IMG/VR virus record: IMGVR_UViG_3300028361_000044
Coordinates: 1 to 47,667 of that record
Origin: a virus
Length of the DNA: 47,667 bases
Reading direction: 5' to 3' (one strand)
Part shown: one piece after another, positions 1 through 47,667 of the stretch
How the letters are laid out: every line of letters begins with the position of its first letter
Position numbering within the stretch: position 1 is the first letter of the stretch
Program-made: the position numbers and the translations under genes
The notes under the pieces: model-generated
Told to the model about the DNA's origin: nothing
Seen by the model: the letters and a program-made list of their open reading frames with translations, nothing else
Database searches by the model: none

Positions 1-181
1 GTTCTACTAGTTTAGTATTTGCTGTGTAGTGGCTATCCCACACTACCATTACATCGAATCCACGTTTTTTTGCTTCTTCTAATTTAATTTTATCTCTGGA
101 CCATACTTCTTTTGCTGTTACTCCTGATTGTTTAATGATAAAATCTAAATTATATTTTTCAGGTATGATGAATATTAAGTG
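1..181 (-). pseudogene. C-terminal remnant of a Vsr/EDxHD-like homing endonuclease (runs off window)
   Basis: A minus frame is open from a TAA at 182-184 to the window edge, but has no ATG, GTG or TTG near its beginning. The translated stretch contains KEVWSRDKIKLEEAKKRGFD followed by VMVVWDSHY, the pattern of the C-terminal part of Vsr-like (EDxHD) phage homing endonucleases, where a hydrophobic strand ending in W(E/D) follows a Lys/Glu-rich helix. The catalytic N-terminal part is absent; the DNA upstream is the intein N-half in another frame. The two frames overlap for about 23 nt (159-181), so one indel there would fuse them. Probably an intein-associated endonuclease that has lost its front half or been frameshifted. 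Family call is by motif only. Confidence 0.45.
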
Positions 182-518
182 TTATTATAATATCGCCTTC
201 GTCAATTTCCTGAGGCTTAACTTCTATTAATTCACCGTTGCGTTCGACCATTACTGAATGATCTTCGGTTACTGTAACTATATTGCCGTCCGAATCCTCA
301 ATTTCGTATAAGTCCTTGGAGACTTTGTGGCGATACACATAATTAATATGACCCATATATGGTTCGTTGCGTTCTCTATCGTATGACATTACCATTACAT
401 TGTCGTCGTGTGCGTATTCCTTGTCTCCATTTTTAGTTTTAATTTCCAGTCTATTGAATAAGCTTTCGATGGTCATATCCCCTAGTGAAGTCTCAATTAC
501 CGAATCTGCTATACAGGA
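159..518 (-). mobile_element. Intein N-terminal half inserted in polymerase motif C
   Basis: The intein begins at a Ser immediately after YGDTD. Its first eight residues SCIADSVI fit intein block A (S/C-x-x-G-D-T-x-I, with A for G and S for T). Block B follows around intein residues 85-97, with the TxxH element TEDH inside GNIVTVTEDHSVMV. About 119 residues precede the stop. No C-terminal blocks (DOD motifs, block F, terminal HN) are visible, so this is either the N-half of a split intein, whose C-half lies beyond the window, or the start of a full intein broken by a frameshift. Motif C is a known insertion point for PolB inteins in archaea and viruses. The Ser nucleophile and the expected Ser at +1 of the extein (YGDTD/S) are consistent with splicing chemistry. 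Confidence 0.75.
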
Positions 519-688
519 ATCAGTGTCACCGTAAATAACAGACTTACCTACATGATCATAATCGCCTGTGATGATCTCGTTGACCTTTGCACTCATATGC
601 TTAACAATCTGCCTACCAGTTAGTGTAGTTGATTGTCCAATACGCTTGTCAAAGAATCTACAACCTGGATTAAGAATAGCACCGTACA
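159..688 (-). CDS. 43: DNA polymerase gp43, exon 2 (motif B end to motif C) with intein N-half
   Basis: Continues gp43 after the group I intron. Reading from exon 2 gives LYGAILNPGCRFFDKR, then TLTGRQIVKHM, then the PolB motif C YGDTD, all typical of T4-like gp43. Directly after YGDTD the sequence stops being polymerase and becomes an intein (SCIADSVI), ending in TGA at 159. An in-frame GTG at 687-689 looks like a start only because the intron ends there; splicing supplies the real upstream sequence. The polymerase residues after motif C (thumb and C-terminus) must lie left of the window. Product: replicative family B polymerase, assembled from split pieces after RNA splicing and protein splicing. 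Confidence 0.85.
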
Positions 689-940
689 CATTGATGTTCA
701 GTTAGAGTCGTTAATTCCAACCCGCCTTGCGGCCGCTGCATGTTACCATGCAGATCAGACTATATCACCATCTATGTTAACACAGATGTTCCCCGTTTCC
801 ACTCACTTGAGTGTACGTCTTTCGACTAGTCGTTGAACCTTCCTAACGCATTAGGCTTGGCTGCTGATTGTCCTTATAGGAGTTTCCAGCAATTAGAGGA
901 ATTATTCGACCATTGTCGCCAATGGAAGTCGCAGTACTTT
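689..940 (-). ncRNA. ORF-less group I intron in gene 43
   Basis: A 252-nt interruption between ...AACTCGT and TGTACGGT; joining them restores N-S-L-Y-G of PolB motif B. The 5' exon ends in U and the intron ends in G, as group I introns require. P1 forms between exon AACUCGU and intron GCGACUU with a U.G pair at the splice site and one C-C mismatch; the loop is AAAGUACU, and its GUAC can also form P10 with exon 2. The conserved core is readable: Q-like AATCAGCAGCCAAGCC (about 854-870), R-like GTTCAACGACTAG (826-838) and S-like GATATAGTC (758-766), with P7 pairing GACTA/TAGTC. A P9-type hairpin CTGCATG-GTAA-CATGCAG has a GNRA loop. It resembles subgroup IA phage introns such as those of T4. It encodes no endonuclease. 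Confidence 0.92.
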
Positions 941-1130
941 ACGAGTTTAGGTTAATCTTCTTGACTAGTTGGCGTTTATCCCAAAATGTTATTTGATCTA
1001 GTATGTAGTCCTTGTCATTAGAAATGACCTTGTTATCCTTGATTCTTAAATTATGGTTATCAAGATACAGCGCAATCTTTTTTGGATCGCCGTTACTAAT
1101 TAGTTGATTAAGTTTTTTGATATCTATCAC
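941..1130 (-). CDS. 43: DNA polymerase gp43B, exon 1
   Basis: Starts at GTG (1128-1130), preceded by AAAGGAG about nine bases upstream and overlapping the HNH gene stop (GTGA). It encodes about 63 residues leading into WDKRQLVKKINLNS, the polymerase motif B helix, and would hit TAA at 939-941 if unspliced. In intact marine T4-like gp43 proteins this block follows directly after the fingers entry helix that ends gp43A. The separate ribosome-binding site means the polymerase is translated as two chains (A and B), as reported for split gp43 of some Aeromonas T4-like phages. Unspliced RNA would give only a 63-aa peptide. Confidence 0.8.
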
Positions 1131-2287
1131 TGAGTATTCTCCTTTAAGTTATATTCTTCTTTAAATTTAAAATCTAGTAGTTTATACAAGTTTATTCCGA
1201 TACTTGTTAAGTTTGCCTCTTTATACTTTGTTCTAAAGGCATGTGTTTTTAAGTTATTATTAAAATGCGGGGCTTTTATAATACCCGTGTTTAGTTCCTT
1301 ATATGAAAGAAATATATTATTTCCTTCCAGGTATTTTAGAATATATTTTTTTCCTACTATTATATTATTTTGATGTAACAGAACAATGACTTTATCAAGT
1401 GATTGCCCGTCATAACACACGTGAATCTTTTTATTTACTCGATGTTCTTCTAAGAATACATATGTTTTTTTAACTATATCGATATATTTAGATTTCTGAC
1501 AATCATTAATATAAGTAAATCCTTGATGATTAATTCTTCCTTTAATAAAGCCTGTTGGTATTGCTACAGAATTGTCTATTCGAAGTTGTTCTTTGGTATC
1601 AGGATTATAGCACCAAATAGTATCCGATACGGTTGACTCGTACCATGCAGGATTAATATACGGAACGTAGTCTGCAGATACTTGTTCAGGGTGTAACATT
1701 CTTACATTACCGTCAACGTCTTGATAAAATTTAGTCCCTTTGTTTTTATTTTTAATTTTAGTTTTAGTTTCTTCAGAATGCGTGTAACCAGATCGTTGAG
1801 TCACAATCTCTCCGGTTTTCCATCGAACATCGTTTCTGTCAGCCCAAAAATTTGTATTATCATATACATTTCGTGCAGGCGATTTACCTATGATAGAATT
1901 CTTTAATGCCAACAAGTGTTCCGGACTTCGTTTCCTGCCGCTGTTCGACTTTGAAATTGCTAACGCGATCTCTTTTCGTCCGTAATTATACAATACACTA
2001 TTATACCCGCATCGTTTCATTAGATTAAAAGAAAACCACATTTTTGGAGATCTTATAAACTTTGCTAACATCCAATGAGCAATAAAATGTTGGCGCCCAG
2101 TTAACAAAACTATATTCCTCTGATTTTTTATATGTTTAGGGAATAACGACCTTGGAAGTATGTGATGCTTTTCGGTGTATACGTCTTTTTTAATTATCTG
2201 AGTTTTACAATGCTCAATAAACTTTAAATATCTAAAAAGATACAGTTCATTTTTGCTCTCGGGTCTTAGATATGATAGATAATTCAT
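1127..2287 (-). CDS. HNH homing endonuclease splitting gene 43
   Basis: A 386-aa protein if started at the ATG at 2287, chosen because GGAGG lies eight bases upstream; an upstream ATG at 2320 lacks a site. The HNH motif is at residues 41-71: HH at 41-42, N58, H67 and H71, followed by AHWMLAKF. A NUMOD-like element GRKRSPEHLLALK follows at about 117-129; the C-terminal half is probably DNA-recognition sequence. The gene sits exactly between the two polymerase pieces, just downstream of the gp43A stop and overlapping the gp43B start by 4 nt. It has its own late octamer (2311-2318), as free-standing T4 endonuclease genes often do. Lys/Asn/Ile-rich composition differs from the flanking polymerase. 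Confidence 0.88.
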   Translation of the reverse strand: MNYLSYLRPESKNELYLFRYLKFIEHCKTQIIKKDVYTEKHHILPRSLFPKHIKNQRNIVLLTGRQHFIAHWMLAKFIRSPKMWFSFNLMKRCGYNSVLYNYGRKEIALAISKSNSGRKRSPEHLLALKNSIIGKSPARNVYDNTNFWADRNDVRWKTGEIVTQRSGYTHSEETKTKIKNKNKGTKFYQDVDGNVRMLHPEQVSADYVPYINPAWYESTVSDTIWCYNPDTKEQLRIDNSVAIPTGFIKGRINHQGFTYINDCQKSKYIDIVKKTYVFLEEHRVNKKIHVCYDGQSLDKVIVLLHQNNIIVGKKYILKYLEGNNIFLSYKELNTGIIKAPHFNNNLKTHAFRTKYKEANLTSIGINLYKLLDFKFKEEYNLKENTQ

Positions 2288-2309
2288 CCAATATACCTCC
2301 ATATATAGT

Positions 2310-3980
2310 TTATTTATCATTTATTGTATACTTTTTAATATCTTCGGCTAACGTAGGATTAATATTAATGCCAGAATTAAGTCCCTTCCATAGCTGTAGC
2401 ATACCTTGAAGCTCCTTGCGTTCTGAGTACCACCTTTTTAACAGTCCGGGAATAACAGCTTCGAACTCGTGAGTAAATATTGTTCCATTAGCACTAATCA
2501 TCCATGGCATGTTGCTGTCGAATATAACACTGTTTACTTCGGCAGCACTCAACACATCACTGCGGCCGTCTTCCCAGTCAATAGCAATGTCAACATCTCT
2601 ACGCTTTTCCATTACGGCTGCATATTCCAATGTACCAAAATGACCTTCCCATGCCGCAGCAAATGATTTTTTCTGCAACGTCATTGCATTGTGAACCATT
2701 TCGTCTGTCTTAATAGGGCGAAGCTGTCCAATAATGCTTTCTGGTGCCATGTTAAGTGCTCTAATTACACTTGGATACAGCGAGTTAAGGTCCATTGATC
2801 CTACAGAACGATGCAAGCCTTTTTTAGGATAAGCAACGTATGCACCGGCAGCTTGTGTATTGCCTTCGTGCTTGCGTCTGTTTGGAACCTGCATACCGCG
2901 CTGGTGAGCTTCATTGATAATTGCCTGTTCGGTAACTGCAACTGCCCCCATTGTGGTTTGCAGTAACACAGTATTATCGTGCGCAATTTCATTGGCTAGA
3001 TCAATAAATCTCAATTTCTTATCCAGCTTGTCTAGTAATGCAGTATCCTGTCTGTTGTATTCAATAAACTTTTCAAAGTCATTATTGTACAACTGATCCA
3101 GTGTTCCTTCATAAACTGTTTTGTTTTCGCCAATTTCCATTTCGCCGATTGCATCAAGTCTGTATGTATGACGTTCTTCGTAAGTATACTTTCTGTACAG
3201 TTCAAGACTGTCAAGGTGTACCCGGCCGGAATAATCAAAAGTTGATGCAGTCTTGCCATACTTTTCAAATTCTCTCTTACGTGGGAGTTGGTCCCACAAT
3301 GAAAACTTTCTAGTATCGTTCTTGCTTAGTATTCTAGATATACGGTTTGTGGTATATGGAACATCGTATCCTTCACTGTTCCAGCCACTGATAATATCAG
3401 CATCCTCAATTAGTTCAAGGAATACTTTTAGCATTTCTCGTTCGCCGTTACCTTCTTTGTCATTGGGAAACAACATCACTTGATCGCCCCATCGTTCTTT
3501 GCACATTGCTTCTGCTTGATCCAACGGAAGACCTCTGGGCGGCATTGCTACAGTGATAAGTGCATCTATCCATTGTAGGTATACTGTGATTGCTGTAATT
3601 GCCATAAACGGATCCGACGGCGGAGCAAATCCTCTTTCGGGATCAAAGTCAGTTTCGATGTCAAAGAAACACACATTTAGCTTGGGGGCGTCTTGATTCT
3701 CGTAGTTTTCGCTTAGACACTGGAATATGGGATTAATATCGGACTCAAATAATTTCTTGTCTCGATTTATTGCAAGTTCTTTTCGATAGTCTTTTGTGCT
3801 CTTGCAAACAATTTTAGTTAAAGGATCTCCAAATATACTTTTGTACTTTCCTTTAGGGTCTTCGTAGTAAAATGTGTACTTTACAGGATAGTCAACAAAC
3901 TTGCGTTTGCCATTGTCTGTTCTCTCAACAACTCTAATTACATCAGCGTTCCGGTCGAACATTGCATCGACGTATGACAT
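2310..3980 (-). CDS. 43: DNA polymerase gp43A (exonuclease domain and palm motif A)
   Basis: N-terminal 556 residues of T4-type family B DNA polymerase. The 3'-5' exonuclease motifs are intact: FDIET at 106-110, SGWNSEGYDVPY around 198-209 and YNRQD at 308-312. Palm motif A DLNSLYPS is at 397-404. The protein then reads WYSERKELQ (fingers entry) and stops at NDK* where the HNH gene begins; motif B and motif C are encoded downstream by gp43B. GTGGAGAAATA precedes the ATG. Full-length gp43 is near 900 aa, so this chain is a fragment by design and must associate with gp43B to make active polymerase. It acts in the phage replisome with the clamp loader (gp44 lies at 22.1-23.1 kb). Confidence 0.93.
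   Translation of the reverse strand: MSYVDAMFDRNADVIRVVERTDNGKRKFVDYPVKYTFYYEDPKGKYKSIFGDPLTKIVCKSTKDYRKELAINRDKKLFESDINPIFQCLSENYENQDAPKLNVCFFDIETDFDPERGFAPPSDPFMAITAITVYLQWIDALITVAMPPRGLPLDQAEAMCKERWGDQVMLFPNDKEGNGEREMLKVFLELIEDADIISGWNSEGYDVPYTTNRISRILSKNDTRKFSLWDQLPRKREFEKYGKTASTFDYSGRVHLDSLELYRKYTYEERHTYRLDAIGEMEIGENKTVYEGTLDQLYNNDFEKFIEYNRQDTALLDKLDKKLRFIDLANEIAHDNTVLLQTTMGAVAVTEQAIINEAHQRGMQVPNRRKHEGNTQAAGAYVAYPKKGLHRSVGSMDLNSLYPSVIRALNMAPESIIGQLRPIKTDEMVHNAMTLQKKSFAAAWEGHFGTLEYAAVMEKRRDVDIAIDWEDGRSDVLSAAEVNSVIFDSNMPWMISANGTIFTHEFEAVIPGLLKRWYSERKELQGMLQLWKGLNSGININPTLAEDIKKYTINDK
2311..2318 (-). promoter_or_regulatory. T4-type late promoter of the HNH gene
   Basis: The minus strand reads GATAAATA, one base from the T4 late -10 consensus TATAAATA, 23 bases before the HNH start codon with GGAGG between. 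It overlaps the last codons of gp43A. Confidence 0.6.
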
Positions 3981-4047
3981 TTATTTCTCCACGCTGCTTT
4001 TGGCCAGCATACCATTAACCTGCTCGTATAGTGAGCGATTCTGTATA
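3981..4047 (-). other. Short gap upstream of gene 43; possible 20-residue leader reading frame
   Basis: No standard gene. A minus frame without ATG near its beginning ends in LYEQVNGMLAKSSVEK and a TAA that overlaps the gene 43 start region (GAAATAAATG). It might be a leader or chance; no Shine-Dalgarno sequence is visible for it. Confidence 0.2.
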
Positions 4048-4284
4048 CTATTTACTGTTTTTTAACATGTATAATGTAATTTTTGGATCATTTACAACCA
4101 GCAGATCACTTGGATACTTCCTGTCAGGATAAGTGCGACCGATCGCTGTTACGTTGATCATTTTTGGATTAAGTTTTTCAACTACTGCAATACTTAGTGC
4201 GTTGCGGTCGGGATAAACAACAGTGTCACCGACCGCAACTATATTACCAAGAATGTCCTTGTGTACAGGAATTTCTTTAGGCAT
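4048..4284 (-). CDS. Conserved small phage protein (78 aa), unknown
   Basis: The preferred start is the ATG at 4284 (MPKEIPVHK), which overlaps the end of the dsbA-like gene by 8 nt; the longer in-frame start lies deep inside dsbA. The protein is a compact beta-rich sequence (VAVGDTVVYPDR, then VVEKLNPKMINVTAIG), resembling a small SH3-like or KOW-like barrel, with no cysteine or catalytic motif. It is probably co-transcribed with dsbA from the sigma70-type promoter at 4569-4597. Not recognised beyond similarity to small conserved proteins of marine T4-like phages; function not assigned. Confidence 0.6.
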   Translation of the reverse strand: MPKEIPVHKDILGNIVAVGDTVVYPDRNALSIAVVEKLNPKMINVTAIGRTYPDRKYPSDLLVVNDPKITLYMLKNSK

Positions 4285-4543
4285 CTGTGTCGTAACCAGT
4301 AATTGCAAGTATTGCTTCGAGATCTTCAAACTGATCCTGGTGCTTGTCCCAGTCACGATTCTTTGCTACTCTAATTGCTTTATTGATAAGACTTGCCTTG
4401 ATATCAAGTTCTTCTGCAACTGCTTTAACGGTGTCTTTCAATCCGCCGTTTAGATCTTCTACTTCCTGAAGGACGCCAACGCCCTCTTTGATTAGTCGCT
4501 CTAGTTTATCTTTTTCTTCGGGTCCATAGACTCTATCGCTCAT
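4277..4543 (-). CDS. dsbA: DsbA-like dsDNA-binding protein (late transcription)
   Basis: 88 aa, against 89 for T4 DsbA, with the same charged helical layout and the pattern FIKEG/LIKEG...L...V...AxEELDIKAxLxNKxI. T4 DsbA binds double-stranded DNA and aids late transcription. Starts at ATG 4543, with CGGAGATATTTA before it. It has a clear host-type promoter upstream (TTGACA-17-TATAGT) and overlaps the next gene. Assignment rests on length and pattern similarity; the position near gene 43 is not diagnostic. Confidence 0.6.
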   Translation of the reverse strand: MSDRVYGPEEKDKLERLIKEGVGVLQEVEDLNGGLKDTVKAVAEELDIKASLINKAIRVAKNRDWDKHQDQFEDLEAILAITGYDTDA

Positions 4544-4568
4544 TAAATATCTCCGTTATAATTACTTA

Positions 4569-4597
4569 ACTATAATAGATAAACGTGGTTCTGTCAA
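4569..4597 (-). promoter_or_regulatory. Sigma70-type promoter of dsbA
   Basis: Minus strand TTGACA, 17-nt spacer, TATAGT; followed by the dsbA ribosome site and ATG within about 25 nt. Confidence 0.8.
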
Positions 4598-4602
4598 TGT
4601 TT

Positions 4603-5208
4603 TTATTTAATAAATGCACCAATACGCCCGTGTAAATCAGGGTAGTCACGGTACTTAAATCCAGCCGGCGGAGTTGTGTCTTCGTCATGCCACACAGGAA
4701 TAAAGTGTTGTATGTCACCGTCAAAGTCTTCGTTGTGTCGTAAGTGTACTTCGATGAGATTACCATCAATGAATTCGCAGTTAATCCAGTTGTATCGTGG
4801 AATTATACTATTAAGAATAATTGGACACTGCACTTGATCATCAACCCGTTTCCACTCAGACCACTTTGTAAATGTATCTTCTTCTTTGATACCTTCTACA
4901 CATAGCTTTTGCAATCCGTTGTTGTAGTCCACACTTAGGTGTTTGCCCTCGAACCATTCGCACCAAAAATATCCTAATGGCAATGTTGTGGTGTCATCGT
5001 CTATCCAAACCTTTTGCGCCCCTAGTCCAAGGCCCAGCATATTCACACACGGTCTAACTATATAGTAACCTGGCACAGGGACATCTAGTCCAACCGGTCC
5101 ACATATATACCCTAATTTTCTTGATAGTATTAGTTTGTCAAGAACCCATATGTCGTCGGCATCGATAGTTTTCCAAACCAGGTCCTCGGCGCTATCTTCT
5201 AAAATCAT
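4603..5208 (-). CDS. Conserved hypothetical protein (201 aa)
   Basis: A soluble protein rich in Trp and Asp, with a beta-strand-like pattern and recurring PGYYIVRP, WCEWFEGKHLSVDY and HNEDFDGDIQHFIPVWHDED elements. The middle (GYFWCEWFEG) and end (GRIGAFIK) look like a well-conserved globular fold, perhaps ATP-grasp-like or glycan-binding, but I cannot name it. The start overlaps the end of the next gene upstream by 4 nt (5205-5208). It belongs to a run of marine T4-like structural or accessory genes. No signal peptide or membrane segment. Confidence 0.7.
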   Translation of the reverse strand: MILEDSAEDLVWKTIDADDIWVLDKLILSRKLGYICGPVGLDVPVPGYYIVRPCVNMLGLGLGAQKVWIDDDTTTLPLGYFWCEWFEGKHLSVDYNNGLQKLCVEGIKEEDTFTKWSEWKRVDDQVQCPIILNSIIPRYNWINCEFIDGNLIEVHLRHNEDFDGDIQHFIPVWHDEDTTPPAGFKYRDYPDLHGRIGAFIK

Positions 5209-5663
5209 TTTGAAGAAGTACGTGTTTCCATAAACTTCTTGTGGGCAGTATGTTGCGCCTTTGCTAATTTCTGTTTGTAACTGTTAATTTGAGATTCTGA
5301 CATGCCTGTTGCAATAGGAGGCATCGGCTGCGGCGCAGTAGGAGCAGGCGACATTACCTTTGGATCAGTTTCGAGTGCATGATACACACTGTCGATATAA
5401 TCTGCTGCCATTGTAATTTTGGATTGCTGCCATGCTTCGAGGCCTTCTTCTTCGGTAATATTTGCCAACAGCTTGTTCAACAGAATAGAATATTTTCCAA
5501 TCTTATACAACTGCGCCCGTGCCATTTGCACTTCATGATCGCGCTCTGCTTCGTCAGCAATCATACCAAGTCCTTCGTTGGTGGTTTCTGCAACGCCTGT
5601 TGACGAAGCTGACCCGGTATGTTTTGCATTAGAATTACCACGGCTTGTTTTTTTAATTGTCAT
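5205..5663 (-). CDS. Conserved helical phage protein (152 aa), probably virion-associated
   Basis: Start set at ATG 5663 because CCGGAGAAAACA precedes it; longer starts would overlap the late octamer at 5687-5694. Residues about 40-95 form a helical core (MARAQLYKIGKYSILLNKLL, then WQQSKITMAADYIDSVYHAL), a pattern shared by many small marine T4-like phage proteins with alternate Lys/Ala helices. A Pro/Met-rich linker (PAPTAPQPMPPIA) precedes a second basic helix. The late promoter points to virion or assembly function. No known catalytic motif. Confidence 0.65.
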   Translation of the reverse strand: MTIKKTSRGNSNAKHTGSASSTGVAETTNEGLGMIADEAERDHEVQMARAQLYKIGKYSILLNKLLANITEEEGLEAWQQSKITMAADYIDSVYHALETDPKVMSPAPTAPQPMPPIATGMSESQINSYKQKLAKAQHTAHKKFMETRTSSK

Positions 5664-5686
5664 TGTTTTCTCCGGAAACTTTAATA

Positions 5687-5694
5687 TATTTATC
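5687..5694 (-). promoter_or_regulatory. T4-type late promoter
   Basis: GATAAATA on the minus strand, 23 nt before the ATG at 5663. Confidence 0.55.
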
Positions 5695-5723
5695 ATTTTG
5701 TTTACGCAGTACAAAATATAGAA

Positions 5724-5846
5724 TTACTCTTTGTTGATAGCAGCTAGTCTATCGCCCATTTCTCTAATTAGGTCTGCTTCTGATTTCTTCTTTTCGACTA
5801 TCTGGGGCACAACTGGTGAAGGGGTGTTATTATTAGCTCTTAACAT
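5724..5846 (-). CDS. Small protein (40 aa), unknown
   Basis: ATG at 5844-5846, TAA at 5724-5726. The product begins MLRANNNTPSPVVPQ and ends with an amphipathic charged helix (VEKKKSEADLIREMGDRLAA). It fills what would otherwise be an empty 130-nt gap, right after the stop of the 62-aa gene, and is codon-consistent with its neighbours. No clear Shine-Dalgarno site; probably translationally linked to the gene before it. A Pro-rich linker plus helix suggests a small virion or adaptor protein, but nothing is established. Confidence 0.6.
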   Translation of the reverse strand: MLRANNNTPSPVVPQIVEKKKSEADLIREMGDRLAAINKE

Positions 5847-5852
5847 TTTATT

Positions 5853-6041
5853 TTACGCTTTCTTCTTTTTAGATTTCTTTGGCGCATGACCAAACAAGCT
5901 GTCCTGGTCTAGTGCATTCTTTGCAGTACCGTCTGCATTGCGCTTTTGCATTGTGTTCATGCTGCCTGCAACAGATGCAATACCGCCTGCACTACTCGCG
6001 CCAGCACTTGCTGTTTCTGTAACTATATCATTAATTTTCAT
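5853..6041 (-). CDS. Small Ala/Ser/Lys-rich protein with capsid-targeting-like leader (62 aa)
   Basis: Starts MKINDIVTE then turns into an Ala/Gly/Ser-rich tract, a variable middle, and a strongly basic C-terminus KKSKKKKA. The leader resembles N-terminal capsid-targeting sequences of T4 internal head proteins (short MKxxx hydrophobic run ending in a (I/L)xE gp21 cleavage site; here I-V-T-E could serve, though the spacing is not exact). A basic tail fits binding of packaged DNA. It lies in a run of genes with similar leaders. Function inferred only. Confidence 0.6.
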   Translation of the reverse strand: MKINDIVTETASAGASSAGGIASVAGSMNTMQKRNADGTAKNALDQDSLFGHAPKKSKKKKA

Positions 6042-6043
6042 TT

Positions 6044-6580
6044 TTATCCTACTAATTTTCCGCCGAGTGGGTGCGGCCCGCGTTTCTTTTTTGTTGGTTT
6101 TGGATCGCTGTCTTTTGCATAGTCACCGTCCTTTTGCTTGTACATTTCTAACATCTCTGTTGCGTCGGCGCGACTGTACGTCTTGTTTTCGACATAACTT
6201 TTCAACTTAACCGCTGCTACAATTAACACCACTACTACGGCTAGCTCTACTCTATTTTCTACAAGCCAAGCTGCAATCTCTTCACCTACTAGTTCTGTAA
6301 CTTTGTCCCAGGACCATTCAGCAGCTTTGATTGCTCCTGCACTAATTAATCCCCACTTGAACGCTTTCTTTGCCAACCATTTAATCAGCGGAACACCGCC
6401 GCGCTTGATTGCAAAACCAAATACCCATCTTGCTGCAATTGCTCCGCCACCTACTACAAATGGTGCAATCTCATCAAGGTTCTCTTCTTTAACACAATTG
6501 TTGACGCGCTTGCCGCCTTTGCCTTTTTTAGTTCCGTCTTTGCGGTAACCCTTCCAGCATGTGATTTCATCTATTTTCAT
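6044..6580 (-). CDS. Membrane-spanning or internal virion protein with CWKGY motif (178 aa)
   Basis: The ATG at 6580 overlaps the previous stop as ATGA. The N-terminus MKIDEITCWKGYRKDG followed by a Gly/Lys loop and NNCVKEE is a short Cys-x(n)-Cys basic module seen in many marine T4-like phage proteins. After it come three hydrophobic stretches, about residues 35-55 (FVVGGGAIAARWVFGFAI), 65-80 and a clear transmembrane-like run near 120-133 (LAVVVVLIVAAVKL). The C-terminus is basic (PTKKKRGPHPLGG). Candidate internal or injected virion protein, perhaps acting at the host membrane during DNA entry; this is inference from the leader and hydrophobic segments. Confidence 0.6.
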   Translation of the reverse strand: MKIDEITCWKGYRKDGTKKGKGGKRVNNCVKEENLDEIAPFVVGGGAIAARWVFGFAIKRGGVPLIKWLAKKAFKWGLISAGAIKAAEWSWDKVTELVGEEIAAWLVENRVELAVVVVLIVAAVKLKSYVENKTYSRADATEMLEMYKQKDGDYAKDSDPKPTKKKRGPHPLGGKLVG

Positions 6581-6768
6581 TTTGACTGCCTCATTCCGGT
6601 AATAACAGCATCGGGCCCGTATTGCGCCAACAGTGCTTTCCTTGCTTCGTTCATGTTTCTTGCAGAAATCTGTACTGGTATCCACTGGCTGTAATATTTT
6701 TGCCGCACCTTGACATTGGCTATGAATATAGCAAATCCGGCTGCTGTACTGAATTCTCTTATTAACAT
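6577..6768 (-). CDS. Small conserved protein (63 aa), unknown
   Basis: Start ATG 6768, one nucleotide after the TAG of the upstream gene. Product MLIREFSTAAGFAIF... contains KVRQKYYSQWIPVQISARNMNEARKALLAQYG, which reads as a strand-strand-helix unit with an end resembling small DNA- or subunit-binding folds. The leader MLIREFST is similar to neighbouring hydrophobic leaders. Overlaps the next gene by ATGA. No function known to me. Confidence 0.55.
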   Translation of the reverse strand: MLIREFSTAAGFAIFIANVKVRQKYYSQWIPVQISARNMNEARKALLAQYGPDAVITGMRQSK

Positions 6769-6769
6769 A

Positions 6770-7033
6770 CTAGTATTTATTCCAATCAAACAGCTTTGTA
6801 GAATAAAGGTCGCTAATGTCATGACCGCCGTCGATGCATGCTTGTTCCATCATGCTTCTTTCGACTACAGCTTTTTTACCATCGCTGCGCAAAAAAGGCG
6901 GGAATCCGTCAATGGTTACTGTGTTTTTAAATTTTTCAGCTTCGATTTTGGTTTGATTAGTTCCGACATCCACAGTAGTATTAACACCCTTGACTATCCT
7001 ACCATCTTCATTTAGCAAGTCGCTGATGTTCAT
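6770..7033 (-). CDS. Conserved small protein with MNISDLLNE leader (87 aa)
   Basis: The leader MNISDLLNE ends in a possible gp21-type cleavage site (L-N-E). The rest is a soluble beta-rich protein (GVNTTVDVGTNQTKIEAEKF, TVTIDGFPPFL). It sits between two genes it nearly touches (4-nt overlap upstream, 1-nt gap downstream), so it is part of a tightly coupled block. Likely a virion or head protein by context; no catalytic motif. Confidence 0.6.
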   Translation of the reverse strand: MNISDLLNEDGRIVKGVNTTVDVGTNQTKIEAEKFKNTVTIDGFPPFLRSDGKKAVVERSMMEQACIDGGHDISDLYSTKLFDWNKY

Positions 7034-7251
7034 TTCCGTGCACGGCCTCTAAATTGTACAGGATTACTGTACGGATTAGCATTACCAAACCACATACCCA
7101 TCCACTCTTTGGTTCCAGGGTGAATGTTTTCGTTCTTTTCTCTTGCACGGTTGTCGACAGCAACCCGAAGTGGGTCTTCAAACTGTATCTCGGTATATCT
7201 ATCCTGTCCTGTTATACCCGCTAGTCTTTTAAGATCCTCGACATCCATCAT
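7030..7251 (-). CDS. Conserved small protein (73 aa), unknown
   Basis: Start ATG 7251 overlaps the stop of the nucleotidyltransferase gene (ATGA). The N-terminus MMDVEDLKRLAGIT is a short amphipathic helix found at the front of many small marine T4-like proteins; the remainder has Arg/Asn-rich segments (NPYSNPVQFRGRARK). No enzyme motif. Context and basic end suggest a minor virion component. Confidence 0.6.
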   Translation of the reverse strand: MMDVEDLKRLAGITGQDRYTEIQFEDPLRVAVDNRAREKNENIHPGTKEWMGMWFGNANPYSNPVQFRGRARK

Positions 7252-8702
7252 ACTCTTAATTCCGTATCCGGTGTCTTAAAATTTTTCTTGCGCATAACCG
7301 TCTTAGCAACAAGATCTAGTTTTCTGTTTTTATTGTCCCAATTCAAAACAAACGGAAGATTTATGTCAGTTTGCATGTCTTTGATAACAGCTTGTGCGTC
7401 TGGCCCCATTTTTGCAATTGCTTTACCGTGTTTGCTATAAGTTGCTCTAAACAATATAACTAATTCTTGTATGGTAATCTGTGTTACATTTCGTTGATCG
7501 TTTACTCTGTCTAAGAAGTGTCTAGTAAATTCGACATCAATTCCTAGTCTTGCAAACAACTTGTCAAGATACTGTTCTAGCTTTTTTAGAAGTGCAGGAG
7601 TAACAGGTGCGTGCGGATTGTCGGTTTGTTGTTGTTTCTTAGGCTGTTGTTGCATTGCTGGCAGATCTGGCACAGATGCGTCTTCGTCAATAGTTTCTTT
7701 TTTACGTATCAAGAATTCTGTCATTCTTCCAACTTCGTCCCAAACAAATTCAAAGTTATTCTGCGTAGCAAACCGCTGAACTATTTTTTTGTACAGCGAT
7801 GCTCTGCTGTCTCTAATTTTAGGATCTTCTGCTGCTGCTCCTTCACGCCTTGCTACAAATGACATGCTCTGTGCGTCTGGTCGCGTCTTTAGAAAAGCAC
7901 CAATAATACTCATTACTGTAGAAAAGATGGCGAACTCGTCGCCATCTCCGCTACGCTTTATACTGCCGCCCTTTTGAAAAGATAGTTCAAAGTTAGGACT
8001 ATCTTTTGACATTGCAGCAATTGCAACTGTAACTGCACCGGCCTCTTTGGTATTAAATTGTGCTGTTAGTGCATCCTTGCTATTTTTTGTCCATTGCCAA
8101 TTATATGGACGGTCGAATACTTCTGTAATTGTACTTTGTTTTGTGCTAAGTCCTGCGCGCACAGCTTCGTACATCGCTGCTGTAAGCGCGTTGCTAACGA
8201 CTGGCACTCCTTTACTGAACTCATTAAGGTCGCCGTCTGTTGCAGCTTGTCGCAGCTTGCTAGAACTCATACCTGCGGCATCGAGTGCGTCAGGGTCTCG
8301 TGCGCCTGCGCTTACAATATGAATGTTACTAAAGTTGTATTCTCTTCCGTTGTATTTGTGAATTAGTTCGGCAAATTCGTCAATGCGATCTTCCCCAGCA
8401 ACATAAATTACACTGCTGTATCCACGTGCTTCAACTGACTTCAATGCTTCGATGATTGTGCGAACATTTCTATCGCCAACTGTAACTTCGGGAAAAAACT
8501 GTTCTGCAAAACTCAGCTTGGTATCAAAATCCAACGGATCAGTTTTACCTTTTTGTGTATGACTCAAGAACATAAAACTGTCACCGGGTAAGTTTGACAT
8601 TGCTTCGGCCAGTTTTTTGTGGCCAATTGTAGGAGGGTTCATACGACCAAACGCAACAACCGCAGTTTTGTTGCTATTTTCAAACAGACTTCTTAAATGC
8701 AT
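7248..8702 (-). CDS. Nucleotidyltransferase fused to a C-terminal nuclease- or toxin-like domain (484 aa)
   Basis: Residues about 10-185 form a cytidylyltransferase/NMNAT-type Rossmann domain: FGRMNPPTIGHKKL with T-I-G-H at 25-28 and the late motif MSSSKLRQA near residues 143-151. A central domain (about 200-335) is beta-rich and unassigned. A Gln/Pro linker (QQQPKKQQQ) leads to a C-terminal domain at about 370-484 containing FTRHFLDRVND, a helical stretch and LDLVAKTVMRKKNFKT; this spacing resembles RelE/BECR-type RNase folds but that is only a suggestion. The leader MHLRSLFEN resembles a capsid-targeting sequence. Probably modifies nucleotides or coenzymes (for example NAD metabolism), possibly delivered with the virion. 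Confidence 0.7.
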   Translation of the reverse strand: MHLRSLFENSNKTAVVAFGRMNPPTIGHKKLAEAMSNLPGDSFMFLSHTQKGKTDPLDFDTKLSFAEQFFPEVTVGDRNVRTIIEALKSVEARGYSSVIYVAGEDRIDEFAELIHKYNGREYNFSNIHIVSAGARDPDALDAAGMSSSKLRQAATDGDLNEFSKGVPVVSNALTAAMYEAVRAGLSTKQSTITEVFDRPYNWQWTKNSKDALTAQFNTKEAGAVTVAIAAMSKDSPNFELSFQKGGSIKRSGDGDEFAIFSTVMSIIGAFLKTRPDAQSMSFVARREGAAAEDPKIRDSRASLYKKIVQRFATQNNFEFVWDEVGRMTEFLIRKKETIDEDASVPDLPAMQQQPKKQQQTDNPHAPVTPALLKKLEQYLDKLFARLGIDVEFTRHFLDRVNDQRNVTQITIQELVILFRATYSKHGKAIAKMGPDAQAVIKDMQTDINLPFVLNWDNKNRKLDLVAKTVMRKKNFKTPDTELRV

Positions 8703-9043
8703 TAATATTCTCCAGCTCGTAAGTTTTCAACTTCGTCGGCCAAAAGTTTGTTAACACATTCCATTTTGTCTGCTGGTGACATTACAGTTTCGGGTCTGCG
8801 ATTAATATTAAACTTTTTAACATATTGCTTGATTGCAATTTCAATAATTGGAATAAAGTTTTTTTTATTATACTTGCCACCGCCTGCTACAACTTCTTGT
8901 ACATCTAGTAATAGTGGATACAAGTGTTTTCTATAGAACCCAGATTCGTTTTTCATATAAGAAATTAGATCATCTGCCATGTTCCACGGCAGCGGTGCAT
9001 TGGGATCGAGATCAGACATGTCTTCGATTTCGTTAATTTTCAT
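8702..9043 (-). CDS. Conserved protein with MKINEIE leader (113 aa)
   Basis: Leader MKINEIEDMSDLDPN, then a mostly helical protein (WNMADDLISYMKNES, FYRKHLYPLLLDVQEVV, FIPIIEIAIKQYVKKF) ending MECVNKLLADEVENLRAGEY. Its stop overlaps the start of the nucleotidyltransferase gene, and that pairing suggests joint expression. Conserved type in marine T4-like phages but no enzyme motif. Leader again matches the set of possible head-targeting sequences in this region. Confidence 0.6.
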   Translation of the reverse strand: MKINEIEDMSDLDPNAPLPWNMADDLISYMKNESGFYRKHLYPLLLDVQEVVAGGGKYNKKNFIPIIEIAIKQYVKKFNINRRPETVMSPADKMECVNKLLADEVENLRAGEY

Positions 9044-9045
9044 AA

Positions 9046-9318
9046 TTATTCCTTTGCACTAATTTCTATGTCAAAGTTAGTTAACCCTGAGTCGAATACC
9101 TTTTCTGCAATTGACTCTGCAAGTGCGTGACTATCTTCGTCACCGAGTGCTTCACTTATTGCAATGCGCAACACATTTTCTCCGTGTATACTTTCCTCAA
9201 GATTGTAATCAATTTCGTCTTCAGTAAGTGGTATGTTTGCCAAATTTATAATTGATTCAACAACTGCACTTTCGTCCAACTTGCCCTCTTTCCAAATTAT
9301 GCTTATAAAGTTATCCAT
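9046..9318 (-). CDS. Acidic conserved small protein (90 aa), unknown
   Basis: Strongly acidic, helical (SIINLANIPLTEDEIDYNLEE; IAISEALGDEDSHALAESIAEK), with no cysteine, membrane segment or catalytic motif. Two bases separate it from the next gene, so it is co-expressed with the neighbours. Possibly a DNA-mimic or adaptor, but nothing supports a specific role. Confidence 0.55.
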   Translation of the reverse strand: MDNFISIIWKEGKLDESAVVESIINLANIPLTEDEIDYNLEESIHGENVLRIAISEALGDEDSHALAESIAEKVFDSGLTNFDIEISAKE

Positions 9319-9327
9319 GTTTTTGCC

Positions 9328-9690
9328 TCAATGATTTAGTAGTACACTTGATACTGTTCCGTCGGTCCAGTTGTTTATTATTGCTCTTACCCAAACATAG
9401 TTCCCTGTAAAGTTCTTAATATAAGACCCATTACTTTCGTTGCTATTAGTGGATAAGCTAGCATGGGTTGATTCAGCAACTGAAAACCAGTCAGATTCTG
9501 AAGGATTAGTTTCGAGTGTTGCTTGCATTACAACAGTTCCTATCAGTTCTACTACGCTGTATTGTACAGTATGTACTCCGTCGGATCTTCCGTAGAAGCC
9601 GTCGCCTTTGTATGGTTCTCCGATGACATTCTGGGGACTTCCGTCCCCAGAATATGATTGACCAGATAATATGATTTTACTATTCGACAT
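9328..9690 (-). CDS. Beta-rich virion protein (120 aa)
   Basis: Predicted all-beta from alternation of hydrophobic residues (VQYSVVELIGTVVMQATLE; YVWVRAIINNW), with Ser/Asn/Gly-rich turns, consistent with a jellyroll or fibre-tip fold. The sequence pattern (G..T..ATLE..P...DWF, NFTGNYVWVRA) resembles proteins encoded near tail genes of marine T4-like phages. A GATAAATA at 9696-9703 lies just upstream, but it is also the last codons of the 233-aa gene. No enzymatic motif. Confidence 0.55.
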   Translation of the reverse strand: MSNSKIILSGQSYSGDGSPQNVIGEPYKGDGFYGRSDGVHTVQYSVVELIGTVVMQATLETNPSESDWFSVAESTHASLSTNSNESNGSYIKNFTGNYVWVRAIINNWTDGTVSSVLLNH

Positions 9691-9694
9691 ATAA

Positions 9695-10396
9695 CTATTT
9701 ATCTATATCTCCTTTGTACACCAACTTATCTATTCTGCTTATATTTTTACTAATCATTAACTGGAGTAACAAGATAATGTTTTCGTCTTTGACAAAAAAG
9801 TATTGACCTTGTATCCATGATGTACCAACACGCAAATTTTCAAGCAAGATTGATCCTATCTTAACTTTGTCAGTGTTATTTTTAATCCAACTAGCAAGCG
9901 ACGGCGAGCCCGGTTCTCGTCCGAGTGTTATTTTATAAGGAAACTCAGTAGGCTTGTCAACGATAATTATATCTGCGTTGTTTGTTAGAAACTTTACAAC
10001 AGACTTGTCTGGTTCCCAAAGTTCTACTTCATTACTGGTTATTTTTTTACTTATATCAAGTAACATCTGCTTGTCGTTAGAGTAAATTATCATAGTGCGG
10101 AACTCACAGCGCATCAGGTATCCTGATGCGCTGTGTAGTATATGATATATTGAATCAGCCTCTTCGATTAACCTAATCTCAACATCGTCACCTGACCTGA
10201 AGCGCCAAGCAATTATACGCTGGCCTGCGTTGTATCTTTCAAAATATTCATCGAGCTGAGTCCTTGCAAACTCTAGGTTTCCACCACGTTGTCGTTCTGT
10301 ACGAAAGATATGTGAAACAGGGTTTGAAACTTTTAGTTTGTAAAGATACTTTTTATAGTGTAGCTTCTTAGACTCCAGCAGTTTCAGATTGCTCAT
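9695..10396 (-). CDS. Conserved protein (233 aa), unknown
   Basis: Begins SNLKLLESKKLHYKKYLYKL and overlaps the 3' end of clpA by 29 nt. Contains WRFRSGDDVEIRLIEEADSIYHILH, RTMIIYSNDKQMLLDI and FPYKITLGREPGSPSLASW; alpha/beta with a late basic helix. No motif I can name and no membrane segment. Its position directly after clpA may mean a Clp adaptor or substrate, but that rests only on the overlap. Confidence 0.6.
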   Translation of the reverse strand: MSNLKLLESKKLHYKKYLYKLKVSNPVSHIFRTERQRGGNLEFARTQLDEYFERYNAGQRIIAWRFRSGDDVEIRLIEEADSIYHILHSASGYLMRCEFRTMIIYSNDKQMLLDISKKITSNEVELWEPDKSVVKFLTNNADIIIVDKPTEFPYKITLGREPGSPSLASWIKNNTDKVKIGSILLENLRVGTSWIQGQYFFVKDENIILLLQLMISKNISRIDKLVYKGDIDK

Positions 10397-12620
10397 GTGC
10401 AGTTACCTTAATATCAATTTTGCTATCGGCAACGCCAATATTAATAGTTCCGCCGTTCTTAAGTTCGCCGAATAGCATCATTCTCGACAACGGACGCTTG
10501 ATGTCCTTGTCAATAACACGCTGCAAAGGTCTTGCACCCATCTTTGGATCAAAGCCCTTGTCGACAAGATAGTCCAATGCTTCGTTGGAAACAGTAACGC
10601 TGATACCCTTGGCTTCTACTTGCTTTCTAAGTTCGCCAAGGAATTTCCCAACAATCTTTAACATGACCGGTTTACCTAGTTTGGAAAACGTGATCGTGGC
10701 GTCAAGTCTGTTACGGAACTCAGGGGCAAAGAATTTCTCCATCTCGCTACTATCGTACTCTCTTTCCATAGAGTCTCCAAAGCCAATGTTGTTCTTCTCG
10801 GCATCTTTTGCGCCCAAGTTGGTAGTAAGGATCAACACACAGTTGCGCGCATCTGCTTCTTTGCCGTTGGACCCTGTTACTTTGCCATTGTCCATAAGCT
10901 GAAGCAACACAGATGTTACGTCTGGATGCGCTTTTTCAACCTCGTCTAGCAACAGCACACAGTTGGGATTTTCTTGCAGCTTTACAATTAGTTGTCCGGC
11001 ATTGTCATCAAATCCGACGTATCCCGGCGGAGATCCAATGAACTTGGAAAGGCTGTGCTTTTCTTGATATTCTGACATGTCAAACCGTACAAGCTTTACA
11101 CCAAGGTGATGTGCAAGTTGCTTGGCAGTCTCTGTCTTGCCTGTGCCTGTAGGACCCATAAACACAAAACTGCCAACTGGCTTGTCGTCTGGCTTTAGCC
11201 CGGCTTGGTTGACAAGAATCTTGTCAACAATGTTGTTGATTGCTTCATCCTGTCCGTATACACTGCCTTTGAGATTTCCCTCAAGGTGTACAAGATTTGA
11301 TGTTTCTTTTTCAGCAATACGGTCTTCGGGGATGTTAACAAGCTTTGCAAGTTCAAACTGCACATTTGTTGCATTTACCACACAGTCTTTTTCTTGCTCA
11401 TTTACTTTAAAGCGAGAACAAGCAACGTCAATTAGATCAATTGCTTTGTCTGGAAGCTTCTTATCTGGCTGATACTTGATACTTAGTTTTACAGCCTCGT
11501 CAATTGCTTCATCTGTGATGGTAACATTATGGAAGTCTTCGTAGTACTTGCGGATACCTCTAAGGATATCCACCGACATTTGCTCAGACGGTTCTTCGAC
11601 CCCTACTCTCTGGAAGCGACGCATTAGCGCACGGTCCTTTTCGAAGTACTTACGATACTCTTCCCAAGTTGTTGATGCAACAACCTTGATGTTGCCTTTG
11701 CTAAGTGCAGGTTTAAGCATGTTGGCAAGATCGTTTGCACTGTTTTGTCCACCTGAGCCTGCACCGCTAATCATGTGTGCTTCGTCGATGAACATAATAG
11801 TTTTGCCTTTTTTCTGCAATGCAGAAAGCACAAGCTTGAAGCGTTCTTCAAAGTCGCCTCGATACTTGGATCCTGCAAGCATTGCACCGATATCTAAGCT
11901 GAACACTTTGTACTCTAGCAAAAACTTCGGAACATCGCCGTTTTGAATACGCCATGCAAGTCCTTCGGCAATAGCAGTTTTACCCACGCCCGGATCGCCA
12001 ACTAGCAATACGTTACTTTTACTTCGTCGCCCTAGTGCTAGCGCAACTTGTTCAATTTCGTCTGTACGACCAATAACGGTATCAATTTTCCCATCAATTA
12101 CTTCTTGGTTAAGGTCTGATGTAAACGCCTTGAGCGCTTTGTTAGCAGGCCCTGCATTCTCGGGGCCTTTGCCGCTGCCATCCTCAGTGACATCATCGCT
12201 AATATACGCAAGAAACTTTTCTTTGTCGATGTCTGCTTGCTGTGTAACAAAGTATGCATACGACCGCTTTTCGGTTAACAAACTAATAAACACATCGCAT
12301 ACTTCAATTTGGTCGCGCCCTTGAAACAGTATCTGCGCAAATGCACGATTTAATACCCGCTCCACAGTTTGTGTTTTTTTAGGCTTGTAATTTTCCTCAT
12401 CTGTTTTGATGTCGGCTAACTTGTTCTTAACATAGTTGTCTAAGTTAATCTTCATGAGATCCGGAACTGCACCAAATCCTATAATAACATCTTTAAACTC
12501 TGGATCGTCTACCATTGCACTAAGCAAATGCTCCAGCGTCACATATTCGTGCTGATTATTTACAGCATCTTTTACTGCCGTGTCGAATACTACTTTTAAC
12601 GCTTCACTTGGGTCAATCAT
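10368..12620 (-). CDS. clpA: ClpA-type AAA+ unfoldase (750 aa)
   Basis: Complete two-ring Clp ATPase. A Clp_N-type domain covers about residues 1-140, including EYVTLEHLLSAMV. D1 has Walker A GDPGVGKT (208-215) and Walker B IMFIDEAH (275-282); D2 has GPTGTGKT (489-496) and VLLLDEVEKAH near 555. An NNIGFG loop at 610-615 sits where ClpA/ClpX carry the IG(L/F) loop that docks on ClpP, so it should work with a peptidase, and this phage encodes ClpP at 42.5-43.1 kb. The downstream neighbour overlaps by 29 nt and the start overlaps the deformylase end by 4 nt. Phage ClpA is unusual; likely degrades host proteins or tagged phage proteins. Confidence 0.95.
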   Translation of the reverse strand: MIDPSEALKVVFDTAVKDAVNNQHEYVTLEHLLSAMVDDPEFKDVIIGFGAVPDLMKINLDNYVKNKLADIKTDEENYKPKKTQTVERVLNRAFAQILFQGRDQIEVCDVFISLLTEKRSYAYFVTQQADIDKEKFLAYISDDVTEDGSGKGPENAGPANKALKAFTSDLNQEVIDGKIDTVIGRTDEIEQVALALGRRSKSNVLLVGDPGVGKTAIAEGLAWRIQNGDVPKFLLEYKVFSLDIGAMLAGSKYRGDFEERFKLVLSALQKKGKTIMFIDEAHMISGAGSGGQNSANDLANMLKPALSKGNIKVVASTTWEEYRKYFEKDRALMRRFQRVGVEEPSEQMSVDILRGIRKYYEDFHNVTITDEAIDEAVKLSIKYQPDKKLPDKAIDLIDVACSRFKVNEQEKDCVVNATNVQFELAKLVNIPEDRIAEKETSNLVHLEGNLKGSVYGQDEAINNIVDKILVNQAGLKPDDKPVGSFVFMGPTGTGKTETAKQLAHHLGVKLVRFDMSEYQEKHSLSKFIGSPPGYVGFDDNAGQLIVKLQENPNCVLLLDEVEKAHPDVTSVLLQLMDNGKVTGSNGKEADARNCVLILTTNLGAKDAEKNNIGFGDSMEREYDSSEMEKFFAPEFRNRLDATITFSKLGKPVMLKIVGKFLGELRKQVEAKGISVTVSNEALDYLVDKGFDPKMGARPLQRVIDKDIKRPLSRMMLFGELKNGGTINIGVADSKIDIKVTAHEQSETAGV

Positions 12621-13132
12621 ATATGCTCTTTCTTGGTTCTACGCTTTTCAGCCATTGATAGTTTAAGTTTACTGACTCTATTAATAAATTGGATGCCATG
12701 TAAGTGGTCATACTCGTGTAAGAACACTCTGGCATCAATGTCATCAAACTTGGTCTCTACATTTATAACAGACTTTGAGTCGTCTGTCAACGTCTCAAAT
12801 TCTACTATAACACTTATTGGCCGTTTGACTTTTAAGTACAATCCTGGATGACTAAGGCATCCTTCGACGCCTTCTTCTCTTACATTGCTTATACTTTTTA
12901 TGTTTGGATTAATTACCACCAATGGCGAACCATAAGTTTTGTTTAGTATTGCTTTCATAACAAATATTTGTGCGTTTAACCCTACCTGGTTTGCACTTAG
13001 CCCTAACCCACTTTGTACATTCATTAAGTCTATCATGTCTAGTGCAATTGGCCCCGGATGCATTTTCTCTATGTCAAACGGTAACACCGGTGACTCGAGC
13101 AACACACTAGGCGCCGTTATTAATTTCATCAT
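12617..13132 (-). CDS. def: Peptide deformylase (171 aa)
   Basis: All three metal-site motifs are present: GLGLSANQ at 42-49, EGCLS at 90-94 (Cys ligand) and HEYDH at 139-143 (two His ligands and catalytic Glu). Removes N-formyl groups from nascent proteins. Marine phages often carry a minimal def; this one is 171 aa, close to bacterial length, but lacks a long C-terminal helix. It overlaps dnaJ by 26 nt upstream and clpA by 4 nt downstream, placing it in a proteostasis operon (dnaJ-def-clpA). Confidence 0.95.
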
Positions 13133-13904
13133 TTATATCTTTGATCCTTGTTAAAATGCCGTCTTTGAGAAGTACTGGAACTTTTCCTTTTAACACAACA
13201 AAGAAACTTCCAGTGGCACCGGTCTTTAAGTTAGGTAACCCGTGCCCTGCTACGTTCATAATAGTGCCGGGTTGTGTGCCTGCAGGCACATTAATTGCAA
13301 TATTGTGACCTAATAATGTTTGAATATTTATTTTTGTGCCTAGTATAAGGTCAAGTACGTTGATCTCATATGTAGTATACACGTGATTTTTGTCTCTGTC
13401 AAACTTTTCGTGATTTAGTACATTTATGAATACCAACAAGTCGCCGCGCGGCAATTGACTAGCAGCATTGTCTCCGAGCCCTTTGTATCTAATTGCTTCG
13501 CCGTTTTCGGCACCAGGATGTATCTTAATAGTTGCAGTTGTATGTTCGCCAGTTGCTAATACATATTTTGCTATTATTTCTTTGCCGGATGCAACCTCTT
13601 CCAACGTGATACTAATAGCGATCTTTATATCTCTGTTGCGTCGTTGTACAGTGCGCTGGTTAAAGAATGATGAAAACATATCCTCAAAGTTGTTCGGGTC
13701 AATGTTCATTTCTTGTGCCGGTTGATCGTACGCACGTCGTTTGTCTTCGTCTTTTAAAGTTTGGTATGCTTCGTTAACTTCTTTGAATTTTGTTTCGTCG
13801 CCACCAGTGTCAGGATGATGTTGCTTGGCAAGCTTTCGATATGCTACCTTAATGTCATCCTGACTCGCTGTGTTAGAAACGCCTAATATGCTGTAATGGT
13901 TCAT
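13107..13904 (-). CDS. dnaJ: DnaJ/CbpA-type co-chaperone (265 aa)
   Basis: J domain with HPD at 30-32 and the flanking [15 protein letters not shown]. No CxxCxGxG zinc motif, so this is the CbpA-like (class II) form: the J domain is followed by a short linker ([16 protein letters not shown]) and a C-terminal peptide-binding domain (KHxGxGD-like [25 protein letters not shown]). Stimulates host DnaK; probably helps fold or unfold virion or replication proteins. Start ATG 13904. First gene of the dnaJ-def-clpA overlap chain. Confidence 0.92.
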
Positions 13905-13922
13905 GCATATACTTATTGAAGG

Positions 13923-14297
13923 TTATCTGTTGTGCCTACCGGATCCGACATAGAGACCAAACCATGCAGCGCCTGCTCCTACGATAACAGAAATAAAACC
14001 GCTTTGTTCCAAGGTTGGGTCAGGCAACGCCAAGTACCATTCAATAGAACGATGCAATATGTAGATGTATATACCAATAAACAGTCTTGGAAATGGCCGC
14101 CAGGCATCAAATGCTCTAGCCATGTGTATCCATTTTTTATAAGGATTTGGCCCGAAGTCTTTTGCAGTAGCATCAACTTCTGAGTCTAGCTCGATTGTGC
14201 GACTGGGCAAGACTTGGTTGTGCGCGGCATCTTTGTTTGTAAGATTGCGCCTATTGCGAGAAACAAGTTCAACGTCTTCTGGAAATTCTCTTGGCAT
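13923..14297 (-). CDS. Holin-like membrane protein (124 aa)
   Basis: A soluble basic N-terminal part (about 1-70) is followed by two hydrophobic segments, FPRLFIGIYIYILHRSIEWYLAL and GFISVIVGAGAAWFGLYVGS, ending in a basic tail GRHNR. Position at the end of the endolysin-spanin cluster and the two-segment, short-tail topology suggest the holin or an associated pinholin. Assigned by context and topology only. Confidence 0.5.
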   Translation of the reverse strand: MPREFPEDVELVSRNRRNLTNKDAAHNQVLPSRTIELDSEVDATAKDFGPNPYKKWIHMARAFDAWRPFPRLFIGIYIYILHRSIEWYLALPDPTLEQSGFISVIVGAGAAWFGLYVGSGRHNR

Positions 14298-14320
14298 TGG
14301 TACCCTCCTAAATGCCGGTA

Positions 14321-14707
14321 TTAGTCTATTATTACTGCTCCGTCTAGTGCCCTGATTGATTGATTGTAATAACGATTGTATGCTATAATAATTTGTTGTT
14401 GTTGTTCAACTAATGCCCGTATGTCTGATAAGTTCAAACTTAAATTTTCGTAGCCGGTGCCGGTAACTCCGAACACCACAACTGCTTCCCCCGATGCAGC
14501 AAGTTCTGACATCTTTTCTTCAAAGTTGTCGGGCGTAATAACTATCCATTCTACCGGCCGCGCCACTACTTCGTCTGCTTGCGGCAGTAACAGTGTTGGC
14601 CTAGCAACAGGAGTAGTTGAAATTTTTAGAACTTCTTGCTCAGGGCTGCATGCCATTAGTCCAAAGCCAAGGACACTCAGCATTAAAAGATGTCGCATCG
14701 GTTGCAT
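14321..14707 (-). CDS. o-spanin-like lipoprotein (128 aa)
   Basis: Signal peptide MQPMRHLLMLSVLGFGLMAC with a lipobox and Cys at residue 20, then an exported, beta/helix protein with a Pro/Thr-rich spacer. The start codon lies inside the 3' end of the upstream i-spanin gene (68-nt overlap), the arrangement of Rz/Rz1 pairs. Expected to anchor in the outer membrane and meet the i-spanin across the periplasm during lysis. It is longer than lambda Rz1 and has a C-terminal helix (LVEQQQQIIIAYNRYYN). Confidence 0.6.
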   Translation of the reverse strand: MQPMRHLLMLSVLGFGLMACSPEQEVLKISTTPVARPTLLLPQADEVVARPVEWIVITPDNFEEKMSELAASGEAVVVFGVTGTGYENLSLNLSDIRALVEQQQQIIIAYNRYYNQSIRALDGAVIID

Positions 14708-15095
14708 TCCTTTCTTGTTGTGTTAGAGGCGCACCTGACAGTATTTCAAAACATCGTCCGGCACTTTCTGTTCCTCTGTTGATTAGTCTTTCGATTAATT
14801 CAGGTTTGCTAGCAGCCAAGAACCCAATATCAGAATCGCCTAGTTTTTCGGCTAGTAGATTGTTTTGTCTGCGTACATTTGCAAACTCACGATTTACACG
14901 GCGACTCTCTTGTTGAACAAGTTCGTAGTCCAGCTGTAATGAAACGATAGCAGCTTCGTTTGAGTCAACTGCTATCGTTAGTGTTGCATTATCGGCATTG
15001 AGAGCTTCGATTCTGCTCTGTGAATTTTGATAATACCAGTAAAATCCTCCACACAGTACTGCAATAACAATCAATAATACACCTGCTATTTTCAT
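14640..15095 (-). CDS. i-spanin-like protein (Rz type, 151 aa)
   Basis: An N-terminal transmembrane segment (AGVLLIVIAVLCGGFYWYY, residues 4-22) is followed by a periplasmic coiled-coil (VDSNEAAIVSLQLDYELVQQ, RRQNNLLAEKLG) and ends in FNAECPWLWTNG. This is the usual Rz layout. It overlaps the o-spanin gene and lies four bases downstream of the endolysin stop. Role: disruption of the outer membrane in the last lysis step, in a Gram-negative host. Confidence 0.6.
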   Translation of the reverse strand: MKIAGVLLIVIAVLCGGFYWYYQNSQSRIEALNADNATLTIAVDSNEAAIVSLQLDYELVQQESRRVNREFANVRRQNNLLAEKLGDSDIGFLAASKPELIERLINRGTESAGRCFEILSGAPLTQQERNATDATSFNAECPWLWTNGMQP

Positions 15096-15099
15096 GTGT

Positions 15100-15927
15100 T
15101 TATCCTAGTAGCTTTTTTAATGTGTTTGGTCCAGCAATTCCGTCAACTACTAGTCCGGCACTTTGTTGCCATGCTCTTAGGTGCGCTTCGGTTCCGACTC
15201 CAAATATTCCATCGGCTGTAATTTCAAGTTCTTCTTGTATTGCCCGAACAGTTGGGCCTCTGCTTCCTATGCGCACTGTCTCAAATCGTACGTTAACTTC
15301 GCCACCAAGGACTGCAATAGCGTGATCCCAGTTCTCTATCCTGTGAGCCAACCCATTCCACCCACCGTTAATGGTTTTTGACAATTGTCTAACATCGCCG
15401 CTGTCGCAAAACTTGTTGAGATTGTTTTCTTCCCAGAACCAACATGCACTATCGACTGCACCTTTCTTGGTTCTTACATATACAGCAGCCTGCTCTGGCG
15501 ACATTCTAACAGCTTTGCCAAATGCAGTATAGTTGTTTCTTCCAGTAAGGTGTAATAAGCCACCGCCTCTAAAGTTCCATCCGTCGTTGCTTGCTGCATC
15601 GCCATTGCCCATTCTGTTTGCATAAACTACGTTTGCAATAGCTCTTGGGCGACGGTGGTATGAGTTTGCATCACGTCCTGCCCTTTTAAAATACTTTGGA
15701 AATATTACATTTAATCTAGCTGCGCTATAATTCATATTTTCAGAAAGCTTTGCAAAGTTTCCTGATTCGTGACTGCATTGTGATATAAATCCGGCGACTC
15801 GATTAACTGTATCTATGTCCCAAAGTGGCAGGACCTCGTACATTGCATCATGCCAATCGTCTGCTTCGCTGTTACCTCGTAGTAGCTCGATGGTCATATT
15901 CTCTTCAAAATTAAATTTAAATGTCAT
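15100..15927 (-). CDS. GH19-type endolysin with peptidoglycan-binding domain (275 aa)
   Basis: N-terminal lysozyme/chitinase-class GH19 domain: SQCSHESGNF with E54 as the acid, then SENMNYSAARLNVIFPKYF, YANRMGNGD and WNFRGGGLLHLTGRNNY. C-terminal PG_binding_1 repeat at about 212-275 (GSRGPTVRAIQEEL, GIFGVGTEAHLRAWQ, VDGIAGPNTLKKLL). AAGGAA lies before ATG 15927. No signal peptide, so a holin must release it. Order C-terminal binding after catalytic matches several marine myovirus endolysins. It heads the lysis cassette with spanins and holin-like gene downstream. Confidence 0.93.
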   Translation of the reverse strand: MTFKFNFEENMTIELLRGNSEADDWHDAMYEVLPLWDIDTVNRVAGFISQCSHESGNFAKLSENMNYSAARLNVIFPKYFKRAGRDANSYHRRPRAIANVVYANRMGNGDAASNDGWNFRGGGLLHLTGRNNYTAFGKAVRMSPEQAAVYVRTKKGAVDSACWFWEENNLNKFCDSGDVRQLSKTINGGWNGLAHRIENWDHAIAVLGGEVNVRFETVRIGSRGPTVRAIQEELEITADGIFGVGTEAHLRAWQQSAGLVVDGIAGPNTLKKLLG

Positions 15928-15941
15928 TATCTATTCCTTGT

Positions 15942-16661
15942 TTATAGTCTTTCTAGGACTAACATGTGTCCGCTGTTTTCAAAGGTTAGTGTATGATCGC
16001 CAAACTTTGTTATATTATAATCGCCTATGTATTTTGTTAAAAACAATAGTTCGGCGTATGCATCCACGTTTATTCTTTCCTTTATTGCATTATCTATCTG
16101 TACACTCTCGCCAAACCCTTTGACTTTAAATACAACTGGGTCAGAAAACACTTTTTTTATACTAAGTGTTTGGTCGTGCGTAAGCGTTACTTCGTCTAAA
16201 TAACTTCGGTTAAAGAAATTCTTAAAGTTGTTCATATTTGTTTCAGTTACTACAGATTCATAAGATGTCTTGTCAGTAGGAATACTATTTGTTAATTCTT
16301 CTACAGTAAGAGGTCTGCTTTCAAAACCTTTGTAATACCGAAATTCAAAGTCATTTCTTCCAGCAAGTTTTGAAACGCCATCCATTAATTCCATAATTTG
16401 TTCAACAACTTCTGGATCTCTTTCAATTTCAACAAACACTCGATACATGCCGTCGTCTTGTTCACCACTTGAACAATCAGCATCTAGTACAAAGCCGTAG
16501 CCCTTTTCGATAAATGCCACAAGGTCCTGTGCGGGTGCCTCTTCTCTTACAGTAAAACTTACAACAACAATGGATGAATCGTTTCCCATTTTACTACTGT
16601 ACGAATCAATTTCAAAAACCTGTTCAACCATGTCATTTAAATCACGTGCGCCAAGACCCAT
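15942..16661 (-). CDS. Conserved marine T4-like protein (239 aa), unknown
   Basis: Two parts: an N-terminal alpha/beta domain with DSSIVVVSFTVREEAPAQDL (ferredoxin-like strand-helix pattern), and a C-terminal part with YSYESVVTE-type helices and strands ending TLTFENSGHMLVLERL. It overlaps the preceding gene by 1 nt and is probably co-expressed. Widely seen in marine T4-like phages as a hypothetical; no motif. Confidence 0.6.
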   Translation of the reverse strand: MGLGARDLNDMVEQVFEIDSYSSKMGNDSSIVVVSFTVREEAPAQDLVAFIEKGYGFVLDADCSSGEQDDGMYRVFVEIERDPEVVEQIMELMDGVSKLAGRNDFEFRYYKGFESRPLTVEELTNSIPTDKTSYESVVTETNMNNFKNFFNRSYLDEVTLTHDQTLSIKKVFSDPVVFKVKGFGESVQIDNAIKERINVDAYAELLFLTKYIGDYNITKFGDHTLTFENSGHMLVLERL

Positions 16662-17215
16662 TACAAAGCACCTCCGTTGTCGCCAGCAGCGTCCGGTGCT
16701 GCTTGATCTTCCGCCTCTGGTGATATCTCGTCCGGTAGTGCATTCTGCGGTTCTTCTTCTACATCGGCGTCTGTTATGTCATCCAGGTTTTCCAAGTTAG
16801 CAGCATACATGTCAGCAAGCAATTTCTTGGGCATGCGAATTTCAACAATCCATATAGGAGATTTTTCCATTTTTCCTTTTTTAGTACCAGTCCGCAAGTC
16901 GGCTTGAGTTCTTACTTTTCTTGGTTTTGCAATGTACGACTTTTCATAAGACACTTTACAGTCATAATCAAGAAGACGCTTGCCGCCCATTGGGTCTGGC
17001 ATCTTATCTCTCTTCCAGAAAAATTTAGCTGAAATCCAATGTCTATCAATTGTTGGGCCAGCAGCAAGTTCGCCGTCTTGCCAATTTTTGTAAACGTAAA
17101 TGTCGAGTTCATCGAGTACACGTTCGAAGTCTTTTAATACTTCAAACGCACTATTGCTTTCGTACATACCTTCGATGTTTTTAATTACATCTAATTCGTC
17201 AAGAATGTTGCTCAT
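16661..17215 (-). CDS. Conserved marine T4-like protein (184 aa), unknown
   Basis: Contains YVYKNWQDGELAAGPTIDRHW, WKRDKMPDPMGGKRLLDYDC and IWIVEIRMPKKL, a conserved alpha/beta core, and an acidic, low-complexity C-terminus (DADVEEEPQNALPDEISPEAED). A late octamer (17241-17248) lies 26 nt upstream, so a virion or assembly role is likely. Its promoter region is shared back to back with phoH. Confidence 0.65.
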   Translation of the reverse strand: MSNILDELDVIKNIEGMYESNSAFEVLKDFERVLDELDIYVYKNWQDGELAAGPTIDRHWISAKFFWKRDKMPDPMGGKRLLDYDCKVSYEKSYIAKPRKVRTQADLRTGTKKGKMEKSPIWIVEIRMPKKLLADMYAANLENLDDITDADVEEEPQNALPDEISPEAEDQAAPDAAGDNGGAL

Positions 17216-17240
17216 TAAAGTTCCTAAATTGTATTACTTA

Positions 17241-17248
17241 TATTTATC
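17241..17248 (-). promoter_or_regulatory. T4-type late promoter (184-aa gene)
   Basis: GATAAATA on the minus strand, 26 nt before the ATG at 17215. Confidence 0.55.
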
Positions 17249-17286
17249 ATTTGTATTCAATGCGTGGTTTTAACACGACACTAGGG

Positions 17287-17294
17287 GATAAATA
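17287..17294 (+). promoter_or_regulatory. T4-type late promoter of phoH
   Basis: GATAAATA on the plus strand, 68 nt before the phoH ATG. Leader contains AGGAGGACTGA as ribosome site and a small GTCCT/AGGAC hairpin. Confidence 0.5.
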
Positions 17295-17362
17295 TAAGTG
17301 CAGGGAATATAACGTCCTGTTAAGGACCAATCACTCTGTCAAACTGCCTACAGGAGGACTGA

Positions 17363-18115
17363 ATGGGTAAAGCTAGAGCTAACAATAATAAAAAGCAATC
17401 GAACTATTTGAAAAATAATACCAACAACACAAACACTAATGTTGTTAAAATTAACAGTTTTCTTCCAAAGAAGAAGAAAACTGTCGATATCATCCCAAGA
17501 AATAGAAATCAAGAAACTTACGTGTTACAACTAACGGACGAGCAGAAAGACATAGTCTTCGGAATAGGTCCTGCAGGAACCGGCAAAACCATGTTGGCGT
17601 GTCAGGTGGCAGTAAAAAGCTTTCTAGATGGGAATGTTGATCGCATTGTTGTTACAAGACCAGCCGTGAGCGCAGATGAAGATTTGGGCTTCCTGCCTGG
17701 TACACTAGAGCAAAAGATGGCTCCTTGGACACGACCTATTTTTGATGTATTTAGAGAATACTTCTACGCTAATGAAATTGAAAACATGATTGCAGAAGGC
17801 GTGATTGAAATTTCTCCACTTGCATACATGCGTGGTAGAACATTCAAAGACGCCTATATTATTGCAGATGAAATGCAAAATGCAACACCTAATCAAATGA
17901 AGATGTTGCTAACACGTATCGGAACAGGATCTAAGATGACTGTTACCGGCGACCTTGCACAGGCAGACAGGCTCAAAGACAATGGACTACTTAACTTTGT
18001 TGAACAAGTGAAAGAATTTAATGCAACTCATATTTCAGTTGTTGAGTTTGAACACAGCGACATCGAAAGACATGCTGCTGTTAAAGAAGTCCTTCGGGTA
18101 TACGGCGACTATTAA
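17363..18115 (+). CDS. phoH: PhoH-like P-loop ATPase (250 aa)
   Basis: A low-complexity Asn/Lys N-terminus is followed by the PhoH domain: Walker A GPAGTGKT at 69-76, then VTRPAVSADEDLGFLPG, a Walker B-like AYIIADEMQN and the PhoH end MTVTGDLAQADRL. PhoH is a marker gene of marine phages; family members are ATPases, with RNase/helicase activity reported in some. It is the only sizeable plus-strand gene in the first 37 kb. AGGAGGACTGA lies before the ATG. Downstream are an inverted repeat and the converging 91-aa gene. Confidence 0.95.
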   Translation: MGKARANNNKKQSNYLKNNTNNTNTNVVKINSFLPKKKKTVDIIPRNRNQETYVLQLTDEQKDIVFGIGPAGTGKTMLACQVAVKSFLDGNVDRIVVTRPAVSADEDLGFLPGTLEQKMAPWTRPIFDVFREYFYANEIENMIAEGVIEISPLAYMRGRTFKDAYIIADEMQNATPNQMKMLLTRIGTGSKMTVTGDLAQADRLKDNGLLNFVEQVKEFNATHISVVEFEHSDIERHAAVKEVLRVYGDY

Positions 18116-18122
18116 TAAAAAT

Positions 18123-18146
18123 GCTAGGTTCCCAACGGGACCTAGC
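18123..18146 (-). terminator. Terminator hairpin after the microprotein cluster
   Basis: Stem GCTAGGT(T)CCC / GGGACCTAGC with one bulge and a 3-nt loop. On the minus strand it is followed by ATTTTTATT, so it fits the end of the minus-strand cluster; it also lies just after phoH on the plus strand. A weaker CCGCC/GGCGG hairpin lies next to it at about 18160-18180. Confidence 0.55.
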
Positions 18147-18206
18147 TAATCAACCAACTCCGCCTAAGATCTTTTGGCGGCACATTAGCAGTTGGCTTAC
18201 TTGCAA

Positions 18207-18482
18207 TTATACTCCTACACTCTGTAGCTTGCCTCGAGGTAGTGGCACAGGATTCTTTAGTAGCCATACTAGATATTCATTTTCAGTAAATATATAATTC
18301 CAGTAAATTTCTTTTATCGGTGTCTTACCATCAGCATCCTGGTAAATTTTTACCTGTACATAGTAACTTCTCCAAATCCACTTACCACTGTTGCTTTTGA
18401 GCGGAAGCCATGCCCATCTTTGCTGAATAGCACGCTCTGGCAATGCAGGCCCTGGCGTATATCCTGAATTAACTCCCATCAT
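18207..18482 (-). CDS. Trp-rich microprotein A2 (91 aa)
   Basis: Carries WAWLPLKSNSGKWIWRSYYV, the core it shares with the 79-aa protein at 18908-19147 (YAWLPKK..SSKWVWRRRYI). The pair suggests a tandem duplication of this microprotein together with its gp23-like neighbour. Start overlaps the previous stop as ATGA. Not recognised as an enzyme; Trp/Arg-rich with a basic strand pattern. Confidence 0.6.
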   Translation of the reverse strand: MMGVNSGYTPGPALPERAIQQRWAWLPLKSNSGKWIWRSYYVQVKIYQDADGKTPIKEIYWNYIFTENEYLVWLLKNPVPLPRGKLQSVGV

Positions 18483-18739
18483 TTAAACTTCCCCTTTAAT
18501 GATTTTAGTATTTCTTGATCGATGCTATCGGCCATTTCCTTTATAACAGCATTTTGCAGTTCTTCCTTGACATTTATTCCGTAATAAGACTCCATTTCTT
18601 CATCCATTTCAACGGCCCACGTTGCGCTCAATTCCCGCGACTTGCTATGTACTTGTTGTTTTAATACTTTAATATTAGGACGTTCCTGCGGCTGACTTAT
18701 TATGCGCCAGGTCTCTGCTTTATCTTCTTCTCTACTCAT
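18479..18739 (-). CDS. Microprotein B2 with gp23-like spine-helix segment (86 aa)
   Basis: Begins MSREEDKAETW, then contains KSRELSATWAVEMDEEM and YYGINVKEELQNAVIK followed by IDQEILKSL. This tracks the T4-like gp23 major-capsid region (ALSRALKAEYSIELAQDLR, HGMDADAELSGIL, EINREVV) in register over about 50 residues. It is far too short to be a capsid protein. It overlaps neighbours by ATGA on both sides. Either a remnant or a captured capsid helix with a new role, such as an assembly or scaffold mimic. Confidence 0.6.
   Translation of the reverse strand: MSREEDKAETWRIISQPQERPNIKVLKQQVHSKSRELSATWAVEMDEEMESYYGINVKEELQNAVIKEMADSIDQEILKSLKGKFK
18707..18736. repeat. Direct repeat copy 1 (SREEDKAETW coding)
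   Basis: 30 nt matching 18880-18909 with one mismatch; encodes the shared SREEDKAETW front of B1 and B2. A probable recombination scar from duplication. Confidence 0.8.
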
Positions 18740-18924
18740 TGTGTTATCTCATACCGTGTTTTAAATTTTATGGGCGTCGTAGATGAAGGAACGGCTCCGA
18801 CAATTTGTAACGGAATATACGGACAATAAAATAAAGCGGCATCTGTTGGTACTTGTACTGGCAGCTTGTTTAATGCTTTCCAGGTCTCTGCTTTGTCTTC
18901 TTCTCTACTAGTAATAGTACGCAC
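18736..18924 (-). CDS. Microprotein B1 with gp23-like C-terminal segment (62 aa)
   Basis: GTG start at 18924 preferred: AAGAAGG lies six bases upstream, and the longer ATG frame begins inside gene A1. Product contains SREEDKAETW (shared with B2) and then LFYCPYIPLQIVGAVPSS, with IKFKTRYE at its end. The T4-like gp23 C-terminus reads YYAPYVALTPL...GFKTRY, so this is the other recognisable gp23 piece. Together B1 and B2 hold two separate gp23 motifs fused to the same front end. Confidence 0.55.
   Translation of the reverse strand: MRTITSREEDKAETWKALNKLPVQVPTDAALFYCPYIPLQIVGAVPSSTTPIKFKTRYEITQ
18880..18909. repeat. Direct repeat copy 2 (SREEDKAETW coding)
   Basis: Second copy of the 30-nt repeat at 18707-18736. 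Confidence 0.8.
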
Positions 18925-19147
18925 GGTTACCTTCTTCTGCTTCTCTTTTAAAATCTCGTGTGAGCGATAACAGCATATAGTCATTTGGTGTGTATGATTC
19001 CACCGTTACTACATGAAGCGGTGTTCCCGCAATCGGAGCAATGGTCATCTTAATTTTTATATAACGACGCCGCCACACCCACTTGCTGCTGGTAAGCTTT
19101 TTTGGTAACCATGCATATTTGTTTTTGATTGATACTTTGCCTGTCAT
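18908..19147 (-). CDS. Trp-rich microprotein A1 (79 aa)
   Basis: Core NKYAWLPKKLTSSKWVWRRR is homologous to A2. Its start codon overlaps the stop of a 15-aa leader peptide (ATGA), so translation is probably coupled to the leader. The C-terminus overlaps B1. No known function; a strongly basic, aromatic surface could bind nucleic acid or a structural protein. Confidence 0.55.
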   Translation of the reverse strand: MTGKVSIKNKYAWLPKKLTSSKWVWRRRYIKIKMTIAPIAGTPLHVVTVESYTPNDYMLLSLTRDFKREAEEGNRAYYY

Positions 19148-19191
19148 ACTGCCATTGGCGCTTTGATACTAGGCATCGGGTTATATTTCAT
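19144..19191 (-). CDS. 15-residue leader peptide
   Basis: ATG at 19191 with AAAGGAG seven to nine bases upstream; encodes MKYNPMPSIKAPMAV and stops in TGA overlapping the A1 ATG. Either a translational-coupling leader or a real micropeptide. Confidence 0.45.
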   Translation of the reverse strand: MKYNPMPSIKAPMAV

Positions 19192-19309
19192 AGATACTTA
19201 CTCCTTTAAAAGTTCCCCTTGTTGGGAGTTTTCCTTGTCTTATACGATTTATCGTTGCGTGTAAATTTGCTATACTTGTTATAAGTTCTTTGTAGTTGTA
19301 TATTATGAT
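19181..19309 (-). CDS. Possible small gene with ATC/ATA start (42 aa)
   Basis: Open frame from ATC-ATA-ATA to TAA with a protein-like sequence including YKELITSIANLHATINRIRQ. AAAAAAAGGAAAAC places a good ribosome site before the ATC/ATA, but there is no ATG, GTG or TTG; a TAA in frame limits it upstream. Low confidence; listed because the composition looks coding and it fills an otherwise empty stretch. Confidence 0.3.
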   Translation of the reverse strand: MIIYNYKELITSIANLHATINRIRQGKLPTRGTFKGVSIYEI

Positions 19310-19331
19310 GTTTTCCTTTTTTTAAATCTTG

Positions 19332-19427
19332 TTAATGTTGAGTTAGTTTTTTTTTTTCTATATTAAACGAGCTTCCATAATATCTACGCTGAGTTTTAGT
19401 ATTTTCTATATAATACATTCCTTGCAT
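19332..19427 (-). CDS. Possible small protein (31 aa) behind an RBS hairpin
   Basis: ATG at 19427, TAA at 19332. Starts MQGMYYIENTKTQRRYYG, ends at a run of 11 A. Its ribosome site AAAGGAACAGCAATG is identical to that of the 74-aa gene at 23286 and lies in the 3' arm of the 12-bp hairpin 19429-19467. The A-run could cause slippage. Real expression is uncertain. Confidence 0.35.
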   Translation of the reverse strand: MQGMYYIENTKTQRRYYGSSFNIEKKKLTQH

Positions 19428-19428
19428 T

Positions 19429-19467
19429 GCTGTTCCTTTCTTTATCTATCTTATTGAAAGGAACAGC
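19429..19467 (-). terminator. 12-bp hairpin after thyA, containing a ribosome-binding site
   Basis: Perfect inverted repeat GCTGTTCCTTTC / GAAAGGAACAGC with a 15-nt loop, nine bases after the thyA stop. No T-run follows, so it may act as RNA-stability or RBS-occluding structure rather than a classical terminator. Confidence 0.5.
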
Positions 19468-19475
19468 AAGAAAAA

Positions 19476-20342
19476 TTACACAGCAAACGGCATTTTAATT
19501 TCAGGATGGTGATTATAATTTATCAACTTATAATCACTAGGTTTTGTTTTTATTAACTCATCTAAATTTGAAAACTCAGGCATTTCCAATGTCGGTCCTG
19601 GTAACGGATCTCTCTTAAGTTGTTCTTTTATTCCTTCCATTTGATTTTGATAGATATGTAAATCTCCAGAGGTATGAATAAACTCACCAACCTTTAGCCC
19701 AAGGAGTTGTGCAAACATATGTGTAAGCAAACTGTAACTGGCAATATTAAATGGCAACCCAAGTGGTGCATCTGCTGAACGCTGATACAATTGGCAACTT
19801 AATTCTCCATCTTGTACATAAAATTGAAACATGGTATGACAAGGCGGCAACGCCATTACAGGAACACGGTCGACATTCCAGGAATTTACAATATGTCTTC
19901 TGCTGTACGGATCATTGTGCAAGCTTTCTAGCACTTGTGCTATCTGGTCGACGTATCCTAGCTGTGCATCCCACGTTCGCCACTGATGGCCGTACACGGG
20001 CCCTAGATCCTTCTCTGTAGGGGTGTTCTTGTATCCTAGGTCTCGCGCCTGCTTGTCTGCGTTGGCAGTCCATATGGTATTCTTGCCTATTAGTTCTTCT
20101 CTTGGTTTTTCGTATAGTATTTCAGCAAGCCTACGTTCGTCGGTGCTGCCTTCTAAAAACCAAAGCAATTCCGAAACAACACTTTTCCATGCAAGTTTCT
20201 TAGTAGTCACTGCTGGAAATTCTTTGCGTAAATCAAATCGCATTTGATATCCAAATACTCCACGTGTACCTGTACCTGTTCTGTCGTCGCGATCTTTGCC
20301 GTTGGCTAGAATAAATTCTAGAGCTTCATGGTATTGCTTCAT
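19476..20342 (-). CDS. td: Thymidylate synthase ThyA (288 aa)
   Basis: Canonical folate-dependent enzyme making dTMP from dUMP: RTGTGTRGVFG near residue 21, SRR at 147-149 and catalytic Cys168 in LPPCHTMFQFYV, then RSADAPLGLPFNIASYSLL. Length is close to bacterial ThyA. In T4 the gene is td and carries an intron; here the reading frame is uninterrupted. Works with the DHFR gene 345 nt upstream to supply dTMP for phage DNA. Confidence 0.97.
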   Translation of the reverse strand: MKQYHEALEFILANGKDRDDRTGTGTRGVFGYQMRFDLRKEFPAVTTKKLAWKSVVSELLWFLEGSTDERRLAEILYEKPREELIGKNTIWTANADKQARDLGYKNTPTEKDLGPVYGHQWRTWDAQLGYVDQIAQVLESLHNDPYSRRHIVNSWNVDRVPVMALPPCHTMFQFYVQDGELSCQLYQRSADAPLGLPFNIASYSLLTHMFAQLLGLKVGEFIHTSGDLHIYQNQMEGIKEQLKRDPLPGPTLEMPEFSNLDELIKTKPSDYKLINYNHHPEIKMPFAV

Positions 20343-20343
20343 C

Positions 20344-20538
20344 TTATTTAACTCCTGCGTGTTTTAAAATAATTTCGAGGGCAATACTTCTTGCCTTACT
20401 TGGCATGCCTTCGTCAACGTAATAGTTATCAATTAACTCTTCTCTCCAATCGTCACCATACTTTAATGAAAGGAATGTTGCAGTTTTATCATCAATTACC
20501 TGCTCTTTATCACTTACTAATTCTTCTAGATGTTTCAT
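20344..20538 (-). CDS. Small protein between frd and td (64 aa), unknown
   Basis: Begins MKHLEELVSDKEQVI and continues SLKYGDDWREELIDNYYV; helical, acidic. One base separates its stop from td. No motif. Its start overlaps the small ORF ending at 20540 (TAAGATG), suggesting a coupled cluster. Confidence 0.55.
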   Translation of the reverse strand: MKHLEELVSDKEQVIDDKTATFLSLKYGDDWREELIDNYYVDEGMPSKARSIALEIILKHAGVK

Positions 20539-20539
20539 C

Positions 20540-20665
20540 TTATTCGTCTCCTGTATCTTTAGATAATTTATTTATAAGATATTCGGCTGGGCCAAAATAT
20601 AAATTATCTGTGCAATTTAATGCTTTGTATTTTTGTTCATTAGTTAGAAGAGGTAATAATCCCAC
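20540..20665 (-). CDS. Small ORF in the frd-td gap (41 aa)
   Basis: Candidate GTG start at 20665; product ends GDE just before the 64-aa gene and contains LLTNEQKYKALNCTDNLYFG. The frame is continuous with the DHFR frame across its stop, so a read-through product is also conceivable. No ribosome site. Composition is protein-like. Confidence 0.35.
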   Translation of the reverse strand: MGLLPLLTNEQKYKALNCTDNLYFGPAEYLINKLSKDTGDE

Positions 20666-20686
20666 CGGTGGCTTTTTATCACGGCT

Positions 20687-21175
20687 TTAGTCACTGTCTC
20701 TGATCCATTTTTCAATATTGATATCTGTGCCGGGTGTAGTTGCGTCCAGAAGAAACTTTTCTTTGATTAATTCTGCCGGAAGTGCAACATCGCAGTCAAA
20801 TGTGCCATCAATACGACTCAGCCATATCTCGTTAATGATCGGAAGTAATCCATTAACTAATTGGGCGCCGCCGATGACCCACACATGTTGTAATTTGGAC
20901 ATTGCAATTAGTCCACTGGTCGCAGCGTCAAATGTTAAATAATGATACGGGCCATTTTTGTCCATCACACTGCTGGTGATTACTACGTTGTTGCGATTGG
21001 GCAACGGCCGACTCTTGACCGGTAAGCTGTCCCAGGTAGACTTGCCCATTACAACCACTGCACCAACTGTGCATTCCTTGAACCATTTTAAGTCCGCAGG
21101 ATTATGTGGCCACGGCAAACCACCGTCTTTGCCAATCCCCCAGTTGTCGTCGCATGCTAGTATTGCTCTAATCAA
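20687..21175 (-). CDS. frd: Dihydrofolate reductase (162 aa)
   Basis: DHFR fold with [34 protein letters not shown] (acidic Asp near 28), MGKSTWDSLP and WVIGGAQLVN. Reduces dihydrofolate produced by ThyA. In T4 the same pair is frd-td. It overlaps the 92-aa membrane protein by 4 nt. Confidence 0.95.
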   Translation of the reverse strand: MIRAILACDDNWGIGKDGGLPWPHNPADLKWFKECTVGAVVVMGKSTWDSLPVKSRPLPNRNNVVITSSVMDKNGPYHYLTFDAATSGLIAMSKLQHVWVIGGAQLVNGLLPIINEIWLSRIDGTFDCDVALPAELIKEKFLLDATTPGTDINIEKWIRDSD

Positions 21176-21450
21176 TTTATGTCTCTCATTAATTTTTGAT
21201 TTTCTTTTTCAACTTCGTACTTAGACTCTATATAAACTATCCGCAATGCAAATGATATACCTCCTAGAACAAGTGGTAATACAAATGACAGTGACATTAT
21301 AATGTTTATGTTGCTTACTCCTAACCCAAAATACAGTGTAGAACTAATAATGCCAAAGATGGCGCCGCAGCCTGCAATCCATATTAGTCCAACTGCTATT
21401 GTCTCAAGCACTGTGCTAAAAAATTTCTTCCATATTCTATTCATCTTCAT
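21172..21450 (-). CDS. Small two-helix membrane protein (92 aa)
   Basis: Basic start, then hydrophobic segments [20 protein letters not shown] and [20 protein letters not shown], and a charged C-terminal helix ([16 protein letters not shown]). Lies between the ferredoxin and frd and overlaps both ends. Phage membrane protein of unknown role. Confidence 0.55.
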
Positions 21451-21781
21451 TTCCGGGTTCCTTTGAAAAATATTTCATTTTACCTTCTTTTCCGTCCATT
21501 TCGACAGCAGTCGGCAATTGGTCTTTCTTACTAATAATAACAGGCCATATCTCAGAATATTTGAGATTGAATTCGACCCATTCTTCTGCTCCTGGCGCAG
21601 TGTCAGGAAGTATTGCATCTGCAGGACATTCGGGCTCGCACACTCCGCAATCAATGCATTCGTCCGGATGTATGACCAACATGTTCTCTCCTTCGTAGAA
21701 ACAATCTACTGGCTAAGGGCAGACTTCAACACAATCTGTATACTTGCACATAATGCAAGCGTCGTTTACAATATATGTCAT
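21437..21781 (-). CDS. fdxA: 7Fe ferredoxin FdxA with an in-frame amber, readable by a 6-nt ribosome hop
   Basis: The N-terminal part [20 protein letters not shown] and the later [18 protein letters not shown] match bacterial FdxA (3Fe-4S plus 4Fe-4S). Between them the gene reads TGC-CCT-TAG-CCA-GTA-GAT where the family has C-P-V-D. Skipping TAG-CCA from CCT to CCA (both Pro) gives exactly C-P-V-D-C-F-Y. The alternative is a 22-residue peptide plus an 81-aa product from an internal ATG at 21682, which has AAGGAGAGAAC before it. That product would lack the first Cys ligands (C9, C17, C21). The full protein is 112 aa, the family length. See findings. Confidence 0.7.
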
Positions 21782-21861
21782 AGTCCGCCAAAGCCTCCTA
21801 TACAGGACTGCCGGCCCTGATCGGAACATACTTGCGTATGTTTATGTAATGTGTGATGCAT
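21778..21861 (-). CDS. 27-aa His/Cys-containing leader-like peptide before fdxA
   Basis: ATG at 21861 with GGAGG nine bases before; begins [12 protein letters not shown], ends GGFGGL. Its TGA overlaps the fdxA ATG (ATGA), so it likely couples translation to fdxA. Confidence 0.45.
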
Positions 21862-21898
21862 TTAGTGTATCCTCCAAATTGTTTACAATATACGTCAT
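21842..21898 (-). CDS. 18-aa ORF starting MTYIVN (partial copy of fdxA start)
   Basis: ATG at 21898; first six residues MTYIVN are identical to those of fdxA with 17 of 18 DNA bases matching, then it diverges. It overlaps the stop of the 85-aa gene. Probably a partial duplication, not a functional gene. Confidence 0.35.
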   Translation of the reverse strand: MTYIVNNLEDTLNASHIT

Positions 21899-22152
21899 TC
21901 CTTGCCTTTTAGTGTAGCAATCATATCCTTATTTTCAAGAAATAATACATCTCTGGCTTGTAGTATAGCACTAATTACTTCGGAAATTATTCCAACAATT
22001 AATAATAGGGTAAGCATCACCGGAAGAAAAGGCATTCCTCGAGCAAGCCCAAATATTGTAATAAATGGAAGTACTCCTATATAAATCAAAAACGGAAATT
22101 TTATAGCAGTTAATACTGTTTTCCAAATAAACTTTAATTTTCTATCAGACAT
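21895..22152 (-). CDS. Small two-helix membrane protein (85 aa)
   Basis: Basic start SDRKLKFIWKTV, then hydrophobic FPFLIYIGVLPFITIFGLA and MLTLLLIVGIISEVISAIL, then a charged tail. Overlaps gp44 by 8 nt. Resembles the small membrane protein at 21172-21450 in layout; role unknown. Confidence 0.5.
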   Translation of the reverse strand: MSDRKLKFIWKTVLTAIKFPFLIYIGVLPFITIFGLARGMPFLPVMLTLLLIVGIISEVISAILQARDVLFLENKDMIATLKGKE

Positions 22153-23065
22153 CTAATCTTGCCAATCTAATTAAGGTTGCACTTAGGTTAATTTCAGGAT
22201 CAGCCACAAGTGTATGATCCACTAGGCCCTGCTTGATTATAAGTGTTGCGTTTTGCTGTTTTTCTTCTTCGCCAAACAAGTCGATGTTGTCGTACAGCCA
22301 ACGATAAATTTCTTCCATATCGTCTGAACGAACAGTTCCGCACAATAACTTTCGTGCATCGTGTATCTTGCCTTCTTTAAACAAGTCAACCATTTTAACT
22401 TTCCAGTCAGCTATTCCGGTGTCAGCTTTCTCAGCAGAGGTAAGAGATCCATTGATCGAATTCTCTTGTATAAGACCGATGCATTTCCGTAAGTCAGGGT
22501 ATGTAATTTTAACATACTTGTCCAGCGTTTCGATGTCAAACTGTATTTTTTCTTCTATAAGAACATGTGCCACTCTTGCAGTAAATTCAACTTGGTCAAT
22601 TTTAGCAAAGTGGAATTGCAAGCATCGACTGTGCAACGGCGGAGATATCATGTTAGGCTTATTGGTGGTCATAATAAATCTAGCATACGGAGAATACTGT
22701 TCAATGATACCTTTCAGTGAATCTTGTCCCTGCGGTGACAGCCGGTCTGCTTCGTCTAACAGTACTACCTTGAAATCACCCCATGGAATAGTGTTGAGGA
22801 ACGGAACAATTCTATCACGAATGAAGTCAATTCCAGTTTCTCTACTAGCGTTAACTTCCATTACATCCATGTCTTCTACATCAAGCTCGTGTATCAGCAT
22901 TTTAGCCATTGACGTCTTTCCTGTGCCCGCTGTACCAGATAAGATCAAATGCGGAATTGACTTTCCGGTTATCCACTGTTTTACCTGCGAGTGTTGCTGG
23001 TCGTCGCGAAACACATACCCATCTATTGTTTTAGGCCGGTACTTGTCTGTCCATAATTCTTTCAT
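22145..23065 (-). CDS. 44: Sliding-clamp loader ATPase subunit gp44 (306 aa)
   Basis: T4-type clamp-loader large subunit: Walker A GTAGTGKT at 44-51, Walker B VVLLDEADRLS around 100-110, sensor-region TTNKPN and arginine-finger SRC at 146-148. With gp62 (not in the window) it loads the gp45 sliding clamp onto primer-template for gp43. It overlaps the coiled-coil gene by 4 nt upstream and a membrane protein downstream. Confidence 0.94.
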   Translation of the reverse strand: MKELWTDKYRPKTIDGYVFRDDQQHSQVKQWITGKSIPHLILSGTAGTGKTSMAKMLIHELDVEDMDVMEVNASRETGIDFIRDRIVPFLNTIPWGDFKVVLLDEADRLSPQGQDSLKGIIEQYSPYARFIMTTNKPNMISPPLHSRCLQFHFAKIDQVEFTARVAHVLIEEKIQFDIETLDKYVKITYPDLRKCIGLIQENSINGSLTSAEKADTGIADWKVKMVDLFKEGKIHDARKLLCGTVRSDDMEEIYRWLYDNIDLFGEEEKQQNATLIIKQGLVDHTLVADPEINLSATLIRLARLDV

Positions 23066-23286
23066 ATGCTGTTCCCATCTTTGTCTTGCGGATCCGCTGC
23101 TTGTTCATGTCTAGCAGCCGCTTCTTCTTGGTATACTTCGTCCAATGAATTAATTGTGGCATCTAACTGCTCAAGGAGTGCTTTCTCTTCGGCTGTCAGC
23201 TCTTCTTTGGTAGTGTTGGTATAATGCTCTTCGAGTTTTGTTAGCCTGCCTGCTAACTGTGTTAGTCTATCTTCTAAGCTATCCAT
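23062..23286 (-). CDS. Coiled-coil small protein (74 aa)
   Basis: Leu/Glu heptad-like segments (LEDRLTQLAGRLTKLEEHY; ALLEQLDATINSLDEVYQEE). Start ATG 23286 preceded by AAAGGAACAGCA. Sits right before gp44 with an ATGA overlap, so perhaps a replication accessory; no family recognised. Confidence 0.6.
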   Translation of the reverse strand: MDSLEDRLTQLAGRLTKLEEHYTNTTKEELTAEEKALLEQLDATINSLDEVYQEEAAARHEQAADPQDKDGNSI

Positions 23287-23296
23287 TGCTGTTCCT

Positions 23297-23350
23297 TTAT
23301 TTTAAGTTTTCAATCTTTGTTTCAAACGTTTGGACATTATCCTTGGTCAT
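23297..23350 (-). CDS. 17-residue micropeptide
   Basis: ATG 23350 (inside the end of the 89-aa gene) to TAA 23297, encoding a charged peptide ending ETKIENLK. It fills the short gap before the coiled-coil gene. No ribosome site of its own; low confidence. Confidence 0.25.
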   Translation of the reverse strand: MTKDNVQTFETKIENLK

Positions 23351-23606
23351 TGAATTTGTACAACCTCTTTAGCTCTTGTTCTCTTCGAAATGGACAATAA
23401 ATTTTAATCCATGCTTGAATTAGTAGAACAGCAGCACCTACAAGCAGCACTGGTGCAATCCGGTAAGTGCCTTCGTAATTAATACCAGTGAATAACAAGA
23501 CCGATGACCAGTCAGCAACTATAAACACTGCATAGTAATCAAACCATCGCATAGGTAGCGGCACTGGCGCGTTGCCAGCTAATTCCTGTAATCGGTGTTT
23601 ATCCAC
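23337..23606 (-). CDS. Two-helix membrane protein (89 aa)
   Basis: GTG start with GGAGTTAATAC before it. Hydrophobic YYAVFIVADWSSVLLFTG and IAPVLLVGAAVLLIQAW, then basic CPFRREQELKRLYKF. Unknown; a phage inner-membrane protein encoded among replication genes. Confidence 0.5.
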   Translation of the reverse strand: MDKHRLQELAGNAPVPLPMRWFDYYAVFIVADWSSVLLFTGINYEGTYRIAPVLLVGAAVLLIQAWIKIYCPFRREQELKRLYKFNDQG

Positions 23607-23609
23607 GTA

Positions 23610-23801
23610 TTAACTCCATTTCAATATAAAGTAGGTTGCATCAATGCCGTTTTTAAAAGTTACGTATCTTAGTTCTTTCATGTCCCACTTGCCTTCACTT
23701 ATGGGCCCGTGATTAAACAATAACCACTGAACAGCTTCCAACGTTCCTATTCCGACTTCGTTGTTTAATGATTGTAGATCGACTGTTGTCACTTTTTCCA
23801 T
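23610..23801 (-). CDS. Small protein (63 aa), unknown
   Basis: Overlaps the dexA end by 13 nt. Contains AVQWLLFNHGPISEG and LRYVTFKNGIDATYFIL; alpha/beta, no motif. Co-expressed with dexA. Confidence 0.5.
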   Translation of the reverse strand: MEKVTTVDLQSLNNEVGIGTLEAVQWLLFNHGPISEGKWDMKELRYVTFKNGIDATYFILKWS

Positions 23802-24328
23802 CCGTTGTGATCAAACATAATTTGAATTGACTTTGCTTGGTAGTATGCATCGGCCAGTGCGTTGTGCAAAGAAGTTTGCATATCCTTGCGCGGGTCCTTG
23901 GGCATGCGTCTAGTAATTGTCCGACTGTCCATTACCTGCCAAAACTGCCACGGAATAGGTTTTCCGATGCTGCGATACATATCTTCTAGCATTGTAAAGT
24001 CAAAGCCATAACCTTGGCCCCAGAACTCATCTACTCCCATGCTCCATTTGCTTACTTGTTGAAGGGCTTCTTCAACAGTGACAGCGCCTGTCTGGTCAAA
24101 AGTTTCTTCCATAATAGCAGGGTCTTGTTTCCCCCACCATGCAATTGTGCTGTCACTGCTGGTCCTGCCCAGTTTGTCTTGATCGTCTATTAATATTTTA
24201 AGATACAGTTCTGAATGTGGTTCAGCAGTCATGCTGAACGGGTTAAACTTTACAGCACCTAAACTTAATACTGTCGCGCTTGGGACAACATCCAATGTCT
24301 CCAAATCAATTGTGCCATGTAAGGCCAT
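23789..24328 (-). CDS. dexA: DexA-like 3'-5' exonuclease (179 aa)
   Basis: DEDDh exonuclease: IDLET (D8, E10), then VLSLGAVKF, GYGFDFTMLEDMY, DSRT and LHNALADAYYQA. T4 DexA removes DNA ends in recombination and repair. Start ATG 24328, preceded by ATCAAGGAGTTTTTTT, so the ribosome site is inside a 10-bp hairpin. A sigma70-type promoter (24353-24381) overlaps the hairpin; see findings. Confidence 0.85.
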   Translation of the reverse strand: MALHGTIDLETLDVVPSATVLSLGAVKFNPFSMTAEPHSELYLKILIDDQDKLGRTSSDSTIAWWGKQDPAIMEETFDQTGAVTVEEALQQVSKWSMGVDEFWGQGYGFDFTMLEDMYRSIGKPIPWQFWQVMDSRTITRRMPKDPRKDMQTSLHNALADAYYQAKSIQIMFDHNGWKK

Positions 24329-24334
24329 AAAAAA

Positions 24335-24378
24335 ACTCCTTGATAATAACATATATTAACATGCGATCATCAAGGAGT
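24335..24378 (-). promoter_or_regulatory. RBS-occluding hairpin and T-run before dexA
   Basis: ACTCCTTGAT / ATCAAGGAGT arms (24369-24378 and 24335-24344), 24-nt loop, then T7. The 3' arm holds the AAGGAG ribosome site. Works as an attenuator or RBS lock on read-through RNA. Confidence 0.6.
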
Positions 24379-24381
24379 CAA
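24353..24381 (-). promoter_or_regulatory. Sigma70-type promoter of dexA
   Basis: TTGACT, 17-nt spacer, TAATAT on the minus strand. Transcripts from it would begin after the hairpin's 5' arm. Confidence 0.65.
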
Positions 24382-24396
24382 GTTAAAGTTTAGAAG

Positions 24397-25065
24397 TTAC
24401 TTTATAAATTGTGCTAGTGCTGGACCTTGCCAATTGGTCGGTTTCAATATCTTCCCGTCTTCACGGCGCCTTACTTTTCCTGTTTCGGGGTCTACCTTGG
24501 CAAAGTTGGTGCGCATTACTTCTTTCCACGCGCCTTCGCCGTCGAATCCACCTGTTCGAATAGCACCCATAGTTACAACTAGAATATCTATAAGTGCATC
24601 TAGTTGCTCTACTTTATCATTGTCGTCAATAGCATCTTGCAACTCACCATATTCTTCCTCAATCAAACTGAGGTACATGTTGTAATTTTCTTTACTAGGT
24701 AATTGATCGCATGCTATTTGAAAGTTATCAATATCTTTAAATGGAGTCACTGGTTCTATATGCTTTGCGTAGTAAGATTCTACAAATTCTTTAGCTTCTT
24801 CTGTCGGTAAATCGCCAGTTTCGATGTAATGTGTAGTCATAAAATGCTTCTCTATTTCTGCTGTTAATTCTTTATCGATTGTTTCTTCTAACACAGACGC
24901 GGCCCACCCGGTATAGATCTCGCCACTACATCTACACTGGAAGTATTGTGGGTTACCGTCTTTTTTAATATGAAAAAACCTAGTACCCTCAACATTTGTA
25001 GTTGGATCAACTGCATTTTCTGAATAAATTCTAATATTATTTAATAATTTATAAAATTTTACCAT
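24397..25065 (-). CDS. MazG-like nucleotide pyrophosphohydrolase (222 aa)
   Basis: A unique N-terminal part is followed at about 115-222 by an all-alpha NTP-PPase domain: LSLIEEEYGELQDAI, DALIDILVVTMGAI, and the end WKEVMRTNFAKVDPETGK. Hydrolyses nucleoside triphosphates; marine phages carry MazG-like enzymes that may alter (p)ppGpp or nucleotide pools. It overlaps groES by 1 nt. Confidence 0.7.
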   Translation of the reverse strand: MVKFYKLLNNIRIYSENAVDPTTNVEGTRFFHIKKDGNPQYFQCRCSGEIYTGWAASVLEETIDKELTAEIEKHFMTTHYIETGDLPTEEAKEFVESYYAKHIEPVTPFKDIDNFQIACDQLPSKENYNMYLSLIEEEYGELQDAIDDNDKVEQLDALIDILVVTMGAIRTGGFDGEGAWKEVMRTNFAKVDPETGKVRRREDGKILKPTNWQGPALAQFIK

Positions 25066-25472
25066 TACACTCTCACAAAATCTTGTGGATCAAACGTTGC
25101 GCCTTCTCCGTCTTTGTATTCTTTGCCAAATGTTAACCCAGTTGGCTTTTCAGACTGCCACCCCATGACTGCGGCTGGATCAACCATGCGCAGTTCAGTA
25201 GGCCCGGATCCGCTGTCGACATTCAGACCTCTGGTCCACCTACCATGTTCAACTAGGATCCAATCGCCAACACTATAGCTGTCTTTATTGGTTGCTCCTT
25301 TGGCGTGAACTTGTCCCCAACGTGCATAAACGCCGCGCGTTGTTCCGTTATCATCGCCTATAATCAATCCACTTTGAGTTTTTTGTTCTCCAAAATGCAT
25401 GTCTTTTACAATAACTCTGTCGTGTATGGGTTTTAAATCACCTTTAAAAACCTTGTTAAAATTTCCTGCCAT
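25065..25472 (-). CDS. 31: GroES-like co-chaperonin (gp31 analogue, 135 aa)
   Basis: LKPIHDRVIVKDM...SGLIIGDDNG is the GroES barrel front; followed by KGATNKDSYSVGDWILVEHG and LRMVDPAAVMGW. T4 gp31 replaces GroES to fold gp23 in the host GroEL chamber; this copy is longer than bacterial GroES because of a loop and a C-terminal extension. It likely serves capsid folding. Preceded upstream by a conserved marine gene. Confidence 0.85.
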   Translation of the reverse strand: MAGNFNKVFKGDLKPIHDRVIVKDMHFGEQKTQSGLIIGDDNGTTRGVYARWGQVHAKGATNKDSYSVGDWILVEHGRWTRGLNVDSGSGPTELRMVDPAAVMGWQSEKPTGLTFGKEYKDGEGATFDPQDFVRV

Positions 25473-25475
25473 TAA

Positions 25476-25856
25476 TCACCTTTTCTTAGCTGTAGAACTT
25501 TTAGATTTGTCTTGAACAAAATTTCCATCGTCGTCCTCGATCCACTTGTCGAGTTGTGCAGTAGTAGGTTTTGGCTTCTCAATTTCTTTTTTTACTACTA
25601 CTTCAGATGGAGGCGTAGACAGTGTTGTCTGCTTCATAACAGGTTCGTCTGCTACTCCTGACTGCTGAGTGTAATAGTCCTTTAATACGTCTTCTTTTTT
25701 TCGAACTATTCTTCCACCTGGTCCTAGTTCGTCGCCGCGTGCGTTAACTTTGGCATTACCGACTGCTGGAGTTAGTTCGTTTCGAGAAATCAAGAGATCA
25801 AGGTCAATGTTCTTACCATTAGCACTTCTATAGACTTTACGACCTGATTGTTTCAT
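25476..25856 (-). CDS. Conserved marine T4-like protein (126 aa), unknown
   Basis: KVYRSANGKNIDLDLLIS..ELTPAVGNAKVNARGDELGPGG is a well-conserved marine phage pattern, then a Lys/Pro/Thr linker and acidic IEDDDGNF end. Ribosome site AGGAGATATAA precedes the ATG and a sigma70 promoter lies upstream. Near groES, so maybe capsid-related; unproven. Confidence 0.6.
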   Translation of the reverse strand: MKQSGRKVYRSANGKNIDLDLLISRNELTPAVGNAKVNARGDELGPGGRIVRKKEDVLKDYYTQQSGVADEPVMKQTTLSTPPSEVVVKKEIEKPKPTTAQLDKWIEDDDGNFVQDKSKSSTAKKR

Positions 25857-25870
25857 TTATATCTCCTTAT

Positions 25871-25899
25871 AATGTAACATTACTTATGACTAGTGTCAA
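25871..25899 (-). promoter_or_regulatory. Sigma70-type promoter
   Basis: TTGACA, 17-nt spacer, TACATT on the minus strand, before the 126-aa gene and groES. Confidence 0.7.
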
Positions 25900-25929
25900 T
25901 CAGTAATTGAACATCTGGAATACAATTCT

Positions 25930-26484
25930 TTATCTTAGAAATTCTTTCCAGTCTAGGTTGTGTTCAACACTGTCAATTCGGTGTACACCAATTAAAAACA
26001 ATACGTAACTCGAAACGCTGCTGCCTCTGCCCACACCCCATACAATATCGTTTTTGCGCATAAAGTCCACAAGATAAACCATATAACGTAGCACGTTTTC
26101 CATACCTCTTTGGATAAACTCTGTTAATTCTTGTAGTGTTCTATTCCAATTTGGATAACGATCTAATTCGTTTATAGTGCATCCTAGACGAGCTGCACAT
26201 GCGTTTCTAAGGTAGGATAACAGATTCAAATTCTTGTACTCGGCTGGCATGTACCATTCACTCTGACATACTCCGTCAAAGGTCTTTTGGTCAACATCAA
26301 TCGGCACATACTGCATAAGTAGATTGCATCCTAGTTCCTCTGCCCTTGCATTAAACTTGTCAACATCGTCGCTTGGATCACAGAGGACCATATGACACTT
26401 TTCCAAGTGTCCGTGGTAAATCATATCCATTAAATTTCTATTGTTAAATCGTAGGACCCCTAGGTCGTCAGTTTTTAAGAGCAT
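25930..26484 (-). CDS. DnaE/PolC-fragment-like protein (184 aa)
   Basis: The end VWGVGRGSSVSSYVLFLIGVHRIDS aligns with the GRGSAAGSLVxYxLGIT.xDP palm motif of bacterial Pol III alpha, but the protein is a small fraction of that enzyme's length and lacks the rest of the palm. Marine T4-like phages carry this same short relative. It might be a pseudoenzyme or accessory; the phage's replicase is the PolB gp43. Confidence 0.55.
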   Translation of the reverse strand: MLLKTDDLGVLRFNNRNLMDMIYHGHLEKCHMVLCDPSDDVDKFNARAEELGCNLLMQYVPIDVDQKTFDGVCQSEWYMPAEYKNLNLLSYLRNACAARLGCTINELDRYPNWNRTLQELTEFIQRGMENVLRYMVYLVDFMRKNDIVWGVGRGSSVSSYVLFLIGVHRIDSVEHNLDWKEFLR

Positions 26485-26492
26485 AGCTTATA

Positions 26493-26732
26493 TTAGCTTA
26501 CTCTTATTAAACTGTCAAGATCATTATCGCCGGGTTTGCGGTTTTCTGCTTGTTTTTTCTTTGCAGCCAGTGTGCGAGTTTGTTGCTCTACTTTAAACGT
26601 ATCCAGCAACAATATCATTTGGTGTCGAACATCTTCGTCTGTTGTCATAAAGTAAATAGAATTCAATCTTGCAATCTTACTTTCGATATCGCGATCTGTC
26701 ATTGCTAACAGATCTTGTAAATTAGGATGCAT
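26493..26732 (-). CDS. Conserved small protein (79 aa), unknown
   Basis: Helical, begins MHPNLQDLLAMTDRDIE. It directly follows the fibre-like 187-aa gene with a 1-nt overlap. No motif. Confidence 0.5.
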   Translation of the reverse strand: MHPNLQDLLAMTDRDIESKIARLNSIYFMTTDEDVRHQMILLLDTFKVEQQTRTLAAKKKQAENRKPGDNDLDSLIRVS

Positions 26733-27295
26733 TAAGAAAACTCACCAATTGTTCTTAAAAATAATACTGTGTTGTCATAACTGAAAACTTCAACAACAAC
26801 TGGATTAGTTGATGATGTTACTACCACTGGGTTAACAGAGTTACTTCCAACTTTTACTGTGCCATCTACAAGAGAAAATATAACGTTTCTAGGTGTATCG
26901 TCGGCTAGTAAAACAAATCTCATTACTGCATATTGCGCATCTGGCATATTAGAAATATTAAATGTTCTATCGTTATCAACCGATACAACGTATACTGACG
27001 GGCCGTCTATCCAACTAATATTTAAGTCCGAGCCTACTAACGGAATATTTGCGTCTGTTAGGTTTGATTCAACTGTACACGATTGAAAATTAGCTTGTAT
27101 AATTGAATTATTACCAAAGTTGTTGTCGACAACTTTGGATACAGATTCTTCTTGTAATTCTGTAATTTCCGCCCCTGCAATACCCAATGCTGTCTTGACA
27201 ATATTGAAGTTGTCACGGAATCCTTGACTGTCGTTGTCTTGCCCTGCTACTGGGAAGTTTTCGTCTATTGTTGTACTAATAAGTTTACTGGCCAT
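26732..27295 (-). CDS. Fibre-associated virion protein (187 aa)
   Basis: N-terminus IDENFPVAGQDNDSQGFRDNFNIVKTAL is the variant of the marine T4-like fibre front (GTGDSxRxxFxKxNxNF) found in the three genes to its right. The rest is beta-strand rich (VYVVSVDNDRTFNISNM, VVTSSTNPVVVEVF). Late octamer 27318-27325 lies 22 nt before the ATG. Probable short-fibre or fibre-attachment protein. Confidence 0.7.
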   Translation of the reverse strand: MASKLISTTIDENFPVAGQDNDSQGFRDNFNIVKTALGIAGAEITELQEESVSKVVDNNFGNNSIIQANFQSCTVESNLTDANIPLVGSDLNISWIDGPSVYVVSVDNDRTFNISNMPDAQYAVMRFVLLADDTPRNVIFSLVDGTVKVGSNSVNPVVVTSSTNPVVVEVFSYDNTVLFLRTIGEFS

Positions 27296-27317
27296 TTGTT
27301 AATCCTTAACTTTTAAT

Positions 27318-27325
27318 TATTTATC
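27318..27325 (-). promoter_or_regulatory. T4-type late promoter
   Basis: GATAAATA on the minus strand, 22 nt before ATG 27295. Confidence 0.55.
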
Positions 27326-27329
27326 GTTG

Positions 27330-30300
27330 TTACACGTTGAATTGATAATTTGCGAACAATATATATTGTTCGTTGCTGTTGCCAGTTGTAGTGTCAACTA
27401 TGTACCTATCTATATCGTAGTTAATACTTGTAAAGTCAAACCCGGCGTTTAATATGTTTTGTTGTATAAACTTACTAGTTCCTGGCTTGCAGTAAATTAG
27501 TGGAATTGCCAAAACATAACCCAGCTCAACTTGCCCACCATCTTGTGCCGTTCTCATCCATAAGGGCAAGAAGTCTCGCGAACTTGTTCCTGTTGCTTTG
27601 ATGTTTTCTCGCATGTTATCGATATTAGCAATATACTTTTTTACATCTCTACTTTGCGAAATTTTTATTGCATCACTATCGGCAGTTATTGAATTTGCAG
27701 TAGCTGGCCTATATCTCCTAGGATCACTAGGGATGTCGTCCAATGCATTATATCTACTAGTGTCTGCTGTAATTTTATTTGCACCGTTGTTGATACTAAA
27801 CGAATTCCTAGTGTGACCTGTAAAAGGATGCGCAGGATCAATCAAGTCAATATAAACAATTTCGTAGACAATGTTGGATGTGCCTGGCTTTTTAGCAACT
27901 GCTGTTTTAAGTTTTCCCATAAAGAACTTTTTGCGTTTGTGATTTTTAGCAACGGCACTTACAAAGGTTTCTATACTAGATGTTTCAATTCCGCCATAGA
28001 TCAAAGACTTGAGATCTAGTTGCACGCCAAAATTTGGATCACTTGGTCTGTAAACGTTTTCAGGATCAATAAGTGTTGAATTGTTGATAAGTGAAGTGAA
28101 TGATTGTCGTTGTGTGCTATTTAAAAATGGTCTAACAAAGATATTACTGTATGTCAAGTTGTCCAAGTCGCTAATTCTCAAAGTAAATTCCTGCGATATT
28201 GCACTAAATCCAAATCTATCTCTGGCAATTATACTAAACGTATAAACTCTATCAAGTGTGGATGTACCTCCGTCAAACGTAGTTTGTCCTGTATCGAAAA
28301 AGGTTAATCCTGGCGCTGTTGGAGTTCCGTTAACAGGAACCTTTCCAACTAGTTCTCCGTCGGCCTTGAGCACAATTCCCGGTGGAAGACTGCCTTCGAC
28401 TAATGCGTATCTTAAAAATCCCCCAGGGATTGAGGTAGTGGCATTAACACTAATAGTGCTAACTCTGTTTGCCTGCAGAGTTCCTAAGTCAGCATTGGTC
28501 AACCAGGAAATAGTACTGTCAACTTCTCCGAGTAATCTAAGCGTAAATGTCTTATCTGATTTAGCAGCTTCGATTTCGTTTCTTGCAAACGCCCTAGTAA
28601 AGAAGCCGCCAGTGTAAGTACCAAAACTCAACGTGCGGCCTTTGTTAAAAACCCGTGTTAACGCATTGTCAACAGCAACTCTGTCAACATCTGCAATAAT
28701 TTCAGCAGTTACATTACTGCTATCTGCATTATAAAATAACTGTTTGATATTTGTGGTGATTCTGTTTCTAGCAATAGCTGGGATAAGTAATACAATCTCG
28801 GTACTAGACACATTGGTAATGTATGCAGGGTAAATGGGTGTACTTAAATGTTCCGCCAATGTACTGCCATTGAGCATGTTTTCGTCTATCTCTAAGGCAG
28901 ACGGCGAAGTGATCTTCCATTCAATGTAAGGATAGATGTTGTCAATTTGATATGATTCGTTGCTGCCAAAGTTTAAGCTTTTTCCAGAGTAAAAATCGAT
29001 ATTGTTATACGACAAACTCTCTATAAAAAAGAAGTCTGTCCCGTTGGCAGTTCGGTTGACTGTTAACGGTGGTGCAATATATGTAGGCAGAAGAGGAGTA
29101 GTTAGTGTAATTGTATCATAATTTCGATTACTATTGTTAACTGACTCAACAATATACCCTGTACCTTCAATGACAATTTTTTTATCAACTAGGTTCTGTA
29201 AATCACTCAGGCCATCAGTAAAGGAAGTTGAAAGTTTTCCTATTCTAATAGTAGTGTTTCCTGCTAGCACATCGTACACGTACGATCCAAAGACTGTAAC
29301 CACTCCTGTTAACTTATTAAATCTCTGAGCAGATACTGTAAATTTATATTCCCTAGTAACTGCTGGCTGATAAGAAACTCGACCTGCTACTTCGCCAGTT
29401 AGCTGATCAATTGCCATCCCAGAAGGCAGTAAACTAGGAGTACCGTCTGGATTATAAGATTCCAAGAAGTAAAACAATTCTCCTGTAACATCCGCTGTTT
29501 CAAGAGTATCTAAATAAACAGTAATATAATTGTCTGCACGTTTGACACCAAGGTCTGCTGGTGTTAGCCAAATCGGAGCTCTTACATACGTCATGTCTGC
29601 AGTGAACACGCCGTCAGCAGCTTTCATTATAGTGTTATCGGCTCTTGCAAAGTCGTCACCAACAACGTATATTTGAAATCGTCTTTTTACAAAATCATCG
29701 CCATCTGTTACAGTTACTTCGAATTCGTATCTTCTATTAAGCTTTTTAGGATTCTGCGTTGGAATGCTAAAATCATACAATGTAGTATCATAAAAGAAAC
29801 TATCTAATCCACTGTTGCTCACCACGCTATAATCAAACGGAAAGCTTCCGTATACCGGAACGTCATATCCTCCGTTTATTATGTTTCGGTCTAGTGCAAG
29901 CAGAGGATCAACAACGCCAATTAGCCTTCCGCCTAATGTAAGTTCAATACCCGGCGGCAAGTCTCCACTTCCGTCTGCAACAAAATATTGCAGTGTATCA
30001 CCTGCTGGCAAATCTGTGTCTGTTGCCAACAGTTGATAATCAATTATACTACTGTCCAGAATGAAGAACACATTGTTAGGACCAACTGGCAAGTTTCCTT
30101 CGGCTGTGATCCACACTGGCTCATCAGGACCGTGGATAATCACATTAAATGTTCTGTCTGCAATTCCGTCAGAACCTACGGCTCTTATAACAAAATTGCT
30201 CAGCTTGTTAGTAGTTACTTCAAAAGGTCTTCCGACAATGCTATTTTCCTCGAGTCGTAAGCCGGCCGGCAGTGCTCCACTAATAATAGATGTGGTAATC

Positions 30301-30398
30301 CCCGAGGTGTTGGCCAACGGTAAAGCTATATTGACCGCATTTCGTTCTTGTATTATTCCTAGCTCGTGATTTGTAGCCACGGTCCATTCTGGCAGCAT
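27330..30398 (-). CDS. Long Ig-like (He_PIG-type) tail-fibre protein (1022 aa)
   Basis: Repeated putative-Ig modules with the LP(A/P)G(L/I).L...G.(I/L).G(R/K) turn near residues 43, 143, 319 and 669, and YTFSIIARD/YEFEVTVTDG strand ends. The C-terminus (YGIETSSIETFVSAV... YCKPG..KFIQQNIL) is different and may bind other baseplate parts. AAGGAGTTATAAT precedes the ATG. Host-adhesion or baseplate-spike function by analogy. Confidence 0.75.
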   Translation of the reverse strand: MLPEWTVATNHELGIIQERNAVNIALPLANTSGITTSIISGALPAGLRLEENSIVGRPFEVTTNKLSNFVIRAVGSDGIADRTFNVIIHGPDEPVWITAEGNLPVGPNNVFFILDSSIIDYQLLATDTDLPAGDTLQYFVADGSGDLPPGIELTLGGRLIGVVDPLLALDRNIINGGYDVPVYGSFPFDYSVVSNSGLDSFFYDTTLYDFSIPTQNPKKLNRRYEFEVTVTDGDDFVKRRFQIYVVGDDFARADNTIMKAADGVFTADMTYVRAPIWLTPADLGVKRADNYITVYLDTLETADVTGELFYFLESYNPDGTPSLLPSGMAIDQLTGEVAGRVSYQPAVTREYKFTVSAQRFNKLTGVVTVFGSYVYDVLAGNTTIRIGKLSTSFTDGLSDLQNLVDKKIVIEGTGYIVESVNNSNRNYDTITLTTPLLPTYIAPPLTVNRTANGTDFFFIESLSYNNIDFYSGKSLNFGSNESYQIDNIYPYIEWKITSPSALEIDENMLNGSTLAEHLSTPIYPAYITNVSSTEIVLLIPAIARNRITTNIKQLFYNADSSNVTAEIIADVDRVAVDNALTRVFNKGRTLSFGTYTGGFFTRAFARNEIEAAKSDKTFTLRLLGEVDSTISWLTNADLGTLQANRVSTISVNATTSIPGGFLRYALVEGSLPPGIVLKADGELVGKVPVNGTPTAPGLTFFDTGQTTFDGGTSTLDRVYTFSIIARDRFGFSAISQEFTLRISDLDNLTYSNIFVRPFLNSTQRQSFTSLINNSTLIDPENVYRPSDPNFGVQLDLKSLIYGGIETSSIETFVSAVAKNHKRKKFFMGKLKTAVAKKPGTSNIVYEIVYIDLIDPAHPFTGHTRNSFSINNGANKITADTSRYNALDDIPSDPRRYRPATANSITADSDAIKISQSRDVKKYIANIDNMRENIKATGTSSRDFLPLWMRTAQDGGQVELGYVLAIPLIYCKPGTSKFIQQNILNAGFDFTSINYDIDRYIVDTTTGNSNEQYILFANYQFNV

Positions 30399-30409
30399 AT
30401 TATAACTCC

Positions 30410-31066
30410 TTATACAATGTTACCTAAGTCGATTAACACAGGAGATGGATTAGAAAATGTGCCCAGCTCGACTCCAATTTCTCTTACTACCCAATCAAGA
30501 ATACTAAACGAATTAACATTAAACGTTCCAAAATCAAACCCCTCGATGTATCTTCCTATGATAGTATTATAATCAAGCCCGTTTATGTTGGTAGGAATAA
30601 TATTATCAGTTGCTAATGTTCCTACGTTGGATATGTCGTTGTTGTCTGCATCAAGTGATTGATTAAGAGAACTTATTCCGCTTGTTATCATAATAGTATT
30701 TGTATTAGCATCGGCTCCTACAACTATACCATTTGCGCCCTGTATATTTAAATTAATTCCATTCCCTGCAATTAAACTACTTGTATCACCTGTAATAGAA
30801 AATCGACTGCTGGTTGCTACACCATTGATAACAATAGTGTTAGCAAGCTGGTCTAGTGCAATATTATTACCAGCAACTAATTTCCTAAAGTTTGCAACTC
30901 CATCTATTGCGCCGGCATAAACTTCGGCACCGGAGGTACCTGTGTTTACAGCAGATAGAACGTCTAGTCCTTGAAAGTTTTGATTAATTTTAATAAACGC
31001 AGCCCTTAGGTCATCGCCTGTTCCGTCATTTAGTGTATTACCTACATTAATTTGTTCTAGTGCCAT
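30410..31066 (-). CDS. Fibre-like protein with GTGDD front (218 aa)
   Basis: Begins with NDGTGDDLRAAFIKINQNF, the shared fibre front, followed by beta-repeat-like segments (NIALDQLANTIVINGV, GNGINLNIQGANGIVVG). A CATAAATA octamer (31085-31092) lies upstream in the 31-nt gap. Part of the tail-fibre group; role as fibre or adaptor is inferred. Confidence 0.65.
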   Translation of the reverse strand: MALEQINVGNTLNDGTGDDLRAAFIKINQNFQGLDVLSAVNTGTSGAEVYAGAIDGVANFRKLVAGNNIALDQLANTIVINGVATSSRFSITGDTSSLIAGNGINLNIQGANGIVVGADANTNTIMITSGISSLNQSLDADNNDISNVGTLATDNIIPTNINGLDYNTIIGRYIEGFDFGTFNVNSFSILDWVVREIGVELGTFSNPSPVLIDLGNIV

Positions 31067-31084
31067 TGTGTTCTCCGTTTTAAA

Positions 31085-31092
31085 TATTTATG
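31085..31092 (-). promoter_or_regulatory. Possible late promoter
   Basis: CATAAATA (minus strand), one base from GATAAATA, in the gap before the 218-aa gene. Confidence 0.4.
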
Positions 31093-31097
31093 GTATT

Positions 31098-31343
31098 TTA
31101 ATGTAAGTCTATCCAGCCAGGAGTACTGTTGTCTCTTGCATATCCTTGAAACTTTCCAGTCGATTCATTGTATACCATCATGCCGACTTCTGGAGTTAAC
31201 AGGTCAATTTCTGCTTGGGTTAAAATAACTGGACCCTTGTAGATTTCGTCAAAGTTATCATTTACTTTATCCATAGCAACTCTTAGTGTATCACCATTTC
31301 CTTCGTTTGGACCTGATCCGATATTAATTGTTTTTTGTACCAT
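31098..31343 (-). CDS. Short fibre-front protein (81 aa)
   Basis: NEGNGDTLRVAMDKVNDNFDEIY is the shared front, then TQAEIDLLTPEVGMMVYNE and GWIDLH, a compact knob. It touches the 1884-aa gene (1-nt overlap). Perhaps a fibre tip or chaperone. Confidence 0.6.
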   Translation of the reverse strand: MVQKTINIGSGPNEGNGDTLRVAMDKVNDNFDEIYKGPVILTQAEIDLLTPEVGMMVYNESTGKFQGYARDNSTPGWIDLH

Positions 31344-34300
31344 TATACTCTTCCTACTACTACTTCAACAGTTCCGTATCCTGCATCAAACTTTTCAGAT
31401 ACTGCCTTCCCAATTATAGTTCCAACGGCTGGATTGTTGTCAACTATTGCATAACCCGTTTTAGCTGCTGTAACCAGTATGTCGCCCTTGGAAACTTTTC
31501 CTAGTACATTACAGGGTACACGCCCCTGTAATGCAAGTCCGATAACATGTTTGCCCTTGAGTGCGCTGTTCATCAAGTGTGCAGGGTTTGTTGTTACAAC
31601 TCCTGCAACGCGTCTGTCACCTTTGGTTGGCGTGGTTGTAACTTCGTTGTCTCCACCGAACACTAAAACAGTTCCTGGTTGATAATCTAAATCACCGAGA
31701 TAGTTTTCCGCTAAGTCGGCATACATCGCTTCGGTAGCAGTACCGTTAAATGTAGTAGCAAACACTGTATTCCATCTGTTGGCAACACTGCCTATACTCT
31801 GGCCGCTGTCTGTTGGCGCGTTAATTCTAGGTAGTAGACTTCCACTTGTTGCATTAAATGTAAATGCAAGACCGCCTGTACCGGTAATTATCATTGTATT
31901 TGTACCCGGGTTGTATGTTAGTCCAGTGTCGGTAAACAATGGAAGATTTCCATTAGTTGCTGTTGCAAACAATGGATAATGCACTGCATTAGTTGTATTT
32001 CGCGGTGTTACTGCTGCATTCGTTGCAGTTGCAGCATTTCCAGAAGTATTAGCATTAATAGTACCAGGGAGACTTATTGTAAATGTCCCATTTGCATAAC
32101 CTACTGTAATTTCATTGCTGGTTCCGTTAATTAATACAGTGCTTCCTAGTGCAATATCACTGGTTGTTGAATTGCTTCCAAACGTAATATTATCATCTGC
32201 TAACATAGCATTAGTTACGCCGTTATTGGCAATATTAATCCAGCCATTGGTTGCACTAAACGTGTTGCTGCTGAAGCTTACTATACCGCGATCGTTTGCA
32301 GTAATTCCGGCAGCACTTGCTCTAGTCGTGGCTGCGTTTAGACTTAACTTGCTTTGTAAAATTGCTGCAGATGCGTTAACGTCGGCATTAATAACTGCGC
32401 CGGCGTTGATGCGTGCAGAAATTTGGCCACTTGCTAAATCAAACGAAATGTCCGAAACAGCAGCATCGGTACTTGGTGCTGCATTAATCCATTGCAAACT
32501 GCTTGCGTCGTATAGTAAAAAGTCTCCGTCTGCAGGAGTAGTAATTGTAACATCAATTAATTCTGAAAGTTCGTTCTGCAGATCTATCAAAGTATCAACA
32601 TAGTTTTTGTTAACACCATCTAATCCCGAAGTAGGCAAAGCTAGATTGGTAATTTGATTACCGCCCAAGCTAAGGTTGCCAGTCATCGAATCTCCAGACT
32701 TTTTAACAGCAGCACCACCAATAATGTCAGCTGGGTTAATGAAAGATCCGTTTCTATCCCACCCTAGTCGATTGTTGATATATCCTTCAACTGCTGTTTC
32801 AACAGGAACCGAATCTGCAGTTGCATTTGTAAATGTAGTATCTGCTGAAAATTCGTTTACACGCACACCGCGCTTGAATCCAATTCCGTCAATGTTTGTA
32901 AGAACAAGTGCAGCATTAAATGTAATTCGTCCAGTTCCTTGGTCAACTGTAAAGAATCTACCTACACGGAAGAATCCGTCTTGGTCGGTGCTTGCAAAGA
33001 ACACTCGTCCTCTTGTACGTTCTTGAACTTGTGCTTTAGCATTCAATCCTGTACTGTCTACACTTTCTTCGTCAGTTACTGCATTTATTGCAGGTGCGCC
33101 GTAAATTTTATCTGGATAGTTAGTAGTATTGTATCCGCCTGTTCCGATATCCAAGAAGTCATGACTTGTAGCACGACATGTTGAAATGTTTATAGTAACT
33201 GATCCAGTTTCTCCTGCTTCGAGTCCTGCTTTAATGGATATGTTATCGCCAATGGTGCTGTCGGCTCTTGCTGCTAGCCCAGTGCCAGTGTATGCTGGGT
33301 TGATGCTGTACACATCTTCAAATGTTACAATACCAAAGCTTAGTCCGTCTAGGCTATTTGTGCCACTTGAGTCAGTAACATCGGAATATCCTGTAACTTT
33401 GTGTAGCTTTCCTGCCCATGTAAAGACCATGCCTAGAATTCTGTCTTGATCAATTGGTAAAAGTGTACCAATTGCTAGATTAAGGTCACCTTGTGTTTGG
33501 CCTAGATTAGTACCGCCCGAGGCTGCCGCGCCGATATTTGAGTCAACTGTGTAATCAGCACCAATTGCATATCCTGCTCTGGCATTTGAAGTTAATAAGT
33601 CAAGGTATTCAAAGTTTGTATCAAATGTAACTCTTGACTGAATTCCAACTACTGAAATATTTCCAACAATTGTGTTTTCAAATGCAATTGTTCTATATGT
33701 AAAATCGTACTCGTCAAATACAAGTGCAGTACTTGGACGAGTAAATGTATCCGAATCGATACCATTAATTAAGAAGTTTTGCTTTAATCTATAAACACCC
33801 ATTGTGCCAAACGATGTTGCTTCTTGTAGTCCAGTATCACCAGTGACAACTCCACTTGACAGATCAAGTCTCCAAATCTTTGCTTGAATTGCACTTCCAC
33901 TGTTGCACAATGATGTAATTGATGCAGCTGGTATTTCTACAACAGTTTCTGATGCATTTACCACGTCGTATGGTTGATACAATCCGCTGTCGTGTAGAAT
34001 TTCTATTTCGCTTGCATTTAACGGATAATTTTTTAAGTCGTATACATATATTGATATATCCCCGGCTGCGCCTGTAAATCCTCGATTTACAACCGAACTA
34101 GGCACACCAAGTGACCCCCCTCCTTGTTCGGTTACACTATCAGTTGAATTAAATACGCCACCTGTCGAACTTTGTATGAATAATGTAGTATCTGTTCCGT
34201 CATAGTTGGCAAACGCAAGAATGCCAACTGTCGAATTTTGGCTAATTTCTTCGCCGTTGGTTAGACTCGATGTTTGGTCGCCAGCAAACACTAATTCTTG

Positions 34301-36997
34301 CGAAACTGCAAATATCTTAGCTGGCTGAACATGATCCTGTGCAAGAGTAATAGCAGTCGCTTCTTCGTCCGGGTCACTATCGGCAGCAATCATTCCAAAT
34401 GTACCGTAACTGTTGTTACCAGTTAGTGATCGAATCTGTGAGCCTGTGCCTGCATAGTAACCAATATGACAATAATAAGTAAATACAGATACCAATTCGG
34501 CTAGTGCGTTATTAATAACTACAATACCGTATCCCAAATCGTTAATTTGGGTATAGTCGTTTGCCAGCATTGACTTGTTGCCAGCACCTTGCAGGACAAT
34601 CTGCTGAGACGATGCGCTGGCAGTAAAGCCGTTGCCATTGTTGCTGTTTTCACTTATGATTAAAGTTGCGCTAGCAACGCCAGATCCGTTGTCTGCAACA
34701 TAGTTTGCAATAGCATTAATTTGGTATCGCACTCCGTTAACAAAATACGATGCAGGAGTCTTGGGACGCCTAATTCCTAATCCAGATGTTGAAGCTGCTT
34801 CAACATCTATTGTAAAGTTGTTGCTTTTACTAGTAATGGTAACAGGCATATTGTAGGTATATCCGTCAACAAACATTCCTCCTGCAAACGTCTTAATATT
34901 TTTACTTGCACTAAAACTTGAACATGTTTGTACGTACGGTGATTTAGTTTGGATCGATCCTTCGGGATCAAGCACCATCATAAATCCGCCTTGGCGCTGC
35001 GCTGTTAAGTTTCTTACAATGGTACCGTCATTCGCTAAGAATACATCTATCTCGCTGTTGTTCTTTGGCGTACTCAAAGGATCCGTTGGATCGGTTAAAT
35101 AGTGATATCCGTAATGTCCGGCAGTAACACCGGTGTCTGGATCTATTTGTGCTTCACCGGAGTTAGTTAATATAAGTCCGTCGAGCACTGCGTCTCTATA
35201 AAAATATGTTCTAGCTGATGCACTTTGACTCACACCAGGCGCAGGTCGAATAATTACACGTCTAAATTCGTCACCCTTGACCGAAGTGTTGTTAGGAATA
35301 CGTATAGGAAGTTGCTCTTCGTATATGCCCGATTCGATAATAATTGTAATTTGTGTTGCTTTAACCAAGTTACCAAAATCTAATTCTTCGTTGGCTGTAA
35401 ATTCAATTGATGACAATAGTTCTAATTCAACTGTGTCATAAGTAGGATTACCGGGTGTTTCGGATCCTCTTGCATAGGTTACGATTCTGCCAACAGCGCC
35501 GCTGGTCTTTCCTAGTATAACTTTACCCGGAATAAGATCAGCATTTGGTGTAAGATCAGACGGATTGCCGGATTGAATAGTATATTTGTCCGGTCCGCTG
35601 TGAATCCACAAATTATAGTAGTTAGGTGCTTCGACTAACATTGGATCGTCAGTAGTCTGGTCAATTGTATTTAGAACATCGTCAAACCTGTTGCTAACAG
35701 CAGTATACCACTGATCAGAAGTTGTGCCCAATGCACTTGCAATTTCTGCAAGTATAAGAGTCTTGGCTTGTAAAATTCCAAATGCTGTTTCGGTGTATTG
35801 CCCATTTGGGTCAATTGCAATTTCGGAATTTGGATTTGCAAAGTACCGAAGTCCTGCAAATCTTGACAAATAGTTATGTTTAATCGTTGTAGTACTTGCT
35901 TCGATGTCTAACTTAACGCTGTCTAGTATTAGTCCAATATCTCTACTGTAAGTCGCTTCAGAATAAACAAAATTAGGAAATTCTGCATTGACAGCTAACA
36001 TTGTAGCTGTAATGATCTTGGCACGTTCAGACTCAATTGTTGTTGCAACAATTGTCTGATTTCCTGCAGTTTGGTATCCAAATCCAGTTAACGAATTATC
36101 TGTTGGCAGCAAATAAGAATTAAATGTATCTGTGCCGTCTTGGTATTGAATTACTTGAACATAAGGACCTGCTTCAACCTCGGATGCTTCCTGTATTCGT
36201 GCTGCTTTAGCACACGCTGCTTCGACACTAGCAAACGAATAGCTGTTGCTACGGCCTTTTTTACCAGGAGGAGACAGCGTTTGGGCATCATTGCCTGCTT
36301 TTGTAACATAAAGATTTACGGTGCTACTATAAGAACTGCTGTCAACATAAAATTTTGTTGCTGCTTGTAAGTCATGCTGACTGTTTGGCGTTCCTAGTCC
36401 TGCAAACGGTGTAGGGTGGTCGAATAAATCCAGTGCTCCAGTCATTGTATCGCCGCCTAAATTTACATAATTTATATCAGCATAACCTTTTGATATCAAA
36501 AGGTTATTTTCATTAATTACCGGGGCGCCGTGTGTGTTATTAAATGCATTAACAAGAGAAGTAGTATTGCCGCTGACTAATGCATCCTGTATAAAATTAC
36601 TGTATGCCGCTACTGTACCGATCCTAAACGGACTTTGCACAGATGGCGCAGGATCGGTACTTATTTTAGCATTAATTGATTTAACTATTAATTTATCCCC
36701 TGCAACTTCAAAGCTCACAGTGTTTTTAGGATCACTTGGGTCGTTTGTGCCAGCATCTGAAACAAATTCAAAGAATCCAATTCCGGTGCTGTCTTGCTTT
36801 ACTAAAGTAACTTTGCCTTCGTTGCCAATTAATGTATCGGGTGTATCGGTAAGAGTGGTAAAATCAATATTCCCACCGAGACCAAAGATTGCATACAGTT
36901 CTGTAAAGTTTTCATTAACTTTGCGAAAACTTTCTCTAATACTGTCTCCGGTGCCGTCGTTTCCTTCTACTCCGGTATTAACATCTTGTTTTGCCAT
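31343..36997 (-). CDS. Very long tail-fibre/adhesin protein (1884 aa)
   Basis: N-terminal GNDGTGDSIRESFRKVNENF front. Around residues 225-230 a TKAGND repeat region starts, then about 550-720 carries a pectin-lyase-like beta-helix pattern (GIYEEQLPIRIPNNTSVKG, RRVIIRPAPG). Later come Ala/Ser/Asn-rich repeats (FDLASGQISARINAGAVI) and a C-terminal domain from about 1757 (YADLAENYLGDLDYQPGT, GRVPCNVLGKVSKGDILV) found at the end of many marine phage fibres. No S74 autocleavage motif is evident. Host-receptor-binding protein of the tail. Confidence 0.8.
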   Translation of the reverse strand: MAKQDVNTGVEGNDGTGDSIRESFRKVNENFTELYAIFGLGGNIDFTTLTDTPDTLIGNEGKVTLVKQDSTGIGFFEFVSDAGTNDPSDPKNTVSFEVAGDKLIVKSINAKISTDPAPSVQSPFRIGTVAAYSNFIQDALVSGNTTSLVNAFNNTHGAPVINENNLLISKGYADINYVNLGGDTMTGALDLFDHPTPFAGLGTPNSQHDLQAATKFYVDSSSYSSTVNLYVTKAGNDAQTLSPPGKKGRSNSYSFASVEAACAKAARIQEASEVEAGPYVQVIQYQDGTDTFNSYLLPTDNSLTGFGYQTAGNQTIVATTIESERAKIITATMLAVNAEFPNFVYSEATYSRDIGLILDSVKLDIEASTTTIKHNYLSRFAGLRYFANPNSEIAIDPNGQYTETAFGILQAKTLILAEIASALGTTSDQWYTAVSNRFDDVLNTIDQTTDDPMLVEAPNYYNLWIHSGPDKYTIQSGNPSDLTPNADLIPGKVILGKTSGAVGRIVTYARGSETPGNPTYDTVELELLSSIEFTANEELDFGNLVKATQITIIIESGIYEEQLPIRIPNNTSVKGDEFRRVIIRPAPGVSQSASARTYFYRDAVLDGLILTNSGEAQIDPDTGVTAGHYGYHYLTDPTDPLSTPKNNSEIDVFLANDGTIVRNLTAQRQGGFMMVLDPEGSIQTKSPYVQTCSSFSASKNIKTFAGGMFVDGYTYNMPVTITSKSNNFTIDVEAASTSGLGIRRPKTPASYFVNGVRYQINAIANYVADNGSGVASATLIISENSNNGNGFTASASSQQIVLQGAGNKSMLANDYTQINDLGYGIVVINNALAELVSVFTYYCHIGYYAGTGSQIRSLTGNNSYGTFGMIAADSDPDEEATAITLAQDHVQPAKIFAVSQELVFAGDQTSSLTNGEEISQNSTVGILAFANYDGTDTTLFIQSSTGGVFNSTDSVTEQGGGSLGVPSSVVNRGFTGAAGDISIYVYDLKNYPLNASEIEILHDSGLYQPYDVVNASETVVEIPAASITSLCNSGSAIQAKIWRLDLSSGVVTGDTGLQEATSFGTMGVYRLKQNFLINGIDSDTFTRPSTALVFDEYDFTYRTIAFENTIVGNISVVGIQSRVTFDTNFEYLDLLTSNARAGYAIGADYTVDSNIGAAASGGTNLGQTQGDLNLAIGTLLPIDQDRILGMVFTWAGKLHKVTGYSDVTDSSGTNSLDGLSFGIVTFEDVYSINPAYTGTGLAARADSTIGDNISIKAGLEAGETGSVTINISTCRATSHDFLDIGTGGYNTTNYPDKIYGAPAINAVTDEESVDSTGLNAKAQVQERTRGRVFFASTDQDGFFRVGRFFTVDQGTGRITFNAALVLTNIDGIGFKRGVRVNEFSADTTFTNATADSVPVETAVEGYINNRLGWDRNGSFINPADIIGGAAVKKSGDSMTGNLSLGGNQITNLALPTSGLDGVNKNYVDTLIDLQNELSELIDVTITTPADGDFLLYDASSLQWINAAPSTDAAVSDISFDLASGQISARINAGAVINADVNASAAILQSKLSLNAATTRASAAGITANDRGIVSFSSNTFSATNGWINIANNGVTNAMLADDNITFGSNSTTSDIALGSTVLINGTSNEITVGYANGTFTISLPGTINANTSGNAATATNAAVTPRNTTNAVHYPLFATATNGNLPLFTDTGLTYNPGTNTMIITGTGGLAFTFNATSGSLLPRINAPTDSGQSIGSVANRWNTVFATTFNGTATEAMYADLAENYLGDLDYQPGTVLVFGGDNEVTTTPTKGDRRVAGVVTTNPAHLMNSALKGKHVIGLALQGRVPCNVLGKVSKGDILVTAAKTGYAIVDNNPAVGTIIGKAVSEKFDAGYGTVEVVVGRV

Positions 36998-37009
36998 ATT
37001 ATAACTCCA

Positions 37010-37372
37010 TTAAACAGCAGATTGTGCTAGCTTATCCATATCAAAATTTACCGAAACGCCGCAACCACATGCCGATGCAGCATTTGGATTGTTGATCTCA
37101 AAATTAGAACCTACCAAGCTGCGCACATAATCAATCTCAGTGCCAATTAAAAACATTAAACTCGTTGAACCGATTATAAATTTTCCAGTGCCTGCCTCGA
37201 CCACTTCGTCGCCGGCGCGAACCTCTGACTCAGAGCCAACTGTTCCCCAATCGTACTCAAATCCGGCGCAGCCACCACCTTTTAAATTAAGACTAATTCC
37301 ATAAACGTTATTCTCGTCACAGATTGCATTAATTTGTGTTTTTGCTGACTCAGTTAGTGTGCAAATATTCAT
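37010..37372 (-). CDS. A-type Fe-S cluster carrier (IscA/ErpA-like, 120 aa)
   Basis: LTESAKTQINAI, GGGCAGFEY with C35, and ACGCGVSV with C102 and C104: the three conserved cysteines of the HesB/IscA fold. Delivers Fe-S clusters to apoproteins. In this phage it could serve the phage ferredoxin at 21.4-21.8 kb or host enzymes during infection. GAAGGAAT before the ATG. Confidence 0.88.
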   Translation of the reverse strand: MNICTLTESAKTQINAICDENNVYGISLNLKGGGCAGFEYDWGTVGSESEVRAGDEVVEAGTGKFIIGSTSLMFLIGTEIDYVRSLVGSNFEINNPNAASACGCGVSVNFDMDKLAQSAV

Positions 37373-37388
37373 AATAATTCCTTCTATA

Positions 37389-37396
37389 TATTTATT
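37389..37396 (-). promoter_or_regulatory. Possible late promoter of the Fe-S carrier gene
   Basis: AATAAATA on the minus strand, 16 nt before ATG 37372. Confidence 0.4.
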
Positions 37397-37428
37397 GCTA
37401 TTTTTTATAATCTTAATGTAAATACAGT

Positions 37429-37716
37429 ATGTTCATTAAACAAAGTACCATTGAGACATCCTATATAAGAAAAAGCAAGCTTGGTGCGGAACATGTCTAT
37501 TCTAGGAAGAAAACAATTGTACATTTCCGTTGCGATAATTGCAACTCGGAATTTACTAGATCACGCGGGAGCATGGATCCAAAGAGACTAAGTAATAATT
37601 ATTTTCATGTTTGTTCTGCATGTAACGTAAAGCAGTTCGCCCAACGCAAGGGCGTCGAGCGTAAAAGTGTATGGACAATGAGTGCTAGCAGCAACTTGCC
37701 AATTGGCAAGTTATGA
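37429..37716 (+). CDS. Zinc-ribbon protein (95 aa)
   Basis: Plus strand. Two Cys pairs CDNC (near 35-38) and CSAC (near 62-65), with SEFTRSRGSMDPKRLSNNYF between, fit a zinc-binding HNH-like or ribbon fold. Basic throughout. No strong ribosome site; TATAAT-like box upstream. It overlaps the tail of the minus-strand 96-aa gene by 6 nt. Function unknown, maybe DNA binding. Confidence 0.6.
   Translation: MFIKQSTIETSYIRKSKLGAEHVYSRKKTIVHFRCDNCNSEFTRSRGSMDPKRLSNNYFHVCSACNVKQFAQRKGVERKSVWTMSASSNLPIGKL
37693..37712. terminator. 20-bp palindrome between convergent genes
   Basis: AACTTGCCAATTGGCAAGTT, a perfect palindrome that covers the end of the plus gene and the stop of the minus gene; could act in both directions, though no T-run follows. 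Confidence 0.45.
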
Positions 37717-37998
37717 AGGCTTGCGCAATGTGTTAACTGTGGTTGCAGTTGCTTTTTGATCGTTGCTTACGCCGCGGATCTTTTTCTCCAGAGTCTGCAT
37801 TCGCTGATCCTGTTCGCGCAGCTTTTGCTCTAGGCCTTGTACATATTTCTGTGTAGGAACACTGCGTTCAACGCCGTCTTCGCCTAACATAGAATAATGG
37901 TCTACTCCTTGGCCACGGAGTCCTCCAAGTACTCGGTTTGGATTTTTATCAGCAGCAGGTGCATTTACGCGACTATACATTTGTTTTATATGATTCAT
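37711..37998 (-). CDS. Conserved small protein (95 aa), unknown
   Basis: Start ATG 37998 (MNHIKQMYSRV); the longer ATG at 38013 would overlap the late octamer at 38004-38011. Contains NRVLGGLRGQGVDHYSM and a coiled-coil end (QGLEQKLREQDQRMQTLEKK). Late octamer suggests a virion component. A leader of only a few nucleotides would result, so the start remains uncertain. Confidence 0.5.
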   Translation of the reverse strand: MNHIKQMYSRVNAPAADKNPNRVLGGLRGQGVDHYSMLGEDGVERSVPTQKYVQGLEQKLREQDQRMQTLEKKIRGVSNDQKATATTVNTLRKPS

Positions 37999-38003
37999 AC
38001 TGA

Positions 38004-38011
38004 TATTTATC
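38004..38011 (-). promoter_or_regulatory. Possible T4-type late promoter
   Basis: GATAAATA on the minus strand, immediately before the 95-aa gene. Confidence 0.4.
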
Positions 38012-38033
38012 ATGCACGCATTACCAAATAATA

Positions 38034-38390
38034 TTATTTGAGCAACATATAAACGGTATAATATTTGGGCTTAAAGTAAAATTTCTGACGGATAATGTCT
38101 CCAGGTCCATCGACAACTGTCATTACCGTTGTTGCCTTGCGTAGAAACATGTTCTTGCCAGTGTACCAGCAAAACGCAAAAGGATTAAAACAACGACAGT
38201 CATTGGTATCCATTGTCCGATACTTAATCATCCAGTCGCAAATAGTTTGATGATCTGGGTTGTGCCAGTTATCTGATTCAAGTTTTGGCACGAATGCAGC
38301 CTCTCCGAACATTACGAACATGCATTCCAGCATCGCTATTCGAAACTCCGGTCGGCCTAGCCACTTTTGTTTTCTGTTGTGCATGCTCAT
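38034..38390 (-). CDS. Hypothetical protein (118 aa) overlapping uvsE
   Basis: AAAGG lies four bases before ATG 38390. Its first 113 nt lie inside the 3' end of uvsE in another frame, a long overlap. Contains HNPDHQTICDWMIKYRTMD and CRCFNPFAFCWYTGKN; Trp/Tyr/Cys rich. No family recognised. Confidence 0.5.
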   Translation of the reverse strand: MSMHNRKQKWLGRPEFRIAMLECMFVMFGEAAFVPKLESDNWHNPDHQTICDWMIKYRTMDTNDCRCFNPFAFCWYTGKNMFLRKATTVMTVVDGPGDIIRQKFYFKPKYYTVYMLLK

Positions 38391-39399
38391 GTAACCTTTC
38401 GCAGGACAAATTTTTCATTTTGCTTTCTACCATAATATCTGCATGTGGAGAAAATTCTAAGGCCCAGTCATTGACTGCATGATTCCACATAAAATCGCTG
38501 TGTGCGCGTAGTTTGCCTTTTTTGTAGCCCTGTGCTAGCAAAGTCGGCATGTTGGGTCTTACAGAGTCGCTATGACCGTCTAAGACGTCTGCACGGCTCA
38601 CGCTATAATGTATAGCAGGCCTAATGCCGCGCCAGCTGTCGATCACACGCTTGAATCTGTCATCAGACGGCAATATGTATTCGCCTTCTCTGCACCAATG
38701 GTGATGTATATCTAGGACCAGGGCCAAGTCTTTGGATAATTCAAGGCTGTCTTCGATGCCCCACTTGTTTTCATCGTTCTCAATGGTAATGCAGTTTCGT
38801 GCTTCTGTAGACAATCGTTGAAGCGCACGCTTGATACCGGCTGGACCTTCGCGTCCTGCGATGTGGACGTTACACTTGAAATCTTGGAACTTCTGTCCAT
38901 AGCCCATCCACCTGATGAGATTCGCATGATATTCAAACTCCGCTATACTTCTATTTACAATTTCCGGGTTATCACTGGCAAGGACGACGAATTGTCCGGG
39001 ATGCATTGATATTCGCACATCAAGGGCTCGTGCCGCGTCGCCGACTTTTCTGTAATGGGTATCACAGTACGCAACCACGTCACTACGAGTCCAAAAATAA
39101 CTCCAATCAGCATGGGTAGCACAAGGAAGCTGATTGCTACCCAATCTAACCATACGAAGTTCAGGAATAAGGGTTCCAACATATTCTACCAATCTCTTTG
39201 CAGCAGCTGAGTTGTGTACCATAATGTCCCATAGCCGCTGTTCTGCGACATCACGTGTTTGTCTGTTAAGCCATGCAACTGTAGTGGCCCGCTCGGTTAG
39301 AGGACGTTGTAATTCCTCTAGAATCTTTGTCTTCTGTGTCTGATCCGGATGCAAGTATTTACAGGCCCAACCAATCCGCTTTATATCTTGTTTAAACAT
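38278..39399 (-). CDS. uvsE: UV-damage endonuclease UvsE/UVDE (373 aa)
   Basis: TIM-barrel UVDE: RIGWACKYLHP, SMHPGQFVVLASDN, HIAGREGPAG, ITIENDENKWG and LALVLDIHHHWCREG, with metal-binding His/Glu/Asp present. Nicks 5' to UV photoproducts, useful to surface-ocean phages. Start ATG 39399 preceded by GGAAAAAAAT. The last about 30 residues overlap the 118-aa gene and look like an added tail. Confidence 0.93.
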   Translation of the reverse strand: MFKQDIKRIGWACKYLHPDQTQKTKILEELQRPLTERATTVAWLNRQTRDVAEQRLWDIMVHNSAAAKRLVEYVGTLIPELRMVRLGSNQLPCATHADWSYFWTRSDVVAYCDTHYRKVGDAARALDVRISMHPGQFVVLASDNPEIVNRSIAEFEYHANLIRWMGYGQKFQDFKCNVHIAGREGPAGIKRALQRLSTEARNCITIENDENKWGIEDSLELSKDLALVLDIHHHWCREGEYILPSDDRFKRVIDSWRGIRPAIHYSVSRADVLDGHSDSVRPNMPTLLAQGYKKGKLRAHSDFMWNHAVNDWALEFSPHADIMVESKMKNLSCERLHEHAQQKTKVARPTGVSNSDAGMHVRNVRRGCIRAKT

Positions 39400-39424
39400 A
39401 TTTTTTTCCGTATTTGCAAGCAAT

Positions 39425-39453
39425 TGTATAAATACAGTATACACTATTTACAA
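39425..39453 (-). promoter_or_regulatory. Weak sigma70-type promoter of uvsE
   Basis: TTGTAA, 17-nt spacer, TATACA on the minus strand. Confidence 0.4.
39427..39434 (+). promoter_or_regulatory. T4 late promoter of the GIY-YIG gene
   Basis: Exact TATAAATA consensus on the plus strand, 28 nt before ATG 39463. Confidence 0.7.
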
Positions 39454-39462
39454 GGGAAGTCA

Positions 39463-40227
39463 ATGGCAAACTTATCAAAATCAAGAAAAAACAAATATCA
39501 TCTAATATACAAAACTACAAATTTAATTAACAGTAAGGTTTATATAGGCGCACACTCTACTAACGACATTAACGATGGATACATGGGTAGTGGAAAAATG
39601 CTACACTATGCAATTAAAAAATACGGTGCAGAAAACTTTAAAAGAGAAATTTTGCATCTGTTCGATTCTCCTGAGGAGATGTTCGAAAAAGAAAAAGAAA
39701 TTGTCACTGAAGAATTTGTTAGCAGGTCTGACGTTTACAACATTGTAACTGGAGGTTTCGGAGGATTTAATAAAGGATCAAAGAATCTTAGACATATTAC
39801 TAATACCAACACAGGCGAAGTTATAGCAGTTGACAAAATTAAATTAAAAGAATTCTTAAACAATGGTTGGTTTTTAGGAGGAGTAGAACCGTCTAACAAA
39901 GGAAAGGTTTATGTTTATAAAGGTAATAACCGAATAGCAATAGATTCTCTTGAAGTAGACAAATACCTTAAGGAAGGCTGGCAGTTGGGTTATGCCAAAT
40001 CTCCTACTAAAGGAAAAATATGGATATACCATAAAATCAAAAATAGATATACTTTATGCGAAGAAGCTGAACTTGAAGATTATATAAATCAAGGATGGAT
40101 TAAAAAGAAGTGGGCACCAATTAAAAAAGGATCAGTTTGGATTAATAAAGAAGGACAAAGGAAAAGAATAGATAAAGATTTATTAGACGAATATTTATTA
40201 TTAGGATGGACTAAAGGCAGAAAATAA
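39463..40227 (+). CDS. GIY-YIG homing endonuclease with C-terminal repeats (254 aa)
   Basis: GIY-YIG domain at residues 10-105: YHLIYKTTNLINSKVYIGAH, GSGKMLHYAIKKYG, ENFKREIL and EEMFEKEKEIV. Beyond residue 115 lie three to four ~45-residue repeats ending KG(K/S)(V/I)(Y/W) ... YL..GW..G, perhaps NUMOD-like DNA-recognition units. Similar to T4 Seg proteins. Start at 39463 (AAGGGAAG before it). Carries an exact T4 late promoter and lies between uvsE and a conserved gene on the opposite strand, a typical insertion. Confidence 0.9.
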   Translation: MANLSKSRKNKYHLIYKTTNLINSKVYIGAHSTNDINDGYMGSGKMLHYAIKKYGAENFKREILHLFDSPEEMFEKEKEIVTEEFVSRSDVYNIVTGGFGGFNKGSKNLRHITNTNTGEVIAVDKIKLKEFLNNGWFLGGVEPSNKGKVYVYKGNNRIAIDSLEVDKYLKEGWQLGYAKSPTKGKIWIYHKIKNRYTLCEEAELEDYINQGWIKKKWAPIKKGSVWINKEGQRKRIDKDLLDEYLLLGWTKGRK

Positions 40228-40230
40228 AAT

Positions 40231-40449
40231 TTATACTTTACCTGCTAGTATTTTAAAGATTTTATAATACGTATTCTTACATTGTTGTAAGGCCCAATCC
40301 AGTTGTTTTGCTGGCATGTCGTCGACAACCAAGTCAATATCCTTTTCTAAGTTATTATTTGAATACATCCTTTTGAACATCAAACGGTTGTGATCGTCTA
40401 GCTTAAATAGGATGCGCTTGATTTCAGATCTCTTTTGTTTTGGTGTCAT
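40231..40449 (-). CDS. Conserved small helical protein (72 aa), unknown
   Basis: MTPKQKRSEIKRILFKLDDHNRLMF pattern is frequent in marine T4-like phages; helical, basic. Convergent with the GIY-YIG gene, from which it is separated by three bases. Confidence 0.55.
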   Translation of the reverse strand: MTPKQKRSEIKRILFKLDDHNRLMFKRMYSNNNLEKDIDLVVDDMPAKQLDWALQQCKNTYYKIFKILAGKV

Positions 40450-40465
40450 GCTGTATTATATACTC

Positions 40466-41263
40466 TTATTTCCAATTTTGAAGAGGCCATGCATCAATAC
40501 AATCGTGGATGTTAGGTTCGCCATGAAACACTGCTATACTAGTATCTGGCAAAATAGTCGGATTACCTGGTGATTTAAATGTGCGCTTGCCGTTGACTAT
40601 TACAAGTTCCTGGCGTCCGCGCATTTCCCATTTGTAACTTTGCATCCATTCGTCAGGCCAAAACGCATAATCTTTTATGTTCTTGTACATAAAGTCTTGA
40701 TCCCCAGGATATCTTCGTGTATGGACTTGTATATTTGAAGTAAAGTCTTTGTAAAGTGCATTGTGTGTGCCTGTAGTAACTCGAAATACACTGCTGTTCA
40801 TCCTGTCCCAATTTTGTCGGACTTGGCGGTTGAAGTCTCTAATGATCAAAAAGTTGTTGTTTGGCTTGTAGGTAAACAGTTTATCGATACTTCTAAAAAT
40901 AATCAAATCTAGGTCTAAAAACAAAACAGTTCCGTCAAACGGCAGATCGCTGCTGAGAAAGTAAGGCTTGTACCACCATCCTGTTACAGGCAGATCAGGC
41001 AAGGACTCTATTCTAATATTTGGATCAATGCCCTTGCTGTTTTCAGTAAAGCAAACAAACTCATGATCCACACTGAGATTTCGTTTAACCATGTTGTACA
41101 AGTTGTTGACATATTCTGGGCTGTACTTTGTACCCCACTTTAGACAGACGACATATCTTTTGCAGTCGGCTACCAAAGGAAGGCCTGCTCTAACACTGGC
41201 CTTCCTTTGTCGCTTTTCGTCCTTGGTTTCAGTCAATGGAAAAGATTGCACTGTTCGCGCCAT
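40466..41263 (-). CDS. Glycosyltransferase, GT8/GT-A type (265 aa)
   Basis: GT-A fold with the nucleotide-sugar metal motif DLDL at 117-120 after GTVLFL, preceded by NNLYNMVKRNLSVDHEFVCF and followed by PGDQDFMY and FHGEPNIHDC. Transfers a sugar to an unknown acceptor (phage DNA or fibre, or host surface). It overlaps queD by 35 nt. Confidence 0.75.
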   Translation of the reverse strand: MARTVQSFPLTETKDEKRQRKASVRAGLPLVADCKRYVVCLKWGTKYSPEYVNNLYNMVKRNLSVDHEFVCFTENSKGIDPNIRIESLPDLPVTGWWYKPYFLSSDLPFDGTVLFLDLDLIIFRSIDKLFTYKPNNNFLIIRDFNRQVRQNWDRMNSSVFRVTTGTHNALYKDFTSNIQVHTRRYPGDQDFMYKNIKDYAFWPDEWMQSYKWEMRGRQELVIVNGKRTFKSPGNPTILPDTSIAVFHGEPNIHDCIDAWPLQNWK

Positions 41264-41678
41264 GTTCGGAACACTCTGCGCTTACACACCAGCAACGGTC
41301 AAGTGTTGCCTCGCGAATAAGCTTATCAGCAAATAAAAACGCATGTTCTGCAAATTTCTCTGCTCCTACACCGTTGAATACTCTTATCTCAGCCAATCCC
41401 AATTGTTGTAATTCAAGAAACTTGTACAAGAATGGATCGTCTTGGTCGATTGCAGTCTTGTGATCAAAGTTATCTTCTAGCCATGCCTTTAATGGTTTGA
41501 GACCACCAAAGTCCACAGCCCAATTTTTATTATCAAGATTGTTACATCCAAATATAAATTTAAATCCCAAACTGTATCCGTGTAGTAGATGACAATGCGA
41601 ATGGTCTGCGTTGGGTTGTCGAAACACTGCCGATAAGCCAATTTGGTGTCCGTATGTTTTAGTTGAATAAAATGCCAT
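41229..41678 (-). CDS. QueD/6-pyruvoyl-tetrahydropterin-synthase-like protein (149 aa)
   Basis: Pattern TYGHQIGLSAVFRQ, CHLLHGYSL, WAVDFGGLKPLKAWLEDNFDH and ECSEHGANS is the PTPS/QueD subfamily in which the first zinc His (usual AAH) and the third (HGH) are not conserved (here AVF and HGY). Start ATG 41678, AGGAG five bases before it; the longer ATG at 41732 is less likely. A sigma70 promoter lies at 41751-41779. Could make a pterin or 7-deazaguanine precursor, or be inactive. Confidence 0.65.
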   Translation of the reverse strand: MAFYSTKTYGHQIGLSAVFRQPNADHSHCHLLHGYSLGFKFIFGCNNLDNKNWAVDFGGLKPLKAWLEDNFDHKTAIDQDDPFLYKFLELQQLGLAEIRVFNGVGAEKFAEHAFLFADKLIREATLDRCWCVSAECSEHGANSAIFSID

Positions 41679-41682
41679 TATA

Positions 41683-41701
41683 ACTCCTATGTTAATGGAG
41701 T
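41683..41701 (-). promoter_or_regulatory. Small RBS hairpin before queD
   Basis: ACTCC / GGAGT arms with a 9-nt loop enclose the queD ribosome site. Confidence 0.4.
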
Positions 41702-41750
41702 GTGCGGAATATTTTGAGTGGGGCGAACACATAGTCCACTTCTATTCTTT

Positions 41751-41779
41751 ATAATAACATGAAATAAAGGCCACGTCAA
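41751..41779 (-). promoter_or_regulatory. Sigma70-type promoter of queD
   Basis: TTGACG, 17-nt spacer, TATTAT on the minus strand. Confidence 0.65.
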
Positions 41780-42066
41780 CTAATTTCGTCTCTAACTTTT
41801 TTAACTTCGGTCTTTACATCGACTAAATCAATGGAATTTTTTATCATCATTTTAACTAAAAACATAATAGTAATCATGGTCCAGAACCACCATGAAACTG
41901 CAATCACAGACCACGCAATTAATACCACTAAAAATATATTGTGTTCGCCAATTAGATTTAGGTGGTAGAGTGCACCACTGCCACCTACGAATACTACAGG
42001 AATAATAAAGGCCAGGCGGCTCCATATTCTGGCTTGTATTCTGACATTATTTAATTTGTGTTCCAT
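41776..42066 (-). CDS. Small two-helix membrane protein (96 aa)
   Basis: Basic start, hydrophobic LAFIIPVVFVGGSGALYHL and FLVVLIAWSVIAVSWWFW, then an amphipathic tail (VDVKTEVKKVRDE). Its end overlaps the queD promoter. Role unknown. Confidence 0.5.
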   Translation of the reverse strand: MEHKLNNVRIQARIWSRLAFIIPVVFVGGSGALYHLNLIGEHNIFLVVLIAWSVIAVSWWFWTMITIMFLVKMMIKNSIDLVDVKTEVKKVRDEIS

Positions 42067-42120
42067 ATATGTATTTAAATCTTATTGTCAATTGTTAAAC
42101 TAGCCGTATTACACATCATG

Positions 42121-42147
42121 AAAATAGCGCCCGATGGGCGCTATTTT
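42121..42147. terminator. Perfect bidirectional terminator hairpin
   Basis: 12-bp stem AAAATAGCGCCC / GGGCGCTATTTT with a GAT loop; A/T runs on both sides make it usable on either strand. It separates the SH3-like gene from the membrane protein. Confidence 0.8.
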
Positions 42148-42162
42148 CCTTATTATTAGATG

Positions 42163-42522
42163 TTATGCAGGTGACTGCGGCTGCGCCCCACCTGCATTTG
42201 CAGGGCTAACTCTTGTTACACGAACGTAATGAAAGCTGCGCCAGCCTTCGGCGTTTAGGTCCCATACTGTGACATTTTTAGCGTCCACTGGGTTTGTTTC
42301 CTTGACATCCTGTCCAATGTCCGCTTCGCTTTTCCACTTGTGTTCGGGCAAGTATTGAGGAGCAAGTGTGCATGTCATTACACGCTGGTCTCCATTTAAC
42401 TTATTGAACGTAACTTGGTATACATCTTTGTATAGCATCCCCAACAACATTCCTTTGGTAGGAATATCCTTTAGTGTTGCCAATGATTCATCGGGTTGTG
42501 ATAAGTTTGTCTGCGAGTCCAA
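42163..42522 (-). CDS. SH3-like DUF2693 protein (119 aa)
   Basis: Contains [26 protein letters not shown] and [20 protein letters not shown], the DUF2693 SH3-barrel pattern known in marine T4-like phages. Overlaps clpP by 35 nt. Function not assigned. Confidence 0.7.
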
Positions 42523-43105
42523 AATCTACTGCCTCCTGTGCTGATAAGAATGTGTCAAACTTCATGGTTTCATAAAATTCGTCGTATTCTTTGTTTTGAC
42601 TGTTGTGTTTAACGTAGAGCTCTGTCAAGCGTTCATTAAGACGCTTAGATTCTGCATGACTTCGAATAGTATCTTCAATCTGCAGTTCTGTAACGTGTAC
42701 AGATCCGCTGGTGCCGCGTGTGCCACTGCTCACGCGATGGATCATTGTGCGACTTTCAGGTAACACAAACCGCTTTCCTGGTGTTCCGGCTTGTGCTAAC
42801 AAGCTTCCCATGCTAGCAGCTTGACCTATTACAATTGTTTTAACGTCGGGCTTGATAAACTGCATTGTGTCGTAAATGGCAAGTCCTGCTGTAACTGCGC
42901 CGCCACCGGAATTAATGTAGAGACTGATATCTTTGTCGCTGTCAGCAGCCTCCAGAAACAGTAATTGTGCTACTATCAAGCTGGACATTGTATCTTCTAC
43001 AACGCCTTGCAACATAATAATACGATCCTTGAGTAGGCGACTAAAGATATCGTATGAGCGTTCTCCTCGACTGTCTTGCTCGACGACCATTGGTACTAGT
43101 GGCAT
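42488..43105 (-). CDS. clpP: ClpP peptidase (205 aa)
   Basis: Catalytic triad visible: Ser98 in [10 protein letters not shown], His122 in MIHRVSSG, Asp183 in [15 protein letters not shown]. Other fold marks: [12 protein letters not shown]. Bacterial ClpP length. The phage also encodes ClpA with an IGF loop, so a complete phage ClpAP protease is possible. Processing pro-peptide not visible. The gene overlaps the SH3-like gene downstream. Confidence 0.93.
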
Positions 43106-43116
43106 TGGATTCCTTT

Positions 43117-44298
43117 CTAATGCATTACTTTTAAAATGATGGTATCTGCGTTGATACGACCGTTTAGTTTCGTGTCGGTGGTTTTGATTACTTCCATGAA
43201 CTTGCGCAGCTTGATCTTGCCCGCTGCTTTAAATTCCTTAAGTTGGTCTTCAGTTTTGCGCAATGTCTTTTGCACGCTTTTTGTTTCGTCAAATCCAATA
43301 ATTGTAGTTCCTTTAACAGTCATTGTATTTGTATACTCGTCTGCAACATACTTCCCGAGCTTGCGCGTCTTGGTATTGAAGATCCAGATCTCTGTAGAGT
43401 TAATAAGTTCTGTTGGGTTGACCGAAGTAAGCTGATACTTGTCATCCTTATCTTTGTACTTCAACTTTGCAATCAATTTGTCTGCACTAACTGCCTTCTT
43501 GACACGCGGCTTACGAGTAGCTTTTGCAGATTCAATTACCATCATGCACGCACCATCTACTGTTTCCAATGCATCAAGGTATGCCTTTGCATCTTTCTTA
43601 GCAAGGTGATTATACCCTTCTCTAAATTGCGATGCAAGTTCTTTTTTAATAGGGTCCTTAATCTTGGCAATCGACTGAGGAGTAGGCATATGATTGGCTA
43701 TAAGCCGAGCTTCGTTGAGTTCGCTTTTGTAAAATCTTTGAATTTTACGTGCATGGGCTTGCGAAACTTTCTTGGTTGCAAAATGTGCAGTAAAGTCAAA
43801 CCCTTTTGGATTGAAATTCTTTTTGTCGGTTATAAAACTATCAAGCCATTCTTCGATAGCGTCACATGCGTCTTTGGATTGCTCTGTAATGCGTTCTTGT
43901 ATCGAAGGTGCAACCGTAGATACCTTTTTAGTTTCAGTTTTCTTTTCTTCTACAATTGCTTGTCCTTGTTCGATCAAACCTTCTACAAATTTAACAATTC
44001 CAAGTTTGTAGTCATCGGGTACGATATCGGCCTGAACTCTTAACAAGTAGGCAGTTGTGGCCCAGTGACTGTGGTTCGAGATTCTCCAATCAGTGAGCTT
44101 GTTGATAACAGCAACTGTCTTTTTGTCGTAATGTGTCTTAATATACAACTTAATCTCTTCGCCCCAGCCTCTAGAGTCAACTTCGTAATGGATGTACCAT
44201 TTTGCCCATATCCAACTGTCGGTTGGTGTTAATGCAATTCCGCTTTTACGAACTGCCCGTACTGTTTTTTTCTTTTTTGGCATAAGCGATTTGGCCAT
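43117..44298 (-). CDS. Conserved marine T4-like protein (393 aa), unknown
   Basis: Lys-rich, with [39 protein letters not shown] and a C-terminal [14 protein letters not shown] barrel-like end; probably nucleic-acid binding. AGGAGAATTGC precedes ATG, and a strong sigma70-type promoter (44323-44351) points to early expression. No family recognised. Confidence 0.6.
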
Positions 44299-44322
44299 GC
44301 AATTCTCCTAGTGTTAATATAC

Positions 44323-44351
44323 AGTATACAGTTATCTCTGTAGATTGTCAA
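44323..44351 (-). promoter_or_regulatory. Strong sigma70-type promoter (393-aa gene)
   Basis: TTGACA, 17-nt spacer, TATACT on the minus strand; nearest to consensus in the window. Confidence 0.85.
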
Positions 44352-44602
44352 TACGAACCGTAGTTGAGATTGTAAAATGTTTCTTGTTTTTTTGTAATAG
44401 TAAAACAATACACTACTACAGTCAAATGAGGCGCAGGGTCATAGAATGCTTGTACAGTTGTCTCAGTGGACGTTTTGCACAAGTATGCAAGCCAAGGCAT
44501 TCGGGGTGTCATATCTTGCAATTTACCTAGATACACTTTGCTGTCAGAAATTGCCAGAGATTTAGGGTCGTAGTCAAAGTTAAAAGTTACAGATATTTTC
44601 AT
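44348..44602 (-). CDS. Small protein (84 aa), unknown
   Basis: Start ATG 44602 overlaps the previous stop (ATGA). MKISVTFNFDYDPKSLAIS... strand-rich. No motif. Confidence 0.45.
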   Translation of the reverse strand: MKISVTFNFDYDPKSLAISDSKVYLGKLQDMTPRMPWLAYLCKTSTETTVQAFYDPAPHLTVVVYCFTITKKQETFYNLNYGSY

Positions 44603-44865
44603 TCTACATCTTCTACGTTGCACATATCTCCAAACCTGAGCCGAAAATAAGTCTCGTATTCTGCAGGCAGATTCCACGTTGTTACACAGTGTCGAATAGT
44701 ACCAGTGCCGTCGGTTAACACAGTTTTATCCTCCATTGCACCATGGGCCCGAAGGTACTTTACCCATTCAAGCTCTTCCCAGTTGCGCAATGCATCACAG
44801 ACTGCCTTTTCTTGCCCGTACAACATAAGATTGTATCGTTGTAACTTTAACGTAACCTTAATCAT
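44599..44865 (-). CDS. Small protein (88 aa), unknown
   Basis: Begins MIKVTLKLQRYNLMLYG; ends acidic CNVEDVE. Overlaps both neighbours by 4 nt. No motif. Confidence 0.45.
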   Translation of the reverse strand: MIKVTLKLQRYNLMLYGQEKAVCDALRNWEELEWVKYLRAHGAMEDKTVLTDGTGTIRHCVTTWNLPAEYETYFRLRFGDMCNVEDVE

Positions 44866-45245
44866 TCTACAAGGTGTTGTCCGTTTGCTACCAACACCAT
44901 TAATATTTTATAGTTGTTGTATGCTTTCATCACAGCTGGATTATTGTCTCTTATCTTTGCTTCAAACTCTAATTTCTTTATATATTCACTTTCCCAACTG
45001 TGCCGGGGATGAAATACCAATGATTCTATACTATAACATAAGTCAGTAAAGTTTGATTCCGACAGCGTAATTTCTACTCCGTTGGATGTTTGATAATTAA
45101 TAGGAGAGATCAGTGAACCTGGTGTTTGTGTCTGCCAATAGTCTTGAGGGACTGCTGTATGGTAGGTGCGATGGCTGGGTTGAATTATTGCGCCAAACCG
45201 CTCCTGTAGAATGTCTTGACCAGATTTGTTATGTACGCTGTCCAC
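44862..45245 (-). CDS. Small protein (127 aa), unknown
   Basis: Soluble, SNFTDLCYSIESLVFHPRHSW and a helical YIKKLEFEAKIRDN stretch. Part of a chain of overlapping genes upstream of the 393-aa gene. No motif. Confidence 0.45.
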   Translation of the reverse strand: MDSVHNKSGQDILQERFGAIIQPSHRTYHTAVPQDYWQTQTPGSLISPINYQTSNGVEITLSESNFTDLCYSIESLVFHPRHSWESEYIKKLEFEAKIRDNNPAVMKAYNNYKILMVLVANGQHLVE

Positions 45246-45544
45246 TAATATTTTTCATTTTCTAAATTTTCAGAATCCTTAATGTCATCCAGCAACAATA
45301 GCGTCGAATAAGCTGCGGATAAATCTTGTTGTGCTTTAACTAAAGCTTCCACTGCAGAATCTGTCCTGCGAAGGTCCACGCTACGAAATCTTCGTATTTT
45401 TTCTAGAGTTTGTGTCGCCAACGAAATGTCAAATTCGTCACCTAACTTTACTAAATAGCCTCTATCTGGATTTAAGAGCTTAACTTCTTTGTGTGTTAGT
45501 TCACACAAGTATGCACCACCTGCTGTTTGTGCAATAATCTTCAT
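45245..45544 (-). CDS. Small protein (99 aa), unknown
   Basis: MKIIAQTAGGAYLCELTHKEVKLLN then a coiled-coil-like helix (AVEALVKAQQDLSAAYSTLL). AGAGGTAGAATAAA precedes the ATG. Last of the overlapping small-gene chain from the ligase. Confidence 0.45.
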   Translation of the reverse strand: MKIIAQTAGGAYLCELTHKEVKLLNPDRGYLVKLGDEFDISLATQTLEKIRRFRSVDLRRTDSAVEALVKAQQDLSAAYSTLLLLDDIKDSENLENEKY

Positions 45545-45583
45545 TTTATTCTACCTCTTTTTAATTTTAATCCATCCAAAGCT

Positions 45584-46927
45584 TTAGATTTTCTCTCCGA
45601 CTTTAAATCCCCTGAATGTTTTGAATCTTGGGAAGCGCAAGCTGTATGTGCCGTCTTGGTTTTGTGTCACAGCGTCTGCACGTATTTCAGCCAACTGACC
45701 AAGAAGGCTATTACGATTATTCCAAAAGTCGGCTCTCTGAGCGTCAGAGAAGCCGCCGCCGCAATTGACCACAATATCTTTCCCGTCATCTTCCCCAGCG
45801 CATATGATAGCCCCGAGTCTTCCTTCATTTCGCCCAGTTCCTTCTTCAAATCCAGTAATTGTCAATGTAACTTCGATAAATGGCTTGGACTTCAACCAAG
45901 CGTGCACTCGTTTGCACTTGTATGGTGCATCGGGGTCTTTGATCATCACACCTTCGTACTTTTCCTTAACAGCCTTGGCATTAATTTCTACAAAGCGGGC
46001 CTGGCCTACTTCGGTATCCAAGTCAACTTCTTCCCAATCCAGTGCCTGTACATGCGGCATTTCTGCAGCATGCAAGTCCGCCCACGCTTTGGTGATAGCA
46101 CTACGATATGTCTGTGTCTTATTCCACTCTCCTAGTACAAAAGCATCTAGCGGAATAGTATCAAACAAGTGCAGTACAGCATCTGTTGCTTTCTTGCCGT
46201 CTTTGCGCTGCAATTGCTTCATCAAGTCCTGAAAATCAGCACTCATTATTTCGCCATCGAGCACAACTGGATAAGGGGTTGGGTTATTTTTTACCACCCC
46301 GCGGATTTCATCGATAATATGATCAAAGTTGTGAAACTGTTTGCCGTTGCGGCTAAATATCTCAATCTTGTCGCCATTAACGTCATGTATAACAACATTG
46401 CACCTAACGCCGTCAAGTTTGACTTCGATCTGCTTTTTACCAACCATCTTGCTTGCGTGGTTTGCGCTGTCGTGTGCAAGCTGACATGCAAATACATCAA
46501 CTCCCCAGTCAGCACGTCCTGCTGCTTTGCAAGCCTTGTTTACAGTACTCTCGCTAAACCCTGCTCGCATGTCTTTGATAAGAATGCGACGATACCAGCC
46601 GTTCCATTGCTCCTGTGTTGCTACATCCATGCAAAGTGCAATAGCGTCTCTTGCAGCGTGTCCTGTAAGCTCGCGCTTGTACAGCATAGTTGCTAAGTCT
46701 TTGAATGCTGGCCATGCTAGTCCTTGGCCACCCGATGCTGTCTTCTCGGGCACTTTCTTAACGCCAAACGTAACCATCTTGTCAAACGTAAAACGCAGAC
46801 CTTCAAAGAACTCTGCTATGTTGTCGTCGAGTGCAGTTGTAATAATTGCCTGCTTGTCAAGCCTGCCACTGGTTTCTTCTATCTGTTTGATGATGTCTTG
46901 GGGTTGTTTGCGCATTGGATTCTCCAT
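45584..46927 (-). CDS. 30: ATP-dependent DNA ligase (447 aa)
   Basis: Nucleotidyl-transfer motif I KLDGVR with Lys170, plus VLDGEIM, EGVMIKD and AWLKSKPF (motifs III-V) and an OB-type end GCAGEDDGKDIVV...GGGFSDAQR. T4 gp30 equivalent; seals Okazaki nicks. A sigma70-type promoter (46937-46965) precedes it, after a perfect terminator. Confidence 0.95.
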   Translation of the reverse strand: MENPMRKQPQDIIKQIEETSGRLDKQAIITTALDDNIAEFFEGLRFTFDKMVTFGVKKVPEKTASGGQGLAWPAFKDLATMLYKRELTGHAARDAIALCMDVATQEQWNGWYRRILIKDMRAGFSESTVNKACKAAGRADWGVDVFACQLAHDSANHASKMVGKKQIEVKLDGVRCNVVIHDVNGDKIEIFSRNGKQFHNFDHIIDEIRGVVKNNPTPYPVVLDGEIMSADFQDLMKQLQRKDGKKATDAVLHLFDTIPLDAFVLGEWNKTQTYRSAITKAWADLHAAEMPHVQALDWEEVDLDTEVGQARFVEINAKAVKEKYEGVMIKDPDAPYKCKRVHAWLKSKPFIEVTLTITGFEEGTGRNEGRLGAIICAGEDDGKDIVVNCGGGFSDAQRADFWNNRNSLLGQLAEIRADAVTQNQDGTYSLRFPRFKTFRGFKVGEKI

Positions 46928-46936
46928 TTATAATGT

Positions 46937-46965
46937 ACTATAGCACTTTACAGCACAGCAGTCAA
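46937..46965 (-). promoter_or_regulatory. Sigma70-type promoter of the ligase gene
   Basis: TTGACT, 17-nt spacer, TATAGT on the minus strand, just downstream of the 46967-46991 hairpin. Confidence 0.75.
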
Positions 46966-46966
46966 G

Positions 46967-46991
46967 ACAAAAGGCGCAATGCGCCTTTTGT
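46967..46991. terminator. Perfect terminator hairpin upstream of ligase
   Basis: 11-bp stem ACAAAAGGCGC / GCGCCTTTTGT with AAT loop. Confidence 0.8.
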
Positions 46992-47004
46992 AATACATTG
47001 GATA

Positions 47005-47256
47005 TTAATTAGATAATTCAGCTGCAACTGGCACCCGCGAGCTTGAGAATTCACCGTCAACTAATCTGATCAGCCGACGCATCTTACCGGGTGCTTTATC
47101 CTGCGTTTCAAAATTAGTGTATGCACGAGTCACAGCAATTGGGCTAAGAAATGTCCAGATAATATTTTCCTTGGGTGTTGTTGTCTCGGTTATCATGGCT
47201 GTACAAACGGAGCCTTTGATGTAATTTCCTGATGTTCTGTATTCGAATAGTTTTAT
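47005..47256 (-). CDS. Small protein (63 aa from ATG 47196; up to 83 aa from an ATA)
   Basis: The ATG at 47196 gives 63 aa; but the frame stays open with protein-like sequence upstream (KLFEYRTSGNYIKGSVCTAM) to an ATA with AAAAGGAAGAAC before it, giving 83 aa. No ATG/GTG/TTG exists upstream before TGA. Contains TPKENIIWTFLSPIAV and MRRLIRLVDGEF. Unknown function. Confidence 0.5.
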   Translation of the reverse strand: MKLFEYRTSGNYIKGSVCTAMITETTTPKENIIWTFLSPIAVTRAYTNFETQDKAPGKMRRLIRLVDGEFSSSRVPVAAELSN

Positions 47257-47517
47257 GTTCTTCCTTTTATAAGTTATTTTTCAAAGCTGACAGCAGCTAC
47301 AATGTCTAGTACAATTTACGGGCCCAAGCTGCTATTCTAAAGACTATGTCTTCGGTTGTCACGCCATTTAAGCAAGGACTAGAATATTTTTTTCCTCGCT
47401 TCACTTTGAAAAATTTAAAATTGTGTTAACGATAGCCTATAGCAGTGTCACCGGATCGTTGCTCGAGCAAACTTTCCAATGCCCTTCACAGGGGCCAACA
47501 CAAAATTGATGCAGTTG
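47257..47517. other. Noncoding 261-nt stretch
   Basis: No ORF on either strand. Contains several small hairpins (AACGAT/ATCGTT pairing near 47427-47460; TATTCTA/TAGAATA near 47333-47386). No tRNA or group I core could be recognised. Confidence 0.4.
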
Positions 47518-47667
47518 TTATCTGTTATGGTATTGCCACATAAGCGCGTTGCACCTTGCGTGGACAGCACCTTCAGTTAAATCACTGCTGTGATCGTGCT
47601 GTAGGTGAATTGGGTGTTTTAAGAAACCTGGCGGAAACAATTTGAGATTTATCTTTGTTTCTTTGAT
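47518..47667 (-). CDS. Partial conserved phage protein (C-terminal 49 aa)
   Basis: Open frame from window edge to TAA at 47518. Ends IHLQHDHSSDLTEGAVHARCNALMWQYHNR-like, i.e. a His/Cys motif resembling recombination-endonuclease-VII-type or HNH-like zinc proteins of T4-like phages; pattern is HLxHDHxxxxTxGAVHAxCNAxxWxY. The 5' part is outside the window. Confidence 0.5.
   Translation of the reverse strand: MKETKINLKLFPPGFLKHPIHLQHDHSSDLTEGAVHARCNALMWQYHNR

Follow-up and report, generated by a model that had tools for sequence, protein, structure and literature searches.

The polymerase gene and its interruptions

Shown in Table 1 are the features found in the window, the whole 47,667-base stretch of viral DNA analysed here, whose minus strand carries an intron and much of the gene for gp43, the PolB polymerase of a jumbo phage. 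Among named polymerases, the nearest to gp43 come from jumbo phages such as PA5oct, Atu_ph07, Phosso and SCTP-2. In the order of transcription, gp43A is followed by a free-standing HNH homing-endonuclease ORF, the GTG start of gp43B, the 5' exon, a group I intron and a 3' exon that runs to YGDTDS, and then by the N-terminal half of a split intein and the remnant of a Vsr-type endonuclease ORF. The remainder of gp43 can be read in the 251-kb record IMGVR_UViG_3300028413_000003 (L003; L numbers are used for the loci and lineages compared), which is identical to the window over the 9,980 bases compared and continues after the remnant with the intein C half and the polymerase C-terminus. The halves of the intein are in separate ORFs (L003), with the Vsr-type ORF between them, a remnant here and intact in L006. 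Neither the split of gp43 into separate polypeptides nor the split intein at YGDTDS was part of the original prediction for this locus. This makes for an unusually fragmented polymerase, which is translated in two separate parts and would need one splicing step at the RNA level and one trans-splicing step at the protein level. In L433/L434 and L360, an HNH ORF sits between apparent split-intein halves in the exonuclease part of gp43. Elsewhere in the window, at 39349-40227 (+), lies a 292-aa ORF for a SegE-like GIY-YIG endonuclease (Pfam SegE_GIY-YIG 1.2e-6).

Table 1 Features of the split gp43 gene in the window and of the sibling intron in the same phage
Feature	Position	Strand	Evidence
gp43A, PolB N-terminal part (exonuclease and palm start), own stop in linker before motif B	2310..3980	-	Pfam DNA_pol_B_exo1 2.4e-16, DNA_pol_B 5.6e-12; PHROG 262 2e-115
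Free-standing HNH homing-endonuclease ORF splitting gp43	1127..2320	-	PHROG 655 homing endonuclease 8.8e-35; PHROG 12434 HNH 2.5e-13
gp43B 5' exon, N-terminal extension and FWDKRQLVKKINLNS; GTG start after AAGGAG	941..1130	-	Splice join, sequence reading
Group I intron, ORF-less	689..940	-	Rfam, splice join, covariation
Internal guide GCGACTT, pairs with 5' exon (P1, U.G at splice site)	926..932	-	Guide/exon pairing
P7 5' strand GACTA	827..831	-	Rfam, helix pairing
P7 3' strand TAGTC	758..762	-	Rfam, helix pairing
P9 hairpin, GTAA loop	736..753	-	Rfam, helix pairing
gp43B 3' exon, LYGAIL to YGDTDS (motif C)	516..688	-	Splice join
Split intein N-terminal half at motif C	159..515	-	Pfam Intein_splicing 3.5e-9; C half at L003:9994-10233
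Vsr-type endonuclease ORF of intein, truncated remnant, runs off record	1..175	-	Matches C-terminal part of intact L006:8216-9169
Sibling ORF-less group I intron in rSAM gene, interrupts CNYRCS|YC	L110:7855-8109	-	Sequence comparison

The HNH ORF lies upstream of the intron and stops 186 nt short of it, close to the 190 nt originally given for an HNH gene lying within the same gene, and its family is clear from the matches in Table 1. The motif E.HHILP..N..H..AH is conserved (HH...N...H..AH in all three sequences aligned). Pfam returned nothing for this ORF but a sub-threshold NUMOD3, and a PDB sequence search with the protein gave chance matches only. The second ATG of the ORF, at 2287, is preceded by GGAGG and may be the better start. 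An intron or intein was also considered for the HNH insert and rejected, as Rfam gives just the one intron and the flanking pieces have their own stop and start, with AAGGAG before gp43B. In L088, tblastn splits an otherwise equal HNH ORF into two overlapping pieces with one base missing, the mark of a frameshift or a sequencing error.

A group I intron in motif B

The intron interrupts motif B of gp43 over 252 nt. A cmscan search places RF00028 (Intron_gpI) at 736-950 (-) with a score of 92.9 bits, where the gathering cut-off is 50, and an E-value of 1.1e-22; the alignment spans the full model (1-253), and the Rfam scan of the whole window gave no other match. Removal of the intron joins ...FWDKRQLVKKINLNS to LYGAILNPGC in frame, giving NSLYG, an outcome unique among the six splice choices tried. 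Intronless relatives with a motif readable by script have [FY]WDKRQLVKKINLNSLYG unbroken, which equals the joined window sequence, and the insertion site is NS(T|TG)YG. Stops are present in all three frames of the intron, which rules out a hidden ORF. The original prediction of an ORF-less group I intron with a legible core, whose removal restores NSLYG, is borne out in each of these respects.

Helices P2, P3, P4, P5, P6a, P7, P7.1, P7.2, P8, P9, P9.1 and P9.2 can be paired in the window intron, with GACTA/TAGTC as the strands of P7 and CTGCATG-GTAA-CATGCAG as P9. In P1, a U.G pair marks the splice site and a single C/C mismatch lies inside, the 5' exon ending in ...TCGT opposite the guide GCGA. 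P10 has 4 bp (GTAC/GTAC), and the intron ends in ...AATG, i.e., with a terminal G. Folding of the single sequence gives a z-score of -2.99. Covariation was assessed on an alignment of 14 relatives (13 in gp43 and one in another gene) against a 64-pair structure taken from the window's own intron. Both sides have changed in 38 of the 64 helix pairs, and 97.7% of the 868 cells are paired; none of 500 shuffles was as good, and slid versions were far worse. For example, L238 has a compensatory change in P1, where an alanine GCG codon precedes the splice site and exon GCGT is matched by guide GCGC in place of the TCGT and GCGA found elsewhere. P10 also fits its own exon better than a swapped one, with 52 pairs against 43.7 when shuffled (0 of 5000 shuffles as good), a figure that is not a probability because the rows are related. 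The intron is likely of subgroup IA and is predicted to be self-splicing.

This intron belongs to a subfamily that is widespread in phages. A core-pattern search of viral contigs returned at least 120 stretches and at least 79 new loci, and related cores can be found in many named phages (1018 records). Among the matches listed, 73 of the 86 subfamily introns read have no more than 117 nt between the P7 strands, in a search whose pattern also required a short P6, and therefore have no ORF there. The small size that had been singled out as minimal is thus nothing special to the window. In the two nearest named examples examined, Acinetobacter phage R2096 and Vibrio phage D181, a free-standing endonuclease is present about 90-480 nt upstream of the match. 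For subfamily introns in general, endonucleases are not significantly enriched nearby, with 9 of 110 ORFs near the introns against 3 of 110 far from them (p 0.13), approximate counts tallied among the first 25 families listed. The near matches are GIY-YIG (4), HNH_3 (2), MTES_1575 (2) and LAGLIDADG_3 (1), with PDDEXK_15 left out, and the far ones HNH/HNH_5 (2) and Endonuclease_7 (1); both samples were drawn from ORFs of 110-420 aa (110 of the 157 near ones and 110 of the 139 far ones), once near-duplicates and contigs with ORF-holding introns had been removed. At three loci (L129, L196 and L203), two subfamily introns lie 0.6-1 kb apart.

A second ORF-less group I intron, 78-81% identical to the first, interrupts the CxxxCxxC motif of a radical-SAM (rSAM) gene in the window's phage. 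The L110 stretch listed around this intron holds no endonuclease ORF, and the family can therefore settle without the gp43 HNH. In two other phages, L154 and L177, a GIY-YIG ORF ends about 140 nt upstream of the rSAM intron.

Pairing of the intron with endonucleases of several classes

The part of gp43 between the palm and motif B, where the HNH ORF of the window lies, can be called the slot. Searching for the endonucleases first led to 13 lineages with an endonuclease in the slot and a readable motif B, and 11 of these have the motif-B intron (the window, L126, L147, L263, L353, L366, the T4-like L356 and the Vsr lineages L174, L182, L249 and L253). The two without it are L352 (T4-like, HNH) and L105/L106 (antisense HNH). 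Left out of this count are L359 and L384, whose contigs end before motif B, lineages with the endonuclease outside the slot (L360, L374, L408, L410 and L433/L434) and relatives of the endonuclease that do not lie in gp43, there being no gp43 match at 79 of 108 loci examined. L105 and L106 also have a motif-A group I intron in gp43 that holds an HNH ORF, in addition to the antisense HNH ORF that splits the gene before motif B.

The search can also be started from the polymerase or from the intron. Two scans of 80 polymerase loci each, both samples among the matches listed, gave 151 loci with neither element, 2 from the window's phage that have both, and 7 that were not assignable, so that, among the matches listed, none of the 151 relatives without a slot endonuclease has the motif-B intron. 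Set against 11 of 13, this gives p=2e-15 in a Fisher test that ignores kinship. In the intron-first search, 19 of 35 loci were gp43 and came from 13 lineages, of which 10 have a slot endonuclease, 2 do not (L250 and L260) and 1 is cut off (L172, whose intron is 98% identical and whose slot region is absent). A separate scan added L238 as a further intron without a slot endonuclease. Care must be taken with such counts, as many records are close relatives and the 18 loci with both intron and slot endonuclease reduce to about 10 lineages. On the gp43A tree, the slot changes at least 6 times and the intron at least 7 times, and the two co-occur on separate branches. A phylogeny-corrected test had 4 supported pairs, of which on average 2.9 show joint changes of slot and intron and 0 show opposite ones (p 0.25), a sample too small for significance.

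Similar pairing is seen in T4-like phages. Among 20 Aeromonas-type T4-like records, the 7 whose slot holds a GIY-YIG ORF, truncated in one of them, all have an intron, compared with 4 of the other 13 (p=0.005); the intron site is about 10 nt downstream of that in the window. In Aes007 and 50AhydR13PP, the slot is occupied by an HNH ORF and motif B is unbroken, and the T4-like exceptions show that some slot endonucleases do without an intron.

While the intron persists, the class of the slot endonuclease varies. HNH ORFs are found there in the window, L126, L147 and L263, Vsr-like ORFs in L174, L182, L249 and L253, and antisense ORFs in L251 (Vsr-like) and L261 (DUF723 and Vsr-like). The HNH ORF of the window is 25-28% identical to those of the other group, and the Vsr-like ORFs are 51-72% identical to one another. 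For instance, a single intron group (L126, L147, L263, L260, L251 and L261, introns 83-100% identical) has four slot states, i.e., HNH, antisense Vsr-like, antisense DUF723 with Vsr-like, or nothing. The Vsr rows L182, L249 and L253/L255 are scattered among intronless rows of the gp43A tree, with introns 80-95% identical. Between L238 and L250, the introns are 88% and the exons 68% identical, while for L003 and L250 the values are 76% and 85%. This suggests horizontal movement, often of intron and endonuclease jointly. Recent co-conversion in the window's own lineage is just weakly visible in a comparison with L006 (9 of 46 vs 3 of 58 mismatches, p 0.03), where a 23-nt deletion in L006 disturbs the adjoining comparison windows; gp43 is mosaic regardless of this signal. 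A tentative reading, to which we give somewhat less than even chances, is that the intron is the stable part of a composite element and the endonuclease the exchangeable one.

How the pair may move

We judge it probable that the group I intron in motif B of this jumbo-phage PolB is self-splicing and is moved with the help of the adjoining free-standing HNH endonuclease. The intron would splice out of the gp43B mRNA, by which the gene would stay functional, and the HNH, encoded about 190 nt upstream, would have its cleavage site in intronless gene 43 within or close to motif B. With the break mended from the donor copy, the endonuclease, the short exon and the intron would be transferred as one, and the donor would be protected because its intron hides the cut site. 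The cut site and mobilisation by the HNH are what we infer from the sequences compared. Within the jumbo-phage clade, a sense slot endonuclease without the intron was never seen, and the intron without an endonuclease was (L250, L260 and L238). This is as expected if the intron destroys the target of the enzyme: with motif B as the target, a phage that has the endonuclease and lacks the intron would have its own genome cut. The original prediction had likened the pair to collaborative homing, and this likeness is much strengthened, short of proof, by the recurrent pairing (11 of 13 against 0 of 151 among the matches listed) and by the changes of endonuclease class; weighing against it are the phylogeny-corrected result and the HNH ORFs found without a motif-B intron.

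Alternatively, the HNH could cut elsewhere, e.g., in its own slot, and the intron could ride along in the conversion tract, in which case the pairing would reflect linkage without a shared target. The distance is short, and linkage over 186 nt could explain part of the pairing pattern. Slot endonucleases also occur without the intron (L352, L105/L106, Aes007 and 50AhydR13PP), and one review of the subject (PMC2988022) states that the cleavage sites of free-standing endonucleases are often hundreds of bases or more away from the genes encoding them. We nevertheless regard passive carriage as unlikely, as it leaves unexplained why the sense endonucleases of the jumbo clade, in two classes, are never without the intron when the intron is seen without them, and why new endonuclease classes appear where the intron sits.

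Endonuclease-free insertion, by reverse splicing or ectopically at TCGT-type sites with the neighbouring endonucleases incidental, would agree with the presence of the subfamily in many genes and with the gp43 and rSAM sibling introns of one phage, which have nothing in common next to the insertion but a short stretch of 5' exon with TCGT at its end. However, the shared TCGT does not discriminate, because ...UCGU is required by every functional intron that has this guide; a GIY-YIG ORF also accompanies the rSAM introns in L154 and L177, and according to PMC3984707 direct experimental support exists for no pathway of reverse splicing to DNA, which makes this route improbable. Least probable, and already disfavoured, are independent invasions of a conserved and tolerant gp43 stretch, with the pairing due to coincidence and shared descent, for although many records are close kin and conserved motifs are described in PMC2814812 as drawing introns and inteins alike, the intron is found in 11 of 13 lineages with a slot endonuclease vs 0 of 151 relatives without one (among the matches listed) and there are several separate changes on the gp43A tree.

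The published precedent for the arrangement, with the same prediction, is Aeromonas phage 25, whose ORF-less gene 43 intron is predicted to use a freestanding endonuclease (PMC2993671, citing Petrov, Ratnayaka and Karam 2010). In phage 25 and its kin (intron 25.g43B, GIY-YIG seg43/helc25), as in the window, gp43 is split before motif B, a free-standing endonuclease lies in the split and an ORF-less group I intron follows shortly downstream. The same arrangement is annotated in Aes508, Aes512, Aes120 and Aes002, and Aes508 and Aes512 share with the window a split intein with a Vsr endonuclease. Unlike the window, with its jumbo phage and HNH, these are T4-like Straboviridae with GIY-YIG enzymes, the intron is about 10 nt further downstream and its core aligns to that of the window just partly.

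The intron of T4 nrdB retains a defunct I-TevIII ORF, and MobE lies outside the intron's gene, unlike the HNH of the window. The likeness lies in MobE being a free-standing HNH endonuclease that moves, by trans homing, an intron without a working endonuclease, as one passage describes (PMC2988022). The psbA gene of cyanophage S-PM2 with F-CphI and the DNA polymerase of T7-like phages also resemble the window in combining an ORF-less intron with a free-standing endonuclease nearby. In the passages on collaborative homing in psbA and the T7-like polymerase, the target of the endonuclease is the intron site (PMC3984707, PMC2988022, PMC10448857), and F-CphI is placed in a different endonuclease family (PMC6083498). 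These cases differ from the window in being other genes or polymerase families in which cutting was demonstrated.

Collaborative homing is described in published passages for psbA, the T7-like polymerase and the ICP1 terminase, where endonuclease turnover is also discussed (PMC2988022, PMC2993671, PMC3984707, PMC10448857), and how the arrangement arises is called unclear (PMC10448857). In the literature searched, which held few subscription papers, no jumbo-phage gp43 intron paired with an HNH or Vsr-like enzyme was found. The concept rests on a few phage examples in these passages, and gp43 offers many natural replicates with several endonuclease classes. Because closely related intronless recipients are also at hand, the ideas of a shared target and of endonuclease turnover become directly testable.

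The split PolB genes of vB_PaeM_MIJ3, PA5oct and Deifobo have the gp43 family and the intein site in common with the window, with a homing endonuclease ORF between the intein halves. In contrast to the window, they have neither the intron nor a slot endonuclease, and the linker extension is continuous (as read in Deifobo). The N-terminal extension of gp43B (window 995-1130 (-), L083) has its relative inside this continuous polymerase of Pseudomonas phage Deifobo.
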